Of a stretch of DNA of 62,457 bases, positions 1 through 62,457 are shown piece by piece. Position 1 is the stretch's first letter, and the number at the start of each line of letters is the position of its first letter. A program made the translations under genes and the position numbers. Origin of the DNA: Planctomycetota bacterium (GTDB taxonomy: Bacteria; Planctomycetota; Planctomycetia; Planctomycetales; Planctomycetaceae); assembly GCA_027618475.1 (NCBI GenBank), contig JAQCEJ010000023.1, positions 1-62,457 on the forward strand, read 5' to 3'. The notes below the pieces were generated by a model that saw nothing but the letters and a program-made list of their open reading frames with translations, was not told the origin of the DNA and made no database searches.

Positions 1-3000
1 AATGTGGTCCCCGCCCGACGGCAGCCGCATGCCATATTTGCGTTCGAGTCGCCTTAAATCGGAGAGATGGCGCTCGGCAAGTGGTCGGCTCTGGGCTTCG
101 AACATTCGCTCCCAGGTCGAGACAACCGAGGGATGCGCCACCCGGATAAAGACTTCGTGACAGAGAATTCCGGGCATCAGACTCCAGGCATCGCGATCGT
201 ACTTCGCCTCCAGCCGCAGCATATCGAGAAACATGTATAACATCTCGCCGTAGTCGGACTGCGTCGTCGTCGTATTGTATTCGAGAAACCGGTCGAATTT
301 GTCGACGATAATATCGTAGATCAGCGACAACGTTTCGACGGCGGTTTCTTTATCCACCGCTCCCGACTCGATGTCGTCGATCAGCGAGACCGGTGCGATC
401 GGATCGGGATTCTCGGCCAGATATCCGAGAAACGATTCGACGCCGATGTGCAGAATGGCGCGGACGTTTCCTAACGTGAGCCGTTTCGCCTGCAGCATTT
501 CGCCGCCATACTGAGTAATGAATTCTTTGGTCTGGTCCCAGACGTCGTCGAGCAACAGCGCTTCCACACTCGACAAGCGCATGGTTCGGCTGTGTCGCGT
601 CCACTGTTCGGTGTATCGCGTCAGCACTTCTTCGACGATCTCGATCAACTCGTCGTCAGCAAACCGACCCGATTTCCAGTGCGCCGACGATTCGACGATA
701 CACTCGAGAGAATTCTTCAGCGCGGTACGAAACAGCCGATCGAACTCGCTGACGGCAAGCCCGTCGGGTCGCGTTTCGCGTTCCATCCGCTGGGCCATCT
801 TCAGCAGATGCCACGTTTCGCGAATCAGCCCCAGACGCGGCATTTGTGCGAGCAGAAACCGCATGACCGCCTGCAGCGAGCGGGCTTCGAGAATTTCTTT
901 CGGGTATCCCCCTTTATCGAAGGGAATGTACAACAGCGCCTTGTGAGTGAACTCTCGCAGCAGCACGGGCAACAAACGGCGAATTTCAACCGGATCCCGC
1001 CGAAAAATACCGCGAAACACCGACAGCATCGTCTGACTGGTTCCCGGAGGAATCTTCTGCCCGTCGAGCGTCGGCAGGCACGCCGCCAGCATCCGTGCCG
1101 AGGTCCGACAACTGACAGCGGTACTTACGGTCGCGTGCAGCAGATAGTGGCGAGTCTGCAGTTGCAGGTCGAATTCGATGTTGGCATCGTGTTCTCCCGA
1201 GGGGAGAGGAATGTCATATTTCCATAATTGCTGCAAGAGCGACAACAGTTCCTGTTCGAGACCGAGTGTCCGCTGATACCAGGCCGTCATCCACTCGGCG
1301 ACTTCCTCTTCGCGTGTCGCCGTCGAATCCGCCGGTTCGGGAATTGAGGTGACGTTTTCACCTCGGATATTCATGTCATCATCGTCGAGTGTGGGATCAT
1401 CAGACGGGGAGGCGTTGACGATCCGCGTGCTGCCATAGGCTCCTGCCGCCATTTGCCACAACAGCGTCAGCGTATGCAGAAAGCGCAGTCGAGGTTCGAG
1501 GCGATCCTGCAACACTTCGATTTCGGTGAGCGACATCCGATCGCCGCTGTCCATGATGCTTTCATTGATGCCATCTTCAGCGCTGTCGCGATAGACAATA
1601 TCGTCGTAAGCCGCTTCGAATAAATCATCTTCGATGTCGTCTTCGTCGTCATCGATCTGATCGTCGAATTCGCCGTCGAGGCCCGAGTTCCAGAGATCAC
1701 GGTCGTTTCCGCCGTTCGGTTCCAGTTGCTGCAACAGCGGAGCATGCCAGAATTCGCCGGCGTTGGCTTCGAGGTAATCGAACATTTTTCGGAGAATCGG
1801 CCACGGGTCGTCAACGATCGCAGGGACGTCATCGCTACCGAGAATGAGTTGCCCCCAGCGCAAGATCAATGCGTGAAAGGAGACCGGTCCCGCTTCGAGG
1901 CCGACTTCTTCCGCCTGGCTGAGCCACTGCATCAGAAGCCCCAGCGCCGCCTTATGCTCGCGGCGTTTCAACAGAATATCGACGACCTGCAGATACGCCT
2001 GGGCCGTCTGCAATTCGTGCGAATGTTGTCGCCAGAAGGAAATGTCATCGGCCGATTCTCCTGCGGCTTTCCATTCCAGAAGCACATGAGAGACTCTGTC
2101 GGCCGATTCCCAGCATTCGCGACCGACGACGCGGGGAAGTTCTTCGACCGTCGACGAAGCGTATCGATCCCATTCGTCGGCGATCTCACGAAACCGTCGC
2201 GATGTCGACTCGATGAGCGCGGTCTGTCCCTGAGCTGCGGCTTCACACATCAACCGTGAGAAAATGTCGAAGGTTCCTTGAACCAGTTCGAGCAGGCTTT
2301 CGACCCGTTGATCGGGAACGCTGTCTTCTCGGGAAGAAAAAAGAGGAAATTGCCCTTGGAAACCCAGTATCTCCCACGGATCAACCAGCGCGCCGCATTC
2401 GATTCCACGGTGCAGCAGGTCGACGATGTCATGCAGCAGCGTTTCGGCGACGTGCAGTTCTCCACGATCGAGCGCCTGCCGGGCGGTGGTGATGCAGCAT
2501 TGAATATCGCATTCGAATCGGACGGAAAGGCAGGGAATACGGGCCGCCTCTTCTCGCGAAATATCAGGATATCCCAACCGGGCATACAACCCCGCGAGCG
2601 TGCGCGATTGCAATTGCTGAGCACCGTAATGAGCCAGTTCGAGATTGAGCGCCTGCCTTACATGCCCGAATGGTTGCTGTGTCGATTTCACGACCCGCTT
2701 CAATCGTTTTTCGCGTGTTCCGCTCACCATATCCATCAGCCGTGCATAAAACGCGTCACGCTGACGGGCGACGCGCGGCAATAACGACGTCAACGTGATA
2801 TCCGACTGATGGGTATCGGGCCCCGCGCCGCTGATCGACGACGCCATGAGAATCGTTCCGCTCAACACGGCCGCGGCATCGAATAACGCTTCCTCTTCAC
2901 CCATCGGTTCCTGGCTGCTGATCCAGTCGCACAGCGAATCCAGAATGATTTTCCTCAGCACAAACCGGCGGTAATAACCCTGATTGTCGATCAGATGCGG

Positions 3001-3738
3001 ATCCCATTCGCCGAATATGTAATTCGTCCGTTTATTGACAGGATGCAAATGATCGTGCGCCCGAGGATCGAGGCACAATTCGTCCAGACGATCGAGGTGG
3101 AAATAAGCAGCATTCAGCAGTTCTTCAGGAACCTGCGAAAGAAACTCGATGGTTCTCTCCAACAGCGTCTGATACACCCCACACGCCACTCCCGCTCCGT
3201 TCAGATATAGCGGTATGGGACGAAACCGTTCGTGAGCGTAGGGCTCCATCAACCGGCCATTTTCGAGCAAGGCGACCGGTCGGTGTCCGATGTAATCGTT
3301 CGATTGAAGCAATGACTGCCGTACGATGCGGTCCGTTTCCGACCATGGGCCTCCCTGTCTTAACACCGCCTCGAAAAAACGGGCCAACAAAAAGGGTTGT
3401 TGAAATTCGGAGGGAGAGAGATGAAAAAAAAGATCGGCATGATGGGCCAGGTACGCCGGAAACAGGTCAACAAACACCAGCCGCACGACTTCGATCGCTT
3501 GAGAATTATCGGCGAAGACGGCATCCTGTTGGCGATACTTTTCCGCCCGATCGATGAGAAGATCCGGGAGGAGCGACCACGTGTTCTCTCCCCAGTGGGC
3601 GAACATCGTATTCAAATTTCGCTGAAACGCCGCGTCCGGAGAACCGTTGGAGAAATTCAGATACCCCATGGCCTCTCGGAGGACTGTTTCCAGTTCAGGG
3701 CCAAGATCATCCTTGACTTGTGCGCGATCGGTTGGCAT
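1..3738 (-). CDS. Very large uncharacterised protein, 3' end beyond window
   Basis: A single reading frame stays open from an ATG at 3738 to the left edge of the window (1246 codons) with no stop, so the C terminus lies outside. I do not recognise a family. The sequence is acidic, Leu-rich and mostly helical in character, with no signal peptide or membrane segment. A strongly acidic stretch rich in Asp and Glu sits near residues 690-720 and a second Asp run near residue 790. The even helical texture would fit an alpha-solenoid or TPR-like scaffold, but I cannot point to a clear repeat, so this is only an impression. There is no convincing Shine-Dalgarno site in front of the ATG, as for many genes here. 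It is transcribed away from the universal stress protein gene to its right. Confidence is high that it is coding, low on function. Confidence 0.8.
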   Translation of the reverse strand, partial: MPTDRAQVKDDLGPELETVLREAMGYLNFSNGSPDAAFQRNLNTMFAHWGENTWSLLPDLLIDRAEKYRQQDAVFADNSQAIEVVRLVFVDLFPAYLAHHADLFFHLSPSEFQQPFLLARFFEAVLRQGGPWSETDRIVRQSLLQSNDYIGHRPVALLENGRLMEPYAHERFRPIPLYLNGAGVACGVYQTLLERTIEFLSQVPEELLNAAYFHLDRLDELCLDPRAHDHLHPVNKRTNYIFGEWDPHLIDNQGYYRRFVLRKIILDSLCDWISSQEPMGEEEALFDAAAVLSGTILMASSISGAGPDTHQSDITLTSLLPRVARQRDAFYARLMDMVSGTREKRLKRVVKSTQQPFGHVRQALNLELAHYGAQQLQSRTLAGLYARLGYPDISREEAARIPCLSVRFECDIQCCITTARQALDRGELHVAETLLHDIVDLLHRGIECGALVDPWEILGFQGQFPLFSSREDSVPDQRVESLLELVQGTFDIFSRLMCEAAAQGQTALIESTSRRFREIADEWDRYASSTVEELPRVVGRECWESADRVSHVLLEWKAAGESADDISFWRQHSHELQTAQAYLQVVDILLKRREHKAALGLLMQWLSQAEEVGLEAGPVSFHALILRWGQLILGSDDVPAIVDDPWPILRKMFDYLEANAGEFWHAPLLQQLEPNGGNDRDLWNSGLDGEFDDQIDDDEDDIEDDLFEAAYDDIVYRDSAEDGINESIMDSGDRMSLTEIEVLQDRLEPRLRFLHTLTLLWQMAAGAYGSTRIVNASPSDDPTLDDDDMNIRGENVTSIPEPADSTATREEEVAEWMTAWYQRTLGLEQELLSLLQQLWKYDIPLPSGEHDANIEFDLQLQTRHYLLHATVSTAVSCRTSARMLAACLPTLDGQKIPPGTSQTMLSVFRGIFRRDPVEIRRLLPVLLREFTHKALLYIPFDKGGYPKEILEARSLQAVMRFLLAQMPRLGLIRETWHLLKMAQRMERETRPDGLAVSEFDRLFRTALKNSLECIVESSAHWKSGRFADDELIEIVEEVLTRYTEQWTRHSRTMRLSSVEALLLDDVWDQTKEFITQYGGEMLQAKRLTLGNVRAILHIGVESFLGYLAENPDPIAPVSLIDDIESGAVDKETAVETLSLIYDIIVDKFDRFLEYNTTTTQSDYGEMLYMFLDMLRLEAKYDRDAWSLMPGILCHEVFIRVAHPSVVSTWERMFEAQSRPLAERHLSDLRRLERKYGMRLPSGGDHI

Positions 3739-4254
3739 GGTCGGTCAAACTCGGTACGCTCGTAATATCATCGGACGGTGAAGCACATCATGACAGACCG
3801 TTCGATGTCCACGCCATAGTGGGTTTCGTTTCCGCCATTCGAGACGGAACCGACACCCGCGAACGGAATGCGGACAATACAGTCTTCACGACGAGAGCAC
3901 AAATCATAACAACATAAGCAGGAAAACAAACCACCGACACATTCGACTTGCATTATTTTACGCATCTCGAACTTCACCCCCCGGTGGGAGGGTTTTCTTC
4001 ACAACTATCGATTCTTGCGACAAAACGTCTCCGGCACGATTCAAGCGCCTTCAGTAGAACAAGTGAATCTACGATTTGCAAAGGGTCAACTCCTCGTAAC
4101 ATCACAACACAAACGCCTCACATGGACTATTTTGGATTCCACGCCCGACTGCCGAATCGTCGGATTTCGGAACGACCGTCGGCTCATGGTATAGAAACAT
4201 TCATGCCGCCTCGATCAATAACTTGAACACACTGCAAAAGGGAGCCTTGACACC
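3739..4254. other. Divergent intergenic region, no gene seen
   Basis: This 516-base gap separates two divergent genes and must hold both promoters. It is more AT-rich than the flanking genes, especially around 3880-4110. A short plus-strand frame at 3948-4226 has no recognisable product and no ribosome site, and I do not call it. An AAGGGAG-like ribosome site lies just before the ATG at 4255. Confidence 0.6.
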
Positions 4255-4725
4255 ATGTCGATTCAACTCAAAAAAATCCTCGTAGCAACCGATTTCAGCG
4301 AACATGCTCAACTCGCATTACGTTACGGCGTCGAGATGTCAAAACAGTTTTCCGCCGAACTGCTGATTTGTCATGTTATCCCATATCCCGATCTGATTTC
4401 TCAGCTTCCTCCGACGGCCGAGGCGTATATTCCCTCGAATATACACGAAATGCACGTGCGAACCGCTGAAGAACAGGGGCAAAAATTGATCGACGAGCAT
4501 TGTCAGGGTGTCAAGGCATCGTTTCAATTCCGTAGCGGCAGCCCCTTCGTAGAAATTGTTCGCCTCGCCAAGGACGACGATATCGATCTGCTGATCATCG
4601 GTACGCACGGTCGCGGCGCAGTCGCCCATATGCTGTTGGGTTCGGTCGCCGAACGCGTCGTGCGCAAGGCCCCCTGTCCCGTGCTCACCATCCGTAGCGG
4701 CCAGCACGATTTCGTGCATCCGTAG
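4255..4725 (+). CDS. Universal stress protein (UspA family)
   Basis: A 156-residue single-domain Usp protein, the usual length for the family. The N terminus (KKILVATDFSEHA) is the typical first strand and loop. The ATP-binding signature G-x2-G-x9-G-S is complete: G116-T-H-G119, nine residues, then G129-S130, followed by the family ending APCPVLTIR. This points to an ATP-binding member rather than the non-binding UspA type. Such proteins act in the cytoplasm in stress tolerance, and their exact partners are usually unknown. A good ribosome site (AAAAGGGAG) precedes the ATG. The next gene, 137 bases downstream on the same strand, encodes an Nramp-like transporter. The two may share a transcript, but the gap is long enough for a separate promoter. 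Confidence 0.95.
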   Translation: MSIQLKKILVATDFSEHAQLALRYGVEMSKQFSAELLICHVIPYPDLISQLPPTAEAYIPSNIHEMHVRTAEEQGQKLIDEHCQGVKASFQFRSGSPFVEIVRLAKDDDIDLLIIGTHGRGAVAHMLLGSVAERVVRKAPCPVLTIRSGQHDFVHP

Positions 4726-4862
4726 CGTTTCGTTTTCAAGCGAAACATCAACGTGTGCCAGGCAGTATGTTTCGCAAATTATTTTCGCTTCGAACGCCAA
4801 CTTGTTTCCGACTCATTTTTTATCCCTCAGCCTTCAACAACTGATTTTGGGAGTCGACCGTC

Positions 4863-6800
4863 ATGTCGTCAGCTGAAAACACGCCACCATCGACTGCTGC
4901 CGAGGCTCCCTATCCTGGATCCCGTGCGATGCCGCGCTGGAACCTTGCCGAAATTCCTCCCGCCCCGACATTCGGCTGGAAAAACTGGGCGGCCATGCTC
5001 GGACCGGGGCTCGTGCTCGGCGGAGCGGCAATCGGCGGCGGAGAATGGCTCTCGGGCCCGATGATCACCGCCCGCTACGGTGGTGCGCTGATGTGGCTGG
5101 GAATGCTCAGCATCGCCGGCCAGTTGATCTACAACTGCGAGATCAGCCGGTACACGCTCTATACCGGAGAGCCGATCTTCACAGGTAAATTTCGACTGCT
5201 CCCCGGCCCCATGTTTTGGGTGTTGATTTATCTGATTCTCGATTTTGGTTCTGTCTTTCCGTATCTCGCAGCAAGTGCGGCAACGCCGCTGGCCACCGTC
5301 ATTCGCGGGCACGTCCCCAATCCTGCCGTTCCGGCCGATAAGTTTCTACTCACGACGCTTGCCTATGTGATTTTCATAGTGTCGATGATCCCCTTAATCA
5401 TTGGGGGAAAAGTTTATAATTCCCTCAAAGCCATCATGACATTCAAAATATTCATGGTCATGGGATTTCTGCTCGTCGTCGGTTTCTCTTATGTCGGTTT
5501 CGATACCTGGGTCGATGTGTTTAGTGGAATGTTCAAAATCGGCAACGTTCCTATTCGCGCCGCCGAAGACCGCAACAACAACGGCATCCTAGACCCCGGT
5601 GAAGACTGGGACAAAGATGGACATCTCGACGTCATCGAACCGGAAACAAAAGCCGTTTTTGATACCGACAATGACCGCAAGCTCGATGCGACCGATGTGA
5701 ACCTCGATGGCTTGCCCGACCCGACGCTTGCGATTCTTAACGGAGACAAGACGACCTATTGGCCAGATCTCGACCAGGATGGCCACCCCGATACCGAAGT
5801 CATGGTGCACGTCTACGGAGACGATCGCATCGAGGGGCCTTATCGGCTTGATGCCGACGGTGACGGAAAACTCGACCGTTTTATCGACATCGACGGCGAC
5901 GGCCTGCGCGACGGCGCCAACGTCGACAACATTTTTGTATCGCAGCAGCAAGGACGCGGCTGGCCCGCGATCGACTGGAGCACGGTCGCTCTGCTCTCGA
6001 TGCTGGTCGCGATTTCGGGATCGGGGGGGTTATCCAACACGCCGGTCAGCAATTACACGCGCGATCAGGGCTGGGGGATGGGTCATTATGTAGGAGCGAT
6101 TCCCAGTGTGGTCGGTGGACATAACATTCAACTGTCTCACGAAGGGACCGTTTTCACCCCGACGCCCGAGGCCATGCCCCGCTGGAAACGATGGTACTAC
6201 CATGTCGCCCGAGAACAGATTTTTGTCTGGGCACCGGCCTGTCTGTTCGGCCTGGCGTTACCGAGTTTGCTTTCGGCCGAGTTCCTTCCTCGCGGGTCGG
6301 AAGTTCAGAATCCCTGGGAGGCATCGGTTAAGACTGCCGGGGCGATTCAACATCGCATTGGAGGTTTGACGGGAGACACATTCTGGTATTTGACGCTGCT
6401 GTGTGGCTTTGTCGTTCTCGCTCCCAGCATGGCGGTTTCTGCGGATGGCGTGATTCGTCGCTGGGTCGACGTTTTCTGGACGTCGAGTGCCACGTTACGC
6501 AAATTACCGCCGAAAAATATCCGCTATGTGTACTTCGGCGTTCTTTCGACGTATATCCTGTTTGGTCTGGTGATGCTTTCCTTGAACCCGGAAAAACTCA
6601 TCAAGATCGCCACCACAATTTTCAATTTCGCCCTCGGCTTCAGCTGCTGGCACACACTATTCGTGAATTGCATTCTGTTACCCATAGAACTGCGGCCCCG
6701 CATGCTTGTCCGCATCGCCATGACGGTCGCCGGGCTCTTTTTCTGGATCGTGGCGACGATCTCGGCGTATGTGAACCTCAAAGAATTGGGATGGATTTAA
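4863..6800 (+). CDS. Nramp-like transporter with inserted calcium-loop domain
   Basis: A 645-residue membrane protein that resembles the Nramp (LeuT-fold) metal transporters. TM1 near residues 40-60 carries GPGLVLGGAAIGGGEW, so GGGEW stands where classical Nramps have the metal-binding DPGN. TM6, after residue 374, has ISGSGGLSNTPVSN instead of the usual A/C-x-x-M-P-H. This suggests a divergent, perhaps non-Mn/Fe, subgroup. Five membrane segments precede residue 220. Residues 225-360 are then a hydrophilic insert with seven acidic loops of the D-x-D-x-D-G-x-x-D type (first at D236, last at D342), such as DWDKDGHLD and DIDGDGLRD. The remaining membrane segments follow. With Nramp topology the TM5-TM6 loop faces the periplasm, so the insert should be outside, where calcium is available. 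The fold assignment is fairly sure; the substrate is unknown. Confidence 0.75.
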   Translation: MSSAENTPPSTAAEAPYPGSRAMPRWNLAEIPPAPTFGWKNWAAMLGPGLVLGGAAIGGGEWLSGPMITARYGGALMWLGMLSIAGQLIYNCEISRYTLYTGEPIFTGKFRLLPGPMFWVLIYLILDFGSVFPYLAASAATPLATVIRGHVPNPAVPADKFLLTTLAYVIFIVSMIPLIIGGKVYNSLKAIMTFKIFMVMGFLLVVGFSYVGFDTWVDVFSGMFKIGNVPIRAAEDRNNNGILDPGEDWDKDGHLDVIEPETKAVFDTDNDRKLDATDVNLDGLPDPTLAILNGDKTTYWPDLDQDGHPDTEVMVHVYGDDRIEGPYRLDADGDGKLDRFIDIDGDGLRDGANVDNIFVSQQQGRGWPAIDWSTVALLSMLVAISGSGGLSNTPVSNYTRDQGWGMGHYVGAIPSVVGGHNIQLSHEGTVFTPTPEAMPRWKRWYYHVAREQIFVWAPACLFGLALPSLLSAEFLPRGSEVQNPWEASVKTAGAIQHRIGGLTGDTFWYLTLLCGFVVLAPSMAVSADGVIRRWVDVFWTSSATLRKLPPKNIRYVYFGVLSTYILFGLVMLSLNPEKLIKIATTIFNFALGFSCWHTLFVNCILLPIELRPRMLVRIAMTVAGLFFWIVATISAYVNLKELGWI

Positions 6801-7130
6801 AATCAACCATTCTGTGAATTCCCCCCATTCTAACCGGCAACAGACGCAACCCATTCAACGCATTCACCCCATAACGCGCACTCTCGTCCATTGCGTCCCG
6901 CACCGACTAATTGATCATCTCAGTTTGACTTAACTTCGCTGGCAAGATAGGTCGATCTTAACGATAGAACAATTTCTACCGCTGCGCCTGAATCGTATTC
7001 GCATCCTTGTTCAAGTCACCTGTTCGTCCTGTTTTATACTCCCTCCGTTCACATCCTCTGAACTTGCCGTTTCTCGCCTGTCGATCCCAAACGACTCTGG
7101 CGGGGAGCATCCAACCCCTCTGGTGATTTC
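6801..7130. other. Intergenic region upstream of the motor operon
   Basis: This 330-base gap holds no gene I can support. It should contain the promoter of the three-gene ExbB/ExbD-like operon that starts at 7131. A TTGACT sequence at about 6926 could be a -35 box, but I see no well-spaced -10 partner. There is no clear terminator hairpin after the transporter gene. Confidence 0.5.
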
Positions 7131-8633
7131 ATGTCTTCACAACCAACTGCCAAACTTTCCGCTCTTTCGCGAAACCATCTCTCAGAATCGGCTCCCTCGG
7201 GCTTTGCCAGTCTTGTCGATCAGGTCTTTACGTCGCCGTTTCTTATCGGTGCCGTAATGACCTACACGTTTTATCTGATGATTCCGCGATCTCCGGTCTT
7301 CCGCGATCTGCTCGAACGGTATTGTTGCAGCCACCCGATTGAATACGCCACAGTCTATATGTTCTTCATCAGCCTGGCGATCTTGCTTAAGAAGAGTGTC
7401 GGACTCATCGGCGAAAACTCCAGTCTGAAGCGCGATACGCTTCCCACGGCACAATTCTCGGGCTCCAACCTCGCGATTCCTGTCGCCGAAAAATTGCAGG
7501 AACATGTCGGTTCGCAGTCATCGCGCTGGAGATCGTCGATCTGGGGACATCGCCTGCAGGATATCATCCATTATCTTCGCGGCAAGCAAAGCCCCGAAGG
7601 ACTCGACGATCATCTCCGATATCTCGCCGACATGGCAGCCGACCGAATTCATTCGAGCTACGCTTTGGTCAGGACCATCACGTGGGGTATCCCGATTCTG
7701 GGATTTCTCGGGACGGTCATCGGCATCACGCTCGCGATCTCCAACGTCACTCCCGAACAACTCGATCAATCGCTCGATCAGGTGACGCGCGGACTGGGGG
7801 TCGCCTTTGATACGACGGCGTTGTCTCTGAGCCTTTCACTGGTGATGGTCTTTATCACCTTCGTCGTGGAAGGAGCCGAACAACAGGTTCTTACGCGGAC
7901 CGAAGAACTGGCCATGCATCAAATCGGGACGTTGTTTTCGTCGCGAAAGTCGGAAAGCCCGCTCGTTCAGGCCGAAGCCGACGCCGCTGCGCTGCTCGTC
8001 GAACAGACTCATCGCTGGCTGTCGTCACAACAAGACATCTGGAGTCGATCACTCGATGAACTACGCACGAGTTGGTCGACATCGCTCGAACGGCAACGAG
8101 AAGACTTGACCGCCGCGCTCAACGCGGGTGTTGAAGAATCCCTGGCGGGACACGTTCAACAAATCGCCGATGTCCGGGGCGAGTTTCTTTCATCGCTTCG
8201 CGAGATGGCCGAGACATTCTCGGCGGGCGTGACCGAAGAACGACGGCAGCACCACGCACATATCTTGAAATCAGAGCAACAGATGCAATCGCTGTTTGAA
8301 CAGTGGCAAGGTCAGTCTCATGCGGTCTTAGAGACACATTCCCGTCAGTTCAGTGACGTGTTGCAGTCTTGTACCGATGAAATCCAGTCATGCCAGAAAG
8401 AACTGTCTCGCTCGACAGAAACGCTCGCCAACATCCTCTGCGCCTGGAAAGATCGCGCAGAGACATTGTCGGAAATGAAAGAAGATCAACATCAGCTTGT
8501 CGATCTTCAAGGCCAGCTGGCCCGCAATCTCGAAACCGTTCGCGCGGCCGAATCACTCGAAAAAACGCTGCATGGACTGACGGCCGCCGTGCATCTCTTG
8601 ACGATGAAATCACCCAACAGCAAAGCCGCGTAA
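7131..8633 (+). CDS. MotA/TolQ/ExbB-type proton channel protein
   Basis: A 500-residue inner-membrane protein. Four membrane segments are visible: near residues 36-52, 75-95, 183-205 and 225-248. The last two carry the family signature GIPILGFLGTVIGITLAI and AFDTTALSLSLSLVMVF, matching the GLLGTV and TTA motifs of ExbB/TolQ/MotA that line the proton path. After residue 250 comes a long cytoplasmic tail of about 250 residues, rich in Glu, Gln and Arg and very probably coiled-coil. ExbB and TolQ have no such tail, but ZorA-like and other long MotA-family proteins do. The two genes downstream encode single-pass proteins with ExbD-like anchors, so this is likely the channel ring of a three-part motor. 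No ribosome site is obvious before the ATG. Confidence 0.88.
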   Translation: MSSQPTAKLSALSRNHLSESAPSGFASLVDQVFTSPFLIGAVMTYTFYLMIPRSPVFRDLLERYCCSHPIEYATVYMFFISLAILLKKSVGLIGENSSLKRDTLPTAQFSGSNLAIPVAEKLQEHVGSQSSRWRSSIWGHRLQDIIHYLRGKQSPEGLDDHLRYLADMAADRIHSSYALVRTITWGIPILGFLGTVIGITLAISNVTPEQLDQSLDQVTRGLGVAFDTTALSLSLSLVMVFITFVVEGAEQQVLTRTEELAMHQIGTLFSSRKSESPLVQAEADAAALLVEQTHRWLSSQQDIWSRSLDELRTSWSTSLERQREDLTAALNAGVEESLAGHVQQIADVRGEFLSSLREMAETFSAGVTEERRQHHAHILKSEQQMQSLFEQWQGQSHAVLETHSRQFSDVLQSCTDEIQSCQKELSRSTETLANILCAWKDRAETLSEMKEDQHQLVDLQGQLARNLETVRAAESLEKTLHGLTAAVHLLTMKSPNSKAA

Positions 8634-8756
8634 TTGGTTGTTTTCGCATCGCTTTTCCATTTCTCACTATTTTGAAGGTTGTCGACCGCATCGTTTGTCC
8701 TCGTATTCACTGGGCTGGTCCGGTCGATTCCTGTTTTCTTCAATCGTTGCCTTTCC

Positions 8757-11147
8757 ATGTCTCGCACCTCTCGTCGCAATCACAATACGATCTCGCTGTT
8801 TCCGTTCTTGGCGGTGCTGGTCTGCGTTCTAGGGGGGCTGATTCTCCTGCTCGTGGTCAACACCCGTCGTATGCGAATGCAGGGACAGGAAGAAGTCGAG
8901 GCCCAACAAATCGCCTCTGTCTCGTCAAAGGCAACGGTCGTACCTTCACCTGAGCCCTCTGCAAACGAACCGGACATCTCTCCTCCGGTACCACAATTTC
9001 CGCGTAACATCGAGGCCGTTCCGGATTCTCCGCCACCACCTGCCGTGACGGATGAAGACCGCGCCGCCCAGGAAGCTCTCATCGCCGAAAAGTGGCAACG
9101 GATTGCCGATCTTGAACAGAAACTCAATGAACTGAACGAGACTCGTCGTGAACGACAGGTGACTCGGGCCAAGCTGGAAACGCTGCTCGAAAAAACCAAC
9201 GAACGGCTCGCCATCGGGACGAACTCCATCGGTGCTCTCGATCAGTCGCTCGAACAGACGCGCGGCGAACATGCCCAAATCGAACAAGAAACGCTGATCC
9301 TGAATAGTGAATACGACCGTCTGATGCGGTATCGAGATCAACTCGAACGGGAACTCGAATACGCCAAAGCCCAACAGGCAGACGTCGCGAACCGTTACGC
9401 TTTTGTGCCGTACAACGGGCAGAAAGGAACCTCACGCCGTCCGATTCTGATCGAATGCACCGAACAATACATCCGCTTTCTGCCGGAAGACATTCGCCTG
9501 ACGCCGCGAGACTTAAACGGTTTTACCCCCAGCATCAATCCGGTGTTGACCGGTGCGCAAACACTGTCTGCATACTGGCGTGCCTGGCATCGCATGCACC
9601 CCGAAAAGGGGGTCGAAGATGAACCGTACGTGATGCTCATCGTCCGTCCGTCGGGAAGCGTTTCCTACTACATCGCCCGCAAACTGCTCGACGGTCTGAA
9701 CCAGCCATACGGTTACGAACTCGTTTCCGCCGATTGGGAACTCGATCTCGCCGTACCCGATCCTCGCGCGAAACGGGAGTGTCAGGCGGCGATCGATGCT
9801 TTAATGAAGCAGCGCGACCGCATCCATCAGGAGATTCATTCGCAGCCTTTTTTCAAAGAAGAACCGATCACCCTCGATCAACCGCGTAATCGATTCGACG
9901 TAGCAAGCGTTGAAAGTTCAGACCCACGGCGGCAGTCGCGTACTCGCTCGTCATTTGATCCCAACGGTCCTGTTTCGGTGAAACCGTCAATTTCGTCCCC
10001 CGAGTCGGGAGAAATCGAAGGGGGGCTCTCGACATCGCGACCGATGCTTGCGTTGGAACAACCGCCGGCCCGTTTCCCCGCATCACCCCACGATCGCCAA
10101 CTGACGACCGAGCGGAAAGATGAACTCGCCTCCCTACCTCCCGAACCAGGTCGACCCCGCAAGATCGCCGACGACGAACGGACCGAATTGACGCCGTTCG
10201 ATCGTATTGTCGAATTCCCCAATATCGACGACCTTCATCCCGATCGCGCCGATCAGCCGACTCGCTTCGGCGACGGCTTTACGGAAAATCGCCTCGAGAC
10301 CGACAACATCGCCAATTCGTTAAACGACTTCGAGAAGCACTCGGGAGACGTTCTCGATCTCGCCAATCCCGATTATCACTTCGGCGATGAAATTCCGGTG
10401 ATGGATGGTGAAAAAAAGACCTTCGGTCCCCCCCAACAAAATTTTCCGGAGGGGAAACGATCGACCGGAAATGACAAAAGCACACAACGAACCGATAAAG
10501 ACCGCATCGCGAAAGGGAAACCCGGCGACACGCAAACGCCCGATCAGCCGGGTAACAACACCCCGAATTCTTTCGGTTCGTCTTCGTTGAACTCGTCAGG
10601 CACCGGCTCGTCACCATCGAACGGCAACTCGCGGCAGGGGCGTGGCCAAAGTTCCCCTTTGATTATGGATCTCGGCAAACCCAAATCGCGCGACGGAAGA
10701 AGCATCGACACCAGACGCTGGGGTTCGCCGGCACCGGGTGCCACGATTGGTTACGAACGCGAACTCCCCATTCAGATTCAGGACGACCGTACGATTGTCG
10801 GCCAGGTTTCGATTCCTACGCAGGGTGTCTCGACCACGCGTAAAGAATTCGAAGAATCGGTTGTCGCCGCCATCGACCGGGAAGTTCGTTCGTGGCCTCA
10901 ACCCCCCAATGGATTTTACTGGGTTCCGAAAGTCCACTTTCACATCGGAGAAGGGGGTGGAGGTCGTTACGAACAGTTGCACAACGAATTGCGAGACATG
11001 GGACTCTCGACGATCGCCACGCACACCTCGAACGAGACGATGCGGCATCGGGCCGGGCCGGCATCGCTACGCTCCGGACAGTCGGCGCTCCCCGAGGATG
11101 TCCGACCTCAATCGAAACGGCAGACGAGATCGGGAGGGGGACGATGA
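8757..11147 (+). CDS. ExbD-like single-pass protein, Ala in place of membrane Asp
   Basis: The chosen ATG at 8757 gives 796 residues; the frame is open to an ATG 26 codons earlier, but that would add a poor N terminus. A short basic N terminus leads into one membrane helix (ISLFPFLAVLVCVLGGLILL, residues 12-31). The pattern F17-L18-A19 lines up with the FID/FLD of ExbD, with Ala where ExbD has its essential Asp. A coiled coil follows at about residues 100-208. Next is a globular part near residues 220-345 with an ExbD-like V-x-P-x-G...GY pattern (MLIVRPSGSVSYYIA). A long Pro/Ser/Asp/Arg-rich, probably disordered linker runs to about residue 660. A final conserved-looking domain ends at the glycine-rich HIGEGGGGRYEQL segment. 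The stop overlaps the next start (ATGA), implying coupled translation. Confidence 0.8.
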   Translation: MSRTSRRNHNTISLFPFLAVLVCVLGGLILLLVVNTRRMRMQGQEEVEAQQIASVSSKATVVPSPEPSANEPDISPPVPQFPRNIEAVPDSPPPPAVTDEDRAAQEALIAEKWQRIADLEQKLNELNETRRERQVTRAKLETLLEKTNERLAIGTNSIGALDQSLEQTRGEHAQIEQETLILNSEYDRLMRYRDQLERELEYAKAQQADVANRYAFVPYNGQKGTSRRPILIECTEQYIRFLPEDIRLTPRDLNGFTPSINPVLTGAQTLSAYWRAWHRMHPEKGVEDEPYVMLIVRPSGSVSYYIARKLLDGLNQPYGYELVSADWELDLAVPDPRAKRECQAAIDALMKQRDRIHQEIHSQPFFKEEPITLDQPRNRFDVASVESSDPRRQSRTRSSFDPNGPVSVKPSISSPESGEIEGGLSTSRPMLALEQPPARFPASPHDRQLTTERKDELASLPPEPGRPRKIADDERTELTPFDRIVEFPNIDDLHPDRADQPTRFGDGFTENRLETDNIANSLNDFEKHSGDVLDLANPDYHFGDEIPVMDGEKKTFGPPQQNFPEGKRSTGNDKSTQRTDKDRIAKGKPGDTQTPDQPGNNTPNSFGSSSLNSSGTGSSPSNGNSRQGRGQSSPLIMDLGKPKSRDGRSIDTRRWGSPAPGATIGYERELPIQIQDDRTIVGQVSIPTQGVSTTRKEFEESVVAAIDREVRSWPQPPNGFYWVPKVHFHIGEGGGGRYEQLHNELRDMGLSTIATHTSNETMRHRAGPASLRSGQSALPEDVRPQSKRQTRSGGGR

Positions 11148-12340
11148 GCCGTCGAAAACAGCAAAAAGAGCTCGATATCGGTTCCGACTCGTTTCTCGAT
11201 ATTATTGCGAACATGGTGGGAATTCTCATCATTCTCATCGTACTGGCCGGCCTGCAGGTCAAGGATATTCCCCATTCGAAATGGATTTCGTCCTCCGCCG
11301 ATCGCGACGCGCAGAAAAACGAGCTCGTTCCGTCACCCGAGATGCCGATCGAATCGACCGATCGTCTCGAACCACACCCACGCGTCACGCCGACGCTGAT
11401 CGAAGAACCCGCCGACGATATCGCCGTCGCCATCATCCCGAAACCGGTCGTCAGCGACGAACGACTTCAACCGGTACTTCCAGCACCTCCTCCGGAAGAA
11501 ATGGTGACCGAGTTACAAGAACAACTCGTACGTATTCAAACCGAGCTCGAACAGACGGAACAGTCGATAACCCGTTTGCAGGACAAGTTTCTGAATTCCC
11601 GTGAGCAGAGTCTCAGTCTTCAAGAACGAAAACAGAAACTTCAAACGGCCCTCGACCAAACCGAAGAGGCAATCAATCGACGACGCCGCGATCAAGAACA
11701 GGCCCGCATTAAGTTGAACGGCGTCAAAGGGGATTATCTGAATTTGCAGGCAAAAGTTGAAAACGCCCGCCGTGCAAAACCACCGGCGAAAAAAATCGAG
11801 CACACCCTGACCGCCGTCAGTCAGGTGGTACTTGGCGAAGAATGGCATTTCCTGGTTGAGGGAAATCGACTGTCGTACGTGCCGTTGAAAGAGATGATCG
11901 AACGCGTGCAGGACGAAATGAAATCCCGCAAAGAGCTGTTACTCAGGCATCCGCGATACCTCGGTGAAGTCGGGCCGATCGAGGGCTATACGCTGAAATA
12001 TGCGATCGAAAAGCAATCGCTGTCGATCGTCGACGAACTCCGCTATGGACAGGGAATGATGCGCATCGGCCTGACCGAATGGCATATCGATCCCGAACCC
12101 GGCTTTCGCGGCGAAACGCTCGACCAGGCCCTCAAACCCCGATCGCGGTTCCTGAGACAGCTGCAGCAGATCCCCCCCAACACAACCTTGACGTTCTGGG
12201 TTTACCCGGACGGTTTCGATACGTTTCGCACGGTGCAGGCCTTTGTCCGCGAAAAAGGGTACATCGTTGCCGGCCGCCCGTTACCCAAAGGGATTCCGAT
12301 CTCCGGTTCACCGCAAGGAACACGTTCAGCGGGGCAGTAG
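11144..12340 (+). CDS. ExbD-like single-pass protein with membrane Asp19
   Basis: A 398-residue protein that starts at the ATG overlapping the previous stop; a GGGAGGGGG ribosome site lies just before it. The N terminus is short and basic, then one membrane helix follows (SFLDIIANMVGILIILIVLA, residues 16-35). D19 sits exactly where ExbD, TolR and MotB carry the proton-binding Asp. Residues about 119-212 form a coiled coil. The C-terminal domain holds TLTFWVYPDGFDTFRTVQAF followed by GYIVAGRPLPKG, the same P-x-G...GY pattern as in the upstream partner and reminiscent of the ExbD periplasmic fold. It is most likely the proton-translocating partner of the MotA/TolQ-like channel encoded first in the operon. 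What the motor drives is unknown. Confidence 0.8.
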   Translation: MSRRKQQKELDIGSDSFLDIIANMVGILIILIVLAGLQVKDIPHSKWISSSADRDAQKNELVPSPEMPIESTDRLEPHPRVTPTLIEEPADDIAVAIIPKPVVSDERLQPVLPAPPPEEMVTELQEQLVRIQTELEQTEQSITRLQDKFLNSREQSLSLQERKQKLQTALDQTEEAINRRRRDQEQARIKLNGVKGDYLNLQAKVENARRAKPPAKKIEHTLTAVSQVVLGEEWHFLVEGNRLSYVPLKEMIERVQDEMKSRKELLLRHPRYLGEVGPIEGYTLKYAIEKQSLSIVDELRYGQGMMRIGLTEWHIDPEPGFRGETLDQALKPRSRFLRQLQQIPPNTTLTFWVYPDGFDTFRTVQAFVREKGYIVAGRPLPKGIPISGSPQGTRSAGQ

Positions 12341-12425
12341 GACAAACCGACCAATAGACGGCTCTCGCTTTCGCGATCATCTGCAAGTTTGAGGCATCGC
12401 TGAAAGATTCCGGCTCACCGACAGG

Positions 12426-13289
12426 TTAATACAGCAGCGTCGAAAGTCGACGCCGGTAGATCGAAGTCAGTTCCGATTGATTGCCGAGCATATCGAAGAT
12501 GCGAATCATCGTCGCCTTGGCTTCGTCACCGGCCCCCGTTCTTTCCTGTTCGATAACGCTTAAACAAATCTGAAGCGCTTCTTCGTATTTGTTCGAGACG
12601 GCGAGTGCATCGGCGAGCTGAATCTTGAGTGATAGATTCTCGGGGTCGGCCTCCGCCGCCTTTCGTGCGGCGTCGACCCCTCCCGTCTCCGATGCCGCCA
12701 GACGAAGTTCGAGTTCCGACTTGATTCGTTCGGCTTCGGGTTCGAGAAATCCACGGGTTTCGAGTTCGGTAATCAATGCCATAGCATCTTCAATGCGATG
12801 CTGATTGAGCAGCACGCGCGACAGATGCACCTTGGCCTCGTCGGCGCGGGGATTGCGTTCGAGTGCTTCGCGGAATTTCGCTTCCGCCCCGCGCAAATCG
12901 CTTTCCTCGAGCTGCACACCTTCCTGAATCAGGACCGCGTCGGCGGAAGGAAGCAACTGGTTCAGCCATTCCTTGAGATCGTTCTCCGGCAAGACGCCGG
13001 TGAATTGATTGACGAGCTGCCCATTTCGCAAAGCAACGACGTGAGGAATCGATTGCACACGAAACGCCGCCGAAATGTCGGGACTCTCGTCGACATTGAC
13101 CTTCACGAGTACGAATTGGCCGTTGGCTTCTTCTGCCAGCTTTTCAAGCATAGGGGCCAGCTGTCGGCATGGCTGACACCAGGGAGCCCAGAAATCGACG
13201 ACAACCGGACGTTGCATCGACTGCTGGATCACATCCTTTTCGAATGTTTCGACAGTCGTTTCAATGATCCATTGAGATTTTTCGAGCAT
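12426..13289 (-). CDS. Thioredoxin-TPR protein, CnoX/YbbN-like
   Basis: This 287-residue protein has two parts. Residues about 10-115 form a thioredoxin domain with W37-C38-Q-P-C41, so both redox cysteines are present, and the cis-proline segment SIPHVVAL. The rest is a TPR-type helical domain (RGAEAKFREALERNPRADEAKVHLSRVLL and similar units). Domain order and length match CnoX (YbbN), the chaperedoxin that protects clients and hands them to GroEL. E. coli YbbN lacks a complete CxxC, whereas this one has it, as in many other bacteria. There is no signal peptide, so it should be cytoplasmic. It is convergent with the motor operon and stands alone on the minus strand. Confidence 0.9.
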   Translation of the reverse strand: MLEKSQWIIETTVETFEKDVIQQSMQRPVVVDFWAPWCQPCRQLAPMLEKLAEEANGQFVLVKVNVDESPDISAAFRVQSIPHVVALRNGQLVNQFTGVLPENDLKEWLNQLLPSADAVLIQEGVQLEESDLRGAEAKFREALERNPRADEAKVHLSRVLLNQHRIEDAMALITELETRGFLEPEAERIKSELELRLAASETGGVDAARKAAEADPENLSLKIQLADALAVSNKYEEALQICLSVIEQERTGAGDEAKATMIRIFDMLGNQSELTSIYRRRLSTLLY

Positions 13290-13677
13290 ATGAGTTGTTC
13301 CGGATTTCAGAAGGTCAGTCGGTTTCGATTCCTGTTGCGCGTGGGCCCTGACTGAAAGTGATCAAGTCAGTTTAGAAAGTGTGCCTGCGACACGCAAAGG
13401 TCGCGACACAAATTCGCATCACTCATGGGTTGCCCTCCATGCGTGACGTTGTCGTCGTGCCACAGCGCTCCGCCGATGTTGCGGATTATCAACAAGAATT
13501 CTTTCGCAGTTCTGTCGCGGCGATACGTGAAACGTGTCGCTAACCCCTGTGAAATTGGGATGATACCGTGTGCCTGGCGGCTAAATCATCGTCACAGTCG
13601 CCGAAACGAGTGTTCGGACCGCGACTTGCACAAGACGTCATTACGCAATCTCATTTTTTTGCGACAGGAGTCTCACC
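13290..13677. other. Divergent intergenic region
   Basis: This 388-base gap lies between divergent genes and should contain promoters for both. No gene or strong structure is seen. The right end carries a good ribosome site (AGGAG) seven bases before the ATG at 13678. Short frames crossing this region lack any recognisable product. Confidence 0.5.
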
Positions 13678-14091
13678 ATGCAAATCGGCGGACTGGGCGG
13701 AATCGGATCGGGCGGCTTCAATCTCGGTGGCATCAGCTTCGGTGGTGCCGCCGGAATCAACGGGACCATGAGCGCTTCAATCGGCGGCGGTACTGCTGGT
13801 CTCGATCAGGCCGGCATGGCGGGTGGGCTTTCGCCTCAGATGAATCAACTCATCGAACTGATGCAGGGAATGAATACCGCACAAATTCTGATGGCATTGA
13901 TGCTCGCCAGCGGAGGAAAAGACGACGACAAAAAAGGGGGAGGTTCCGACGCGGCGATGGCATTTCTCGCAGGAATGGCGATCGCCTCACAAATGAACCA
14001 GATGCCGATGTCTCTTCAAATGAATTGTGGTGATACGGGAGGGGGAGGAATCGAAGGGATCAGCGGCGGTATGCTCAACACGCTTGCATAA
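13678..14091 (+). CDS. Small glycine-rich protein of unknown function
   Basis: A 137-residue protein with a strong ribosome site (ACAGGAG, spacing about 7). The first 45 residues are Gly/Ile/Ser-rich and of low complexity (GGLGGIGSGGFNLGGISFGG). The middle has two Met-rich amphipathic helices around residues 55-75 and 93-110 (MNQLIELMQGMNTAQILMAL and AAMAFLAGMAIASQMNQ) separated by a Lys/Asp/Gly linker. The tail is again glycine-rich. There is a single cysteine, near the C terminus. There is no signal peptide. The make-up is reminiscent of harpins and similar small glycine-rich export substrates, or of a self-assembling protein, but this is composition only and not homology. Neighbours give no hint. 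Coding is well supported; function is unknown. Confidence 0.8.
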   Translation: MQIGGLGGIGSGGFNLGGISFGGAAGINGTMSASIGGGTAGLDQAGMAGGLSPQMNQLIELMQGMNTAQILMALMLASGGKDDDKKGGGSDAAMAFLAGMAIASQMNQMPMSLQMNCGDTGGGGIEGISGGMLNTLA

Positions 14092-14128
14092 TGCAATTCG
14101 CCTTCTTGCACCGCGAGGAGGTAACCCT

Positions 14129-14623
14129 TCAACTGTCCAATCGTATTGTGCAGATCCCCCATTGGCCGAAGTTCTCTTCGACTTCGACTTGCAGCTCGCG
14201 CATTCCTTGCAAGCGAACTCCCAGATCGCTGCGGAGTCTCTCGCCGATCCACCAGGCGATGCGTTCCGCCGTTGTGTTTTCGATCGGTAAAAGAACGCAA
14301 TCTTCTCGCGGAAACACCCAGCGCCGATCTTCGAACGTTACCTCGACTTCGCTTTCGTTTGTGTTCAAGCGAATTTTGGGATGTTGTGTCGCCAGTAACA
14401 TACGGTGATCGAGTTCGAGAACGATCGTCTGCAACGCATCGCGCAGGGCAATAAAGTCGAAAACATAATGGTTTTCGTCGAGATCGCCGGCGACTTCGAC
14501 AGCCGTCCGCCAGTTGTGACCATGAAGCCGCTCGCAAATGTTGCCGTTGAACGTAATAAAGTGAGCGGCACTAAAGACCAGATGATCTTTGGTGACGCGA
14601 ACACGGTAGGCCGGTGGTGTCAT
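14129..14623 (-). CDS. 6-pyruvoyl-tetrahydropterin synthase/QueD family protein
   Basis: A 164-residue protein of the PTPS/QueD (T-fold) family. The three zinc histidines are H21 (FSAAHF), H34 and H36 (RLHGHNW), and the catalytic cysteine is C30 just before HGH. Members convert 7,8-dihydroneopterin triphosphate to pyruvoyl-tetrahydropterin or to 6-carboxy-tetrahydropterin (queuosine pathway); sequence alone does not decide which. The ATG overlaps the stop of the upstream CitG-like gene (ATGA), so the two are translated together. In methylotrophs and planctomycetes, CitG-like and pterin genes can belong to methanopterin-linked C1 metabolism, which would fit this pairing better than queuosine, but that is inference. 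It converges on the glycine-rich gene. Confidence 0.88.
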   Translation of the reverse strand: MTPPAYRVRVTKDHLVFSAAHFITFNGNICERLHGHNWRTAVEVAGDLDENHYVFDFIALRDALQTIVLELDHRMLLATQHPKIRLNTNESEVEVTFEDRRWVFPREDCVLLPIENTTAERIAWWIGERLRSDLGVRLQGMRELQVEVEENFGQWGICTIRLDS

Positions 14624-15558
14624 GATCGAATACTCCTTGAGGCAATGTCCCGCTCTATTGTAGCGAGGTCGGGGAGTTCAATCACCCGCTCGCGTGCCGC
14701 AGCAAACAGGGCACCGGCAATAAGATCGGCTGTCGTCCCGGGATTTCGTCGATTGCCGTCGGCGCGGAGCCAGTTGTCGAATTCGATCAGTTCGGTTTTC
14801 CTTTCGAATAGACTGCGACAGAATTCGTTCCAGATCCGTTCCGCCTTATTTCTGGCTTGGAGGGCGGTTTCTGTACCACACTTTCTTGCAATCAGACTGT
14901 CCGAATAAGACGCCATCAGTCTTAATTGCAAGGCGATAATCGCGGTATTCCATTCCGAACCGAATGAACCGATGTCCTGCCAATAACACTCCGTGATCTC
15001 TCGAATGATGGGAAAACCCTCGGCATATTCGCGGGCAATCAAGTCGTGCGAACGACTTAGATGCATCATTTCAAGCAGCGTGCCGGTCGGCTCGTCGGCG
15101 ACGTCTCCCGCAGCCGCACGTCCCAGTCCTCCTGGTTGAGCGAGTCGAATCGCCCGGTATACCCACACGGCATCATCGCGTGTCAATCGACGCAACACCG
15201 GCTCGATTCCCTCGGCGAGCGATTGAAATTCGGGCACCGCGCACAAAGGTGCCAACAATAATAGGATGCCGAGATTGGTATTCTTCCCGAGTGAACGCTG
15301 GGTCGCTTCGACGGCGTCATAAATTGATTTGCCGATGGCGTACGGCGTCGTACGTGCCAGAATCGGAGCGATAATTTCCGCCGAACGTACGAAATCGGCG
15401 TACGTCGTATCGGCAAACGACGCCTGAGGATGGACATTTCCGGGTTTCGCCGCTGCCGCTTCCAGCACACAGGCGCGGTGAATGATCGTTTCAAGAAAGA
15501 TTGTCCATCCGCAAGAGGCCGGACCATCAGCCGAATGGTCGTTCATCGTCTCTGTCAT
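14620..15558 (-). CDS. Triphosphoribosyl-dephospho-CoA synthase (CitG) family protein
   Basis: A 312-residue helical protein of the CitG/MdcB family, which makes the triphosphoribosyl-dephospho-CoA prosthetic group precursor from ATP and dephospho-CoA. The conserved N-terminal AAAAKPGNVHP (K38-P-G40) and the segment KNTNLGILLLLAPL, matching the family's N-T-x-x-G nucleotide site, are both present. No citrate lyase or malonate decarboxylase genes are nearby, so the classic role is doubtful. Homologs of this type are known beside tetrahydromethanopterin/C1 genes in methylotrophs and planctomycetes, where their role is different and poorly defined. The next gene, a PTPS homolog, starts inside its stop codon. 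The start is taken at 15558; an ATG four codons in is also possible. Confidence 0.82.
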   Translation of the reverse strand: MTETMNDHSADGPASCGWTIFLETIIHRACVLEAAAAKPGNVHPQASFADTTYADFVRSAEIIAPILARTTPYAIGKSIYDAVEATQRSLGKNTNLGILLLLAPLCAVPEFQSLAEGIEPVLRRLTRDDAVWVYRAIRLAQPGGLGRAAAGDVADEPTGTLLEMMHLSRSHDLIAREYAEGFPIIREITECYWQDIGSFGSEWNTAIIALQLRLMASYSDSLIARKCGTETALQARNKAERIWNEFCRSLFERKTELIEFDNWLRADGNRRNPGTTADLIAGALFAAARERVIELPDLATIERDIASRSIRS

Positions 15559-15703
15559 TCCCTTTTAATAGAGCAATTTACCCCGCCCGCTTGACCGACA
15601 ATGGGCTGTACCGTACAACGATTGTTGAAATCGGACCCACACGTTTTCATCACCATACTCGAATTCACACGACCGCATCACCTGAAAAGCACCGAGAATT
15701 AAA

Positions 15704-16654
15704 ATGTCCCATACCATCGATCGCAAACGGTTGCGTACCGTTCATCTCGTTCCCCTTACGGCCTTCGACAACCAGAACCGCATGGACCTCGACCTTCAGA
15801 CCCGCCACATCGCCCGTTTGGCGGAAGCAGGTATCAGCGTATATATGCCGGCGGCGGGAACCGGCGAATTTCATTCACTCAGCGAAGATGAAATCATCGA
15901 CCAGGTAAAGGTGACACGCAAGGCTGCCGGACCGAATGCGATCATTTTCGCCCCGATGGGGGGAGACATCCAACGAACGATTCGCGTCGCAGAACGGTCG
16001 ATGGAAGCGGGTGCCGACGGTGTGATGTTCATGCCGCTCACGCATCCCTATTTGTGCGACGAAGGGTTTCGCGATTACATCTTCACCGTTCTCGACAAGG
16101 TGCCGTGCCCAACGTTGTTCTATAAACGCGGTCCGGTTCCGAGCGATCAACTGATCTTGAACATGGCGGAAGATTCGCGCATCGTCGGCGTGAAGTACGC
16201 CGTCAACGATCTCGCCCAGTTCCGCGCGACGGTGATGGCCGACACGAATCAAAAACTTGAATGGATTTGCGGCACCGCCGAGCGGTGGGCTCCGTTTTAC
16301 ATGCTTGTCGGGGCAGGAGGGTACACAACGGGTGCGGGAAACGTCTGTCCTCACCTCACTCTCGCGCTGCATGCCGCTTTGACCGCCGGTGAATATCAGG
16401 AAGCGTTGCGACTCCAGAATCTGATTCTGCCGCTCGAAGACTTTCGCGCCAAAGCGGGCGAAAGTTTCAACATCAGTATGCTTAAATATGCGATGAACGT
16501 ACTCGGAATGAATTTCGGCGAAGTCCGCCCGCCGCAACGTCGATTGTCGGCCGAAGACAAACGCGATGTCGAATCGCTGGCCAAACGACTGCTCGAAGTT
16601 GAATCCGAAATCGCCCGCGAATGTTCGCACGTCGGGTTATCGGGAACGAAATGA
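15704..16654 (+). CDS. Dihydrodipicolinate synthase/N-acetylneuraminate lyase family protein
   Basis: A 316-residue (beta/alpha)8 barrel aldolase of the DapA/NAL family. The Schiff-base lysine is K164 in VGVKYAVND, and the catalytic tyrosine is Y140 in TLFYKRGP. The early G-T-G-E-F-H-S-L segment replaces the GTTGE of true DapA. The 24-residue Tyr-Lys spacing and sequence style are closer to sugar-acid lyases or dehydratases, such as 5-dehydro-4-deoxyglucarate dehydratase-like enzymes, than to lysine biosynthesis. Substrate cannot be decided from sequence. The protein should be cytoplasmic and, like its family, tetrameric. It is monocistronic in this window, divergent from the CitG-like gene. 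Confidence 0.88.
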   Translation: MSHTIDRKRLRTVHLVPLTAFDNQNRMDLDLQTRHIARLAEAGISVYMPAAGTGEFHSLSEDEIIDQVKVTRKAAGPNAIIFAPMGGDIQRTIRVAERSMEAGADGVMFMPLTHPYLCDEGFRDYIFTVLDKVPCPTLFYKRGPVPSDQLILNMAEDSRIVGVKYAVNDLAQFRATVMADTNQKLEWICGTAERWAPFYMLVGAGGYTTGAGNVCPHLTLALHAALTAGEYQEALRLQNLILPLEDFRAKAGESFNISMLKYAMNVLGMNFGEVRPPQRRLSAEDKRDVESLAKRLLEVESEIARECSHVGLSGTK

Positions 16655-16675
16655 CCTCTCGTTCACAGACTTGAA

Positions 16676-17353
16676 TTAATGCCGCTTCAAGTAGTCAAGA
16701 GTTTCGTCTAAAGATACGACATCGGCGAATCGCGATTGCAGATCGAATAGCGTGAACACGTGCAAGGCGGCAACGCGGTCACCGACACAGTCGCCGATCA
16801 CGATCGGTTTGAACCGATACCCCTTGGCATCGGTCGCCGTCGCGCGGACACACGCACTGGTGCTGCACCCCGTAATGAGCAGCGTGTCGACTTTGTGCTG
16901 AATCAGATAGGCCGTCAGATGCGTGCCGAAGAACGCACTCGCATTTTCTTTTTCGATCACGAAGTCGCTCGATTGCGGATCAAGCCGGGCGTCAATTTCA
17001 ACGGCACGGGCATCCCACGGATGAAATCCGACCGACGGATCCGCCGCACTCTTGAAGGGCTGGTCGCCGGTTTTTGGTCGGTAAGGACTCGTCGTAAAAA
17101 TGATCGGAATATTCAACGGGCGCGCCGCTTGAATCAGTTTCGCCGTGTTCTCAACCGGTGCATCGAGTCGTTTGCTCCCCCCCGCATATTTTTCGTCGGT
17201 CCACCCATAGGCAAAATCAATGACGACAATCGCCGCCTTCTCGCCGAAACCAAATTGACCCTGAAAAATACCGCGTTCGGCATAATATGAGTTCACCTGA
17301 TCGAATATCGGATCGAGACAAGTATGGGCATTCGCATCGGTATTCTGATTCAT
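16676..17353 (-). CDS. Isochorismatase-family cysteine hydrolase
   Basis: A 225-residue hydrolase of the isochorismatase superfamily. The triad is visible: D46 in IVVIDFAYGW, a lysine in VIEKENASAF, and the nucleophile cysteine in GCSTSACVRATATDAKGY. The last motif is close to that of N-carbamoylsarcosine amidohydrolases, so an amidase acting on a carbamoyl or amide substrate is likely. The frame opens seven codons upstream at 17374, but the ATG at 17353 has an AGAGGA ribosome site nine bases ahead and is preferred. It converges with the DapA-family gene, 21 bases away. The substrate is not known. Confidence 0.88.
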   Translation of the reverse strand: MNQNTDANAHTCLDPIFDQVNSYYAERGIFQGQFGFGEKAAIVVIDFAYGWTDEKYAGGSKRLDAPVENTAKLIQAARPLNIPIIFTTSPYRPKTGDQPFKSAADPSVGFHPWDARAVEIDARLDPQSSDFVIEKENASAFFGTHLTAYLIQHKVDTLLITGCSTSACVRATATDAKGYRFKPIVIGDCVGDRVAALHVFTLFDLQSRFADVVSLDETLDYLKRH

Positions 17354-17669
17354 TTGATGTTTTCCTCTGTACATGGAACAGCGTATCTCTTCTATCGGTC
17401 AGAATATTCGACACAATTGCAGCGGGGAAAGCCAGTCATTCGTTGATGCCGAGGCTAATGAATGAGGGGTTTTCCTGATTCTTTGACGTCTGCGGCGTGA
17501 TGAATTCTTGTGCGCGACGGCATTTGAATCCCATCGTATCTTCTCGATCTGACGCTTTCAATTTGGTCAAATTCAAAGAAAAAGGTTGATCTTTCGACAA
17601 TCGTCGTGATATGGTAGCCAATGGTGCTTTGGTCAATCCTGTCACATGAGAACTAAAAAGGAGGATGCC
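17354..17669. other. Divergent intergenic region
   Basis: This 316-base gap holds no supported gene. It lies between divergent genes and so carries two promoters. Towards the right gene, TTGATC and TATGGT separated by 18 bases (about 17587-17616) could be a -35/-10 pair, but this is a weak match. The region is more AT-rich than its surroundings. An AAGGAGG ribosome site precedes the gene at 17670. Confidence 0.45.
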
Positions 17670-18350
17670 ATGAATCGACTTCTTCGGTTCAATCGAGACC
17701 TCTGGTTCAATGTTACGATTTGTATCATTCCTCGTGGGTTAGCATGCCTTAGCGTTGCGATTGTCGTTATCGCAATGCAATCTCCGACTCAGGGACAAGA
17801 TCTGACAGTCGACGTTGTCCAAGATCCTAACGCAGGAACGGCTACCTACTCGATCGATCTGAGGGGGCCTTCCTCGGGAGAATTATCTATATCCAGTTTC
17901 GCGTTTCCGCTTTTCGACCCGAATTGGATTATCAACCCGCTGACATTGACCCCTTCCGGATGGGAATCTTTCATCCTTCCCCGATCAAGTTCATACTGGA
18001 ATTTCAACTCCGTCATCGACCCCAAGGCGAATTCCGGTTTCTATGGACCGATACCGAATATTTGGGATAATCCACCTTGGATTCTTGAGTTTTCGACCGA
18101 CAGCAATCCCATTCTGCCGGGAACATCGCTGGGGGGATTTCAATTCACAAGTACACAACTACCGGTGAATGGACCGATCCAGTTCCAAATGTCGGACCTA
18201 CAAGTTATTACGATCGATCCCCCGGTTCCCGGTCCTGTGCCGGTGAGTTCACTTGTTCCAGAACCATCGACACACCTTCTGCTGGTATTCGGGACGTTAT
18301 CTCTCATCGGTTACCGACTCCGACGAAAAAATCGTCTCCTCGCAGCGTGA
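17670..18350 (+). CDS. PEP-CTERM sorting domain protein
   Basis: A 226-residue exported protein. The ATG at 17670 has a strong AAGGAGG ribosome site; an upstream ATG at 17646 has none. After a basic N terminus comes a signal-peptide hydrophobic stretch near residues 25-40 (LACLSVAIVVIAM). The body is rich in Ser, Pro, Asn and Trp with beta-type composition. The C terminus is a textbook PEP-CTERM signal: VPEPSTHLLLVFG, a hydrophobic helix, then basic YRLRRKNR. Such proteins are processed and sorted by an exosortase (EpsH family) and often belong to the extracellular matrix. No exosortase gene is in the window. Function beyond export is unknown. Confidence 0.85.
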   Translation: MNRLLRFNRDLWFNVTICIIPRGLACLSVAIVVIAMQSPTQGQDLTVDVVQDPNAGTATYSIDLRGPSSGELSISSFAFPLFDPNWIINPLTLTPSGWESFILPRSSSYWNFNSVIDPKANSGFYGPIPNIWDNPPWILEFSTDSNPILPGTSLGGFQFTSTQLPVNGPIQFQMSDLQVITIDPPVPGPVPVSSLVPEPSTHLLLVFGTLSLIGYRLRRKNRLLAA

Positions 18351-18472
18351 TTTCCTCATTCATTGCCGCGGTCGTTCAGAAATCTTCCGAACGTGGATCC
18401 AGTTATCCGTGTCGTCTCGTTTCCAAGGCGTGCAAATCGTACGTCTCTGAGCAACGAAAACGACGATAAGAC

Positions 18473-18844
18473 ATGACGACCCAACTTGATACCCACGAAA
18501 CAACTCTCGCCAAACCGATCGCCGCTGAAGATCTGCGCCACGGTGATTATGTCGCCGTGCTCAGCGAGATTCTTGAGATCCCGTCATTTTTGTGGTGCGG
18601 CGAAACGAGTTCGCTTCCAGCGAATGAAGCGGTGCGATTGAATTGGCAATCGAGCAGCACTGGATTACCACTCCGAATCCTCGACATCTGTTTGCCATTC
18701 GTGTTCATAAAACAACCGTGCGGAATGAAGCAAACACTGGATGTCCGACGTTTTCAATTAGCCAGACTTGATCGCCGTTACGCCAAACGCGTCTGTAAAG
18801 CAATGTTCCCCCGAGGGGGAAAGAAGGCCAAAATAACAAAGTAA
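18473..18844 (+). CDS. Small conserved planctomycete hypothetical protein
   Basis: A 123-residue cytoplasmic protein. It contains the stretch DLRHGDYVAVLSEILEIPSF, a central LNWQSSSTGLPLRILDICLP, and a basic end with DVRRFQLARLDRRYAKRVCK. The first part looks like a small beta-barrel or carbon-storage-like fold, but I cannot assign a function. From memory, similar proteins of this size occur widely in planctomycetes. It begins about 120 bases after the PEP-CTERM gene on the same strand and converges with nadC, 25 bases away. No good ribosome site is visible. Confidence 0.75.
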   Translation: MTTQLDTHETTLAKPIAAEDLRHGDYVAVLSEILEIPSFLWCGETSSLPANEAVRLNWQSSSTGLPLRILDICLPFVFIKQPCGMKQTLDVRRFQLARLDRRYAKRVCKAMFPRGGKKAKITK

Positions 18845-18869
18845 TCAGGTTAGTTCATTCTCAATCGAT

Positions 18870-19754
18870 TCACCGCCAGTCAAAACTGAGGTCGAGTGCA
18901 ATCACCGAATGCGTTAACGCCCCGATGCTGATGCGGTCGACCCCTGACTGAGCGACCTCAGCAACGTTTTCCAACGTGATTCCTCCCGATGCTTCCAACA
19001 ACACGCCCGGTGCCGACTGATCGCGCATCGCAACGGCTTGCTTCAGCGTTTCTGCATTCATGTTATCGAGCAATACCATTTGAGGATGGGCCATCAAGAC
19101 ATCGGCCAGCTGATTCAGATCATCCACTTCGACTTCGATCGGAAGGTCGTTATCGGGATTGGCACGTGCTGCCTTCACGGCGTCGGCCAGCGACCGCGTT
19201 TCATCGACCGCACGCCAGGCGCCGAGATGATTATCTTTGATCAGGCAACCATCGTACAAACCGATGCGATGATTATGGCCGCCGCCGGCACGCACGGCGT
19301 ACTTGTCGAGCAGCCGATACGCCGGCAACGTCTTTCGTGTGTCGAGAATGCGGACTTTCGTATCAGCGGTCGCTGCCACATATTTTTGTGTCGCCGATGC
19401 GATGCCGGACAATCGACCTAGAAAATTGAGAACCGTTCGCTCCCCCCCCAACAGCGATCTCACCGCACCGCTGATCGTCACCACCGACGTCCCCGGCGCG
19501 ACGCTCGCCCCCTCTTCGATGTGCGACGTCCATTTCACCGACGGATCGATGACCTCGAAGACGAGCTTGCCGACCGGGCCTCCGGCCCAGATACCGTGCT
19601 GTCGCGAAACGATATCGACCGTCCCCTGTTGATCGGCCGGAATCAACCATTGCGACGTCACATCGCCACGCGTTCCGAAATCCTCGGCGACGGCCAGCGA
19701 AATCAACGTTCGCGCCGTTTGTTCTTCGCCGGGTCCGAATGTTGGAGATGTCAC
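18870..19754 (-). CDS. nadC: Nicotinate-nucleotide pyrophosphorylase (carboxylating)
   Basis: A 294-residue quinolinate phosphoribosyltransferase, which makes nicotinate mononucleotide from quinolinate and PRPP in NAD synthesis. Signature segments are present: EDFGTRGDVTS near the N terminus, TRKTLPAYRLLDKYAVRAGG and the adjacent GHNHRIGLYDGCLIKDNH, and the barrel-end VLLEASGGITLENV. Length is normal. The start is a GTG at 19754 whose last two bases plus the next A form the TGA stop of apgM (GTGA), so translation is coupled to that gene. The glutamine-dependent NAD+ synthetase of the same pathway is also in the window but 14 kb away. Confidence 0.95.
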   Translation of the reverse strand: MTSPTFGPGEEQTARTLISLAVAEDFGTRGDVTSQWLIPADQQGTVDIVSRQHGIWAGGPVGKLVFEVIDPSVKWTSHIEEGASVAPGTSVVTISGAVRSLLGGERTVLNFLGRLSGIASATQKYVAATADTKVRILDTRKTLPAYRLLDKYAVRAGGGHNHRIGLYDGCLIKDNHLGAWRAVDETRSLADAVKAARANPDNDLPIEVEVDDLNQLADVLMAHPQMVLLDNMNAETLKQAVAMRDQSAPGVLLEASGGITLENVAEVAQSGVDRISIGALTHSVIALDLSFDWR

Positions 19755-20965
19755 GATGATTTCCCCAAGAAACAGGGCATGAGTTCGTGTCCTGCGACGA
19801 ACGAGAACGCCGACGCAGAGGCTGTCGGTTCATCATACCGTTCGCAGGCATCGGCGGCGACCTTCGTCCCACAAAATGTGAACGGCACCATGCCGTGACT
19901 GTGCGTCTTCGTCCTGAGCAACGTCGGGTGATCGGGGGATACAAGAATGCGATATTCCCCCTGACGACGCAAAAACTCATGCAGCGGCCCGACGATATGC
20001 CTGTCGATTTGCTCGAGCGCCTCGACCTTCGCGGCGGCGTTTCCTTCGTGCGACGCTTCGTCGGTCGCCTCGACGTGAACGACGACGAAATCGACATCGG
20101 CGAGCGTCTTGATGGCGTATTCCCCTTTGGCTTTGTAATCGGTGTCGAGATAGCCGGTCGCACCGGGGACGTCGATCACTTTCCACCCCAGCAACCGACC
20201 GATACCGCGCAGCAAGTCGACGGCTGTAATCCCCCCCGCCGAGACACCGAAACGGTCTTGAAATGGCGTGAGAGCCGGGTGCCGACCGTGTCCCCACAAC
20301 CAGATTTGTGTTGCAGGAGGTTCACCGTGAGCGATGCGCTCGATGTTGACATCCGATTTCTCCAGCACGCCGCGGCTCCATTGCATCAGTTGACGGAGTT
20401 CCGTTTCACCCGGCCCGCTTGGCAACGACGGTTCGATCAGTTGATCGGTGATATCATGCGGCGGCGTGGTTTTCAGCTCCATCGTCAACGGAGCCGGGGC
20501 ACCATCGTCCGGAGAATAAACCAGCAAATTGCGATAACTGACGCCGGGGTAAAACTTCCAACGCTGTTTATCGGGAAGGGCGGCCTGCAGTTCTTCGATC
20601 AGCCGGCGTCCCTGCGCGCTGGGAATCTGCTCGGCCGTGAAACTGATCATTGTCTCGTGTTCGACGGTGACGAGATTGCAGCGAATCGCCCAGTCATCGG
20701 GACCGAGGGGAATGCCTTGAGCCGCCGCTTCGAGCGGTGCCCGGCCGGTGTGATAGACCAGCGGATCGTATCCGAACAGGCTCATCGTACCGACGTCGCT
20801 GCCGGGGGACATCGATGCCGGAACGGTCTCGGTGTGCCCGACGATTCCGCAGCGGGCGATTTCGTCCATATGCGGAACTGTCGCCGCCTGCAACGGCGTC
20901 TTCCCCCCCAAACTCGACTGCGGTTCGTCGGCACAGCCATCCGGTATGATTAAAGCGTACTTCAT
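19751..20965 (-). CDS. apgM: Cofactor-independent phosphoglycerate mutase, archaeal type
   Basis: A 404-residue enzyme of the alkaline-phosphatase superfamily that interconverts 3- and 2-phosphoglycerate (ApgM type, distinct from GpmI). The N terminus MKYALIIPDGCADEP carries a metal-binding Asp. MSPGSDVGTMSLFGYDP holds the serine that forms the phospho-enzyme. VHVEATDEASHEGN and SPDHPTLLRTKTHSHGMVPF carry the remaining metal ligands. The frame opens at 20986, but homologs start at MKYALI, so 20965 is preferred; the upstream ATG sits directly against an AAGGGGG run, so either could be used. Its stop overlaps the GTG start of nadC. Confidence 0.92.
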   Translation of the reverse strand: MKYALIIPDGCADEPQSSLGGKTPLQAATVPHMDEIARCGIVGHTETVPASMSPGSDVGTMSLFGYDPLVYHTGRAPLEAAAQGIPLGPDDWAIRCNLVTVEHETMISFTAEQIPSAQGRRLIEELQAALPDKQRWKFYPGVSYRNLLVYSPDDGAPAPLTMELKTTPPHDITDQLIEPSLPSGPGETELRQLMQWSRGVLEKSDVNIERIAHGEPPATQIWLWGHGRHPALTPFQDRFGVSAGGITAVDLLRGIGRLLGWKVIDVPGATGYLDTDYKAKGEYAIKTLADVDFVVVHVEATDEASHEGNAAAKVEALEQIDRHIVGPLHEFLRRQGEYRILVSPDHPTLLRTKTHSHGMVPFTFCGTKVAADACERYDEPTASASAFSFVAGHELMPCFLGKSS

Positions 20966-21111
20966 GATTGCCGAAATATCTTTCATCCCCCTTGCCGACG
21001 CAAGACGAGTTCGCCAAGATTTAATGCGAGCTGCGTCCGTAAGTTCCCTTTGCTCTTCGTATCATTGGCGCAGCAGAGCAGGGGAACAAGAAAAACCACG
21101 AAAGACGACCG

Positions 21112-21945
21112 ATGTCCGCACCAAAATTCAGCATGATCCCCACCAAAGAAGAACTCGATCGGCTCACGCGTCGGCTGGAGTTTCATCCCTGCACGAACGA
21201 GCATCCTCAGACGTTGACGACCGAGCAAATTGCGCATTTTAATCGCGAAGGGTATCTCAAGGACATCCGCATTTTTTCGGAAGACGAGATCGCCGACATT
21301 CGCCGCTATTTCGACCGTCTGCTCGCCGATGTGCTGGCGAAGGGGGGCGACAGTTATTCGATCAGCACGGCCCATATGAAACATGGCCGCGTGTACGATC
21401 TGCTCATGCACCCGCAGATCGTCACCTGCGTCACCGACTTGCTGGGCGACAATGTGATCGGCTGGGGTTCGCATTTTTTCTGCAAGATGCCGGGTGACGG
21501 CAAGTCGGTTTCGTGGCATCAGGATGCCAGTTACTGGCCTCTCTCCCCCTCGAAAACCGTCACCGTCTGGTTGGCGATCGACGATGCCGACGTCGAGAAC
21601 GCCTGCATGAATTACATTCCCGGCACGCATTTGTACGGACATCTAACTTACGAACTCAGTGAAGAAGACGACCGCAACGTGCTCGATCAGAAGGTCCCCG
21701 ACATCGAACGTTTCGGTGCGCCGATCCCGGTCGAACTCAAAGCGGGCGAAATGGCAATACACAACGACCTGCTGCTGCACGGTTCCAAAGCGAACGAATC
21801 GACACGTCGACGATGCGGCCTGACGCTGCGCTACTGCGCCGCGGACGTCCGTGCGGGGCTCGATTGGAATCTGAAAGGAGTGATAGTTAGCGGCAGCGAT
21901 CCGACGGGGCACTGGGGGAATCCGAGAAGGCCGGACGTTGAATGA
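21112..21945 (+). CDS. Phytanoyl-CoA dioxygenase (PhyH) family protein
   Basis: A 277-residue Fe(II)/2-oxoglutarate oxygenase of the PhyH family. The iron ligands are H and D of SWHQDASYW and the distal His in LLLHGSKANESTRRRCGL, where the following Arg should bind 2-oxoglutarate. NYIPGTHLYGHLTYE between them is also typical. The protein is cytoplasmic. PhyH-family enzymes in planctomycetes act on many natural products and lipids, so no substrate is proposed. It is divergent from apgM-nadC with a gap of about 145 bases and ends 27 bases before a small low-GC gene. Confidence 0.9.
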   Translation: MSAPKFSMIPTKEELDRLTRRLEFHPCTNEHPQTLTTEQIAHFNREGYLKDIRIFSEDEIADIRRYFDRLLADVLAKGGDSYSISTAHMKHGRVYDLLMHPQIVTCVTDLLGDNVIGWGSHFFCKMPGDGKSVSWHQDASYWPLSPSKTVTVWLAIDDADVENACMNYIPGTHLYGHLTYELSEEDDRNVLDQKVPDIERFGAPIPVELKAGEMAIHNDLLLHGSKANESTRRRCGLTLRYCAADVRAGLDWNLKGVIVSGSDPTGHWGNPRRPDVE

Positions 21946-21972
21946 AAGTGTTGGCATAATCGTGAGGATATT

Positions 21973-22377
21973 ATGATGTCAGCCGAAGTGATTATTAAGC
22001 AAAGCTTTCTAATAAATTGTACGGAAGATGTTCCCTATGCTGTTCCAGAGATTCTCTTGCTTGGAAATCGGGAGGGGCTTGAACGCCTAGGACATTTTCT
22101 TCTTAATATGTCTCAACGACTCCTTGATCAAGGACAATGTGAATTAGATCCTGATGACCATCAACACTTGACGATCAATAATGGTCACTTCAATCCTCGA
22201 TTAAGCGATGAAATGGAGATTCGCATCGGTGTGTTAACTCTCGAAAATCGCGACTCGGTGCTCGAAAAATATGATATCGACGAATCCACACGACAAACAG
22301 GAGATCTCGCACCTCGGTTTCGAAATCTAGCGGATCGAGCAGAAAAATCCGTAAAGAAGACGACAGAACATCTTTAA
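21973..22377 (+). CDS. Small protein of unknown function, low GC
   Basis: A 134-residue protein with a GAGGAT ribosome site before the ATG. Base composition is clearly more AT-rich than its neighbours (many AAT, TTA and ATT codons), which suggests recent acquisition. A central stretch has the pattern GNREGLERLGHFLLNMSQRL. This recalls small immunity-like proteins with a G-N-x-x-G-L-x-x-L core (Imm32-like), but I would not assign that family without a search. No toxin gene is adjacent. There is no signal peptide or membrane segment. The end is basic and hydrophilic. Confidence 0.75.
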   Translation: MMSAEVIIKQSFLINCTEDVPYAVPEILLLGNREGLERLGHFLLNMSQRLLDQGQCELDPDDHQHLTINNGHFNPRLSDEMEIRIGVLTLENRDSVLEKYDIDESTRQTGDLAPRFRNLADRAEKSVKKTTEHL

Positions 22378-22406
22378 TCCAAACGACAAATGTCGGACTT
22401 ATCATT

Positions 22407-22922
22407 TTGCATAAATCACTGTTTCTCCGCGTTGAACGCGAACAAGATCTTGCCTCAGTTTTCCATATAAACGCCACCGCCTTCGATACCACCGCCGAAG
22501 CTAATCTTGTCGACGCTCTTCGTGAACATGGCGCGGCGACTATTTCTCTGGTCGCGGAAATCGATGGCTACGTCGTCGGTCATATTCTGTTTTCGCCGGT
22601 GACGTTGTCCGGTCATCCACAATTAAAACTTGCCGGGCTCGCACCGATGGCGGTTTTGCCGGAATTTCAGCGACAACGAATCGGCACGGCTCTCGTCACC
22701 GCCGGGCTCGAACGATGCCGCGAAGATGGTTACGACGCCGTCGTCGTGCTCGGGCATCCCGAGTTTTATCCTCGTTTTGGCTTCGTCCCGGCCCATCGAT
22801 TCGGCATATGTTGCGAATACGATGTCCCCGCAGATGTGTTTATGATCGCTGAGCTACGCTCCGGGGCTCTCGACGGCGTCGCCGGAACGATTCACTATCA
22901 CCCAGCGTTTCACGATCTGTAA
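22407..22922 (+). CDS. GNAT family N-acetyltransferase, YhbS-like
   Basis: A 171-residue acetyltransferase that uses acetyl-CoA. Motif A is clear as FQRQRIGTALVTAGLERCREDG (Q-x-x-x-G-x-G-like P-loop), followed by AVVVLGHPEFYPRFGFVPAHRFG, which is typical of the YhbS/COG3153 group. The acceptor is unknown. The frame begins with TTG at 22407 and I see no better ATG, so the exact start is uncertain by a few codons. It lies 29 bases after the low-GC gene and converges with the ABC permease gene. Confidence 0.88.
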   Translation: MHKSLFLRVEREQDLASVFHINATAFDTTAEANLVDALREHGAATISLVAEIDGYVVGHILFSPVTLSGHPQLKLAGLAPMAVLPEFQRQRIGTALVTAGLERCREDGYDAVVVLGHPEFYPRFGFVPAHRFGICCEYDVPADVFMIAELRSGALDGVAGTIHYHPAFHDL

Positions 22923-22944
22923 TCGGAGAGGTCATACCGTGGGT

Positions 22945-24048
22945 TTACGTCTTGCATCCGCGTGCGATAAACAGCCGGCTCGCCACCAGACTCCATACCA
23001 ATACCAGCCCCATCAACCAGAACAGAGGCGACATCAGACCGAGTTGGTTGCCGACTTTCAGGCTTAAGTACGACAGGCTCATGCTGTGCGTTTCGAACAT
23101 CACCCGACGGAGCGAGCCGATCATCGAGTACCGCGTTCCCAGCACGAAGACCACGCCCATGCCGAGCAGATAGCAGAGCATCATCAGCCCGGCAGCGGCC
23201 TGGGTTCGGCACAGGGCACAAATCAGCGTCCCAACCGAGAGCAACCCCAGGCTCGTCAGTGCGATCGACCCCCACAGCAACGGCTCGCCGAGCGATGTCG
23301 ACTTGAGAATGACGATCATAGCCGCCGATGCCGCGAGCGAGAGCAGCAGGTGAAAAATATACTTGGCGTACAAGATTTCTACCGGATGCGCCGGCGTGAG
23401 AGAGATCGCATTCAGCGTCCCCCGTTCGCGGTCCTGGCTGGTGAACGACACAAACAGATGACAGCAGATGAAAAACTGCACGGCGAACAGCAGCAGCGTC
23501 GCCGTCATTTCGGGAGTCATCAGGTCAGACAACGACGACGATTCCAAACCACGTGGCGCACGCGTTTTGCGAATCGGCTGCGACGAAAGCTGAATCGGCG
23601 CCAACTCGCCAAGAAACTCCGCCGTCGCCGACCAGAACCACTGCGTATATGGAAACATCGCCTCGTCGGTCTCGCCGGAGAAGCGGAACATCACATGCGG
23701 ATGCTCGATTCCTTGCGAATCGGTGACCATCGGACGGAGTTCGATCGCATGATCGCCGGGGGGATAGCTGAGATAATCGTCGGTCCCTTCGAGATCCTGC
23801 CGGGCGATCAATTCGATCGGAATCGACGTCGGGATGCGTTCTCGTAGCGCTTCCACGAGAGGATCGTCTTCCCAAAAAACCACCCAGCACGTTGCAGGAC
23901 CGGTCGGTCGGGGGGCCGGCGTGCTCGCAGAAATCAGCATCGCCAGCGCCAACAACAACCCGAGCAGCATGATCGCGGCAGGGTTTTTCCGCAGACGGAG
24001 AAATTCCCGCCCGATGAGCGTTCTCATGATGTCACTGCGTATTGTCAT
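22945..24048 (-). CDS. ABC-2 type transporter permease
   Basis: A 367-residue membrane protein. One membrane helix lies at residues about 24-42 (AAIMLLGLLLALAMLISAS). A soluble extracytoplasmic domain of about 140 residues follows. Then come about five helices, including TATLLLFAVQFFICCHLFV and LLSLAASAAMIVIL, with a last helix near the C terminus. The segment FVSFTSQDRERGTLNAISLTPA is the E-R-x-x-G-T motif of ABC-2 exporters such as NatB. Its ATG overlaps the stop of the ATPase gene (ATGA), so the two are co-translated and form one exporter. The substrate is unknown; homologous pairs export ions, drugs or lipids. Confidence 0.88.
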   Translation of the reverse strand: MTIRSDIMRTLIGREFLRLRKNPAAIMLLGLLLALAMLISASTPAPRPTGPATCWVVFWEDDPLVEALRERIPTSIPIELIARQDLEGTDDYLSYPPGDHAIELRPMVTDSQGIEHPHVMFRFSGETDEAMFPYTQWFWSATAEFLGELAPIQLSSQPIRKTRAPRGLESSSLSDLMTPEMTATLLLFAVQFFICCHLFVSFTSQDRERGTLNAISLTPAHPVEILYAKYIFHLLLSLAASAAMIVILKSTSLGEPLLWGSIALTSLGLLSVGTLICALCRTQAAAGLMMLCYLLGMGVVFVLGTRYSMIGSLRRVMFETHSMSLSYLSLKVGNQLGLMSPLFWLMGLVLVWSLVASRLFIARGCKT

Positions 24049-24971
24049 GAGTACGTCTGCCCGGTTAATTTAAGGAATACATCAGCAAAACGAAATTCCT
24101 GCGAATGCAGACGGACGCAACGTTCCCCTTTCACGATCTGAGACAATCGTTCCTGGTCCGTGGGATCGTCGAGCGACAGCAGTTCGCGAAAAATCTGATC
24201 GTCGCGTTCGAATTGCACCGCGACATTTCGTTCGGCGTGACGGGTAATAAACCGCGTCGGCGTATCACACTCGACCAGCCGTCCCTTGCAGAGAATGGCG
24301 ACGCGGTCGCAGATTTGTTCGACTTCATCCATATCGTGGGTCGTCAGAAAGATCGTGACGCCGCGCGAGGCTTGTTCGCGAAGCAACTGACGGACGCGCT
24401 GTACCGAATGGGCATCGAGATTGGCCGTCGGTTCATCGCAAAATAACACGCGCGGCTGATGCAGTAACTCGCGGGCGATGAGCAGTTTTTTACGCATTCC
24501 CTTCGAATAATTTCTCACGACAACATCGGCGGCTTCGGCAAGTTCGAGTTGTGTCAGAACCTCGTCGATCCGTGAACGAGGAACATCGTACAATCGAGCG
24601 AATAGACTCAGGTTTTCCCGTCCCGTGAACTCCTCCATGTGATTCTCGGTGTCGGGAATATAGCCAATCAGCGGTTTGATCAGCTCGAATCCGCGGGGCA
24701 GAAAATGGCCGGCAACGCTTGCCTGTCCCAATGTCAGCGGCCCTTGCCCCGTCAGCACGCGAATCGTCGTCGTTTTGCCGGCACCGTTGGGACCGAGAAA
24801 ACCGAAGAGTTCTCCCCGATTGACCGTCAGATTCAAACGATCGACGGCCGTGTGCGATCCGAATTTCACGCTGACATCCGACAACTCGATCATCGGCTTG
24901 CCAGATGGCTCGTGCGCGAAATCCGACTTCGGTATCGACGAATTACGGGACAAATTTACGTCGATCGTCAT
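24045..24971 (-). CDS. ABC transporter ATP-binding protein
   Basis: A 308-residue ATPase of the NatA/CcmA group. Walker A is GPNGAGKTTT (near residue 58). The Q-loop region is followed by the signature NYSKGMRKKL. Walker B is VLFCDEPTANLD and the H-loop is FLTTHDMDEVEQICD. The C-terminal extension of about 70 residues is normal for this type. It is the first gene of a two-gene operon with the permease. The N-terminal 25 residues before MIELSDVSVKFG are not typical, so translation may begin later. Confidence 0.93.
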   Translation of the reverse strand: MTIDVNLSRNSSIPKSDFAHEPSGKPMIELSDVSVKFGSHTAVDRLNLTVNRGELFGFLGPNGAGKTTTIRVLTGQGPLTLGQASVAGHFLPRGFELIKPLIGYIPDTENHMEEFTGRENLSLFARLYDVPRSRIDEVLTQLELAEAADVVVRNYSKGMRKKLLIARELLHQPRVLFCDEPTANLDAHSVQRVRQLLREQASRGVTIFLTTHDMDEVEQICDRVAILCKGRLVECDTPTRFITRHAERNVAVQFERDDQIFRELLSLDDPTDQERLSQIVKGERCVRLHSQEFRFADVFLKLTGQTYS

Positions 24972-25013
24972 GTCGAACCACGCGGACCATTAGAGTAGAC
25001 AACAGAGGAACGT

Positions 25014-25631
25014 TTATTCGATTTCATGCGACGATTCTGCAATCGTCTCCATCGCGTGCGGACGGAAAACGATCAGGAGACAGAATGCAAAATTAAAGAC
25101 CATCCCGGCAATGACGCCCAACATGGCGGCAACCAGCGGATGTTCGGACAGCAAAGGATGCAACTCACCAACAGACAGGCTCGTCCACCAATTCACCATC
25201 GCTCCCAAAAGACAACTCGCGCAATATCCGACGTATTGACGCAGCCAGTGATGCCGACGCGCGTCGGCAAACGTGACTTGCCGATTCCACAGGAAATTCC
25301 AGGTCATGGCGATGCCGATCGCCAGCCCGCGAGCGAGACTCTGAGGCATCGCAGAGAGCAGGAGTCCATAGAACCCCAAATCGACCACCATTCCTGAGGC
25401 TCCCACGAATCCGAATTTGAGAAATCGCCTGGCGAACGGGATGAATCGCGAACTTATCGTCTGACAGGGGGAAATCTGACAGAGGGGCGAACTTTCCGAC
25501 GCCTCGACCCGATCAATGTCGTTCGGCACCACGTCCGGCGTCTCAGTTTTCATATCAAGAAGCGAATCGAGTTCCATGAGGTCGGCCTTTTCCGCCGGGT
25601 GAAACAAACGGTCGATAAAATGATCCTTCAT
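25014..25631 (-). CDS. GtrA-like membrane protein
   Basis: A 205-residue protein of the GtrA family. A 70-residue hydrophilic N terminus precedes FLKFGFVGASGMVVDLGFYG, the typical first helix. The next helix includes GIAMTWNFLWNRQVTFAD, the N-F-x-x-x-R-x-x-T-F motif of the family. Two more helices end in FNFAFCLLIVF. GtrA-like proteins help move lipid-linked sugars (bactoprenol glucoside) across the membrane and often work with a glycosyltransferase, which is not seen here. The long N-terminal extension is unusual. It lies 42 bases upstream of the ABC ATPase gene and may share its promoter. Confidence 0.88.
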   Translation of the reverse strand: MKDHFIDRLFHPAEKADLMELDSLLDMKTETPDVVPNDIDRVEASESSPLCQISPCQTISSRFIPFARRFLKFGFVGASGMVVDLGFYGLLLSAMPQSLARGLAIGIAMTWNFLWNRQVTFADARRHHWLRQYVGYCASCLLGAMVNWWTSLSVGELHPLLSEHPLVAAMLGVIAGMVFNFAFCLLIVFRPHAMETIAESSHEIE

Positions 25632-26001
25632 ACATACTTAGGGACGATTGCCAGGGTCAATACGAGGAACGAATCCTTCTCATGACACCCGAAAACCTCA
25701 CATCAATAGCCCCCATTCTACGCATAGTCCTCATTTTTTAGACAATCCACAAAGTGGGTCAAGGGTAAAAATCAACAGAAATAATATCCTTAACACATTA
25801 AATAGCAAAGCCTTACGAACAGACGCATATTTTTCTTCGCAATTGATGCATTTTTGCCACAACTCCTATTTTGTGAGGTAGATTTACCATGAGAGACATT
25901 CGCCATTCTGCGATGACCCTCCTTGCGAGAGGCAAGGCGAAGACTTTTCAACCCCCATTTTACCGTTCCATCGTTTGAGTGACTGAAGGAGAAAACAACG
26001 G
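25632..26001. other. Divergent AT-rich intergenic region
   Basis: This 370-base gap lies between divergent genes and should hold the promoter of the Tad cluster. It is notably AT-rich, especially 25730-25870, where several T/A-rich stretches could serve as promoter elements. A frame at 25648-25881 has no plausible product. An AAGGAG ribosome site lies before the ATG at 26002. Confidence 0.5.
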
Positions 26002-27333
26002 ATGGCCCCCCCGAATCAAACTACCATGCGGCCTGGACGTGCCGGTGAAGGATCGGAACTCGATTTCGAAAAACTGAAACGCTTCATTCACGGCAAGCTC
26101 GTCGAAAAGCTCGATCTGTCGCGACTGGGAGAACTCGACGGAGATTCGCTGCGACGCGAAATTCGACTGGTCGTCGAACATTTGTGCGATACCGAAAACC
26201 CATTGCTCAACCGTTCGGAACGAGAACGCCTGGTCGAAGAAGTTCTCGACGAAACCTTCGGGTTCGGTCCGCTCGAAATCCTGCTCAAAGAGCAGGGGGT
26301 CGCGGATATTATGATCAACGGCCCCAAGCACGTGTTCATCGAACGTAACGGCCGCATCGAACGTTCGAAAGTCACGTTTCGCGACAACGATCATCTGTTA
26401 CAGATTCTCGACCGCATCGTTTCGAAGGTCGGACGGCGCATCGACGAAACGTCGCCGATGGTCGATGCCCGGCTTCCCGACGGCTCGCGCGTCAACGCCA
26501 TCATTCCTCCGCTCGCACTCGACGGCCCGTCGCTTACGATTCGCCGTTTCGGCAGCAATCCTCTCGGGCTCGAAGATTTGCTCAAATTCGGGGCGTTAAC
26601 TCCCGAAATGGCGATGCTGCTTGAAGGAGCCATCAAGGCTCGCGTGAACGCGATTATCAGCGGTGGTACCGGTTCCGGTAAAACCACATTGTTGAACGTG
26701 CTTTCGAGTTTTATTCCCTGCGATCAACGCGTGATTACTATCGAAGACGCCGCCGAATTGCAGTTGCAGCAAGAGCACGTCCTGCGATTGGAAACCCGAC
26801 CGGCGAACATCGAAGGGAAGGGCCGCATCAGCGCCACCGATCTTGTCAAGAACGCTCTCCGTATGCGGCCCGATCGAATTATCATCGGGGAATGCCGCGG
26901 CGCAGAAAGTCTCGACATGTTGCAGGCGATGAATACCGGTCACGAAGGATCGCTGACGACGATTCACGCCAACTCCCCCCGAGACGCCGTTTCCCGGTTG
27001 GAAACGATGATCACAATGGGAGGCATCGAATTACCGCTGAAGGCTTTACGACATCAGTTCTGTTCGGCGGTCGATCTGATTATACAGTCCAACCGCTTGC
27101 AGGGAGGACCACGAAAAATCACCCATATCACCGAAGTGCTCAACATGGAACAGGATACGGTGATCATGCAGGATATCTTTCTGTTCGTTCAGGATGGTAT
27201 CGACGAAAACGGAAAAGCGTACGGTCACTTCGAATCGACGGGGGTTCGACCGGCATTTATGAATCGACTGGAAGCGGCGGGCATTCGACTGCCGGCCAAT
27301 CTGTTCGCCAGAAAAAACCTGTCGTCGCGCTAA
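26002..27333 (+). CDS. tadA: Tad secretion ATPase (CpaF/TadA)
   Basis: A 443-residue type II/IV secretion ATPase of the CpaF/TadA group, which powers Flp-type pilus assembly or export. Walker A is GGTGSGKTT near residue 220. The Asp box (ITIEDAAELQLQQ), Walker B region (RPDRIIIGECRGAE) and His box (HEGSLTTIHANSP) follow in order. An N-terminal domain of about 130 residues precedes the ATPase core. A good ribosome site lies upstream. TadB and TadC genes follow on the same strand. Confidence 0.95.
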   Translation: MAPPNQTTMRPGRAGEGSELDFEKLKRFIHGKLVEKLDLSRLGELDGDSLRREIRLVVEHLCDTENPLLNRSERERLVEEVLDETFGFGPLEILLKEQGVADIMINGPKHVFIERNGRIERSKVTFRDNDHLLQILDRIVSKVGRRIDETSPMVDARLPDGSRVNAIIPPLALDGPSLTIRRFGSNPLGLEDLLKFGALTPEMAMLLEGAIKARVNAIISGGTGSGKTTLLNVLSSFIPCDQRVITIEDAAELQLQQEHVLRLETRPANIEGKGRISATDLVKNALRMRPDRIIIGECRGAESLDMLQAMNTGHEGSLTTIHANSPRDAVSRLETMITMGGIELPLKALRHQFCSAVDLIIQSNRLQGGPRKITHITEVLNMEQDTVIMQDIFLFVQDGIDENGKAYGHFESTGVRPAFMNRLEAAGIRLPANLFARKNLSSR

Positions 27334-27494
27334 TGCGACGGCCGAGATCGATAGATTCCGAAACCTGAATTTGTTGTTCGGCTTACGGAACGACTTGGTA
27401 AGAAACGGTCGACAATCGCACGGTCGTCTTTTACCAAATCTTGTTATGTCTCAGACCGTCACAACGGTTTCGAGATGAGAGGAAGGATTACACC

Positions 27495-28469
27495 GTGTCT
27501 AACGATGTCCTATTAATCATGGGTGCCGCGTTCGTCGGTATGGTCGCTCTCGTTATGGGAGTCGCCGCGGCACTGCGCAATCTGACAGAACGTACGACCG
27601 AAGACCGCCTGCAGGTGTTGACCGGCAAAAAGTCTGACGATGACGAAGCTGTCGGCATCATGAAGGAAGAAGTGATTCGAGACGGGGCCGCCGGACTGAC
27701 AAATGCCGTCGCCTCGTTCTTCCAACGCCTGGGAAACATGAAGGTGCTGTTCGAGCAGGCCGACTGCCCGATTCGCATCGAAACATTTTTCGCCATCAGC
27801 GTTGGCTGCGTCTTGATATTTCTGGCCATCGCGGCGGCGACTTATGCTCCGGTTCCGCTGTTCCCTGTCGCGGCATTGTTCGGCGGTTCATTGCCGTGGT
27901 TCTGGTTGCTCTGGCGTCGCAAACGCCGTTTCAAGAAATTCGCTAATCAGCTCCCCGATGCATTGGAACTGATCGCGCGGGCACTTCGGTCAGGACACAG
28001 CCTCGCGTCGGGTCTGCACGTCGTTGTCGACGAAATGCCCTCACCGGTTTCCGAAGAATTCGGCGCCGCTTACGAAGAACAAAACCTCGGTGTTCCCATC
28101 GATCAGGCTCTCAAGAACATGCTTACGAGAATGCCGAACCTCGACTTGAAATTCTTCGTCACCGCCGTCGTTATTCAGCGACAGGCCGGCGGTGATCTGG
28201 CAGAAATTCTCGACAAGATCGGTTATATCATTCGCGAACGCTTCAAGATTATCGGACAGGTGCAGGCACTCACCGGCGAAGGCCGCATCAGCGGTGTCGT
28301 GCTGATGGGCTTGCCCATCGTGTTGTTCTTCGCGGTTTATCATCTGAATCCACAATACGTCATGTTGCTCTTCACCGAGGAACTGGGACGAAAAATGATC
28401 GCCGCAGCCGTCGTGCTGCAGATTCTGGGGGCGGTCTCTATCAAGAAGATTGTCAATATCAAGGTCTGA
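27495..28469 (+). CDS. tadB: Tad inner-membrane protein TadB
   Basis: A 324-residue platform protein with a type II secretion F domain. The start is the GTG at 27495, with GAGGAAGGA about eight bases upstream; the frame is open for 18 more codons but those lack a ribosome site. One helix lies at the N terminus, two more near residues 95-135, then the cytoplasmic F domain (LPDALELIARALRSGHSLASGL, RQAGGDLAEIL), and a final pair of helices near 270-320. The downstream TadC paralog should form the heteromeric platform with it. Confidence 0.9.
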   Translation: MSNDVLLIMGAAFVGMVALVMGVAAALRNLTERTTEDRLQVLTGKKSDDDEAVGIMKEEVIRDGAAGLTNAVASFFQRLGNMKVLFEQADCPIRIETFFAISVGCVLIFLAIAAATYAPVPLFPVAALFGGSLPWFWLLWRRKRRFKKFANQLPDALELIARALRSGHSLASGLHVVVDEMPSPVSEEFGAAYEEQNLGVPIDQALKNMLTRMPNLDLKFFVTAVVIQRQAGGDLAEILDKIGYIIRERFKIIGQVQALTGEGRISGVVLMGLPIVLFFAVYHLNPQYVMLLFTEELGRKMIAAAVVLQILGAVSIKKIVNIKV

Positions 28470-28549
28470 CGTCATAGACATCGCCATCGATTCCCACAGG
28501 CCGGAAACGAATTCGGCACACCAGGCGACTTCGGTATAAGAGGATTATC

Positions 28550-29494
28550 ATGGATCTCAAACAAATACTGCCCTACGCCATTTTTGGTGTGATCACGTTT
28601 ATTGTCTGGCTGATTGCGACGATGGTTCAGGGACGAACGAATCGTGTCGACGACCGGCTGGACGAACTCCGCAATCCTCTGCTACGGCAGAAAGGAAAAG
28701 GGGACGCCAAGCCGACATCGTCGTCAGCGATGGGAAACGTCCTGGAAAAAGCCGCTCCCACGTTGTCGAAGGCGCTCGAACCACGAACCGAACTCGAACA
28801 GAGCGACTTGAAAACCCGAATGGCAAACGGCGGCTTCAATGCTCCCAATGCACCAGCAATTTTTCTGACGATCAAAATCATCATGCTGGGACTCGGCTTT
28901 GCCATCGGAGGCGGCATCGCGTTATTCAAATACGGGATGACGCAAAACGGTATCACATCGGTGATCCTGGGTGCGGGGATCGGGTTTTACCTTCCTGAAA
29001 TCATCCTGCGGCTGATGATCATGTCGCGGAAAGAACGCATCTTCCTCGCGCTGCCCGATGCCCTCGACCTGCTGGTCGTTTGCGTTGAAGCCGGACTCGG
29101 CCTCGACGCCGCCATGCGACGGGTCTCCGAAGAACTGGAAGATACGGCAACCGACGTCTGTTCTGAATTCGCGATGTGCAATATGCAACTGCAAATGGGA
29201 CGCCCCCGTCGCGAAGTCCTTCACGATCTGGGAATTCGGACCGGCGTCGACGACATGCGCGCCCTTTCGGCAATTCTGATACAGGCCGACCGCTTCGGTT
29301 CGTCCATCGCTCAGGCGTTACGCGTGCAGTCCGACAGCATGCGCGTCAAACGTCGGCAACTGGCCGAAGAACGGGCTCAACAGACGGCGGTCAAGATGAT
29401 CTTCCCGCTCGTGCTGTTCATCTTTCCGGGTATCTTTGTGGTACTCGTCGGCCCTGCGGCGATCATGATGATCGACGGTTTGCTGTCGAAGTAA
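28550..29494 (+). CDS. tadC: Tad inner-membrane protein TadC
   Basis: A 314-residue protein with the same architecture as TadB: one N-terminal helix, two central helices (residues about 100-145), a cytoplasmic type II secretion F domain (LPDALDLLVVCVEAGLGLDAAM, LIQADRFGSSIAQALR), and C-terminal helices (IFPLVLFIFPGIFVVLVGPA). It follows TadB by 80 bases. No pilin, prepilin peptidase, secretin or TadZ-like gene follows; the next gene is on the other strand. The export machine is therefore incomplete in this window and must rely on genes elsewhere. Confidence 0.92.
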   Translation: MDLKQILPYAIFGVITFIVWLIATMVQGRTNRVDDRLDELRNPLLRQKGKGDAKPTSSSAMGNVLEKAAPTLSKALEPRTELEQSDLKTRMANGGFNAPNAPAIFLTIKIIMLGLGFAIGGGIALFKYGMTQNGITSVILGAGIGFYLPEIILRLMIMSRKERIFLALPDALDLLVVCVEAGLGLDAAMRRVSEELEDTATDVCSEFAMCNMQLQMGRPRREVLHDLGIRTGVDDMRALSAILIQADRFGSSIAQALRVQSDSMRVKRRQLAEERAQQTAVKMIFPLVLFIFPGIFVVLVGPAAIMMIDGLLSK

Positions 29495-29526
29495 CGCCGA
29501 AATGACGTGGCGGTAATGCCGCATCT

Positions 29527-30291
29527 TCAATCGATCGGAACGCGCACGACATGCGTCTCGATCGTATCGTCACCGAGCGTTATCACACGAAACCCGGGGG
29601 GGCGAGCGTCGACAACCAACGTGTCGGAATCGGGCTTGAACTGAACTCCCGTGGAAGGGGTGGCGTAACAGGCAATCGGTCCCAACTCCGCCTGAAACTC
29701 CTGATGGATGTGGCCGAAGAAGATCCCCCGTATCTGCCCGGCCCCCTCCACGATCTTCCGGAATTCAGCGGCATTTGTCAGGCCGATGGCATCAAGCCAG
29801 GGACTCCCCACGGCGACGGGGGGATGATGCAGAAAGACCAACGTCGGTATGTCGCGCGATGAATTCAGCCGCTCACCCAGCCAACGCAACTGAGCATCGT
29901 CGATGGCTCCCGCCGTTTCGCCGGTCAGTTGCGAATCGAGCCCCAGCAATTGCCAGCCGTCGAGATGGCATTGAAAATTGATTGTCTCCCTTTCGGGTAT
30001 CACCTGAGCCGAAAACGTTTCGGCCATCGAGGGTCGGTGATCGTGATTGCCCGGAACCAGCCACACTCGCGAGTCGAGAGGTCCCAGGCGGTGCTTCAAA
30101 CGCACATAGGTTTCCAAACGCTCATCATGGGCGAGATCACCGGTAATGATCATCGCATCGAAATCGGCATGCGTCTCTTCAATGACACTTATGACCCGCT
30201 CAAACGATTTCCAGGTCGAGACGTTTTTCAGTATGGCTTCAGGATCGCTGAACAGATGCAGATCGGAGATTTGAATGAGCTTACGATCCAT
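29527..30291 (-). CDS. Metallophosphoesterase, CpdA-like
   Basis: A 254-residue calcineurin-like phosphoesterase. All five metal motifs are present in order: DLHLF, GDLAHDE, GNHDH, FLHHPP and GHIHQEF. Length and motif spacing match class III cyclic-nucleotide phosphodiesterases such as CpdA (cAMP) and related GpdQ-type enzymes, but substrate cannot be told by eye. The frame opens at 30318; the ATG at 30291 has GGGAG nine bases upstream and matches the family N terminus (MDRKLIQISDLH). It converges with tadC. Confidence 0.9.
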   Translation of the reverse strand: MDRKLIQISDLHLFSDPEAILKNVSTWKSFERVISVIEETHADFDAMIITGDLAHDERLETYVRLKHRLGPLDSRVWLVPGNHDHRPSMAETFSAQVIPERETINFQCHLDGWQLLGLDSQLTGETAGAIDDAQLRWLGERLNSSRDIPTLVFLHHPPVAVGSPWLDAIGLTNAAEFRKIVEGAGQIRGIFFGHIHQEFQAELGPIACYATPSTGVQFKPDSDTLVVDARPPGFRVITLGDDTIETHVVRVPID

Positions 30292-30439
30292 AAGACAGTC
30301 TCCCGGAAGTGAAAACAAAGGACGCGCTTATCGCCACGAATGTTAACACCTCGACCCGTAACGAACAAAGCGGTGTCAAGGAATTTGAACACCCTCTCGA
30401 ATTCCATGCAGTGCTGTATGGCGGAATATACATTTTTCA

Positions 30440-30466
30440 GGCGATTTCGTATGTTTTGAAATCGCC
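30440..30466. repeat. Inverted repeat, 9-bp stem
   Basis: GGCGATTTC at 30440-30448 pairs perfectly with GAAATCGCC at 30458-30466 across a nine-base loop. The sequence just before it, TTTTTCAG, recurs at the palindrome 120 bases downstream. It could be a transcript hairpin or a protein-binding site; no T tract follows directly. Confidence 0.6.
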
Positions 30467-30559
30467 GACCAACGGTATCGGATTTGCGTAAACTAATCTG
30501 ACTGGTCGCGCTCATCGTTCGTCGATACGACCCAGATTCAAAGATTTTTCTTCGGGCAT

Positions 30560-30581
30560 TTTTTCAGGCATGCCTGAAAAA
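30560..30581. repeat. Perfect 22-bp palindrome
   Basis: The half-site TTTTTCAGGCA (30560-30570) is followed at once by its exact reverse complement (30571-30581), a perfect palindrome without a spacer. It looks like a binding site for a dimeric regulator. It lies about 180 bases before the ATG at 30762 and about 270 bases before the phosphodiesterase gene. Confidence 0.65.
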
Positions 30582-30761
30582 TCGCCTCAGCATGAACATA
30601 GTAAACATCGATTTATGGTAATTATTTTCGCGCTGTCACGGCAGTTGCTGTCTTGTCGTTACCGTAATTCGTTAACAGATCGTCGAGTCGTCCCATCGAC
30701 GATCAATTCATAAAGGATTCAGCGATTGGGCCAAATCGCGCTTAGAGATTGAAATGTAATA

Positions 30762-31187
30762 ATGACGACATCCCCACCCTCCTGGCTGGCGAAGCTCACG
30801 CACCGGATTGCATCAGAAATCGCCCCTGTCGATCTGATGGCACCGTTGGGATGTCATTATTATCACGAACCGCTGGCCGATCAGTGGGAAATCACGCTCT
30901 TCGCGTCGTCGACCGAAATCGTGGGCGGAGAATTTGACGGCAACTCTCATCCCTCAAAGTTTACGGTCGATATCGCGGCGCTGATGAAATGTTTCGATGT
31001 CGTGGAGCGCATTCATTGGCAGAACCTCCCGATTGGAGAGGACGACGACCTGGGGCAACATTTATCGATTGAAGGTCAGTTCGACGACTACAATGTCTGG
31101 CTGCGCATTCTCGCTACCGCACCGGCGCAATTCTCGCACGGTCGACGCCTCTCGATCTATGAGATGAAGCTCGAAGATCTGTGGTAG
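30762..31187 (+). CDS. Conserved planctomycete hypothetical protein
   Basis: A 141-residue cytoplasmic protein. Segments such as WEITLFASSTEIVGGEFDG, KFTVDIAALMKCFDVVERI and DDLGQHLSIEGQFDDYNVWL give a pattern of alternating strands and one helix. There is no signal peptide. The style matches small conserved proteins I associate with planctomycetes, but no function is known to me. It has no evident ribosome site and converges with the WD40 gene 33 bases away. Confidence 0.78.
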   Translation: MTTSPPSWLAKLTHRIASEIAPVDLMAPLGCHYYHEPLADQWEITLFASSTEIVGGEFDGNSHPSKFTVDIAALMKCFDVVERIHWQNLPIGEDDDLGQHLSIEGQFDDYNVWLRILATAPAQFSHGRRLSIYEMKLEDLW

Positions 31188-31220
31188 CCCCGCCTCTTTG
31201 CACATCCTCGACACGTCGTC

Positions 31221-32222
31221 TTATTTGAGCTGCCACTCATCGAGTTCGCTTGTGTTCGAGACCGTCAAGACAAGCGACGGATTGTCTCCCTCCGCCATGG
31301 CGTAAATCGGCCGACCGGTGTTAATCTCTCGAACAATACCGTCGGTGTCCCACGCCCAGATTCTCAGCCTGTTATCCCAACTGGCGGTAACAAATCCATC
31401 GCTGAGCATCACCAGTCCCGAGACGGCGTCGGGCTGTTGCCGGCGATGCCGTTCTTTGCCGTCGGCAACGTCCCAGGCCACGATCATGCCATTCCAGTCG
31501 CCGCTGACGAGTTGTTTTCCATCGGCGGAAAAGCAGAGAGAACTCACGTCGGTTTGGTGAACGTGAGAGACGCGAGCGATTTTCTTCGTTTGCGCATCGC
31601 GCCAGATCAATCGTCCGTCCCCTCCGCCGGTGACGAGGTATTTTCCCGTCGGATCGTAACAGAGCGATGAAATGCCCCCTCGATGCCCTGATTGAATCAG
31701 ACGCATTTTTTTTTCGGGAGCGACGACGGCGATCAATCCATTTTTCAGACCCAGCCCGAGTTCAATCGCTTTGGATCGAACGCCGATACAACTCACGGGG
31801 GAATTCAACTCCGGAAGCTTACGTAACTGATTATCGGCCAGCCCCCAACCGAAGACATCGTTCGACAGACAACCGGCAATCAAAAGACCGTCGCGTGTGA
31901 CGGCAATCGCCGTCAGCGGCTCGGCCGACCAGCGATCGAGAACATTCGGCGCAGCATCGGGCCAGTTCCAAAAAACAACCCGCCCTTCGGCGCTGCCGGC
32001 GATCAGCAGTTTTCTCTCGGCGTCGAAAACAACGCTCGTCAATCGATCGACCGACGATGTGAACGATCGCCGATGTTCGGCGGGAAGCGAACGGCGATTG
32101 AACGCCATCCAGCCCAACCCGATCAATACGACCACTAACAGGCCGACTCCTCCCATTCGGCGGATCCGCCGATGTCGCACGGCGGTATAGGGATCAATTA
32201 CGGTGGCAAGCGGTCCGAACAT
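31221..32222 (-). CDS. Membrane-anchored WD40 repeat protein
   Basis: A 333-residue protein starting at the ATG at 32222 (MFGPLATVIDPYT). The frame is open much further upstream, but that part would run into the gene on the other strand and lacks protein-like character. A membrane anchor lies near residues 24-40 (MGGVGLLVVVLIGLGWMAF). The rest is about seven WD40-type blades, for example SSLCYDPTGKYLVTGGGDGRLIWRD and SSLCFSADGKQLVSGDWNGMIVAWD. The propeller should lie outside the cytoplasm and mediate protein contacts. A similar propeller ends the HEAT protein at 55487-58738. Confidence 0.85.
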   Translation of the reverse strand: MFGPLATVIDPYTAVRHRRIRRMGGVGLLVVVLIGLGWMAFNRRSLPAEHRRSFTSSVDRLTSVVFDAERKLLIAGSAEGRVVFWNWPDAAPNVLDRWSAEPLTAIAVTRDGLLIAGCLSNDVFGWGLADNQLRKLPELNSPVSCIGVRSKAIELGLGLKNGLIAVVAPEKKMRLIQSGHRGGISSLCYDPTGKYLVTGGGDGRLIWRDAQTKKIARVSHVHQTDVSSLCFSADGKQLVSGDWNGMIVAWDVADGKERHRRQQPDAVSGLVMLSDGFVTASWDNRLRIWAWDTDGIVREINTGRPIYAMAEGDNPSLVLTVSNTSELDEWQLK

Positions 32223-32443
32223 AACGAGCGAATGTTGAAAAGAGGGACAGGAAACAAGAGATTCTCGCGGCAATCGAATGAGAGCATTGCCGAGACGAGT
32301 TGTACAAGAGATACTGTTTTGATACCAGAGGGGAAAAATCGAAGGATGAGGGATAAAAGACAGAGTCAGCATTCCCATTCCAAGTTCAGCCGCGACTCGC
32401 ACGGTTTCCGTAGGAGAGCGTTTACTTACAGGGAGAAATTGAA

Positions 32444-34057
32444 ATGCCTGGAATGATCGTCGCACCTCAGCCCATCGCTGTGGAAGAAGGGGCCAAAGTG
32501 CTGGCAGCAGGAGGAAACGCATTTGACGCGGCACTGACCACCGCCGCGGTTCAAGGGGTGATCGATCCGCATTCCTGCGGATTGGGAGGTTATCTGGTGA
32601 TGTGCTGTCATCCCGCCGGGTCGACGGCACCGCACGCCATCGTCGATGCTCCGGCTGTCGCCGGTGCGCGCGTCACTCCCGAGATGTGGCAGGATATCGT
32701 GCTCGGCATGAATCCCCGCGGCTGGGGATATTTTCTTAAAGGAAAAGTCAACGACGACGGATATCAGTCGGTCTGCACCCCAGGAATGGTGCGCGGCATG
32801 AAAGTGATTCACGAACGCTGGGGAACGCGCAGTTGGAGCGACATGCTGGCCCCGGCGATTCGTGTTGCCAACGAAGGATTCGTCGTCAACGAACATCTGG
32901 CGTCGCGTTGGAAAGAACCTCGACAGTATCCTGATGCCTCCTCCAATTTCGATAAGCTCCACGCCACTCCCGATGCGAAGCGGATCTGGCTCAAACCTGA
33001 TGGATCATCGTACGAGGCCGGTGAGACGATTCAGAATCGCGATTATGGCCGATCGCTCGAACGCCTGGTCAAACAGGGTGCCGACGATTTCTATACCGGC
33101 GAGCTGGCAGCGGAAATGGTCGCCGACCTGAAAAAACATGACGGCTGGGTGACCGCGGACGACCTCGCGAATTATCAGCATCGAGAAGAACCTCCCGTTG
33201 TCATCTCGTATCGCGACTACACGATCGTGACCAATCAGCCACCGCATGGGGGGCCGACGCTCGCGGCGATATTGAACATTCTCGAAGGATACGATCTTTC
33301 GTCATACGATCACAATTCGGCGAAGTACATCGAGCTGGTCTCGATGGCGATGAAAGCTGCCTTTGCCGATCGGAATCGTCATCTTGCCGACCCGAGTTTC
33401 GAGAACGTGCCGTTGGAGTGGTTGGTCTCGAAAGACCGCGCCTCGCATTGGCGCGATGTGATCGACAAAGGGGAACCGATTGTCCCCGGCCCTTTACATC
33501 AGGATACCCCCGACACCACACAAGTCACCGTGGTCGACCGCTGGGGCAATTGCGTCTCGTTGACGCATTCGCTCGGTATGTCGTCGGGGGCGATCACGCC
33601 GGGGCTCGGCTACATGTATAACAACTCGATGGTCAACTTCCATCCTTATCCGGGGCATCCCAACAGCATCGCGCCGCGAAAGGGGCGTACGACGGGAATG
33701 ACACCGACGATCGTTCTCAAAGGGAACAAGCCGGTATTAGTAATCGGCGCCCCCGGGGCGACGCGAATCATCACGTCGATCTTGCAGGTTATCGTCAACG
33801 TGCTCGATTTCAACATGAGCGTGACCGATGCCGTCATCAGCCCGCGTTTCGATTGCCAGGGAGAGATGATCTTCGCCCATATGCGGATCCCGCAGATGAT
33901 TTTGAACGAAGTCGCCAAAAAACATGCCGTCACCCGCCTGCCGCAAAGTTACGGCGGCATGGCTCTCGTGCATGCCATAACCATCGACGAACACTCCGGC
34001 GCTCTGAAAGGAGCCGCCGATGCCGGAGCCGATGGCATGGCGATGCTGGTTCCCTGA
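32444..34057 (+). CDS. Gamma-glutamyltranspeptidase family protein
   Basis: A 537-residue Ntn-hydrolase of the GGT family, which cleaves gamma-glutamyl bonds of glutathione and transfers the glutamyl group. The self-cleavage site and catalytic threonine are in TPDTTQVTVVDRWGNCVSLTHS, near residue 358. The N-terminal GGNAFDAALTTAAVQGVIDPHSCGLGG and the later GAPGATRIITSILQVI are also typical. Unlike E. coli GGT there is no signal peptide, since the protein starts at MPGMIVAPQP, so it appears to be cytoplasmic. A GGGAG ribosome site precedes the ATG. The NAD+ synthetase gene follows 33 bases later. Confidence 0.9.
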   Translation: MPGMIVAPQPIAVEEGAKVLAAGGNAFDAALTTAAVQGVIDPHSCGLGGYLVMCCHPAGSTAPHAIVDAPAVAGARVTPEMWQDIVLGMNPRGWGYFLKGKVNDDGYQSVCTPGMVRGMKVIHERWGTRSWSDMLAPAIRVANEGFVVNEHLASRWKEPRQYPDASSNFDKLHATPDAKRIWLKPDGSSYEAGETIQNRDYGRSLERLVKQGADDFYTGELAAEMVADLKKHDGWVTADDLANYQHREEPPVVISYRDYTIVTNQPPHGGPTLAAILNILEGYDLSSYDHNSAKYIELVSMAMKAAFADRNRHLADPSFENVPLEWLVSKDRASHWRDVIDKGEPIVPGPLHQDTPDTTQVTVVDRWGNCVSLTHSLGMSSGAITPGLGYMYNNSMVNFHPYPGHPNSIAPRKGRTTGMTPTIVLKGNKPVLVIGAPGATRIITSILQVIVNVLDFNMSVTDAVISPRFDCQGEMIFAHMRIPQMILNEVAKKHAVTRLPQSYGGMALVHAITIDEHSGALKGAADAGADGMAMLVP

Positions 34058-34090
34058 TCGTTTCATTTCCGTCCAACTCGATGGTGTCGT

Positions 34091-35749
34091 GTGAAAATAG
34101 CGTTGATACAACTGAACCCGATTATCGGCGACCTGCGCGGTAATCGTGAACTCATTCGCCATGCGGTCGTTCGGGCCGGGCAGGCGGGGGCCGATCTGTG
34201 CGTCACATCGGAACTCGCCATCAGCGGTTACCCGCCGAAAGATTTGCTGCTTCGCGAAGGTTTTGTCGCGACGTGCGATCGAATCGTTGACGAACTGGCG
34301 ACAGATTTCCCTAACGATCTTGGGGTCATCATCGGACACCCCACAACGCGCGGCGTGCCCGCCGGACGCATTGCCAACGGTGCCAGCCTGATCGCCGACG
34401 GTCGAGTGCAGACGACCGTTCAGAAATTTCTGCTCCCCAATTACGATGTGTTCGACGAACAACGCTACTTTCGTCCCGCCGAGAGAGTTCAGCCCGTTAC
34501 ATATCGAGGCCTGCGCATCGGCTTACACATCTGCGAAGATGCCTGGTGGGGAGAACCATCGACGTTCTATCACAGTCAGCCCGTGCAGCAGAATGATCCC
34601 GTCGCTGAACTTGCCAGACAGGGGGTCGATCTGTTCGTCAACATCTCGGCGAGTCCCTTCGAAATCGACAAACCGCACCGACGAACCGGCATCGCCGCCC
34701 GACACGCCAAGCGTCACAAGTTGCCGTTTGTGTTCGTCAATCAAGTCGGCGGCAACGACGACCTCGTCTTCGACGGCCACAGCATGGTGCTCGATGCGAA
34801 CGGTGAAAAGGTTCTGTCACTCGCAGGTTTCAAGGCCGATCAGGCATTGATCGATCTCGACGCTCTTCCTGCTCCTGTCGCGGCAGAAAACACCCCCCGC
34901 GAGGAATTTTTATTGCAGGCACTGACGCTGGGACTGCGTGATTACATGCAAAAATGCGGCTTCAGCGAATGCGTACTCGGCCTGTCGGGAGGCATCGACA
35001 GCGCATTGGCGGCGTATCTCGCCACTCGTGCGGCCGGGCCGAAACACGTGCACGGTTTATTGATGCCCAGTCGATACAGCAGCGAACACAGTGTCGCCGA
35101 CGCCCGCCAACTGGCCGAAAACCTGGGAATCGACTGGAAGATCATTCCGATCGATGAGATTCACAAGAGTTACGAAACGACCGATGTGATTCGAGATGAC
35201 CTCGCATCGCAACCGGGTGGTCTGGCCGATCAGAACCTTCAAGCCCGCATCCGTGGTGCGATGGTGATGCTGCGGAGCAATCGGTACGGGTGGCTGCCGC
35301 TGGCCACCGGTAACAAGAGCGAACTGGCGGTCGGATATTGCACTATCTACGGCGACATGGCGGGAGGCTTCGCCGTCCTCAGCGATCTGTTCAAGCGAGA
35401 GGTTTATGCCCTCTCGAAATACATCAACGAGCACGTCGAAAAGCGGGAAGTGATCCCGCAGATGACGATCAACAAAGCCCCGAGCGCCGAACTGGCGCCG
35501 GATCAGTTCGATCAAGATTCGCTCCCTCCGTATTCGGTACTCGACGCCATTCTCGAAGGGTTGATCGAACGGGAATGGTCGGTCGAGAAACTCTGCACAT
35601 TGTATCCCGCCGAGACCGTCAAATGGGTTATCGGCAAACTCGACCGCAACGAATTCAAACGGCGACAAATGCCCCCGGGAATCAAACTCTCACCCAGAGC
35701 CTTCGGCACCGGCCGAAGAATGCCTATGGCCGCCCGGTTTGAGGTGTGA
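34091..35749 (+). CDS. nadE: Glutamine-dependent NAD+ synthetase
   Basis: A 552-residue two-domain enzyme that amidates nicotinate adenine dinucleotide to NAD+. The N-terminal nitrilase-type glutaminase domain carries Glu (SELAISGY), Lys ([14 protein letters not shown]) and the nucleophile Cys (LHICEDAWW, near residue 147). The C-terminal synthetase domain begins with the P-loop [10 protein letters not shown] near residue 296 and includes [21 protein letters not shown]. The frame starts with GTG at 34091. It is likely in an operon with the GGT gene. Together with nadC this gives two de novo NAD enzymes in the window. Confidence 0.95.
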
Positions 35750-35789
35750 GCGTGGTATAGATTACCCTGGTGTTGGTAATAAGAGTTTA

Positions 35790-35927
35790 TCCGCAGATTT
35801 TCGCAGATGTCCGCAGATAAGTAGACAAATTGTATTTCGATTTGTGAACAGCCTTCGTAAGATCATGTCGATTTCCATTCGAAATATTTGTCTTTCACAT
35901 CTGCGGACATCTGCGAAAATCTGTGGA
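35790..35927. repeat. 29-bp inverted repeat made of CGCAGAT units
   Basis: The left arm at 35790-35818 and the right arm at 35899-35927 are reverse complements at 28 of 29 positions, separated by 80 bases. Each arm holds three copies of a CGCAGAT-like unit (CCGCAGAT, TCGCAGAT, CCGCAGAT; one unit in the right arm is changed by the single mismatch). The block fills most of the gap between nadE and the ceramidase-like gene. CGCAGAT-type intergenic repeats are, from memory, scattered in several environmental bacterial genomes. It could fold into a long hairpin acting as a terminator, or be a small non-autonomous mobile element. Confidence 0.8.
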
Positions 35928-35963
35928 CACATCCCTTCTGATTTCTAACTATTGGAAAACTCA

Positions 35964-37415
35964 ATGAGTATCAAAACCGTCAGAACTGCGATGGGATCGT
36001 GTCGACTTGGGGTGGCTCGGTTCGACATTACGCCGCCGGTGGGGATATATCATCGGATGTGGGGTGCGGCGGTTGTCGATCGTGCGACGGGAGTGCATCG
36101 TCCATTGACGGCTTCCGTTCTGGCGATCGAACCGCGGAGTAACCCGAACGGTGAATCGGCCTCCGAGCGATTCATCATCATCGCCCTCGATCACTGCTTA
36201 TTTCGTCCCCCGGAAATGGACGAAATGCTCGATGCGACAGCTAAGCTAACCGGCCTCGAACGCGAACGAATTATCTTTGCATTTTCGCATACGCATTCGG
36301 CGGGGTTGCTCGTCCGCGACCGCAAAGATTATCCCGGCGGCGACCTGATCGACCCGTATCTCGATGCCCTTCCCGAAAAACTGGCCGCGTGTTACCGCGA
36401 GGCGGTTTCAACAATTCAACCCGTCGATATCTCGGCAGGCAGCGCCCCTTGTGACATGGGACATCACCGCGACTACTGGGATGAAGACATTCAATCGTAC
36501 GTCTGCGGCCTGAATCCCGAGAAAGACCTCGAACTCGACGTTCAAGTGCTGCGCGTCACCGGGAAAAACGGCGAACCGGTCTGCACGCTGATGTCGTATC
36601 CTTGTCATCCGACGACACTGGCGTGGCAGAACAGTCTCATCAGCACCGATTACGTCGGGGCAGCCCGCGAAGTCGTGGAACGCGAGACCGGCGTCCCTTG
36701 TGTGTTCTTGCTCGGACCGTGTGGCGATATCGGGCCGCGCGTCGGCTTTGTCGGCGACACCGAGATAGCAGACCGCAACGGCCGGCAAGTCGGACACGCC
36801 GCTCTGTCGGCCTTACTCGCGTTGCCTCCTCCTGGCACCGAACTCGTTTACACGGGAGCCGTGATCTCCGGGGCAACAATCGGGACATGGGGGTTCGCCG
36901 AATTTTCTTTCGAGCGTCGTGCGAGATGTGAGACCTTCGAATTTCGTCCGCTTGAAATAGAACTGCCGTTACGTGCCGACATGATGACGTTGTCGCAGGC
37001 CGAAGCCGATACCGAAACACTTCTCGCCGTTGAACCGGCCGATCACGAATCGATCGCCTATCGCGACTGGCGTGCCCAGGTCGAACGTCAACGCCGGCTG
37101 ATCGAGCGAGTTCGTCCGCTCGGCGAGACCGGCACACTAGCGGTCCCCCTCTGGGCCTGCCGTATCGGAGAGATCGGCCTGATCGCCATCAACGGCGAGC
37201 CGTATTACGCGATAAACGAAGAACTCAAACGGCGACATCCTCACCAGACGTTGTGGTTAACGGTCGTCGCCAACGGTGCTATCACCTGTTATCTTCCGCG
37301 AGCCGAAGACTACGACAAGAGCCTGTATCAAGTCGATATCGCCGTACTCGAACGAGGCTCGCTCGAACAATTGACCGATGATGTTTCGTCGATTGTTGCC
37401 GAGTGGGAAACGTAA
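35964..37415 (+). CDS. Neutral/alkaline ceramidase-like protein
   Basis: A 483-residue protein similar to the N-terminal catalytic part of neutral/alkaline non-lysosomal ceramidases. GVARFDITPPVG opens the domain. Zinc-binding candidates are FSHTHSAG and YPCHPT, and FLLGPCGDIGPR and LIAINGEPYYAINEEL follow as usual. True ceramidases are secreted and carry a C-terminal Ig-like domain; neither a signal peptide nor that domain is present, as in many shorter planctomycete homologs whose substrates are unknown. A TTG at 35952 is in frame, but the ATG at 35964 is the more natural start. It converges with the PQQ-propeller gene (7-base gap). Confidence 0.85.
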   Translation: MSIKTVRTAMGSCRLGVARFDITPPVGIYHRMWGAAVVDRATGVHRPLTASVLAIEPRSNPNGESASERFIIIALDHCLFRPPEMDEMLDATAKLTGLERERIIFAFSHTHSAGLLVRDRKDYPGGDLIDPYLDALPEKLAACYREAVSTIQPVDISAGSAPCDMGHHRDYWDEDIQSYVCGLNPEKDLELDVQVLRVTGKNGEPVCTLMSYPCHPTTLAWQNSLISTDYVGAAREVVERETGVPCVFLLGPCGDIGPRVGFVGDTEIADRNGRQVGHAALSALLALPPPGTELVYTGAVISGATIGTWGFAEFSFERRARCETFEFRPLEIELPLRADMMTLSQAEADTETLLAVEPADHESIAYRDWRAQVERQRRLIERVRPLGETGTLAVPLWACRIGEIGLIAINGEPYYAINEELKRRHPHQTLWLTVVANGAITCYLPRAEDYDKSLYQVDIAVLERGSLEQLTDDVSSIVAEWET

Positions 37416-37422
37416 GGCGGCG

Positions 37423-38688
37423 CTAATCTTGCGTCAGGTCACAGATGCGGTACAAGTGCGTCAATCCGCGAACGATCAGCGACTGTTCGGCAACAGCAGG
37501 AGAGCCGAAGACTCCTTCGGCGAGTTGATTCTCGGCGAGTAACTTAAACTTCGGGCCGGCTTCGATGACGGTGCTCTTGCCGGTTTCGTCGAAGAAATAA
37601 AGTCGCCCCTCCGATACGATCGGCGAAGCACAATGCGGACCCCCGATCCGTTCGGTCCAGATCATCTCGCCGCTGTCGGCATCGAGGCATGTTGCAACGC
37701 CGATGTCACTGACCATGAACAGCCATTTGTCGTACACGATCTGCGAGGGACGCGTCGGGGTGCTTTTTTCGTAGTTCCAGACGATGTTCGTCTCGGTGAG
37801 ATCGCCCGCTCCTCCCGGTTCGATTGCCAGTAATCGCTTACCCGCTTCCATGTTGATGAAAATCTTTCCGCGGCCGAATACAGGTCGTGCCGCCGTGTTA
37901 AACCCGCCATGTTTGACGTGGTATAATTCTTCGCCGGTCTCGGGATCGTAGGCGATCATCGCCGTCGTGGCGACGCTGATGAGCTGCATTTCGCCGTCTA
38001 CTTCAATCAGTGTAGGCGTGCCGTACGATTTTTTGAAGTCGCCGTTGTCGGTGCCATAGTCGATGTCGCGGTCTTTTTTCCAGACGGTTTCTCCCGTCAC
38101 CTGATCGAGGGCCACGACATACTGAAAATCGTATCCGTCGAAATGAATGATCAACAGGTTCTTGTAAAGGGCGGGGGACGACCCATGTCCCCGAAAATGA
38201 TTGCACGGCAGATCGGTGCGCGACCAGACGGTCTTCCCCGTTGCCGTATCGAGACACGCCGTCCCGGCGCTTCCGTAATGGACGAAGAGTTTTCCTTCGG
38301 CAAGGGCGGGCGTCGCCGAGGCATAACTGTTATACGGGTGGCTGTAAGCCGGTTCGTCGATCTCGAAAACAGTGATGTCGTGCAGTATTTTTCCCGAGGG
38401 GAGATCGACACACATCGCAAACAGTTTCTTGCCATCTTCGGTCGCCGTCGTCAGCCAGATCTGATTGTCCCAGATGACGGGGGATGAGAGGCCGCGATCG
38501 TGAATCGGCGTCTTCCAGAGAACATTTTTCGTTTCGCTGAATTCAACCGGCAGACCGGTGATGTCGGTATGCCCATCGGCGGTCGGTCCGCGAAATTCGG
38601 GCCAGCGATCACCGGCACAGGCCATCGCACACGCCGTCGACAACGCGATCGCAAATGACGCGGTAACGATCGAACGTCGTCGACTCAC
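37423..38688 (-). CDS. Exported PQQ-type beta-propeller protein
   Basis: About 420 residues with PQQ-like beta-propeller repeats. After a basic N terminus (SRRRSIVTASFAIALSTACA) a signal peptide probably ends near ACAGD, then RWPEFRGPTADGH starts the mature protein. Blades recur with WSRTDLPCNHF, ALDQVTGETVWKKD, IAYDPETGEELYHVKHGG and CLDADSGEMIWTERIGG, the last two showing the A-x-D/A-x-T-G-x-x-x-W signature. The GTG at 38688 has AAGGA seven bases ahead; the GTG at 38703 overlaps the stop of the upstream DUF1501 gene and would also serve. It is the last gene of the exported-protein block, probably cell-envelope located. Whether it binds PQQ is doubtful; most such planctomycete proteins are scaffolds. 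Confidence 0.88.
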   Translation of the reverse strand: MSRRRSIVTASFAIALSTACAMACAGDRWPEFRGPTADGHTDITGLPVEFSETKNVLWKTPIHDRGLSSPVIWDNQIWLTTATEDGKKLFAMCVDLPSGKILHDITVFEIDEPAYSHPYNSYASATPALAEGKLFVHYGSAGTACLDTATGKTVWSRTDLPCNHFRGHGSSPALYKNLLIIHFDGYDFQYVVALDQVTGETVWKKDRDIDYGTDNGDFKKSYGTPTLIEVDGEMQLISVATTAMIAYDPETGEELYHVKHGGFNTAARPVFGRGKIFINMEAGKRLLAIEPGGAGDLTETNIVWNYEKSTPTRPSQIVYDKWLFMVSDIGVATCLDADSGEMIWTERIGGPHCASPIVSEGRLYFFDETGKSTVIEAGPKFKLLAENQLAEGVFGSPAVAEQSLIVRGLTHLYRICDLTQD

Positions 38689-38699
38689 GATGGAATCCT

Positions 38700-40148
38700 T
38701 CACGTACGAATGATCTCTTCGACAACGCGACACGGAGCGTTGTTGGTCAGCTTATGTTCCTGATTATTGTGCAGGTATGTCAGCTTCTGGTGGTCGATGC
38801 CGAACAATTGCAGCAGCGTCGCCTGGTAATCGTTCGGAGTGACGACATCGGTGACCGACTTGTGGCCGAATTCGTCGGTCTCGCCGTACGTCATGCCGGG
38901 CTTGAAACCCCCACCGGCGAGCCAGGTGCTGAACCCCTGGCCGTTATGGTCGCGACCGCCGGAAGCAGGATCCCCTTCGGTCACGGGAAGTCGGCCGATT
39001 TCGCCTCCCCAGTGGACGACGGTTGTGTCGAGCAAACCACGCTGCTTCAGGTCTTGCACCAGCGCAGCGGAAGGTTTGTCGGTACGTCGGGCAATCGCCG
39101 GAAGTGCTTCGCGAATGTTCGTATGGTTGTCCCAGGGCTGACCTCCGAGAAACAACTGTACGAATCGCACACCGCGCTCGACGAGCCGGCGGGCCAGCAG
39201 ACAACGAGTGCCGTATTCTTGCGTCGCGGGATCGTCGAGACCGTACATCTTGTGCGTCACTTCGGTCTCTTGCGTGATGTCGAGGGCATCTTTGGCAGCG
39301 ACCTGCATACGGGCGGCGAGTTCGTAACTCGATATTCGTGCTTCGAGATCATCATCGCCGTAATGCTCTTCGAGATGCTTCTGATTGAGGGCAGCGAGCA
39401 AGTCGAGATTCTTGCGCTGCAATTCGCCGCGCAGGTGAACCGGCGCATCGAGATTGAGAATTCGCGGTTCGCTCGGCCGAAGCACGGTCCCTTGAAACAG
39501 CGGCGGCATCCAACCGCTCGACCAGTTGTGCGTACTGTCGACGGGATTGCCACCGGGATCGGAAAGAACAAGATACGCGGGGAGATCCTGTGATTCCGAA
39601 CCGAGTCCGTACGTAATCCATGCCCCCAACGACGGGCGACCGGTCACACCGGCAATGCCGGCATTCATAAAACGGATCGAGACTTCATGTCCGTTGTAAC
39701 CGGTGTGCATCGATCGGATGAGACAAATATCGTCGACGACGCTGGCCGTATGCGGCAGCAACTCGGAGATCTCGGTGCCACATTCGCCGTGCGGCCGGAA
39801 TTTCCACGGACTCCCCATCAATCGTTTGCTGGCACGATTGACGAAGCTGTAAACGACATCCCCGGCGTAATCTTTGCCGTCGTATTTCGTCAATTCGGGT
39901 TTAGGGTCGAACAAGTCGACATGCGACGGACCGCCGTGCATGAACAGCGAAATCATTGCGTCTGCCCGGGGGGCATGATGTGGCTTCTTCGGCAGCATGT
40001 CGAACACGGGCGGCGCGGTCTGCACATTCGCCGGCTTGGCATTGGCTTGTTCCTGCTGCAGCAGCCAAGCCAAGGCGACGCTGCCGATGCCCATCGCATT
40101 CCGGGCCAGAAAGTCGCGACGATTCGTGATGATGTTCGGTTTCAGCAT
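38700..40148 (-). CDS. DUF1501 domain protein (second copy)
   Basis: A 482-residue exported protein. The ATG at 40148 gives a twin-arginine leader (TNRRDFLARNAMGIGSVALAWLL), so export is through Tat in folded form. The body has the DUF1501 landmarks: MISLFMHGGPSHVDLFDPKP, SIRFMNAGIAG, RLVERGVRFVQLFLGGQPWDNH, VVHWGGEIGRLP and GGRDHNGQGFSTWLAGGG. DUF1501 belongs to the alkaline-phosphatase/sulfatase-like superfamily, but biochemical function is unproven. It lies 168 bases after the DUF1553 gene, from which it is separated by REP-like hairpins, and overlaps or abuts the PQQ-propeller gene. Confidence 0.92.
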   Translation of the reverse strand: MLKPNIITNRRDFLARNAMGIGSVALAWLLQQEQANAKPANVQTAPPVFDMLPKKPHHAPRADAMISLFMHGGPSHVDLFDPKPELTKYDGKDYAGDVVYSFVNRASKRLMGSPWKFRPHGECGTEISELLPHTASVVDDICLIRSMHTGYNGHEVSIRFMNAGIAGVTGRPSLGAWITYGLGSESQDLPAYLVLSDPGGNPVDSTHNWSSGWMPPLFQGTVLRPSEPRILNLDAPVHLRGELQRKNLDLLAALNQKHLEEHYGDDDLEARISSYELAARMQVAAKDALDITQETEVTHKMYGLDDPATQEYGTRCLLARRLVERGVRFVQLFLGGQPWDNHTNIREALPAIARRTDKPSAALVQDLKQRGLLDTTVVHWGGEIGRLPVTEGDPASGGRDHNGQGFSTWLAGGGFKPGMTYGETDEFGHKSVTDVVTPNDYQATLLQLFGIDHQKLTYLHNNQEHKLTNNAPCRVVEEIIRT

Positions 40149-40202
40149 AGTACACCGTGAGTTCAAATCGTTGGGATAATCAATCACATTCTCGTTATTC
40201 TC

Positions 40203-40250
40203 GATCTCAAGCTCCGCTTGGGATCGCAAGTCTTCGAAGCTCCTGCTTCG
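40203..40250. repeat. REP-like double hairpin
   Basis: Two adjacent hairpins occupy the gap between the DUF1553 and second DUF1501 genes. The first (40203-40225) pairs GATC-T-CAAGC with GCTTG-G-GATC around TCC, a 10-bp stem with one T-G pair. The second (40235-40250) pairs CGAAGC with GCTTCG around TCCT. Paired small hairpins of this AGGAGCTTCG / GGAGCTTG type look like the REP elements mobilised by REP-associated tyrosine transposases. A remnant of such a transposase is at 58862-59080. In an operon they could also shape mRNA decay. Confidence 0.7.
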
Positions 40251-40316
40251 CTATATTTTTTCTCTCGCCATCCGGAGTGAGGGTGCCATTCTCTGGTTCC
40301 TCGACTCAGATCTTTT

Positions 40317-43300
40317 TCAATCGATATACAAAAATTCGTTCGTGTTAAACAACGTTTGACAAAGGTTCGTCAGTACCTGACGTTCTTGTTCATTTCGCGA
40401 CTTCGGTTCCGGAAGGTTTGACAGGTATTCGAGCTGATCGGCGGCGAAATCGACGGCGAGTTGCAGCTCATCGGCCGCGATCGGCCGGCCGAGTGCGAGT
40501 TCCCAGGCGGTGACGATCTGCTGAACCAGTGGAGGGTCAATCACCGTAACCGGTCCGCTAAAATCGCGCTGACTGTCAGCTTCAGCGAGCACGTTCCCCG
40601 CGTCGCTGGTCAGCGTGAGCTGAATCGACCAGGCATAACTATCGCTGGTTTCGTGTTCGCGGCAGTCGAGAATGAAATCGACCGCCTCTCCCGCGATGAC
40701 GGGAATCGACTCGACCGCATAATCGATCGGCTGATTATGAGAAATCCACTCCCCCTTGAGCCCCTGGTGTTGCGTGACGAGACGAGCGCGAACACCGTCG
40801 CCATTTTCGTTCGAGTGATGCAACTGTCCGGTCACCTTGAGGAGCCCGTCGCGCGGGGCGACCCAACGTCGAACGCCGGCATGTTCGACGTTGCCGGGAT
40901 GTCCGCCGCTCGCCCGCAACATCACCCAGCCGATTTGTGCATCCGGAAGTTCGGTTCCCCCTTGCCAGCGATCGCCCGTCCAATGGGGTAACGGATGGAA
41001 TTCGGCAAGCCGCTGCGACGCCGCGTCGAACACACCGTATCCATATTGCCATAACGAAACCGGACGTTCGAGTCGGGAGGCAAGTTCCCCCGGAATTTCC
41101 ACCCCGAGCGACGAAGGCGAACCGTTTACGCATTCGCGATACGCTTTTTCGGCCAGTTGACCGGCGTGTTGGAGGACGAAATCGCTGTTCATCAACATCA
41201 ATGACTGCGGAGCCGCCGTTGTGGAGATCCGGCGTTCGCAATTCGTTTCCATCTGCGGGGCATCGAACACGCGCAGAATCGATACCGGCTGAGTTCTTCG
41301 GACCTGCGCATAAATGCTGCGGCGCTGGTCGTGCTCGACATTCACAAGACCGACTTCGTTTTCCACAATCGCAACCGAAGGACCGTAAAGCACGTCGCGA
41401 AGTGAATCGTCAGTCGACAGAATACGATCGCGAATAATCTCGGCGTCGAGACGTTGAATCGGTTTTTTCCAGTAGTAAAAGTTCGAGTTGTCGATCACTT
41501 GATAGTCGGCGCGGCCGACGGACGATTGCCGATAGACCGTCGAGGTGACAATCAAACGGTGTAGATGTTTGAAATCCCAACCGCTGGCGATGAATTCCGA
41601 TGCGAGCCAGTCGAGGAGTGCGGGATGTGATGGCGTTTCGCCGAGCCGTCCGAATTCGCCGGGAGTATTGACAAGCGGTCGTCCGAAATGATGCATCCAC
41701 ATTCGATTGACGAGCACCCGCGCGACCAGCGGATTCTTTGGATTCGTCAACCACTGTGCAAACGCGAGACGGCGACCCGATGTCGGCAACTCCGGGTTAT
41801 CCGCAGGAAACTCGACGGCCGTCAGATCATCTTCAGTAATCGATAATCCCCCCGGTGCAATTTCTTCACGCGGATCGCGATGATCGCCGCGGTAGAACAA
41901 ATGTGTCGCCGGGATATTGCCGGGAACTTCGGTCAACACGGCGACAAAATCCTGGACCGGTTTTTTCGCACGGATGCCGGCGATCTGCTCGTCATATTTT
42001 TTGAGCATATCGGCTGCCGACTGATTGTATTGATAGAGATTTCCTTCGTTGATATTAACGCTGGGGTTTTTGTCGAGCAGTTGTTTCTGTTCGTCCGTCC
42101 GTTTGTCGGCCGGTGTCTGGTACGCCGTTTTCAACGGTTCGCGAAGCTCTTCGTCATGTTTCTTGAGTTCTTCTTCGAGTGCCGCCGCAATAAATTCCTG
42201 CGACTTCTGCGTCCGCTCGGCAACGACGACCTGGGCTTCGGCTTCGACGACGGCGACCTGTTCGCGGTCGGCGTCGGTATACAAACTGAAACGGCGCTGC
42301 TGCGGGCTTTTCCAGTCTTTCCAGTTGTACGCCGGTTCGAAGACCGCACGGATGCGGTAATAATCTTTTTGCGGAATCGGATCGTAACGGTGGTCGTGAC
42401 ATTGAGCGCACCCGACCGATAACCCAAGAAATGTGCTCGATACGATCTTGATCGTTTCGGACATCACATGATTGCGGGCGATGTCGGCATCGGGGACACT
42501 CGCATCGGTGCCGTCTGTCGCCGTCTTCAGAAAACCCGTTGCGATGACTTTCTGCAGATCGTCCTTCGAGAGGTCGGAATACGGTCCACCAACAAGTTCG
42601 TCTCCGGCTAACTGCTCGTGAATGAACCGATCGAAAGGCATGTTTTCATTCAACGCGCGAATGACATAATCGCGGTACTTGTACGCGTAAGGACGCATGA
42701 GATCCTGATTCGTGTATCCATCGGACTCGGCGTATCCGGCGACATCGAGCCAATGCCGAGCCCAGCGTTCGCCGAAGTGCGGCGACGACAACAAGCGGTC
42801 GACCAGCCTGTCATAATTTTCGGGAGAATTGTCCGCGAGAAATTCGTCGCGCATGTCGCGCGAAAGAGGCAACCCCGTCAGATCGAGGGCTAACCGTCTT
42901 TGCAGCGTCATCGCGGGAGCATCGACCGAGAACGAAAGGCCTTCGTGTTCCATTCGCGACAGCAGAAAGGCATCAATCGGGGTGCGCACCCGGTCGACGT
43001 TCGTCACAGTGGGAACCGCCGGGCGGACGATCGGCCGAAACGCCCAATAATTTCGTTCTTCTTCGGTGATCACGGCCCCCAGCGGCAATGATTCCGGTTC
43101 GTCGCGAATCGCAATCGCTCCCTCTTGAATCCAGCGGGCGATGATTTCCAGTTCGTGACCGGGAACTTTCTTCGCCCCCGGCGGCATCTCGCCCGATTTC
43201 ATACGTTGATACATCAGGCTCTGTTCGGCATCGCCGGGAACGATGGCAGCCCCGGACGATCCCCCCTTGACGAGAAAACGACGGAGACGGAGGTCGAGTT

Positions 43301-43517
43301 CCCCCTGCAGTTCCTGTTGCTCGCCGTGACAATCGAAACAATGCGTCTTCAACAACGGGCGAATGTCGTGTTCGTAAGAGAGGGGGCGATTCGCATTGGC
43401 GTTGTCGTCCGCCGCTGTTGACACGCGCGGCAGGGCCGTTGCACACAGCACAAGAACCGCCATCGGAAACGAACGTCGATTGCGCGGGGCATCAAATTTC
43501 ATCGGCGTGACCGTCAT
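40317..43517 (-). CDS. PSCyt1/DUF1549/DUF1553 cytochrome-like protein
   Basis: A 1066-residue exported protein with the planctomycete domain order. A signal peptide covers roughly residues 12-35 (FPMAVLVLCATALPRVSTA). The PSCyt1 domain follows with a heme motif C-F-D-C-H and GEMPPGAKKVP. DUF1549 (PSCyt2) follows near residues 170-370, with WARHWLDVAGYAESDG and a second motif C-A-Q-C-H-DHRYDPI. A helical linker spans about 420-520. DUF1553 (PSD1) starts around residue 600 with RLAFAQWLTNPKNPLVARVLVNRMW. A carbohydrate- or beta-sandwich-like insert near residues 880-1000 precedes the last DUF1553 segment. The ATG at 43517 is preferred to the TTG at 43520. It is co-transcribed with DUF1501 partners on both sides. 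Confidence 0.93.
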   Translation of the reverse strand: MTVTPMKFDAPRNRRSFPMAVLVLCATALPRVSTAADDNANANRPLSYEHDIRPLLKTHCFDCHGEQQELQGELDLRLRRFLVKGGSSGAAIVPGDAEQSLMYQRMKSGEMPPGAKKVPGHELEIIARWIQEGAIAIRDEPESLPLGAVITEEERNYWAFRPIVRPAVPTVTNVDRVRTPIDAFLLSRMEHEGLSFSVDAPAMTLQRRLALDLTGLPLSRDMRDEFLADNSPENYDRLVDRLLSSPHFGERWARHWLDVAGYAESDGYTNQDLMRPYAYKYRDYVIRALNENMPFDRFIHEQLAGDELVGGPYSDLSKDDLQKVIATGFLKTATDGTDASVPDADIARNHVMSETIKIVSSTFLGLSVGCAQCHDHRYDPIPQKDYYRIRAVFEPAYNWKDWKSPQQRRFSLYTDADREQVAVVEAEAQVVVAERTQKSQEFIAAALEEELKKHDEELREPLKTAYQTPADKRTDEQKQLLDKNPSVNINEGNLYQYNQSAADMLKKYDEQIAGIRAKKPVQDFVAVLTEVPGNIPATHLFYRGDHRDPREEIAPGGLSITEDDLTAVEFPADNPELPTSGRRLAFAQWLTNPKNPLVARVLVNRMWMHHFGRPLVNTPGEFGRLGETPSHPALLDWLASEFIASGWDFKHLHRLIVTSTVYRQSSVGRADYQVIDNSNFYYWKKPIQRLDAEIIRDRILSTDDSLRDVLYGPSVAIVENEVGLVNVEHDQRRSIYAQVRRTQPVSILRVFDAPQMETNCERRISTTAAPQSLMLMNSDFVLQHAGQLAEKAYRECVNGSPSSLGVEIPGELASRLERPVSLWQYGYGVFDAASQRLAEFHPLPHWTGDRWQGGTELPDAQIGWVMLRASGGHPGNVEHAGVRRWVAPRDGLLKVTGQLHHSNENGDGVRARLVTQHQGLKGEWISHNQPIDYAVESIPVIAGEAVDFILDCREHETSDSYAWSIQLTLTSDAGNVLAEADSQRDFSGPVTVIDPPLVQQIVTAWELALGRPIAADELQLAVDFAADQLEYLSNLPEPKSRNEQERQVLTNLCQTLFNTNEFLYID

Positions 43518-43542
43518 CAATTAGAGGAGAGCGGGGCGGGCA

Positions 43543-44970
43543 TCAACTGATTCGCGAGGCGGGAAGCAATTCGGTAATCGGCTCACCGTAAGGCAAAAGC
43601 GGCATCGGGCGACCGTTATGGTCGAGAATCGACGTTTCGATGTCGATGTTCATATGACGGAACATGGTCGCCCACAAATCATTCGGAGTCAAGGGGCGAT
43701 CCTTTGGTACTTCGGCATTCGCCGTCGATGAACCAATCACCTGTCCAGTCTGCATCCCGCCTCCGGCGACGATCAGCGAAAACACATTCGGCCAGTGATC
43801 GCGGCCAGGCTGCATCACTCCGGTCTGCGAACCCTTCTGATAATTGATGCGCGGCGTGCGACCGAATTCTCCGGTCACGATCAGCATCACATCTTCGTCG
43901 AGCCCCCGATCGTACAAATCGGTGACCAGCGCGGCAATTGCCTGATCATAAAACGGAAATCGCGCTTTTTCGTGTACGTACATATGACAGTTGACGGCGT
44001 GTGAGTCCCAGTTGTAGGTCACGCCCGGCGGCATCGGCGATTCCTGGAACGGATTTTCGAGAACCATCGTCACGAAACTGACACCTGCTTCGACCAGCCG
44101 TCGCGCCAGCAGTGCCCGTTGACCAAAAACGTTTCGGCCGTATTTCTGGCGGAGTTCTTCGGGTTCCTGCGAAAGATCGAACGCCTGACGGGCTTTGTCG
44201 CTAAGCAGTATCTCGAAGGCTTGTTGCTGAAACTGATCGATCGCCTGCATCACGCCACGGTTGTCGACTTCGCGGCGGAGTTGGTCGAATTCTTGTAGTA
44301 GTTTTGACCGATCGTCGAGACGGGTTCCCATGTTAGCTTCGACGATAAGATTGCGGACCTGAAACGTCGGGACGTTGGGATTTCCCGGAACGCTGAACGG
44401 AGCGTATGCCGGTCCGAGATAGGCCGTCCCCATGCTGAAAACGTCGATCTGGTCGCGTCCGGGATCGGTTCCCGAAACGTAATTCGGCAGGCCGATGTGG
44501 CGATGTTCGAGCGCCTTGGCAACCATCGATCCCACGGCGGGATAATCGTTGATAAACCCCGCCGGTTCTTTAGGATCGCGACCGGTCATAAAGCGTTTAT
44601 GTCCGCCGCCATGATCGGCAAAGTGATGCGACATCGAACGAATGACATTGAACTTGTCGGCAACCTTGGCCTGTAACGGCAATAATTCGCAGATATCGAG
44701 TCCCGGGACAACCGTCGGAATTGGCCGCAGTTCACCGCGAATCTCGGAAACCGCTTCGGGTTTCATATCGTAGGTTTCGAGGTGCGAAGCGCCCCCTGGC
44801 AACCAGATGTAGATCACCTTTTTGTCGCGAACGGTTTCTCCCGCAGCCTTCGCTACCGCACGCTGACGCATCAGGTCGGCGAGTCCAAAACTTCCCAGTC
44901 CCGCGGCTCCCATTTGCAGAAAACTGCGGCGTGATAACGGACCCGGACATCGGTCAGGAAGAGGTCTCAC
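43543..44970 (-). CDS. DUF1501 domain protein (first copy)
   Basis: A 475-residue exported protein starting with GTG at 44970. A twin-arginine leader (LSRRSFLQMGAAGLGSFGLA) directs Tat export. Characteristic parts are KKVIYIWLPGGASHLETYDMKP, FNVIRSMSHHFADHGGGHKR, RLVEAGVSFVTMVLEN, VMLIVTGEFGRTPRIN and GRDHWPNVFSLIVAGGG. It is the first gene of the four-gene block and lies 25 bases upstream of the PSCyt/DUF1553 gene, the standard planctomycete pairing. The family is thought to work together at the cell surface, perhaps in polymer breakdown, but this is not established. Confidence 0.93.
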   Translation of the reverse strand: MRPLPDRCPGPLSRRSFLQMGAAGLGSFGLADLMRQRAVAKAAGETVRDKKVIYIWLPGGASHLETYDMKPEAVSEIRGELRPIPTVVPGLDICELLPLQAKVADKFNVIRSMSHHFADHGGGHKRFMTGRDPKEPAGFINDYPAVGSMVAKALEHRHIGLPNYVSGTDPGRDQIDVFSMGTAYLGPAYAPFSVPGNPNVPTFQVRNLIVEANMGTRLDDRSKLLQEFDQLRREVDNRGVMQAIDQFQQQAFEILLSDKARQAFDLSQEPEELRQKYGRNVFGQRALLARRLVEAGVSFVTMVLENPFQESPMPPGVTYNWDSHAVNCHMYVHEKARFPFYDQAIAALVTDLYDRGLDEDVMLIVTGEFGRTPRINYQKGSQTGVMQPGRDHWPNVFSLIVAGGGMQTGQVIGSSTANAEVPKDRPLTPNDLWATMFRHMNIDIETSILDHNGRPMPLLPYGEPITELLPASRIS

Positions 44971-45360
44971 AGGAGATCGATCCGAAATTTGGGTGAATTT
45001 TGACGGTTAGATACCGCAGTATATGTGCAGCATACGGCATTTTCACAGTTCCTCTATTATATTGTCTGCCGTTCCCCTCGCCAACTTCAAATCAATTCTG
45101 AATCATGTTTCCTGAGAAATGAAATTCCGTTTGTACTTGCTGACAGGCCCGGCTCTCTCTAAAATCATGAATTCCCGCACAGATGGCGTCGAGCGGTTGT
45201 TTTTGCTCGAAATGCTCTTCCCCGTGACGACGACACTGGTGCCGCACGCCAATTTGATATAACTGCTGACGTGATCGATGGGTCCGTCACCGGATACCGA
45301 ACCACGAACAAGCTATAAACACCGACAGTCAGTCCAATCGCAGCAAAAGGCAGAACCGAA
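44971..45360. other. Divergent intergenic region before rpmE2
   Basis: This 390-base gap lies between divergent transcription units and holds the promoters of both the exported-protein block and the rpmE2-prfA-prmC group. I see no gene and no strong hairpin. An AAAAGG ribosome site lies about ten bases before the ATG at 45361. Confidence 0.5.
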
Positions 45361-45654
45361 ATGAAAAAGGATATTCACCCTAATTATCGCGACGTTGTGT
45401 TCGCCGATACCTCTACGGGGACGAAATTCATCACCCGATCAACCATCGACACGAACCGTACGATTACGATGGACGACGGCAAAGAATATCCGCTCGTCAA
45501 TGTCGAAATCAGCGCCGCGTCGCACCCGTTTTACACCGGCAAGATGAAGTACATCGACTCGGCCGGCCGCGTGGAGAAATTCACCAAGAAGTACAAATGG
45601 GGCAAAGACAAACAGGAAGCGCAGGATCAGCCAAAGGAATCGGCCGACGCTTAG
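45361..45654 (+). CDS. rpmE2: 50S ribosomal protein L31, type B
   Basis: A 97-residue bL31 protein. It opens with [20 protein letters not shown] and includes [21 protein letters not shown], the family core. It has no cysteines, so it is the zinc-free type B (C-minus) form often used when zinc is scarce. The C-terminal 20 residues are an acidic, Lys/Gln-rich tail. It starts the group with prfA and prmC, a common bacterial arrangement. Confidence 0.96.
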
Positions 45655-45706
45655 CGATCGTCTTCTGCGACCAACCAGGGATCGGATGTCGTAAGGAGTC
45701 GATTCG

Positions 45707-46789
45707 ATGATGTTTCCCGCTTTGCAGTCTCAACTGGCACGTTTCGAAGAACTGGAGCACGAGCTTCAGGATCCCGACGTACTCGCCGACAGCAACCGGC
45801 TGCGCGCCATTCAACGCGAACATGGCGAACTCTCTCGCGTTGCGCTCAGAGTCCGCGAGTTCAACCGCGTGCTGGACGAAATGGAAACGGCGCGGATGAT
45901 GGTCGATGAAGAGACCGACGACGACGCCAAGTCCTACCTCGAGTCCGAACTCGATTCGCTCGTCGCGACGCACGAACAACAGAAAGAAGAGCTCGAAGAA
46001 CTTCTTCTCTCGGGAGATACGCTTTCTCGAGGCGGGCTGATCATGGAAATCCGCCAGGGAACAGGCGGCGAAGAAGCCGCACTGTTCGCCCGCGATTTGT
46101 TCGACATGTATACCCGCTTCGTCGAAAAGCGCGGCTGGAAATACGAAATTCTTGACTTTCAACCGGCGGAAATGGGTGGCATTCGCGAAGTCGTCTTTTC
46201 GGTGACCGGCGACGAAGCGTTTCACCAGTTGCAGTTCGAAAGCGGCGGACACCGCGTTCAACGCGTTCCCGAAACCGAAGCGCAGGGTCGAATTCACACG
46301 AGCGCAGCAACCGTGGCCGTCCTTCCCGAAGCAACCGACGTCGAAGTCGATCTTAAGGACGAAGACATTCAGATGGATACCATGCGAGCCGGTGGGCCGG
46401 GGGGACAGAAGGTCAACAAGACCGAAAGCGCCGTCCGCCTGACACACCTGCCGACGGGTGTCGTCGTGAAATGTCAGGATGAAAAAAGCCAGCACAAGAA
46501 CAAGGCAAAAGCGATGCGTGTGCTCCGCAGCCGCATCTTCGAAATGATGCAGCACAAAGCCCAGCAAGAACGGGCCTCGCAGCGCCGCACGCTGATCGGC
46601 TCGGGTGACCGCAGCGAACGAATTCGCACGTACAATTATCCGCAGGCCCGCGTCACCGACCACCGCATCGGCCTGACGATCTACAAACTCGACGACTTCA
46701 TGCAAGGAAACCTGGACGAGATGATCAAGTCGCTATTGAAGTTCGACCGCGACGAACGCCTGAAAGACGAAGGTGGCGGCAACAATTAA
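45707..46789 (+). CDS. prfA: Peptide chain release factor 1
   Basis: A 360-residue class I release factor that ends translation at UAA and UAG. The codon-reading segment [18 protein letters not shown] has the P-x-T tripeptide (PET) of RF1 rather than the SPF of RF2. The peptidyl-tRNA hydrolysis motif GGQ is in [19 protein letters not shown]. Length is normal. The next gene encodes PrmC, which methylates the glutamine of this GGQ. The rpmE2 gene lies 52 bases upstream. Confidence 0.97.
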
Positions 46790-46878
46790 CGCGAGCAGGG
46801 GAAGAAAGCCTCCTGTGCCGTAAGCAGCTCTTCAAGCCGTTTCATAACTAACATTGCCCAAACGACAGGGACGAATCG

Positions 46879-47775
46879 TTGGCCACAGAACCGACCACAA
46901 CTGCGAACGTAACCACCGACGCCTGGACGGTTCGACGAATTCTCGATTGGACGATCCCGCATCTCAAGAAGCACGGCAGCGACACGCCGCGGCTCGACGC
47001 CGAAATTCTGCTGGCGCACGCCCGGCAATGTCCCCGCATTAAACTCTATACCGAATACGACGCTGTTCTGACCGACGCCCAGCGGCAAATCATGCGCGAC
47101 CTCGTTCAACGGCGGTCCAAAGCCGAGCCGGTTGCGTATCTCGTCGGACGACGCGAGTTTTTCGGATTGAACTTTCAATTGACGTCGGACGTTCTGATCC
47201 CGCGTCCGGATACCGAAACCCTGGTGCTGCAAGTTCTCGATCACGCGAAGGCCTGGCCGCGGCCTCGTATTCTCGATGTCGGAACCGGGTCGGGCTGCAT
47301 CGCCATTTCGATCGCCCATCATCTGAAAAACGCGATCATCGCAGCCGTCGATCTCTCCCCGGATGCACTCGCCGTTGCGCAAAACAATGCGAAACTCCAT
47401 CAGGTCGGCGACCGCATCCGTTTTGTTCGGGGAGACCTGTTCGAGTCGCTCGATGCCGATGCGTCATTCGACATTATTGCCAGTAATCCTCCGTATGTTA
47501 CGACTGGGGAACTCGCCGGTCTCGATCCCGATGTCCGCCTGCACGAACCGCATCTTGCTCTCGACGGCGGCGCAGATGGATTAAAGGTCGTGCGTCGACT
47601 CATCGCCGATGCCCCTCGTTTTCTCGACGAAAAGGGGATTCTGCTGATTGAAATCGCCTGCGAACAGGCATCGGCCGTGACGGAACTGGTGAACGTCACG
47701 CAACGTTTTACCGATGTCGCCACGATCGCCGATACGACCGGCCGCCCGCGCGTGATCAAAGCGGTCGTGAAGTAG
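46879..47775 (+). CDS. prmC: Release factor glutamine methyltransferase
   Basis: A 298-residue SAM-dependent enzyme that N5-methylates the GGQ glutamine of release factors. The N-terminal helical substrate domain is followed by the SAM site ILDVGTGSGCIAISIA and the catalytic NPPY motif in IIASNPPYVTTGEL. RREFFGLNFQLTSDVLIPRPDTETLV is a family hallmark. The frame starts at a TTG at 46879; no better ATG is seen nearby. It follows prfA by 89 bases, the expected partner. Confidence 0.95.
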   Translation: MATEPTTTANVTTDAWTVRRILDWTIPHLKKHGSDTPRLDAEILLAHARQCPRIKLYTEYDAVLTDAQRQIMRDLVQRRSKAEPVAYLVGRREFFGLNFQLTSDVLIPRPDTETLVLQVLDHAKAWPRPRILDVGTGSGCIAISIAHHLKNAIIAAVDLSPDALAVAQNNAKLHQVGDRIRFVRGDLFESLDADASFDIIASNPPYVTTGELAGLDPDVRLHEPHLALDGGADGLKVVRRLIADAPRFLDEKGILLIEIACEQASAVTELVNVTQRFTDVATIADTTGRPRVIKAVVK

Positions 47776-47820
47776 CACCCGGATCGAATCGGTTTGCATT
47801 ACCGAAGCAACCGAGCCTAT

Positions 47821-47965
47821 CAGCCCATTGAAAAATAGGTGGCACTGCCGGCTTGTCCGGCAGTGTGCTTGTCTGGCAGTGTGGTAGCGAGACATCAGAA
47901 AAACACGGGTGGACAAGCCACCCGTGGCACACACCATTTGATCATCCCTTATTTTCAACGGGCTG
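47821..47965. mobile_element. MITE-like element with 4-bp target duplication
   Basis: A 145-bp non-coding element. The ends are inverted repeats: the left begins CAGCCCATTGAAAAATAGG, and the right, read on the other strand, begins CAGCCCGTTGAAAATAAGG, agreeing at 16 of 19 positions. The same four bases, CTAT, flank both sides (47817-47820 and 47966-47969), as expected for a target-site duplication. Inside are two perfect hairpins: CACTGCCGG-CTTGT-CCGGCAGTG (about 47843-47865) and CGGGTGG-ACAAG-CCACCCG. No coding capacity is present, so it depends on a transposase elsewhere. It sits between the convergent prmC and birA genes. Confidence 0.8.
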
Positions 47966-47997
47966 CTATGCTGAGATTTATAGTGACGAATCGAAAA

Positions 47998-48777
47998 TCA
48001 TCTCCACGACGTCACCGTGCCGCCGATCAATCGTTCGACCTGGTTCTGGCGTTCGATCAATAACGCTCCGTGTGCATCGATTCCCAGACATCGGCCCGCC
48101 CATTCGACACCGCCACAATCGACGGTAATCTCTTTTCCCGTCAACAGACATCGTTCAGACCAGATGTCTGGAAGCAGGTCCGGGGCCAAGGAGTGAGAAT
48201 CCTTCAGGCGATCTTCCAGACGTTGCAGCAGTCGAACGAGCAGTTCGTTGCGGTCGTGCAGCAGGCCGGTGAGGTCGGTTAACGACGTCGATCGTTCGCG
48301 TATTTCAAGGGGAGCCGTGAGCAGCGAATTGTTGACGTTAAGCCCCATTCCCAGAACCAGTCGCGGCGGCCGCACCGCCGGAATTTCGCAGAGAATTCCA
48401 CATATCTTTTTCCCCGCGAGATAGACGTCGTTCGGCCACTTCACGCGAACCGCATCGTCGGGAACAATCTCCGTCAGCGCATCGGCAACCGCAAGACCGG
48501 CGACCAGAGAAATCAGCGACCAGTTCTCGAACGGCACCCGAATATCGCCGCCGCTGAGAATCAGCGTCATCGTCAGAGCGCCGTCGTGAGACCACCAGCG
48601 ATTGTTACCGCGACCGCGACCTTGCGTCTGTTTCTCGGCCAGAATCAGAAGCGGGGTCTCGACATCATCGGCGGAGCAGAGGGCCACGCCGCGGGTATTT
48701 GTCGAATCGATCTCGTCGTGATAATCGATGCGCTTCAGAAAGGTGCCGCGTTCGATCCCCAGCAGATCGAATTCCAC
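47998..48777 (-). CDS. birA: Biotin-[acetyl-CoA carboxylase] ligase
   Basis: A 259-residue biotin protein ligase that attaches biotin to carrier lysines through biotinyl-AMP. The catalytic loop is in EKQTQGRGRGNNRWWS, and KWPNDVYLAGKKICGILCE is the second signature. STNTRG near the N terminus also fits. There is no N-terminal helix-turn-helix domain, so this is the monofunctional (non-repressor) class. It lies 52 bases downstream of the pyruvate carboxylase gene on the same strand, and that enzyme is the obvious substrate. Confidence 0.93.
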   Translation of the reverse strand: MEFDLLGIERGTFLKRIDYHDEIDSTNTRGVALCSADDVETPLLILAEKQTQGRGRGNNRWWSHDGALTMTLILSGGDIRVPFENWSLISLVAGLAVADALTEIVPDDAVRVKWPNDVYLAGKKICGILCEIPAVRPPRLVLGMGLNVNNSLLTAPLEIRERSTSLTDLTGLLHDRNELLVRLLQRLEDRLKDSHSLAPDLLPDIWSERCLLTGKEITVDCGGVEWAGRCLGIDAHGALLIERQNQVERLIGGTVTSWR

Positions 48778-48829
48778 GATGTCCCCCTCATTGAGAATCG
48801 ACCGGGCGTTCTTGTTCCGAATCGACGCA

Positions 48830-51800
48830 TCACTCCATCGTCAGCAGCAGATCACCGGTCTCGACCTGATTACCGGGAGCAACGAACACGTCGGCGATTT
48901 TGGCATCGCGGTCGGCCTGAATCGTCGTTTCCATTTTCATCGCTTCGAGTGTGAGCAGCTTTTGACCTTTCGTGACGATATCTCCCGCCTTGACGGAAAC
49001 GACAACCACCATTCCCGGCATGCTCGCTCCGATTTCGCCGGGTCGCGCCGGATCCGCTTTCGCACGGGTCTTTCCCTCCGGTTCCAGCGAGTGATCCTGC
49101 ACGTTGACATCGCGCGGCTGGCCGTTGAGTTCGAAGAAAACGGTGCGACGTCCATCGGGATGGGGATCGCCTACCGTCAGGAATTTAACGATCAACGTCT
49201 TGCCCGGTTCGATGTCGAACGAGAGCTCTTCACCAGGGAATGGTCCGTAGAAAAAGACCGGTGTCGGCAAGTTGCTCGTATCAGAGTATTTCTGGTAATG
49301 AGAGACGAAATCGCCGTAGACCTTTTCATACAGTAGATGCGTTACGACTTCTTTACCGGTCGGATCGCGATTCAACACCGTTTTAAGATGTGCGGCGGCT
49401 TCGTCGAAATTCGCGGGGGGTAATGACGCCCCCGGTCGGCCTCGAAACGACGGCTTGTCTCGCAGAATACGTTGTTTAACCGCTTTGGGAAATCCTCCCG
49501 GAGGCTGACCCATCGCGCCGCTGATCAGATCGATCACCGATTCGGGAAACGACAGATCGCGATTCTCGTCGAGAATGTCGGCGGAGGTCAATTCGTTGGC
49601 GACCATGAAGAGCGCCATGTCGCCGACCGCTTTCGACGTCGGCGTCACCTTAACGATATCGCCGAACAGGTCGTTCACTTCAGCATAGATGCGGCAGACA
49701 TCGCTCCAGCGATCGGCCAGACCGAGAGCGCGGGCCTGTTCGTACAAATTCGTGAATTGCCCGCCGGGCATCGCATGTTTGTACAAATCGGCCGAAGCGA
49801 GCATCATCTCGGTGCCGAACGGCGTATAATACTCGCGAACGGCCCGCCAGTAATCGGCGATTTTGTCGAGATGCTCGGGGTTCAGATTCGTCGGTCGCTT
49901 TGTCAGCCGTAACGCTTCGACCAGCGTATTGATATTCGGCTGCGAGGTTCCTCCCGAGAGGGGGGCCATCGCGGCATCGGCGATGTCGACTTTCGCTTCC
50001 GCCGCCTTGAGAATCGCCGCCGCCTGAATTCCCCCTGTGTCGTGCGTGTGGAAGTGAATCGGAATTCCGATTTCCTGCTTGAGCGTTTTCACCAGAAGCT
50101 CAGCAGCATGAGGTTTACAGACTCCCGCCATATCTTTGATGGCGAGAATGTGCGCCCCCATCTTTTCAAGCTCTTTGGCCATCTCGACGTAATACTTCAG
50201 CGAATACTTTTCGTGTTTCGTGTCGAGAATATCGCCGGTGTAACATATCGCCGCTTCGCAAATCGCGCCCGACTTGATCACGGCATCCATCGCCACCTTC
50301 ATGTTCGGCACCCAGTTAAGGGCGTCGAAGATGCGGAAGATATCCATCCCCGCATCGGCGGCTTCCTTCACGAAAGCTTTTACGACGTTGTCGGGATAAT
50401 TCGTATAACCGACGGCGTTCGACGATCTCAGCAACATCTGGAACAGAATATTGGGAATCCGTTCCCGCAGATCGGCCAGTCGCTGCCAGGGAGACTCTTT
50501 CAAGAACCGCATAGCGGTGTCGAACGTCGCTCCTCCCCACATTTCGATCGAGAAGAGTTCCGGGCACATCCGGGCGTACGCCTCGGCGATCTTCAGCATA
50601 TCGTAGGTGCGAAAGCGGGTCGCAAACAACGATTGATGGGCATCGCGAAACGACGTGTCGGTTAACAACAGCGATTTTTCTTTAAGGATCCACTGGCTGA
50701 ATTGTTCGGCGCCGAGTTTCTGAAACACCTGTCGTGAGCCGGACGGTATGGGTGCTGAGATATCATACGCCGGAACGGGTGCCGGCTCGCGCCGCGTCGG
50801 TTGCGGCCGTCCTTTCACTAGCGTGTTGCCGTTAACGATGACGTCGCCGAGATAGCTGAGAATCTTCGACGCCCGATCGCGGCGTTTAACGAAATTAAAC
50901 AGTTCGGCCGTCTGATCGATAAACCGCGTCGTGCATTCCCCATTGAGAAACGTGGGATGCGACAACAACTTCAGCAGAAACTGAAGGTTCGTTTTCACGC
51001 CGCGGACGCGAAACTCCATCAGCGTCCGTTCCATTTTTCTCACGGCATCGACGAACCGATAACCGCGTGCCGTCACTTTGACGAGCAGAGAATCGTAAAA
51101 CGGAGTGACGACGGCACCGGTAAACGCCGTGCCGGCATCGAGTCGAATTCCCATTCCCGCTGCCGAACGATAATGGGCGACACGTCCGTAATCGGGGAGA
51201 AACCCATTCAAGGGGTCTTCAGTCGTCACGCGACATTGTACGGCAAAACCATTCGTGCGGATCGACTCCTGAGGCAACATGCTGATTTCAGCATGATCGA
51301 GCGACATCCCTTGCGCGACGAGAATTTGCGTCTTGACGATATCAAAACCTGTGACTTCTTCCGTCACGGTGTGTTCGACTTGAATGCGGGGATTGACCTC
51401 GATGAAATAGAATTCCTTCGAATCATCATCCAACAGGAATTCTACGGTCCCGGCATTTTCGTATCCGACTGCGCGACCAATCGATAAGGCCGCTTCGCAC
51501 AATTTATTGCGAATGACGGGATCGAGATTCGGAGCCGGTGCGATTTCGACAACCTTCTGATGTCGCCGCTGAACCGAACAATCGCGTTCGTAGAGATGCA
51601 CAATATTGCCGCTTGCATCCCCCATAATTTGAACTTCAATATGGCGGGCGCGGGCGACGAAGCGTTCCACAAAGACATCCGGACTGCCGAATGCGGTTTT
51701 CGATTCGCGCTGCGCCTGCTCGAACGCCGACGCGAAATCGGCTTCGGTGGAGACGACACGCATGCCGCGTCCCCCGCCCCCTTTTGCCGCCTTGAGCATC

Positions 51801-52273
51801 ACCGGGAAGCCGAGATGTTTCGCGGTTTTCATCCCCTCGGCCACCGAACGGATCGCACGGGCACTCCCGCCTAATACGGGAACGCCGGCCTTTTCAGCGA
51901 TTTCGCGAGCAGCGGTCTTGTCGCCAAGCTGAATGAGCGCATCGGCTGCGGGTCCGACAAAGATAATGCCTGCATCGCGACACGCCTGAGCAAATTCCGG
52001 ATTCTCGGAAAGAAATCCATAGCCCGGGTGAATCGCGTCGACCTCATATTTCAACGCCAACGCGACAATGCCCTCGATATCGAGATACGACCGGATCGGT
52101 TCCCCCGGCTGGCCGATCTGATATGCTTCGTCGGCTTTGAAGCGATGTAACGCGAATCGATCTTCGTGAGAAAAGATCGCGACGGTCCGAATGCCGAGTT
52201 CCGTTGCGCTGCGAAAGACGCGGATCGCAATTTCACTCCGGTTGGCGACTAACAGTTTTTTGATCGTCTTCAT
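48830..52273 (-). CDS. pyc: Pyruvate carboxylase
   Basis: A 1147-residue single-chain biotin enzyme that makes oxaloacetate from pyruvate, bicarbonate and ATP. The biotin carboxylase domain begins at LLVANRSEIAIRVFR and has the ATP loop KAAKGGGGRGMRVV. The carboxyltransferase domain starts near residue 525 (LLLTDTSFRDAHQSLFATRF), with HFHTHDTGGIQ among its metal ligands. The allosteric linker precedes the C-terminal carrier domain, where biotin is attached at K1113 in LEAMKMET. The ATG at 52273 gives the family N terminus; the frame extends 15 codons further without support. The birA gene follows directly. Confidence 0.97.
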   Translation of the reverse strand: MKTIKKLLVANRSEIAIRVFRSATELGIRTVAIFSHEDRFALHRFKADEAYQIGQPGEPIRSYLDIEGIVALALKYEVDAIHPGYGFLSENPEFAQACRDAGIIFVGPAADALIQLGDKTAAREIAEKAGVPVLGGSARAIRSVAEGMKTAKHLGFPVMLKAAKGGGGRGMRVVSTEADFASAFEQAQRESKTAFGSPDVFVERFVARARHIEVQIMGDASGNIVHLYERDCSVQRRHQKVVEIAPAPNLDPVIRNKLCEAALSIGRAVGYENAGTVEFLLDDDSKEFYFIEVNPRIQVEHTVTEEVTGFDIVKTQILVAQGMSLDHAEISMLPQESIRTNGFAVQCRVTTEDPLNGFLPDYGRVAHYRSAAGMGIRLDAGTAFTGAVVTPFYDSLLVKVTARGYRFVDAVRKMERTLMEFRVRGVKTNLQFLLKLLSHPTFLNGECTTRFIDQTAELFNFVKRRDRASKILSYLGDVIVNGNTLVKGRPQPTRREPAPVPAYDISAPIPSGSRQVFQKLGAEQFSQWILKEKSLLLTDTSFRDAHQSLFATRFRTYDMLKIAEAYARMCPELFSIEMWGGATFDTAMRFLKESPWQRLADLRERIPNILFQMLLRSSNAVGYTNYPDNVVKAFVKEAADAGMDIFRIFDALNWVPNMKVAMDAVIKSGAICEAAICYTGDILDTKHEKYSLKYYVEMAKELEKMGAHILAIKDMAGVCKPHAAELLVKTLKQEIGIPIHFHTHDTGGIQAAAILKAAEAKVDIADAAMAPLSGGTSQPNINTLVEALRLTKRPTNLNPEHLDKIADYWRAVREYYTPFGTEMMLASADLYKHAMPGGQFTNLYEQARALGLADRWSDVCRIYAEVNDLFGDIVKVTPTSKAVGDMALFMVANELTSADILDENRDLSFPESVIDLISGAMGQPPGGFPKAVKQRILRDKPSFRGRPGASLPPANFDEAAAHLKTVLNRDPTGKEVVTHLLYEKVYGDFVSHYQKYSDTSNLPTPVFFYGPFPGEELSFDIEPGKTLIVKFLTVGDPHPDGRRTVFFELNGQPRDVNVQDHSLEPEGKTRAKADPARPGEIGASMPGMVVVVSVKAGDIVTKGQKLLTLEAMKMETTIQADRDAKIADVFVAPGNQVETGDLLLTME

Positions 52274-52553
52274 AAAAAAATCTGGATATGGTTTATCGGT
52301 GTACGAATTGTAATTCAATCAGGACTCCGGTCTCGAATAAGGACGAACTTTCCTGATTTCACGCGGGTACGATACCGCATTCGGGTACCTGCTGGCAATT
52401 CACTCGAATTTGCCAATTCGTTTTTTTCCAATGCTGGGACGTTCTGCCGATTTTCGGGGAGGGAGTTTCGATTTTCCGCGAGTTGGTTATCATGACGTGA
52501 CGGATTCAATCTCACGAAATTAAAGCGACACCACAACTGGAATCGTCCGTCTC

Positions 52554-53324
52554 ATGCAACCCCGCTTTTATCTCCCGGCTCAATACCAGATCAACGGCAC
52601 GTGCGAACTGGCGGGGAGCGAGGCTCATCATCTGTTGCATGTCCTGCGACTTGGAATCGGGGCGGAGATTGCTCTTTTCGACGGCGAGGGAATCGATGCC
52701 GAGGCCCGTATCGAATCGCTGTCACGCAGCAGTGCGACGGTAAGAATCCATCAGGTCGGTCCTTCGTGGGACAGGGAGCTTTCTCCGCTCGTTCTCTGTT
52801 CCGCCGTTCCCAAAGGAGACCGGTTCGACTGGCTGATTGAAAAATCGACCGAAATCGGCGTGACGCGATTCATTCCGCTGCTGACGACCCGCAGCGTTGT
52901 CGATCCCCGCAGTTCGAAACTCGACCGTCTGAGGCATGTTGTGATCGCAGCCTCCAAGCAGTGCGGTCGCGGTCGGTTGATGCAACTTGACACGCCGATG
53001 AAATTTCAAGAACTCTGGGTGAACGATTTCGCCGAACATCCGATGTGCGTTGCCGATCCCGCCGGCGACACGTTCGACGTCCTGTTCGATCGGCTCGTCA
53101 CGCAGACATCGAATGAGGGGAAGCGGCTCACGTCGTCACACGCGTTGTGTTGTGTCGTTATCGTTGTCGGTCCCGAAGGGGGATTGACCGACGAAGAATT
53201 GCAAACAGCCGACGCGCATCATGCGAAGCGTTTGACGCTAGGCCGCTCAATTTTGCGAATCGAAACCGCTGCTATTCTCGCCGCGGGCCTGTTCCGCGAG
53301 CGAATGCATCGCGCCGCCGACTGA
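52554..53324 (+). CDS. rsmE: 16S rRNA m3U1498 methyltransferase
   Basis: A 256-residue SPOUT-class enzyme that methylates U1498 of 16S rRNA. The N-terminal PUA-like domain contains AGSEAHHLLHVLRLGIGAEI. The knotted SAM domain shows IVVGPEGGLTDEEL and LTLGRSILRIETAAILA near the C terminus, both diagnostic. SAVPKGDRFDWLIEKSTEIGV between them is also typical. It appears monocistronic and divergent from pyc, separated by 280 bases. Confidence 0.95.
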   Translation: MQPRFYLPAQYQINGTCELAGSEAHHLLHVLRLGIGAEIALFDGEGIDAEARIESLSRSSATVRIHQVGPSWDRELSPLVLCSAVPKGDRFDWLIEKSTEIGVTRFIPLLTTRSVVDPRSSKLDRLRHVVIAASKQCGRGRLMQLDTPMKFQELWVNDFAEHPMCVADPAGDTFDVLFDRLVTQTSNEGKRLTSSHALCCVVIVVGPEGGLTDEELQTADAHHAKRLTLGRSILRIETAAILAAGLFRERMHRAAD

Positions 53325-54047
53325 ACAACCGCGGTTGAACCTGTCTTGGCATAACCGTCTGCGCCTTGAGGTTGACGTCATTTTACGGCGTGATCTTTCA
53401 CATGGTTTTGGCATTCTCTTCATCATTTCTTCACGGTGCGTCCCTAATTTTACCGTCATGATGGTTACGTACTCGTACACAAGCTGGCGTTTCAAAAATT
53501 CGGAGACAGGTTTCGTGATACACCCGAGAATTCATGTTCTTCGATTCTTGGTGAGACGTTCATCATAAGCACACAGGCTGGTTGTAAAGTTTGCCGCGTT
53601 CAAACTGCGAGATGTGATTCAATACCGGTTGCAACCCGTTGTCGGTTCGTGATGGAACGGAGTTTCCTCAGGCCGATGATGCTTTGCCATAAGTCATGGA
53701 AGACGGTGTCAACCAAGGATGTCCGGTTTGGCCTTCGAGTCGCGGGGGCGTTCGCGTCCTCGACACGCAAGGATCAAACGTTCGTTTCAGCCGAAAAGAA
53801 AGGAGGCACGGACTTTCCCTCTGCCCGCAACGTCTTGCATCTTCAGCAGGAGGAATGCAGAACACGTACACCGTTGACTTGTTGATATTCGCGGTGACCG
53901 AGCATTTTTTCGGACTCTCCGCAAAAGCCGATGGCGTGAATGATATCGATCGAAAGAATCACGCCGATCCGTCGGACCTGTTGTTGTTAGCTCAGTGTGA
54001 GCTGTGAATTGAATTATCGCAATGTGTCTCAAGAAAGGATTACCGTC
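53325..54047. other. Long gap upstream of the DUF1559 gene
   Basis: This 723-base stretch has no gene I can support. Short frames (for example 53335-53568 and 53649-53885) have no recognisable product, no ribosome site and atypical codon use. It may include a long 5' leader for the DUF1559 gene. I see no riboswitch that I can name. An AAAGGA ribosome site is present before 54048. Confidence 0.5.
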
Positions 54048-55274
54048 ATGAAGTCTGTCTCTCGACGATCTGTCTCGGCGAACGAGCGATCCGGATTTAC
54101 CCTGATCGAACTGTTGGTCGTGATTTCGATCATCGCCATTTTGATCGCCTTGTTGCTGCCGGCGATTCAAGCGGCCCGCGAAGCGGCCCGCACCACGGAA
54201 TGCAAGAATAACCTGCGTCAGTTCGGCATTGCGATGCACACGTTTGCCGACCGTGACCCGACCGAACGCCTCTCGTCCGGTGCCTACGATTACGGTCGCG
54301 ACGGCTGCGTCACAAATTATGGCTGGGTCGCCGACGTCGTTAACGGCGGTCTTGGCATGCCGCAGCAGATGATGTGTCCCAGTAACGACATTCGCGGCCT
54401 TGAAAAGCTGAACGACCTGATCGGTCTGAACGCGTCGGTCGAAACCGGTGCAATTCCTCCGAGCCTTGTCGGTCGTTTGACCGAAGGTGCCTGTGCGAGC
54501 TTCACGACCGGTTCGGAAGGAACCGCCGCCCGAGTTGCCGTTGTCGTCAGCATTCTCGATAAAGGATACGGCACGAACTATTCCACCAGCTGGTTCAGCT
54601 CACGCGGTGGCTTGAAACTGAGCTATGCAGCCGGACCTCCCGCTACCTACACGTTGACGCAATCGCCTAAAGGATTGCTCGGCGGAAAAGGCCCCCTGAC
54701 ACGTCGCGACGTCGACCGCTCGGGCATTCCTTCCAGCAATGTTCCGCTCCTGGGAGACACCGGGGCCGGCGATGCCAAAGAAGCGATCTTGTCCAACGAC
54801 CTGAAAGGTTACCTTTCGGCCGGTGCACGGTTAGGCGAAACGATGAACGACGGACCTGCCTACTGGAATGACACGTCCAGCAACGTCGTCCTGATCGAAA
54901 AACTGGCTCCTCTCGATCCGGTGACTGCGTTTGCTGGCGACGTTCTTCCTTCGCCGAACGATCCCGTTCTCGCAACCAACGCCACACACGGCGGTGGGGA
55001 CGGCCGATTGTTCCTGCAGGATACGCGTGACTGGTTCGCCGTGCATAGTGCCTCGGGGGGACGTAATCAGGTCAACATCCTGATGGCTGACGGAAGCGTG
55101 AAGACGATCCTCGACACGAACGGCGACGGATACCTCAACCCCGGATTTCCGGCGGTGGGTGGTTCGGCAGCCGGCGACGGTTACACCGACGGAACCGTGG
55201 AACTCGCTCCCTTTGAGGTCTTCAGCGGTCCCTACCTGGATGACACGATCGTCAAAGGAAACTTTGAAGGGTAA
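54048..55274 (+). CDS. DUF1559 pseudopilin-like protein
   Basis: A 408-residue exported protein with a type IV pilin-like N terminus. The leader ends at G16, and the mature part starts F17-T-L-I-E21 followed by the hydrophobic helix [19 protein letters not shown]. The DUF1559 landmark [20 protein letters not shown] follows, and the C-terminal part contains [15 protein letters not shown] (the H/N-x-D-G motif of the family). ATG 54048 has a ribosome site; an upstream frame start at 53997 does not. Such proteins are expanded in planctomycetes and likely build minor pseudopilins or surface structures. A prepilin peptidase is not seen here. Confidence 0.92.
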
Positions 55275-55340
55275 TTGTCCACGATGGATGGTTTAACCAA
55301 TGGAAAGCATCGCTTCATCGCATGCTTTCAGTAAACATCA

Positions 55341-55380
55341 CCCGGTGCCGGAGAGACAACCGAGTCTCTCCGGGCCCGGG
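55341..55380 (+). terminator. GC-rich hairpin after DUF1559 gene
   Basis: A perfect 10-bp stem (CCGGAGAGAC at 55348-55357, GTCTCTCCGG at 55364-55373) with a six-base loop, extended by outer CCCGG/CCGGG pairs at 55341-55345 and 55376-55380. It lies about 65 bases after the DUF1559 stop. No T tract follows, so it may be a stabilising or bidirectional stop structure rather than a classic intrinsic terminator. Confidence 0.6.
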
Positions 55381-55486
55381 TCTCTTCGCAAAAATGGGTG
55401 TCACGCCATCGCACATTGACTGGCGATACGAAAAGTCGCAGCGAACGCCCTCATCACACCCCATCACGCGAAATGACTGAACAATA

Positions 55487-58400
55487 ATGGTGAATAGTCT
55501 CATGAATGCGCCACTCGCACGTCTGAAATGCGAAGCCTGCGGCAGTCAGGTGATGCCGGCGCTTGTCAGATGTCCCGATTGCGGCACTCCCTTACACAAG
55601 AAAAAGCTGCCGGATGCAGCATTCGCCATCCGCTCCAGCCAGACCGCGAATCAAGGCCACCCCTCAGAAAGTTATCCTTCTCCCAAGACCGTCACAGCCA
55701 ATGACCTCTCATTGAATGAGATGCTGTCGATGGCGGCACCGGTCGATGCCTCGACGTCGGCCCGGCAATTTGCCCCCGCCCAACACGTGTTGACATCCCA
55801 CGACCACCGCCCGCAACTGCCATCCGGGGTTTCGTCTCCGTTTTCAACAGATCTGTCCCAGATTAGTTCAAACCGTTCGATCGGCGCGGCTCAATCGCCA
55901 AAAATTCTGACGATCGCCTGCTCGTGCGGTAAACTTCTGCGTGCACGCTGGGATCAAGCTGGCAAACGGGTCCGTTGTCCCTCTTGCAAACAACCGGTGT
56001 TGATCGAAGACTCCTCCAATGTCCTCGCCCCGTCTGAGTCGATGAGTTCCTCCTCCGCTACCGATTCGGTCATCAGCGGCCCCCCCTCGGGATCGAGCGA
56101 GATCTCGTACTCGTTCGTCGATGCGTCGAAAAACCTCCCCACCGTTCCGCTTCTCGCCGTCGGTGATCAAGAGACAACCTTCGACGGAAATCCGCCAACC
56201 AAAAAGGTTCTTTCGCGAAACCAGCACAAGAAGCTGGTCGCGAAGCTCATCGTTGATGATCCTGCCAGTCAGGACGAAGCCGTCGCGAGACGGCAGGCCA
56301 TTCAAGAACTCGGTGAAGCGGGAGAAACCTCCGCCATCGATGACATTCTTGTAACGGTCGATGACCCCTGGATACCCGTGCGTGAAGCGGCTGCGACCGC
56401 ACTCGGTGCGCTTAAAAATCCTCAAGCGACCGCAACGCTCATCCGAATGCTGGGTGACGAAGCGGCGAGCGTCTGCCGCGCTGCCATCACCGCGCTAGGA
56501 AGCATCGGAGACGGTCGAGCCGTCGAATCGCTCGTTCATCTGTCGGTCATTCAACCTCATCGCAAGGCCCAGGTCAGCGACGCCATCGGATCGATGAAAG
56601 CGTCAGCCATTCCCGAGCTTCTAAAACTGTTGAAGCATTCCGATCCCGGTATTGTCCTCGACACCGTCGTGCTGTTGGGACATCTGCGCGATCGCCTGGC
56701 GACAGAGGCATTGATTCCGTTCCTGAATTCCGAGCTGACCATTCTGCAAGCGCATGCCGCCGAATCGCTGGGAAAGATCGGAGATCCCAAAGCGATCGTG
56801 CCGTTATGCCAGGCGGCACAAAGCCGCAATGCCGGCGTGCGAGCCAATGCCGTCGCCGCACTGGCGCTCTCGGGCGACAAACGCACAGAAAATATTCTGT
56901 TGTCTTGCTTGCAGGACCGGGATGTAGAACTGCGATATCACGCGGTCAAAGGGCTGGGAAACATCGGCGATGCGAAACACCTCTCTTCCATCGTTCCGTT
57001 GCTTGCCGATGAGAATGATCGCGTCCGTGGCGCGCTCGCGGAAGCATTCGGTCGACTCGTCGACTCCCACTGCGTCGAACCGCTGCTGCATCTGTTGCAA
57101 GATCCGCAGGAAAACGTCCGCGTCAAAGCGGCGACATCTATTAAAAAATACCACGATCAGCGCATCGTTTCCTTTCTGATCAACGGGCTGAACGACCAGA
57201 GTGAAACCGTGCAGCTTCGCTGCATCGACGCGCTGGGAGAACACAAATCCCCCGATGTGATCATCCCGCTCGTCAGCAAGCTGACCGTCAATCGCTCGGT
57301 CACGATTCGTGCGGCGGCCGCGAAAGCATTGGGAGAAGTCGGTGACGAAGCGGCCGTCGACAATCTGATCGACGCACTGAAAGACGAATACAGCGTCCGA
57401 TGCAAAGTGATTGTTTCGTTAGGACAGATCGCCAGCCAGAAATCACTCCCCGCTCTGTTATCGCAGGTCAAAGATTCGATTCCCGAAATTCGCTATCATA
57501 CGGCGATGGCGCTTGGGAAAATGGATAACCAGTACGCGCGCATGGCCATCGAGAAACTCCTCGAAGATAGTTCGCCGATGGTGAGAAAATGTGCCGCACG
57601 GGTCTTAGCCGACCTCGGCGACGAACACGCCGCCGCACTGTTGAAAGACGATTCGATTCTCAAACGAAAACCGCGACCGTCGATCAAAAAGGCGTTCTCT
57701 GGGTTTCAGATGCCGTCGATCGGTGAAACGATTCGCGAGTCGTCGATCGTTTCGAAAATTGTCGCGGGGAGCGCACTGGTGCTGATGACCGGTGTCATTC
57801 TCGGAGTAACAGGCCTGCTTCCGTCGAGCTTATCGGGAATGAGCGCACACATCCCCGTGATCCGTGGAAACATCGCCGATATCGCATTCAGCGCCGACGG
57901 ACAACAGATCGCCGTCGCCCGAACGCGGAGGTTGCTCGAAGTCTGGAAACAGGGCGAGAAAACCCCCGCGCTGCAGACCGAACTTTCGTGCCAGGGGATC
58001 TCGTTTACGCCTCATCCGCAATTATTGTTATTGGCAAACGGAGAAGAATTGCTGACGTGGAATCGCGAAACGCCCGACGCACCTCCCAAAGGAATCTCGA
58101 AATTCAATTCTGTCATCAAATACCTTTCGGCGACCCCCGACCACAAATTCGCCGCCACCTGGACGGCCGACGGCGTCGTTCGAATCTGGAATTTGGCGAC
58201 AAACCGGGAAGTTCAAAATCTTCCGCTTCCCGTTCCGAACAGTCAGGTGATCGCCCTGAGCCCCGATGCCCGAGTTCTGGTCAGCGGCACCGCCCAGGGG
58301 TCGCTCGTGTTCTGGGACGTCTCGTCGCGCAAGACCCTCAGCGAAATTCCGGGGTTGAACAGTCCGGTGACAGCCCTCGCGTTTTCGCGCGACGGTAAAC

Positions 58401-58738
58401 GATTTGCCGCAGGAACGAAAAAAGGGGACATCACCGTCTGGGAGTACCAGTCGGGAAAAACGCTTGCCAATGTGTCGAATGGCACCCCGGTTAAAGCACT
58501 GTGGGTCGACAACAGTCGCGACATCGTCATCGCTCTTTCCGAACCGTCGGTTCGGCGATGGAACTGGACCGATGGATCGAAAATCGATTTTCCGCCGACC
58601 GACGCCGAAGCCTACAGTTCGCTGGCGAGCAGCCCCGACGGCAAGACCATCGCCGTCGGTGGAACAACCGACAGCCCCCTCTGGTTGTTCGACATCGACA
58701 CAGGGACACTCATCGAAACCCTCGACGTCGAACCGTAA
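55487..58738 (+). CDS. Zinc-ribbon/HEAT/TM/WD40 multidomain protein
   Basis: A 1083-residue protein of four parts. Two zinc ribbons open it: C15-x2-C18 with C29-x2-C32, and C145-x-C147 with C164-x2-C167. Residues about 240-735 form roughly fifteen HEAT/PBS-lyase-type repeats (DDPWIPVREAAATALGAL and similar units about 31 residues apart). A single membrane helix follows near residues 758-782 (AGSALVLMTGVILGVTGLLP). The C-terminal 300 residues are WD40 blades (SPDARVLVSGTAQGSLVFWDV). Zinc ribbons and HEAT part should be cytoplasmic and the propeller extracytoplasmic, so the protein could link inside to outside. An ATG five codons in (55502) is also possible. Function unknown. Confidence 0.88.
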   Translation: MVNSLMNAPLARLKCEACGSQVMPALVRCPDCGTPLHKKKLPDAAFAIRSSQTANQGHPSESYPSPKTVTANDLSLNEMLSMAAPVDASTSARQFAPAQHVLTSHDHRPQLPSGVSSPFSTDLSQISSNRSIGAAQSPKILTIACSCGKLLRARWDQAGKRVRCPSCKQPVLIEDSSNVLAPSESMSSSSATDSVISGPPSGSSEISYSFVDASKNLPTVPLLAVGDQETTFDGNPPTKKVLSRNQHKKLVAKLIVDDPASQDEAVARRQAIQELGEAGETSAIDDILVTVDDPWIPVREAAATALGALKNPQATATLIRMLGDEAASVCRAAITALGSIGDGRAVESLVHLSVIQPHRKAQVSDAIGSMKASAIPELLKLLKHSDPGIVLDTVVLLGHLRDRLATEALIPFLNSELTILQAHAAESLGKIGDPKAIVPLCQAAQSRNAGVRANAVAALALSGDKRTENILLSCLQDRDVELRYHAVKGLGNIGDAKHLSSIVPLLADENDRVRGALAEAFGRLVDSHCVEPLLHLLQDPQENVRVKAATSIKKYHDQRIVSFLINGLNDQSETVQLRCIDALGEHKSPDVIIPLVSKLTVNRSVTIRAAAAKALGEVGDEAAVDNLIDALKDEYSVRCKVIVSLGQIASQKSLPALLSQVKDSIPEIRYHTAMALGKMDNQYARMAIEKLLEDSSPMVRKCAARVLADLGDEHAAALLKDDSILKRKPRPSIKKAFSGFQMPSIGETIRESSIVSKIVAGSALVLMTGVILGVTGLLPSSLSGMSAHIPVIRGNIADIAFSADGQQIAVARTRRLLEVWKQGEKTPALQTELSCQGISFTPHPQLLLLANGEELLTWNRETPDAPPKGISKFNSVIKYLSATPDHKFAATWTADGVVRIWNLATNREVQNLPLPVPNSQVIALSPDARVLVSGTAQGSLVFWDVSSRKTLSEIPGLNSPVTALAFSRDGKRFAAGTKKGDITVWEYQSGKTLANVSNGTPVKALWVDNSRDIVIALSEPSVRRWNWTDGSKIDFPPTDAEAYSSLASSPDGKTIAVGGTTDSPLWLFDIDTGTLIETLDVEP

Positions 58739-59605
58739 CATTCACCCCATGCTTCACGGGCGGGTGAACTGGTCAAATCGGAGGAAATCCGAGAACAACC
58801 AGCGAATAGGGGTACCCCCGACGCCTTAGCAAATAGGAAATGTCATTATTGTCGAAATTGGGCGACATTCGCAGTCGCGTACGCTGGCATACCCGGGGGA
58901 GAATTCGATGTCAATTCGTGGATTAAGAAGCCGATCGAAAACGTGATCGATAACAACCATGCGAATCCGGTCCGACGGGGACTCGTCGGACGTTCCCTCG
59001 ACTGGCCGTGGTCGAGCACACGAGCCCATGCCGGAGAAAAAGTTGTTCCCCGGCGAATTGATCAGATCGTTCTCGGATAGCATTCGCCCCCATTCTTGAC
59101 AGCTCGCAGAACCGTGGCCCCAATGAATTCGCGGAGATTTCCCTTCATATGTCCACCGGGGTATTAAGTCTGACTTACTTGACTGGCATCTTCAAATGTT
59201 GATGCGGCTCTGACATGTGAGCCAGCGAGTTGTCGACAGGAGCCCGGTTGCGCGCCGAGGTCGTCGTTTGTTTGCGAATGTGCAAAACTAGCGCATAAAT
59301 AGCGCAAAACTGCGCATTTTTGACGCGAAAGGCGTGCCAATCGCGCGCGAGAGATGAATTTGAGTGCATTTTGCACGCGTTTTGAGATGATCAAACAAGA
59401 TATTTCGTCGGAATTTGAATACCAGATAGCCTAAATTGACACCGGGCGCAACCAGGTGCGGAAGGGTTAAGGGTATAGGAGGGAAGGAGCGATGAATCTC
59501 AATCGGGAAAGGCTGAAACGAAATGAACTCCCACAACGCAATCCACCCTCGACGTCACCATTCATTTCTTGCAGCCCCGGGTTCTGACCGAATGTGTCCA
59601 TCATG
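58739..59605. other. Intergenic region with transposase remnant
   Basis: This 867-base gap has no intact gene. Right after the HEAT-protein stop a TTCACCC/GGGTGAA hairpin (58741-58768) may act as a terminator. A decayed REP-associated transposase end is at 58862-59080. Around 59280-59330 the strings GCAAAACT and GCGCA recur several times in an AT-rich setting, but I could not resolve a clean repeat. Confidence 0.5.
58862..59080 (+). pseudogene. Remnant of REP-associated tyrosine transposase
   Basis: In one plus-strand frame ending at TAG 59078-59080, translation gives [16 protein letters not shown] followed by [20 protein letters not shown] and TRAHAG. This closely matches the C-terminal end of REP-associated (IS200-like, Y1) transposases, where Y-I-H[19 protein letters not shown] is conserved. 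The N-terminal half with the HUH motif and catalytic tyrosine is absent, so only a fragment remains. The minus-strand frame over it is a shadow. Confidence 0.7.
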
Positions 59606-60607
59606 CTACATGGCGTTCAGATGCATGGTTTTACCACACTGCGACGATTCGAGAATCGCGGTCGTCATGTCGAAGACAGGGAGGGCGCACTCCGGCGGGG
59701 CGATGGGGGCTTCGCCGTTGAGCAGTTCGTCCAGAAATCCGGTGACCGGAACCGAATTCGGTTCGTCGGCCGGCAGCTCGCGGACAGTGCCGTTTTCACC
59801 GATGTACAGTTTGCCGTCGCGAATCATCACGTCGGCCCGCTCGCAGTGAAAGTGCAAATCTTCGCCGAGGTAGTGTGCGTGGCCGATGAAATCCATCACA
59901 AGCGGGATGTCTCCTTCCAGCTTTGCCAGCACGCCACCGACGATTTCGACATGGCTGCCGCAACCATCGGTAAACGCGGTGACTGAAATCGGCTTGAGTC
60001 CCGTGATCCAGAAGAGCGTATCGAGCTTGTGGCTTCCGGCGTCGCCGATGTATCCGCCCCGATTGATCGCCGGGTCGTCGCGCCACGTGCTGCCGATCGT
60101 CTGTTGCCAGTTCTCGACGTTATGAGAAGTAATCGCGCGAATGCGGCCCCACGTTCCTGAAAGCACTTCTCTTCGTAGCGTGCGGAACAGCGACCAATGC
60201 CGTCGCTGGTAACCGACCGAGAGTTTCGACCCTGATCGGCATTCGTCAATGAGCGTGACGAGTTCTTCCCGCGTGTGAGCCAGCGGTTTTTCGCAGAGCA
60301 CATGCCAACCACGCGCCCGGCTGCCGTGAATCTGTACAAAATGATCGGGCGTTGGCGTGCAGATGATGACAGCGTCGACGTTCATTTCGTCCTCGACGAG
60401 TGTTGCGAAGTCGTCATAGACCGACGCCGAGGGGGCGAACTCTTGTTGCAATCGTCGAGCGGCGTCGATCAACGGATCGACCCACGCTGCCACAAGGCCG
60501 CGTCCGTCTTCGCGCAGGCGTTCGGCATGCCATCGTCCCATTCGCCCGCAGCCGATCATCGCGAAACGAACGGGGGGTTTAAGTTCGCTGTCGCTCGTTG
60601 GACTCAT
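59606..60607 (-). CDS. Gfo/Idh/MocA family oxidoreductase
   Basis: A 333-residue NAD(P)-dependent dehydrogenase. The Rossmann motif is FAMIGCGRMGRWHAERL (G-x-G-x-x-G). HVLCEKPLAHTREEL holds the conserved E-K-P, with the Lys near the active site. The C-terminal substrate domain contains GGYIGDAGSHKLDTLFWITG, where the G-D-x-x-x-H pair is typical of inositol dehydrogenase-like enzymes. Substrate (a sugar or inositol) is not determined. It is divergent from the HAD gene. There is no signal peptide, unlike many planctomycete members exported by Tat. Confidence 0.92.
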   Translation of the reverse strand: MSPTSDSELKPPVRFAMIGCGRMGRWHAERLREDGRGLVAAWVDPLIDAARRLQQEFAPSASVYDDFATLVEDEMNVDAVIICTPTPDHFVQIHGSRARGWHVLCEKPLAHTREELVTLIDECRSGSKLSVGYQRRHWSLFRTLRREVLSGTWGRIRAITSHNVENWQQTIGSTWRDDPAINRGGYIGDAGSHKLDTLFWITGLKPISVTAFTDGCGSHVEIVGGVLAKLEGDIPLVMDFIGHAHYLGEDLHFHCERADVMIRDGKLYIGENGTVRELPADEPNSVPVTGFLDELLNGEAPIAPPECALPVFDMTTAILESSQCGKTMHLNAM

Positions 60608-60694
60608 GTTCGTCGGTTTTCCTTATTACGTCTCTTCCGCTATAATTCGTTCGCTTCTGCCCAATCCCCGTATCCCTAACGCCGATTCCACATT

Positions 60695-61366
60695 ATGCAC
60701 ATTTGCCTGTTCGATATCGATGGAACGCTCCTCAACACCGGCGGTGCCGGCGGCGCGGCGATGCTCGCCGCAATGAAAGAGGTCTTCGGGATCACCAAGC
60801 CGATCGAAGGGATTCCAATGGCCGGTCGAACCGACCGTGCCATCACACACGATCTGTTTCGTTATTTTGATATCGAACATCATCCCGAAGTCTGGAATAA
60901 CTTTGTGGGAACCTATTTGAGGTTGTTACCTCATTTTCTCGGCGACAGGGGAGGGGAGGTACTCCCCGGAATTTCTCAATTGATCGAGGCGCTCTGTCAG
61001 CGAAATGATATTGCCCTCGGCCTGCTCACCGGTAACCTTCGTGAAGGGGCGCGGCTGAAGCTCTCGCATTTTGATTTGTATCACCATTTCAGATTCGGGG
61101 GTTTCGGCGACGAACATCACGATCGCGACGACGTTGCCCGTGAAGCATTCGAAGCCGTGAAAGCCTTATATGCGGACATACGGCCCGAAAAAATCTGGGT
61201 CATCGGTGATACTCCGGCAGATGTAAAATGCGGCCGGGCAATTGGAGCGAACGTGGTTGCGGTCGCCACGGGGCATTACACGACCGATGAGCTGCGACGT
61301 CATCATCCCCAGCACTGTTTTGCCGACTTTTCGCAACCGGATGTATTGCTGGAATTGCTGGTGTGA
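60695..61366 (+). CDS. HAD family hydrolase, phosphoglycolate phosphatase-like
   Basis: A 223-residue HAD-superfamily phosphatase. Motif I is LFDIDGTLLNT with both aspartates. Motif II is GLLTGN. Motif III and IV regions are seen in EKIWVIGDTPADVKCGRAIGANVVAVATG. A small helical cap lies between motifs I and II, as in Gph and beta-phosphoglucomutase-type members. The natural substrate is not clear. A weak hairpin followed by TTTTT near 61376-61415 may end the transcript. Confidence 0.9.
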   Translation: MHICLFDIDGTLLNTGGAGGAAMLAAMKEVFGITKPIEGIPMAGRTDRAITHDLFRYFDIEHHPEVWNNFVGTYLRLLPHFLGDRGGEVLPGISQLIEALCQRNDIALGLLTGNLREGARLKLSHFDLYHHFRFGGFGDEHHDRDDVAREAFEAVKALYADIRPEKIWVIGDTPADVKCGRAIGANVVAVATGHYTTDELRRHHPQHCFADFSQPDVLLELLV

Positions 61367-61544
61367 TGAAAAGCGTCATCATGCCAGTCTACGTGATGAT
61401 GGTTTTTGCGCATGGAATCGGACTTGAACCCCCCGCAATGTCCCACTATACTCACGCCGCGCCATCAGTCGGAGAGAGCAATCTGATTGCCGAACGAACA
61501 CACGCGGCTTATCCGGTGTCCTCTCGTCAGCGAGATATTACCAA

Positions 61545-61617
<73 letters not shown>

Positions 61618-61623
61618 ATCCTG

Positions 61624-61662
61624 AAAGCATTGTGGTAACGAAAGTTACGGCAATGCTTTTTT
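61624..61662 (+). terminator. Intrinsic terminator of tRNA-Lys
   Basis: AAAGCATTG (61624-61632) pairs with CAATGCTTT (61651-61659); inside, GTAAC and GTTAC pair around GAAA. The stem ends in TTTTTT. This is a classic Rho-independent terminator seven bases after the tRNA. Confidence 0.88.
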
Positions 61663-61799
61663 CGTGCCGGGTTAATGATTTACCAGCAACGAACTGGCAA
61701 CGAACTGCTGGGCGATGTTTGAACAGCTGGAGCTTGGTCGAGAACTTGAGTTGCTGCTCGGAAGTCGGAGGGCTCACGACGGATCCTCCCAGTACACAG

Positions 61800-62457
<658 letters not shown>

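Follow-up and report, generated by a model that had tools for sequence, protein, structure and literature searches.

Within the stretch of DNA that was analysed (62,457 nucleotides, referred to as the window), positions 7131-12340 hold three consecutive genes on the + strand, in the order channel, partner 1 and partner 2, and the three-gene layout given in the preliminary description of this DNA was thereby recovered. The start of partner 1 was placed at the ATG at 8757; a TTG at 8679, which would give a longer ORF, was also considered as its start and judged unlikely. The features of the locus were as follows.

7131..8633, + strand: channel subunit (500 aa), from the Pfam PF01618 match
7578..7889, + strand: MotA_ExbB domain of the channel, residues 150-253, with G191, G194, T195 and T229, from the Pfam alignment
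7899..8630, + strand: cytoplasmic tail of the channel, about residues 257-500, with a conserved C-terminal stretch, from the alignment consensus
8757..11147, + strand: partner 1 (796 aa), Ala at position 19, from the translation and homologues
8811..8813, + strand: Ala19 codon GCG of partner 1, at the ExbD/TolR/MotB Asp position, from the translation and alignment
9051..9380, + strand: coiled-coil stalk of partner 1, residues 99-208, an AlphaFold2 helix of 110 residues
9402..9761, + strand: periplasmic domain 1 of partner 1, residues 216-335, pLDDT mostly >90
9849..10721, + strand: linker of partner 1, residues 365-655, probably disordered, pLDDT <50
10722..11051, + strand: periplasmic domain 2 of partner 1, residues 656-765, duplicate of domain 1 by profile match
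11144..11147, + strand: ATGA overlap of the partner 1 stop and the partner 2 start, read from the sequence
11144..12340, + strand: partner 2 (398 aa), Asp at position 19, from the translation; present in 86/99 relatives
11186..11188, + strand: Asp15 codon GAC of partner 2, one helical turn before D19, from the alignment
11198..11200, + strand: Asp19 codon GAT of partner 2, invariant, from the translation and alignment
11495..11773, + strand: coiled-coil stalk of partner 2, residues 118-210, an AlphaFold2 helix with pLDDT about 95
11795..12337, + strand: periplasmic domain of partner 2, residues 218-398, pLDDT mostly >90

The neighbouring genes encode a Usp protein, a 645-residue ORF, a thioredoxin-TPR protein, PTPS, CitG, DHDPS and an isochorismatase. 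No motor or defence gene was found among the examined neighbours by Pfam or PADLOC, and a PADLOC scan of 10 neighbouring proteins, including a search for ZorC/D/E-type genes, gave no match. The 645-residue ORF (window 4863-6800) encodes a membrane protein with no Pfam match at E 0.001. By eye it looks like a membrane transporter of an Nramp-like kind, and a loop of it holds an inserted Asp-rich, calcium-binding-like repeat stretch (DxDxDG).

The channel matched the Pfam family MotA_ExbB (PF01618) over residues 150-253 with an E-value of 5.3e-13 and 49.3 bits (cut-off 22.9). Across 47 homologues the Gly/Thr motifs of the pore in TM3 and TM4 are kept, with G191, G194 and T229 invariant and T195 present in >90%, and the alignment of the 47 channels gave the C-terminal consensus FEETLHSLxAAVHLLTAR. 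The channel had been described as a MotA/TolQ/ExbB-type protein with a long tail; the PF01618 match and a cytoplasmic tail of about 245 residues bear this out, and its membership of the MotA/TolQ/ExbB family was confirmed at the level of sequence. The tail has a ZorA-like similarity that stays below the family cut-offs, and the channel profile also matches ExbB and ZorA chains. Zorya ZorAB resembles the present system in having a channel with a long cytoplasmic coiled-coil tail, and it gave the best NCBIfam and PADLOC match of the channel; the score here is, however, far under the cut-off, and here there are two partners. Zorya membership was rejected, as the ZorA model reached 31.4 bits against a cut-off of 100 and no Zorya partners lie nearby.

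Partner 1 starts with MSRTSRRNHNTISLFPFLAVLVCVLGG, which contains F17-L18-A19, and partner 2 starts with MSRRKQQKELDIGSDSFLDIIANMVGI, which contains F17-L18-D19. The coiled coils noted earlier in both partners were found again as predicted helices spanning residues 99-208 and 118-210, respectively. In the AlphaFold2 model of partner 1, a TM helix and this coil are followed by two domains joined by about 290 low-confidence residues, and the two domains are regarded as duplicates because their profile comparison gave an E-value of 1.9e-9. Domain 2 was matched to ExbD 8p9r (Z 6.5, rmsd 2.7, 71/74 residues) and domain 1 to TolR 5by4 (Z 5.7, 84 residues), both being moderate scores with which unrelated folds tie. 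In the AlphaFold2 model of partner 2, residues 14-40 form a TM helix, from which a linker leads to a coil of 93 residues (118-210); residues 218-398 make up a confidently modelled domain, whose predicted order of beta-beta-alpha, insert and beta-alpha-beta can be read as ExbD-like with an insertion. The Foldseek/VIA list for this domain was dominated by RNase H-like folds with Z up to 5.7, a likeness that we read, from the model, as a common arrangement only. The C-terminal tail of partner 2 (RPLPxGxPIxGSPxGSRSxxQ, window 12276-12337) is highly conserved right through to the final residue, suggesting that it binds something specific.

When both partners were checked against ExbD/TolR by profile, neither was recognised. 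Neither of them matched PF02472, and their comparison with Pfam and NCBIfam gave nothing beyond coiled-coil noise, with no match to a vWA domain. Our own ExbD profile, built from six ExbDs of the same genome together with approximate sequences of E. coli ExbD and TolR, gave no significant match, and a PDB Foldseek search with either partner returned nothing at E 0.001. Membership of ExbD/TolR by sequence was thus rejected for want of a match to Pfam or to this profile. The PF02472 search of the same genome detected ten ExbD genes, all of them elsewhere and none at the trio locus. Contigs C50, C165 and C171 (L121-L137) of this genome carry ExbB loci with tandem ExbD pairs, and both members of a pair have the Asp where both TMs were readable.

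The kinship of the two partners was established from their N termini. Aligned profile to profile, the first 50 residues of the two partner families gave 47 gap-free columns, M1 to M1, with an E-value of 6.7e-9; A19 falls on D19, and F17, L18 and G26 are common to both. The match of F17-L18-A19 with F17-L18-D19 is therefore not a matter of chance, and the earlier claim of a gap-free N-terminal match with A19 opposite D19 held. The alignments used for the residue counts comprised 49 partner 2 (alignment A1), 43 partner 1 and 47 channel sequences. Position 19 of partner 2 was Asp in 53/53 homologues retaining the motif and in 49/49 sequences of A1. The same position of partner 1 was Ala in 44, Thr in 3, Ser in 1 and Asp in 2 of the 50 loci with the motif (Ala 38, Thr 2, Asp 2 and Ser 1 among the 43 aligned sequences). 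ExbD/TolR proteins have an Asp where their single TM helix starts; here partner 2 alone has it, with Ala, Thr or Ser in 48/50 of partner 1. A check of whether the D/A pattern is conserved had been proposed, and the pattern recurs in all partner 2 homologues with the motif and in these 48 partner 1 homologues, and is broken by the Asp (codon GAC) in loci L048 and L059. Asp is rare in partner 1 although the Ala codon GCG of the window and the GAC of the two exceptions are near neighbours, and its scarcity suggests that selection acts on this position. Each partner has further signature residues, namely C23 in partner 1 (40/43 aligned sequences) and both D15 and N23 in partner 2 (48/49 each, the remaining residue at position 15 being Glu). 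The preliminary description had suggested that only one site is protonatable. Partner 1 is indeed mostly without Asp, but this wording may be too strong, since 2/50 partner 1 homologues have Asp and D15, which that description does not mention, gives partner 2 a further conserved acid.

Partner 2 was present in 86/99 relatives, and a phylum search with it gave strong matches only inside the class; sister-type systems were matched more weakly, and the remaining matches were mostly to coiled coils. For the comparison of gene order, 60 loci were retrieved. Of the 61 loci examined, 50 show the order channel-partner 1-partner 2, so the three genes proved to be co-conserved, their order recurring across the class; no fourth constant gene was found beside the trio among these 61 loci. 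Two genomes (G034 and G048) have no channel adjoining the partners and a strong channel match elsewhere in the genome, and they keep the Ala/Asp pair. In family f2, an orthologous channel was not found in 12/12 genomes, where the best matches came from other subfamilies, and both partners in the f2 loci examined lack the motif and retain their periplasmic domains. Seven loci (L075, L077, L082-L085 and L087) hold partner 1-partner 2 pairs without an orthologous channel, having new TM segments without the motif. As pairs persist without an orthologous channel or the motif, the periplasmic part of the partners seems, from sequence comparison, to have a use independent of the motor. Six loci of family f2 (L098, L099, L103, L114, L115 and L116) show another arrangement, a channel followed by a single partner, GEDSFVAVVVTKLTGALLF. 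In this partner the Asp position is occupied by Ala, the TM helix contains a Lys, and there is an Ig-like stretch; it is possibly a motor partner without the canonical Asp.

Two types of sister systems were recognised. In the Ser type, partner 1 has SLFPFLS and partner 2 has DSLLD or DSLMD. The genome scan detected 23 Ser-type loci, spread over Planctomycetota and Verrucomicrobiota, and partner 1 has Ser in every one of them; further genomes beyond the scan have this type as well. The Ser-type trios (L139, L142 and L153-L175) belong to Pirellulaceae, Phycisphaerales and Verrucomicrobiae, and at least in L139, L142 and L175 the first part of the channel is a CPxC zinc-ribbon-like stretch. In the Asp/Asp type, partner 1 has FAFQD or FSFQD and partner 2 has LLLD. 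A partial system of this type lies on contig C146 (L186, 1-1196) of the same genome, where the contig start truncates it, leaving the final part of a partner 1-like gene together with a partner 2-like gene (SLDLLLDTICNTFGG). Because sister systems have Asp/Asp pairs, position 19 of partner 1 lines up with a genuine Asp site in relatives. On the channel tree, the Asp of partner 1 may have been lost once or twice. Position 15 of partner 2 is Asp in 22/22 Ser-type sequences as well, and Asp or Glu in the Asp/Asp type.

The two partners are also matched in stalk length. The N terminus is separated from the first periplasmic strand by a mean of 218 and 215 residues in the two partners, and this distance covaries between them (Spearman 0.67, n=42 genomes), as was also seen with independent contrasts on the channel tree (r 0.70, 39 contrasts, p 5e-7). 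When channel tail length or the length of the partner 1 linker served as a control, the contrasts gave no significant correlation, nor were the longest proline-free coil segments of the partners correlated, only the distance from N terminus to domain being covariant. The matched stalk lengths could reflect a common periplasmic distance. The channel pore was also compared with the residue at position 19. In L048 and L059, which have Asp in partner 1, 9/26 and 13/28 conserved pore positions of the channel are changed, the median being 1, and L069, with Ala in partner 1, has the third channel that is as deviant in the pore. The chance of finding both Asp lineages among three outliers of 46 was about 0.003 by our own count, with n=2 lineages. 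Pore substitutions common to both Asp lineages were also considered as evidence and dropped, since the five sites are about what is expected from overall divergence.

The design with two different partners is already published (PMC12204202; AglQ/AglS in PMC9389320). PMC12204202 (2025) reports cases in the PVC group where a tolQ-like gene is accompanied by two heterologous tolR-like genes, and it also describes TPH-vWA pairs with a conserved Asp on each partner; in the other group, a vWA transducer and a TPR gene adjoin. The present system is like these in having one channel and two different partners and in occurring in planctomycetes and verrucomicrobia, and unlike them in that one partner is without Asp and that no vWA or TPR neighbour is constant. 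AglRQS of Myxococcus gliding likewise combines one MotA-like channel with two MotB/TolR-like partners. AglQ and AglS are both described with Asp in PMC9389320, where their assembly as hetero- or homodimer is an open question, whereas partner 1 here has Ala, Thr or Ser in 48/50. With the 5:2 motors ExbBD, TolQR and MotAB the trio shares the channel family, the Gly/Thr motifs, a single-pass partner with Asp at the helix start and possibly, at moderate fold scores with which unrelated folds tie, an ExbD/TolR-like topology of the periplasmic domains; it differs from them in its two different partners, one of which is without Asp, in its long coiled-coil stalks and in having no PF02472 match. No account of an Asp/Ala pair was found in a literature search that lay largely outside subscription papers and bioRxiv, and the search gave nothing specific on the role of the trio in planctomycetes.

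We consider it moderately probable that the trio forms a trans-envelope motor of the MotA/TolQ/ExbB kind that is driven by protons, and that its axle is heteromeric and has one canonical proton site. By analogy with known motors, a channel pentamer would enclose one TM helix each of partner 1 and partner 2; D19 of partner 2 would be the canonical or main proton site, and Ala19 of partner 1 (Thr or Ser in some homologues) would in effect be a fixed neutral site. Passage of protons via D19 would make the channel, with its cytoplasmic tail, rotate against the axle. The axle would consist of two coiled-coil stalks of equal length, bearing one periplasmic domain in partner 2 and two in partner 1, and these domains would probably reach a peptidoglycan or outer-membrane target. 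We infer one copy of each partner per channel, as well as rotation, the ion number and the target. The heteromeric axle is supported indirectly, by the gap-free homology, the covarying stalks, the Asp/Asp pairs of sister systems, the pore changes and the joint loss of channel and motif. As for the heterodimer that had been suggested at the outset, the parts that stand are the homologous single-pass partners, the co-conserved trio and the pairing of one Asp-bearing with one Asp-less partner (gap-free homology, covarying stalks), and the single protonatable site may have been overstated.

A more specific version, which we advance only tentatively and which may well fail, is that the trio is a natural one-site rotary motor of 5:1:1 composition in which a single Asp carries every proton. 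PMC9389320 gives the number of ions that an a:b motor needs for one revolution as a x b, and it discusses 10 versus 5 per turn. If this relation is applied to a one-site axle, about 5 rather than 10 protons would pass per turn and the maximal torque would be half.

It is unlikely, but conceivable, that an Asp/Asp homodimer of partner 2 occupies the pore and that partner 1 is an accessory transducer that binds at its side, like TonB or TolA. This would suit the missing Asp of partner 1, its much greater length and its two periplasmic domains joined by a low-confidence linker, and ExbBD-TonB and TolQRA operate in this manner (PMC12204202). However, the TM of partner 1 aligns gap-free with that of partner 2 and has F17, L18 and G26 in common with it, sister systems have Asp at that position of partner 1, and the partner 1 TM was judged by eye to have no SHLS/His motif of the TonB/TolA type. 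Still less probable are two alternative motors on one channel, with an active partner 2 dimer and an inactive or regulatory partner 1 dimer serving as an on/off reserve. A single channel gene beside two partner genes would fit this, and the same question is raised for AglQ/AglS in PMC9389320; on the other hand, translational coupling through the ATGA overlap and the covarying stalk lengths favour a 1:1 assembly, and the motif of both partners was lost together with the channel. An axle that is heteromeric but not one-site, in which D15 and D19 of partner 2 jointly stand in for the Asp pair of a symmetric axle, is improbable, for despite the conservation of position 15 (Asp 48/49 and Glu 1 in the main type, Asp 22/22 in the Ser type, Asp/Glu in the Asp/Asp type), D15 is present also in systems whose partner 1 carries Asp, and its position at the cytoplasmic helix start suits an N-cap equally.

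Current models of the 5:2 motor (PMC9389320) take its two Asp sites to be equivalent and a full turn to use 10 ions, and some need both sites to be protonated before rotation. If the one-site motor were true, it would contradict models in which protons must be exchanged between two Asp sites, and L048 and L059 would have returned to a two-site axle. A conserved neutral-site motor, together with its Ser/Asp and Asp/Asp relatives and the two Asp lineages, would offer a natural test of whether one site suffices, of its torque cost, and of whether an axle with differing stalks serves one direction or two targets. The trio is a class-wide planctomycete envelope system, and it could show how this class of motor converts proton flow to motion.
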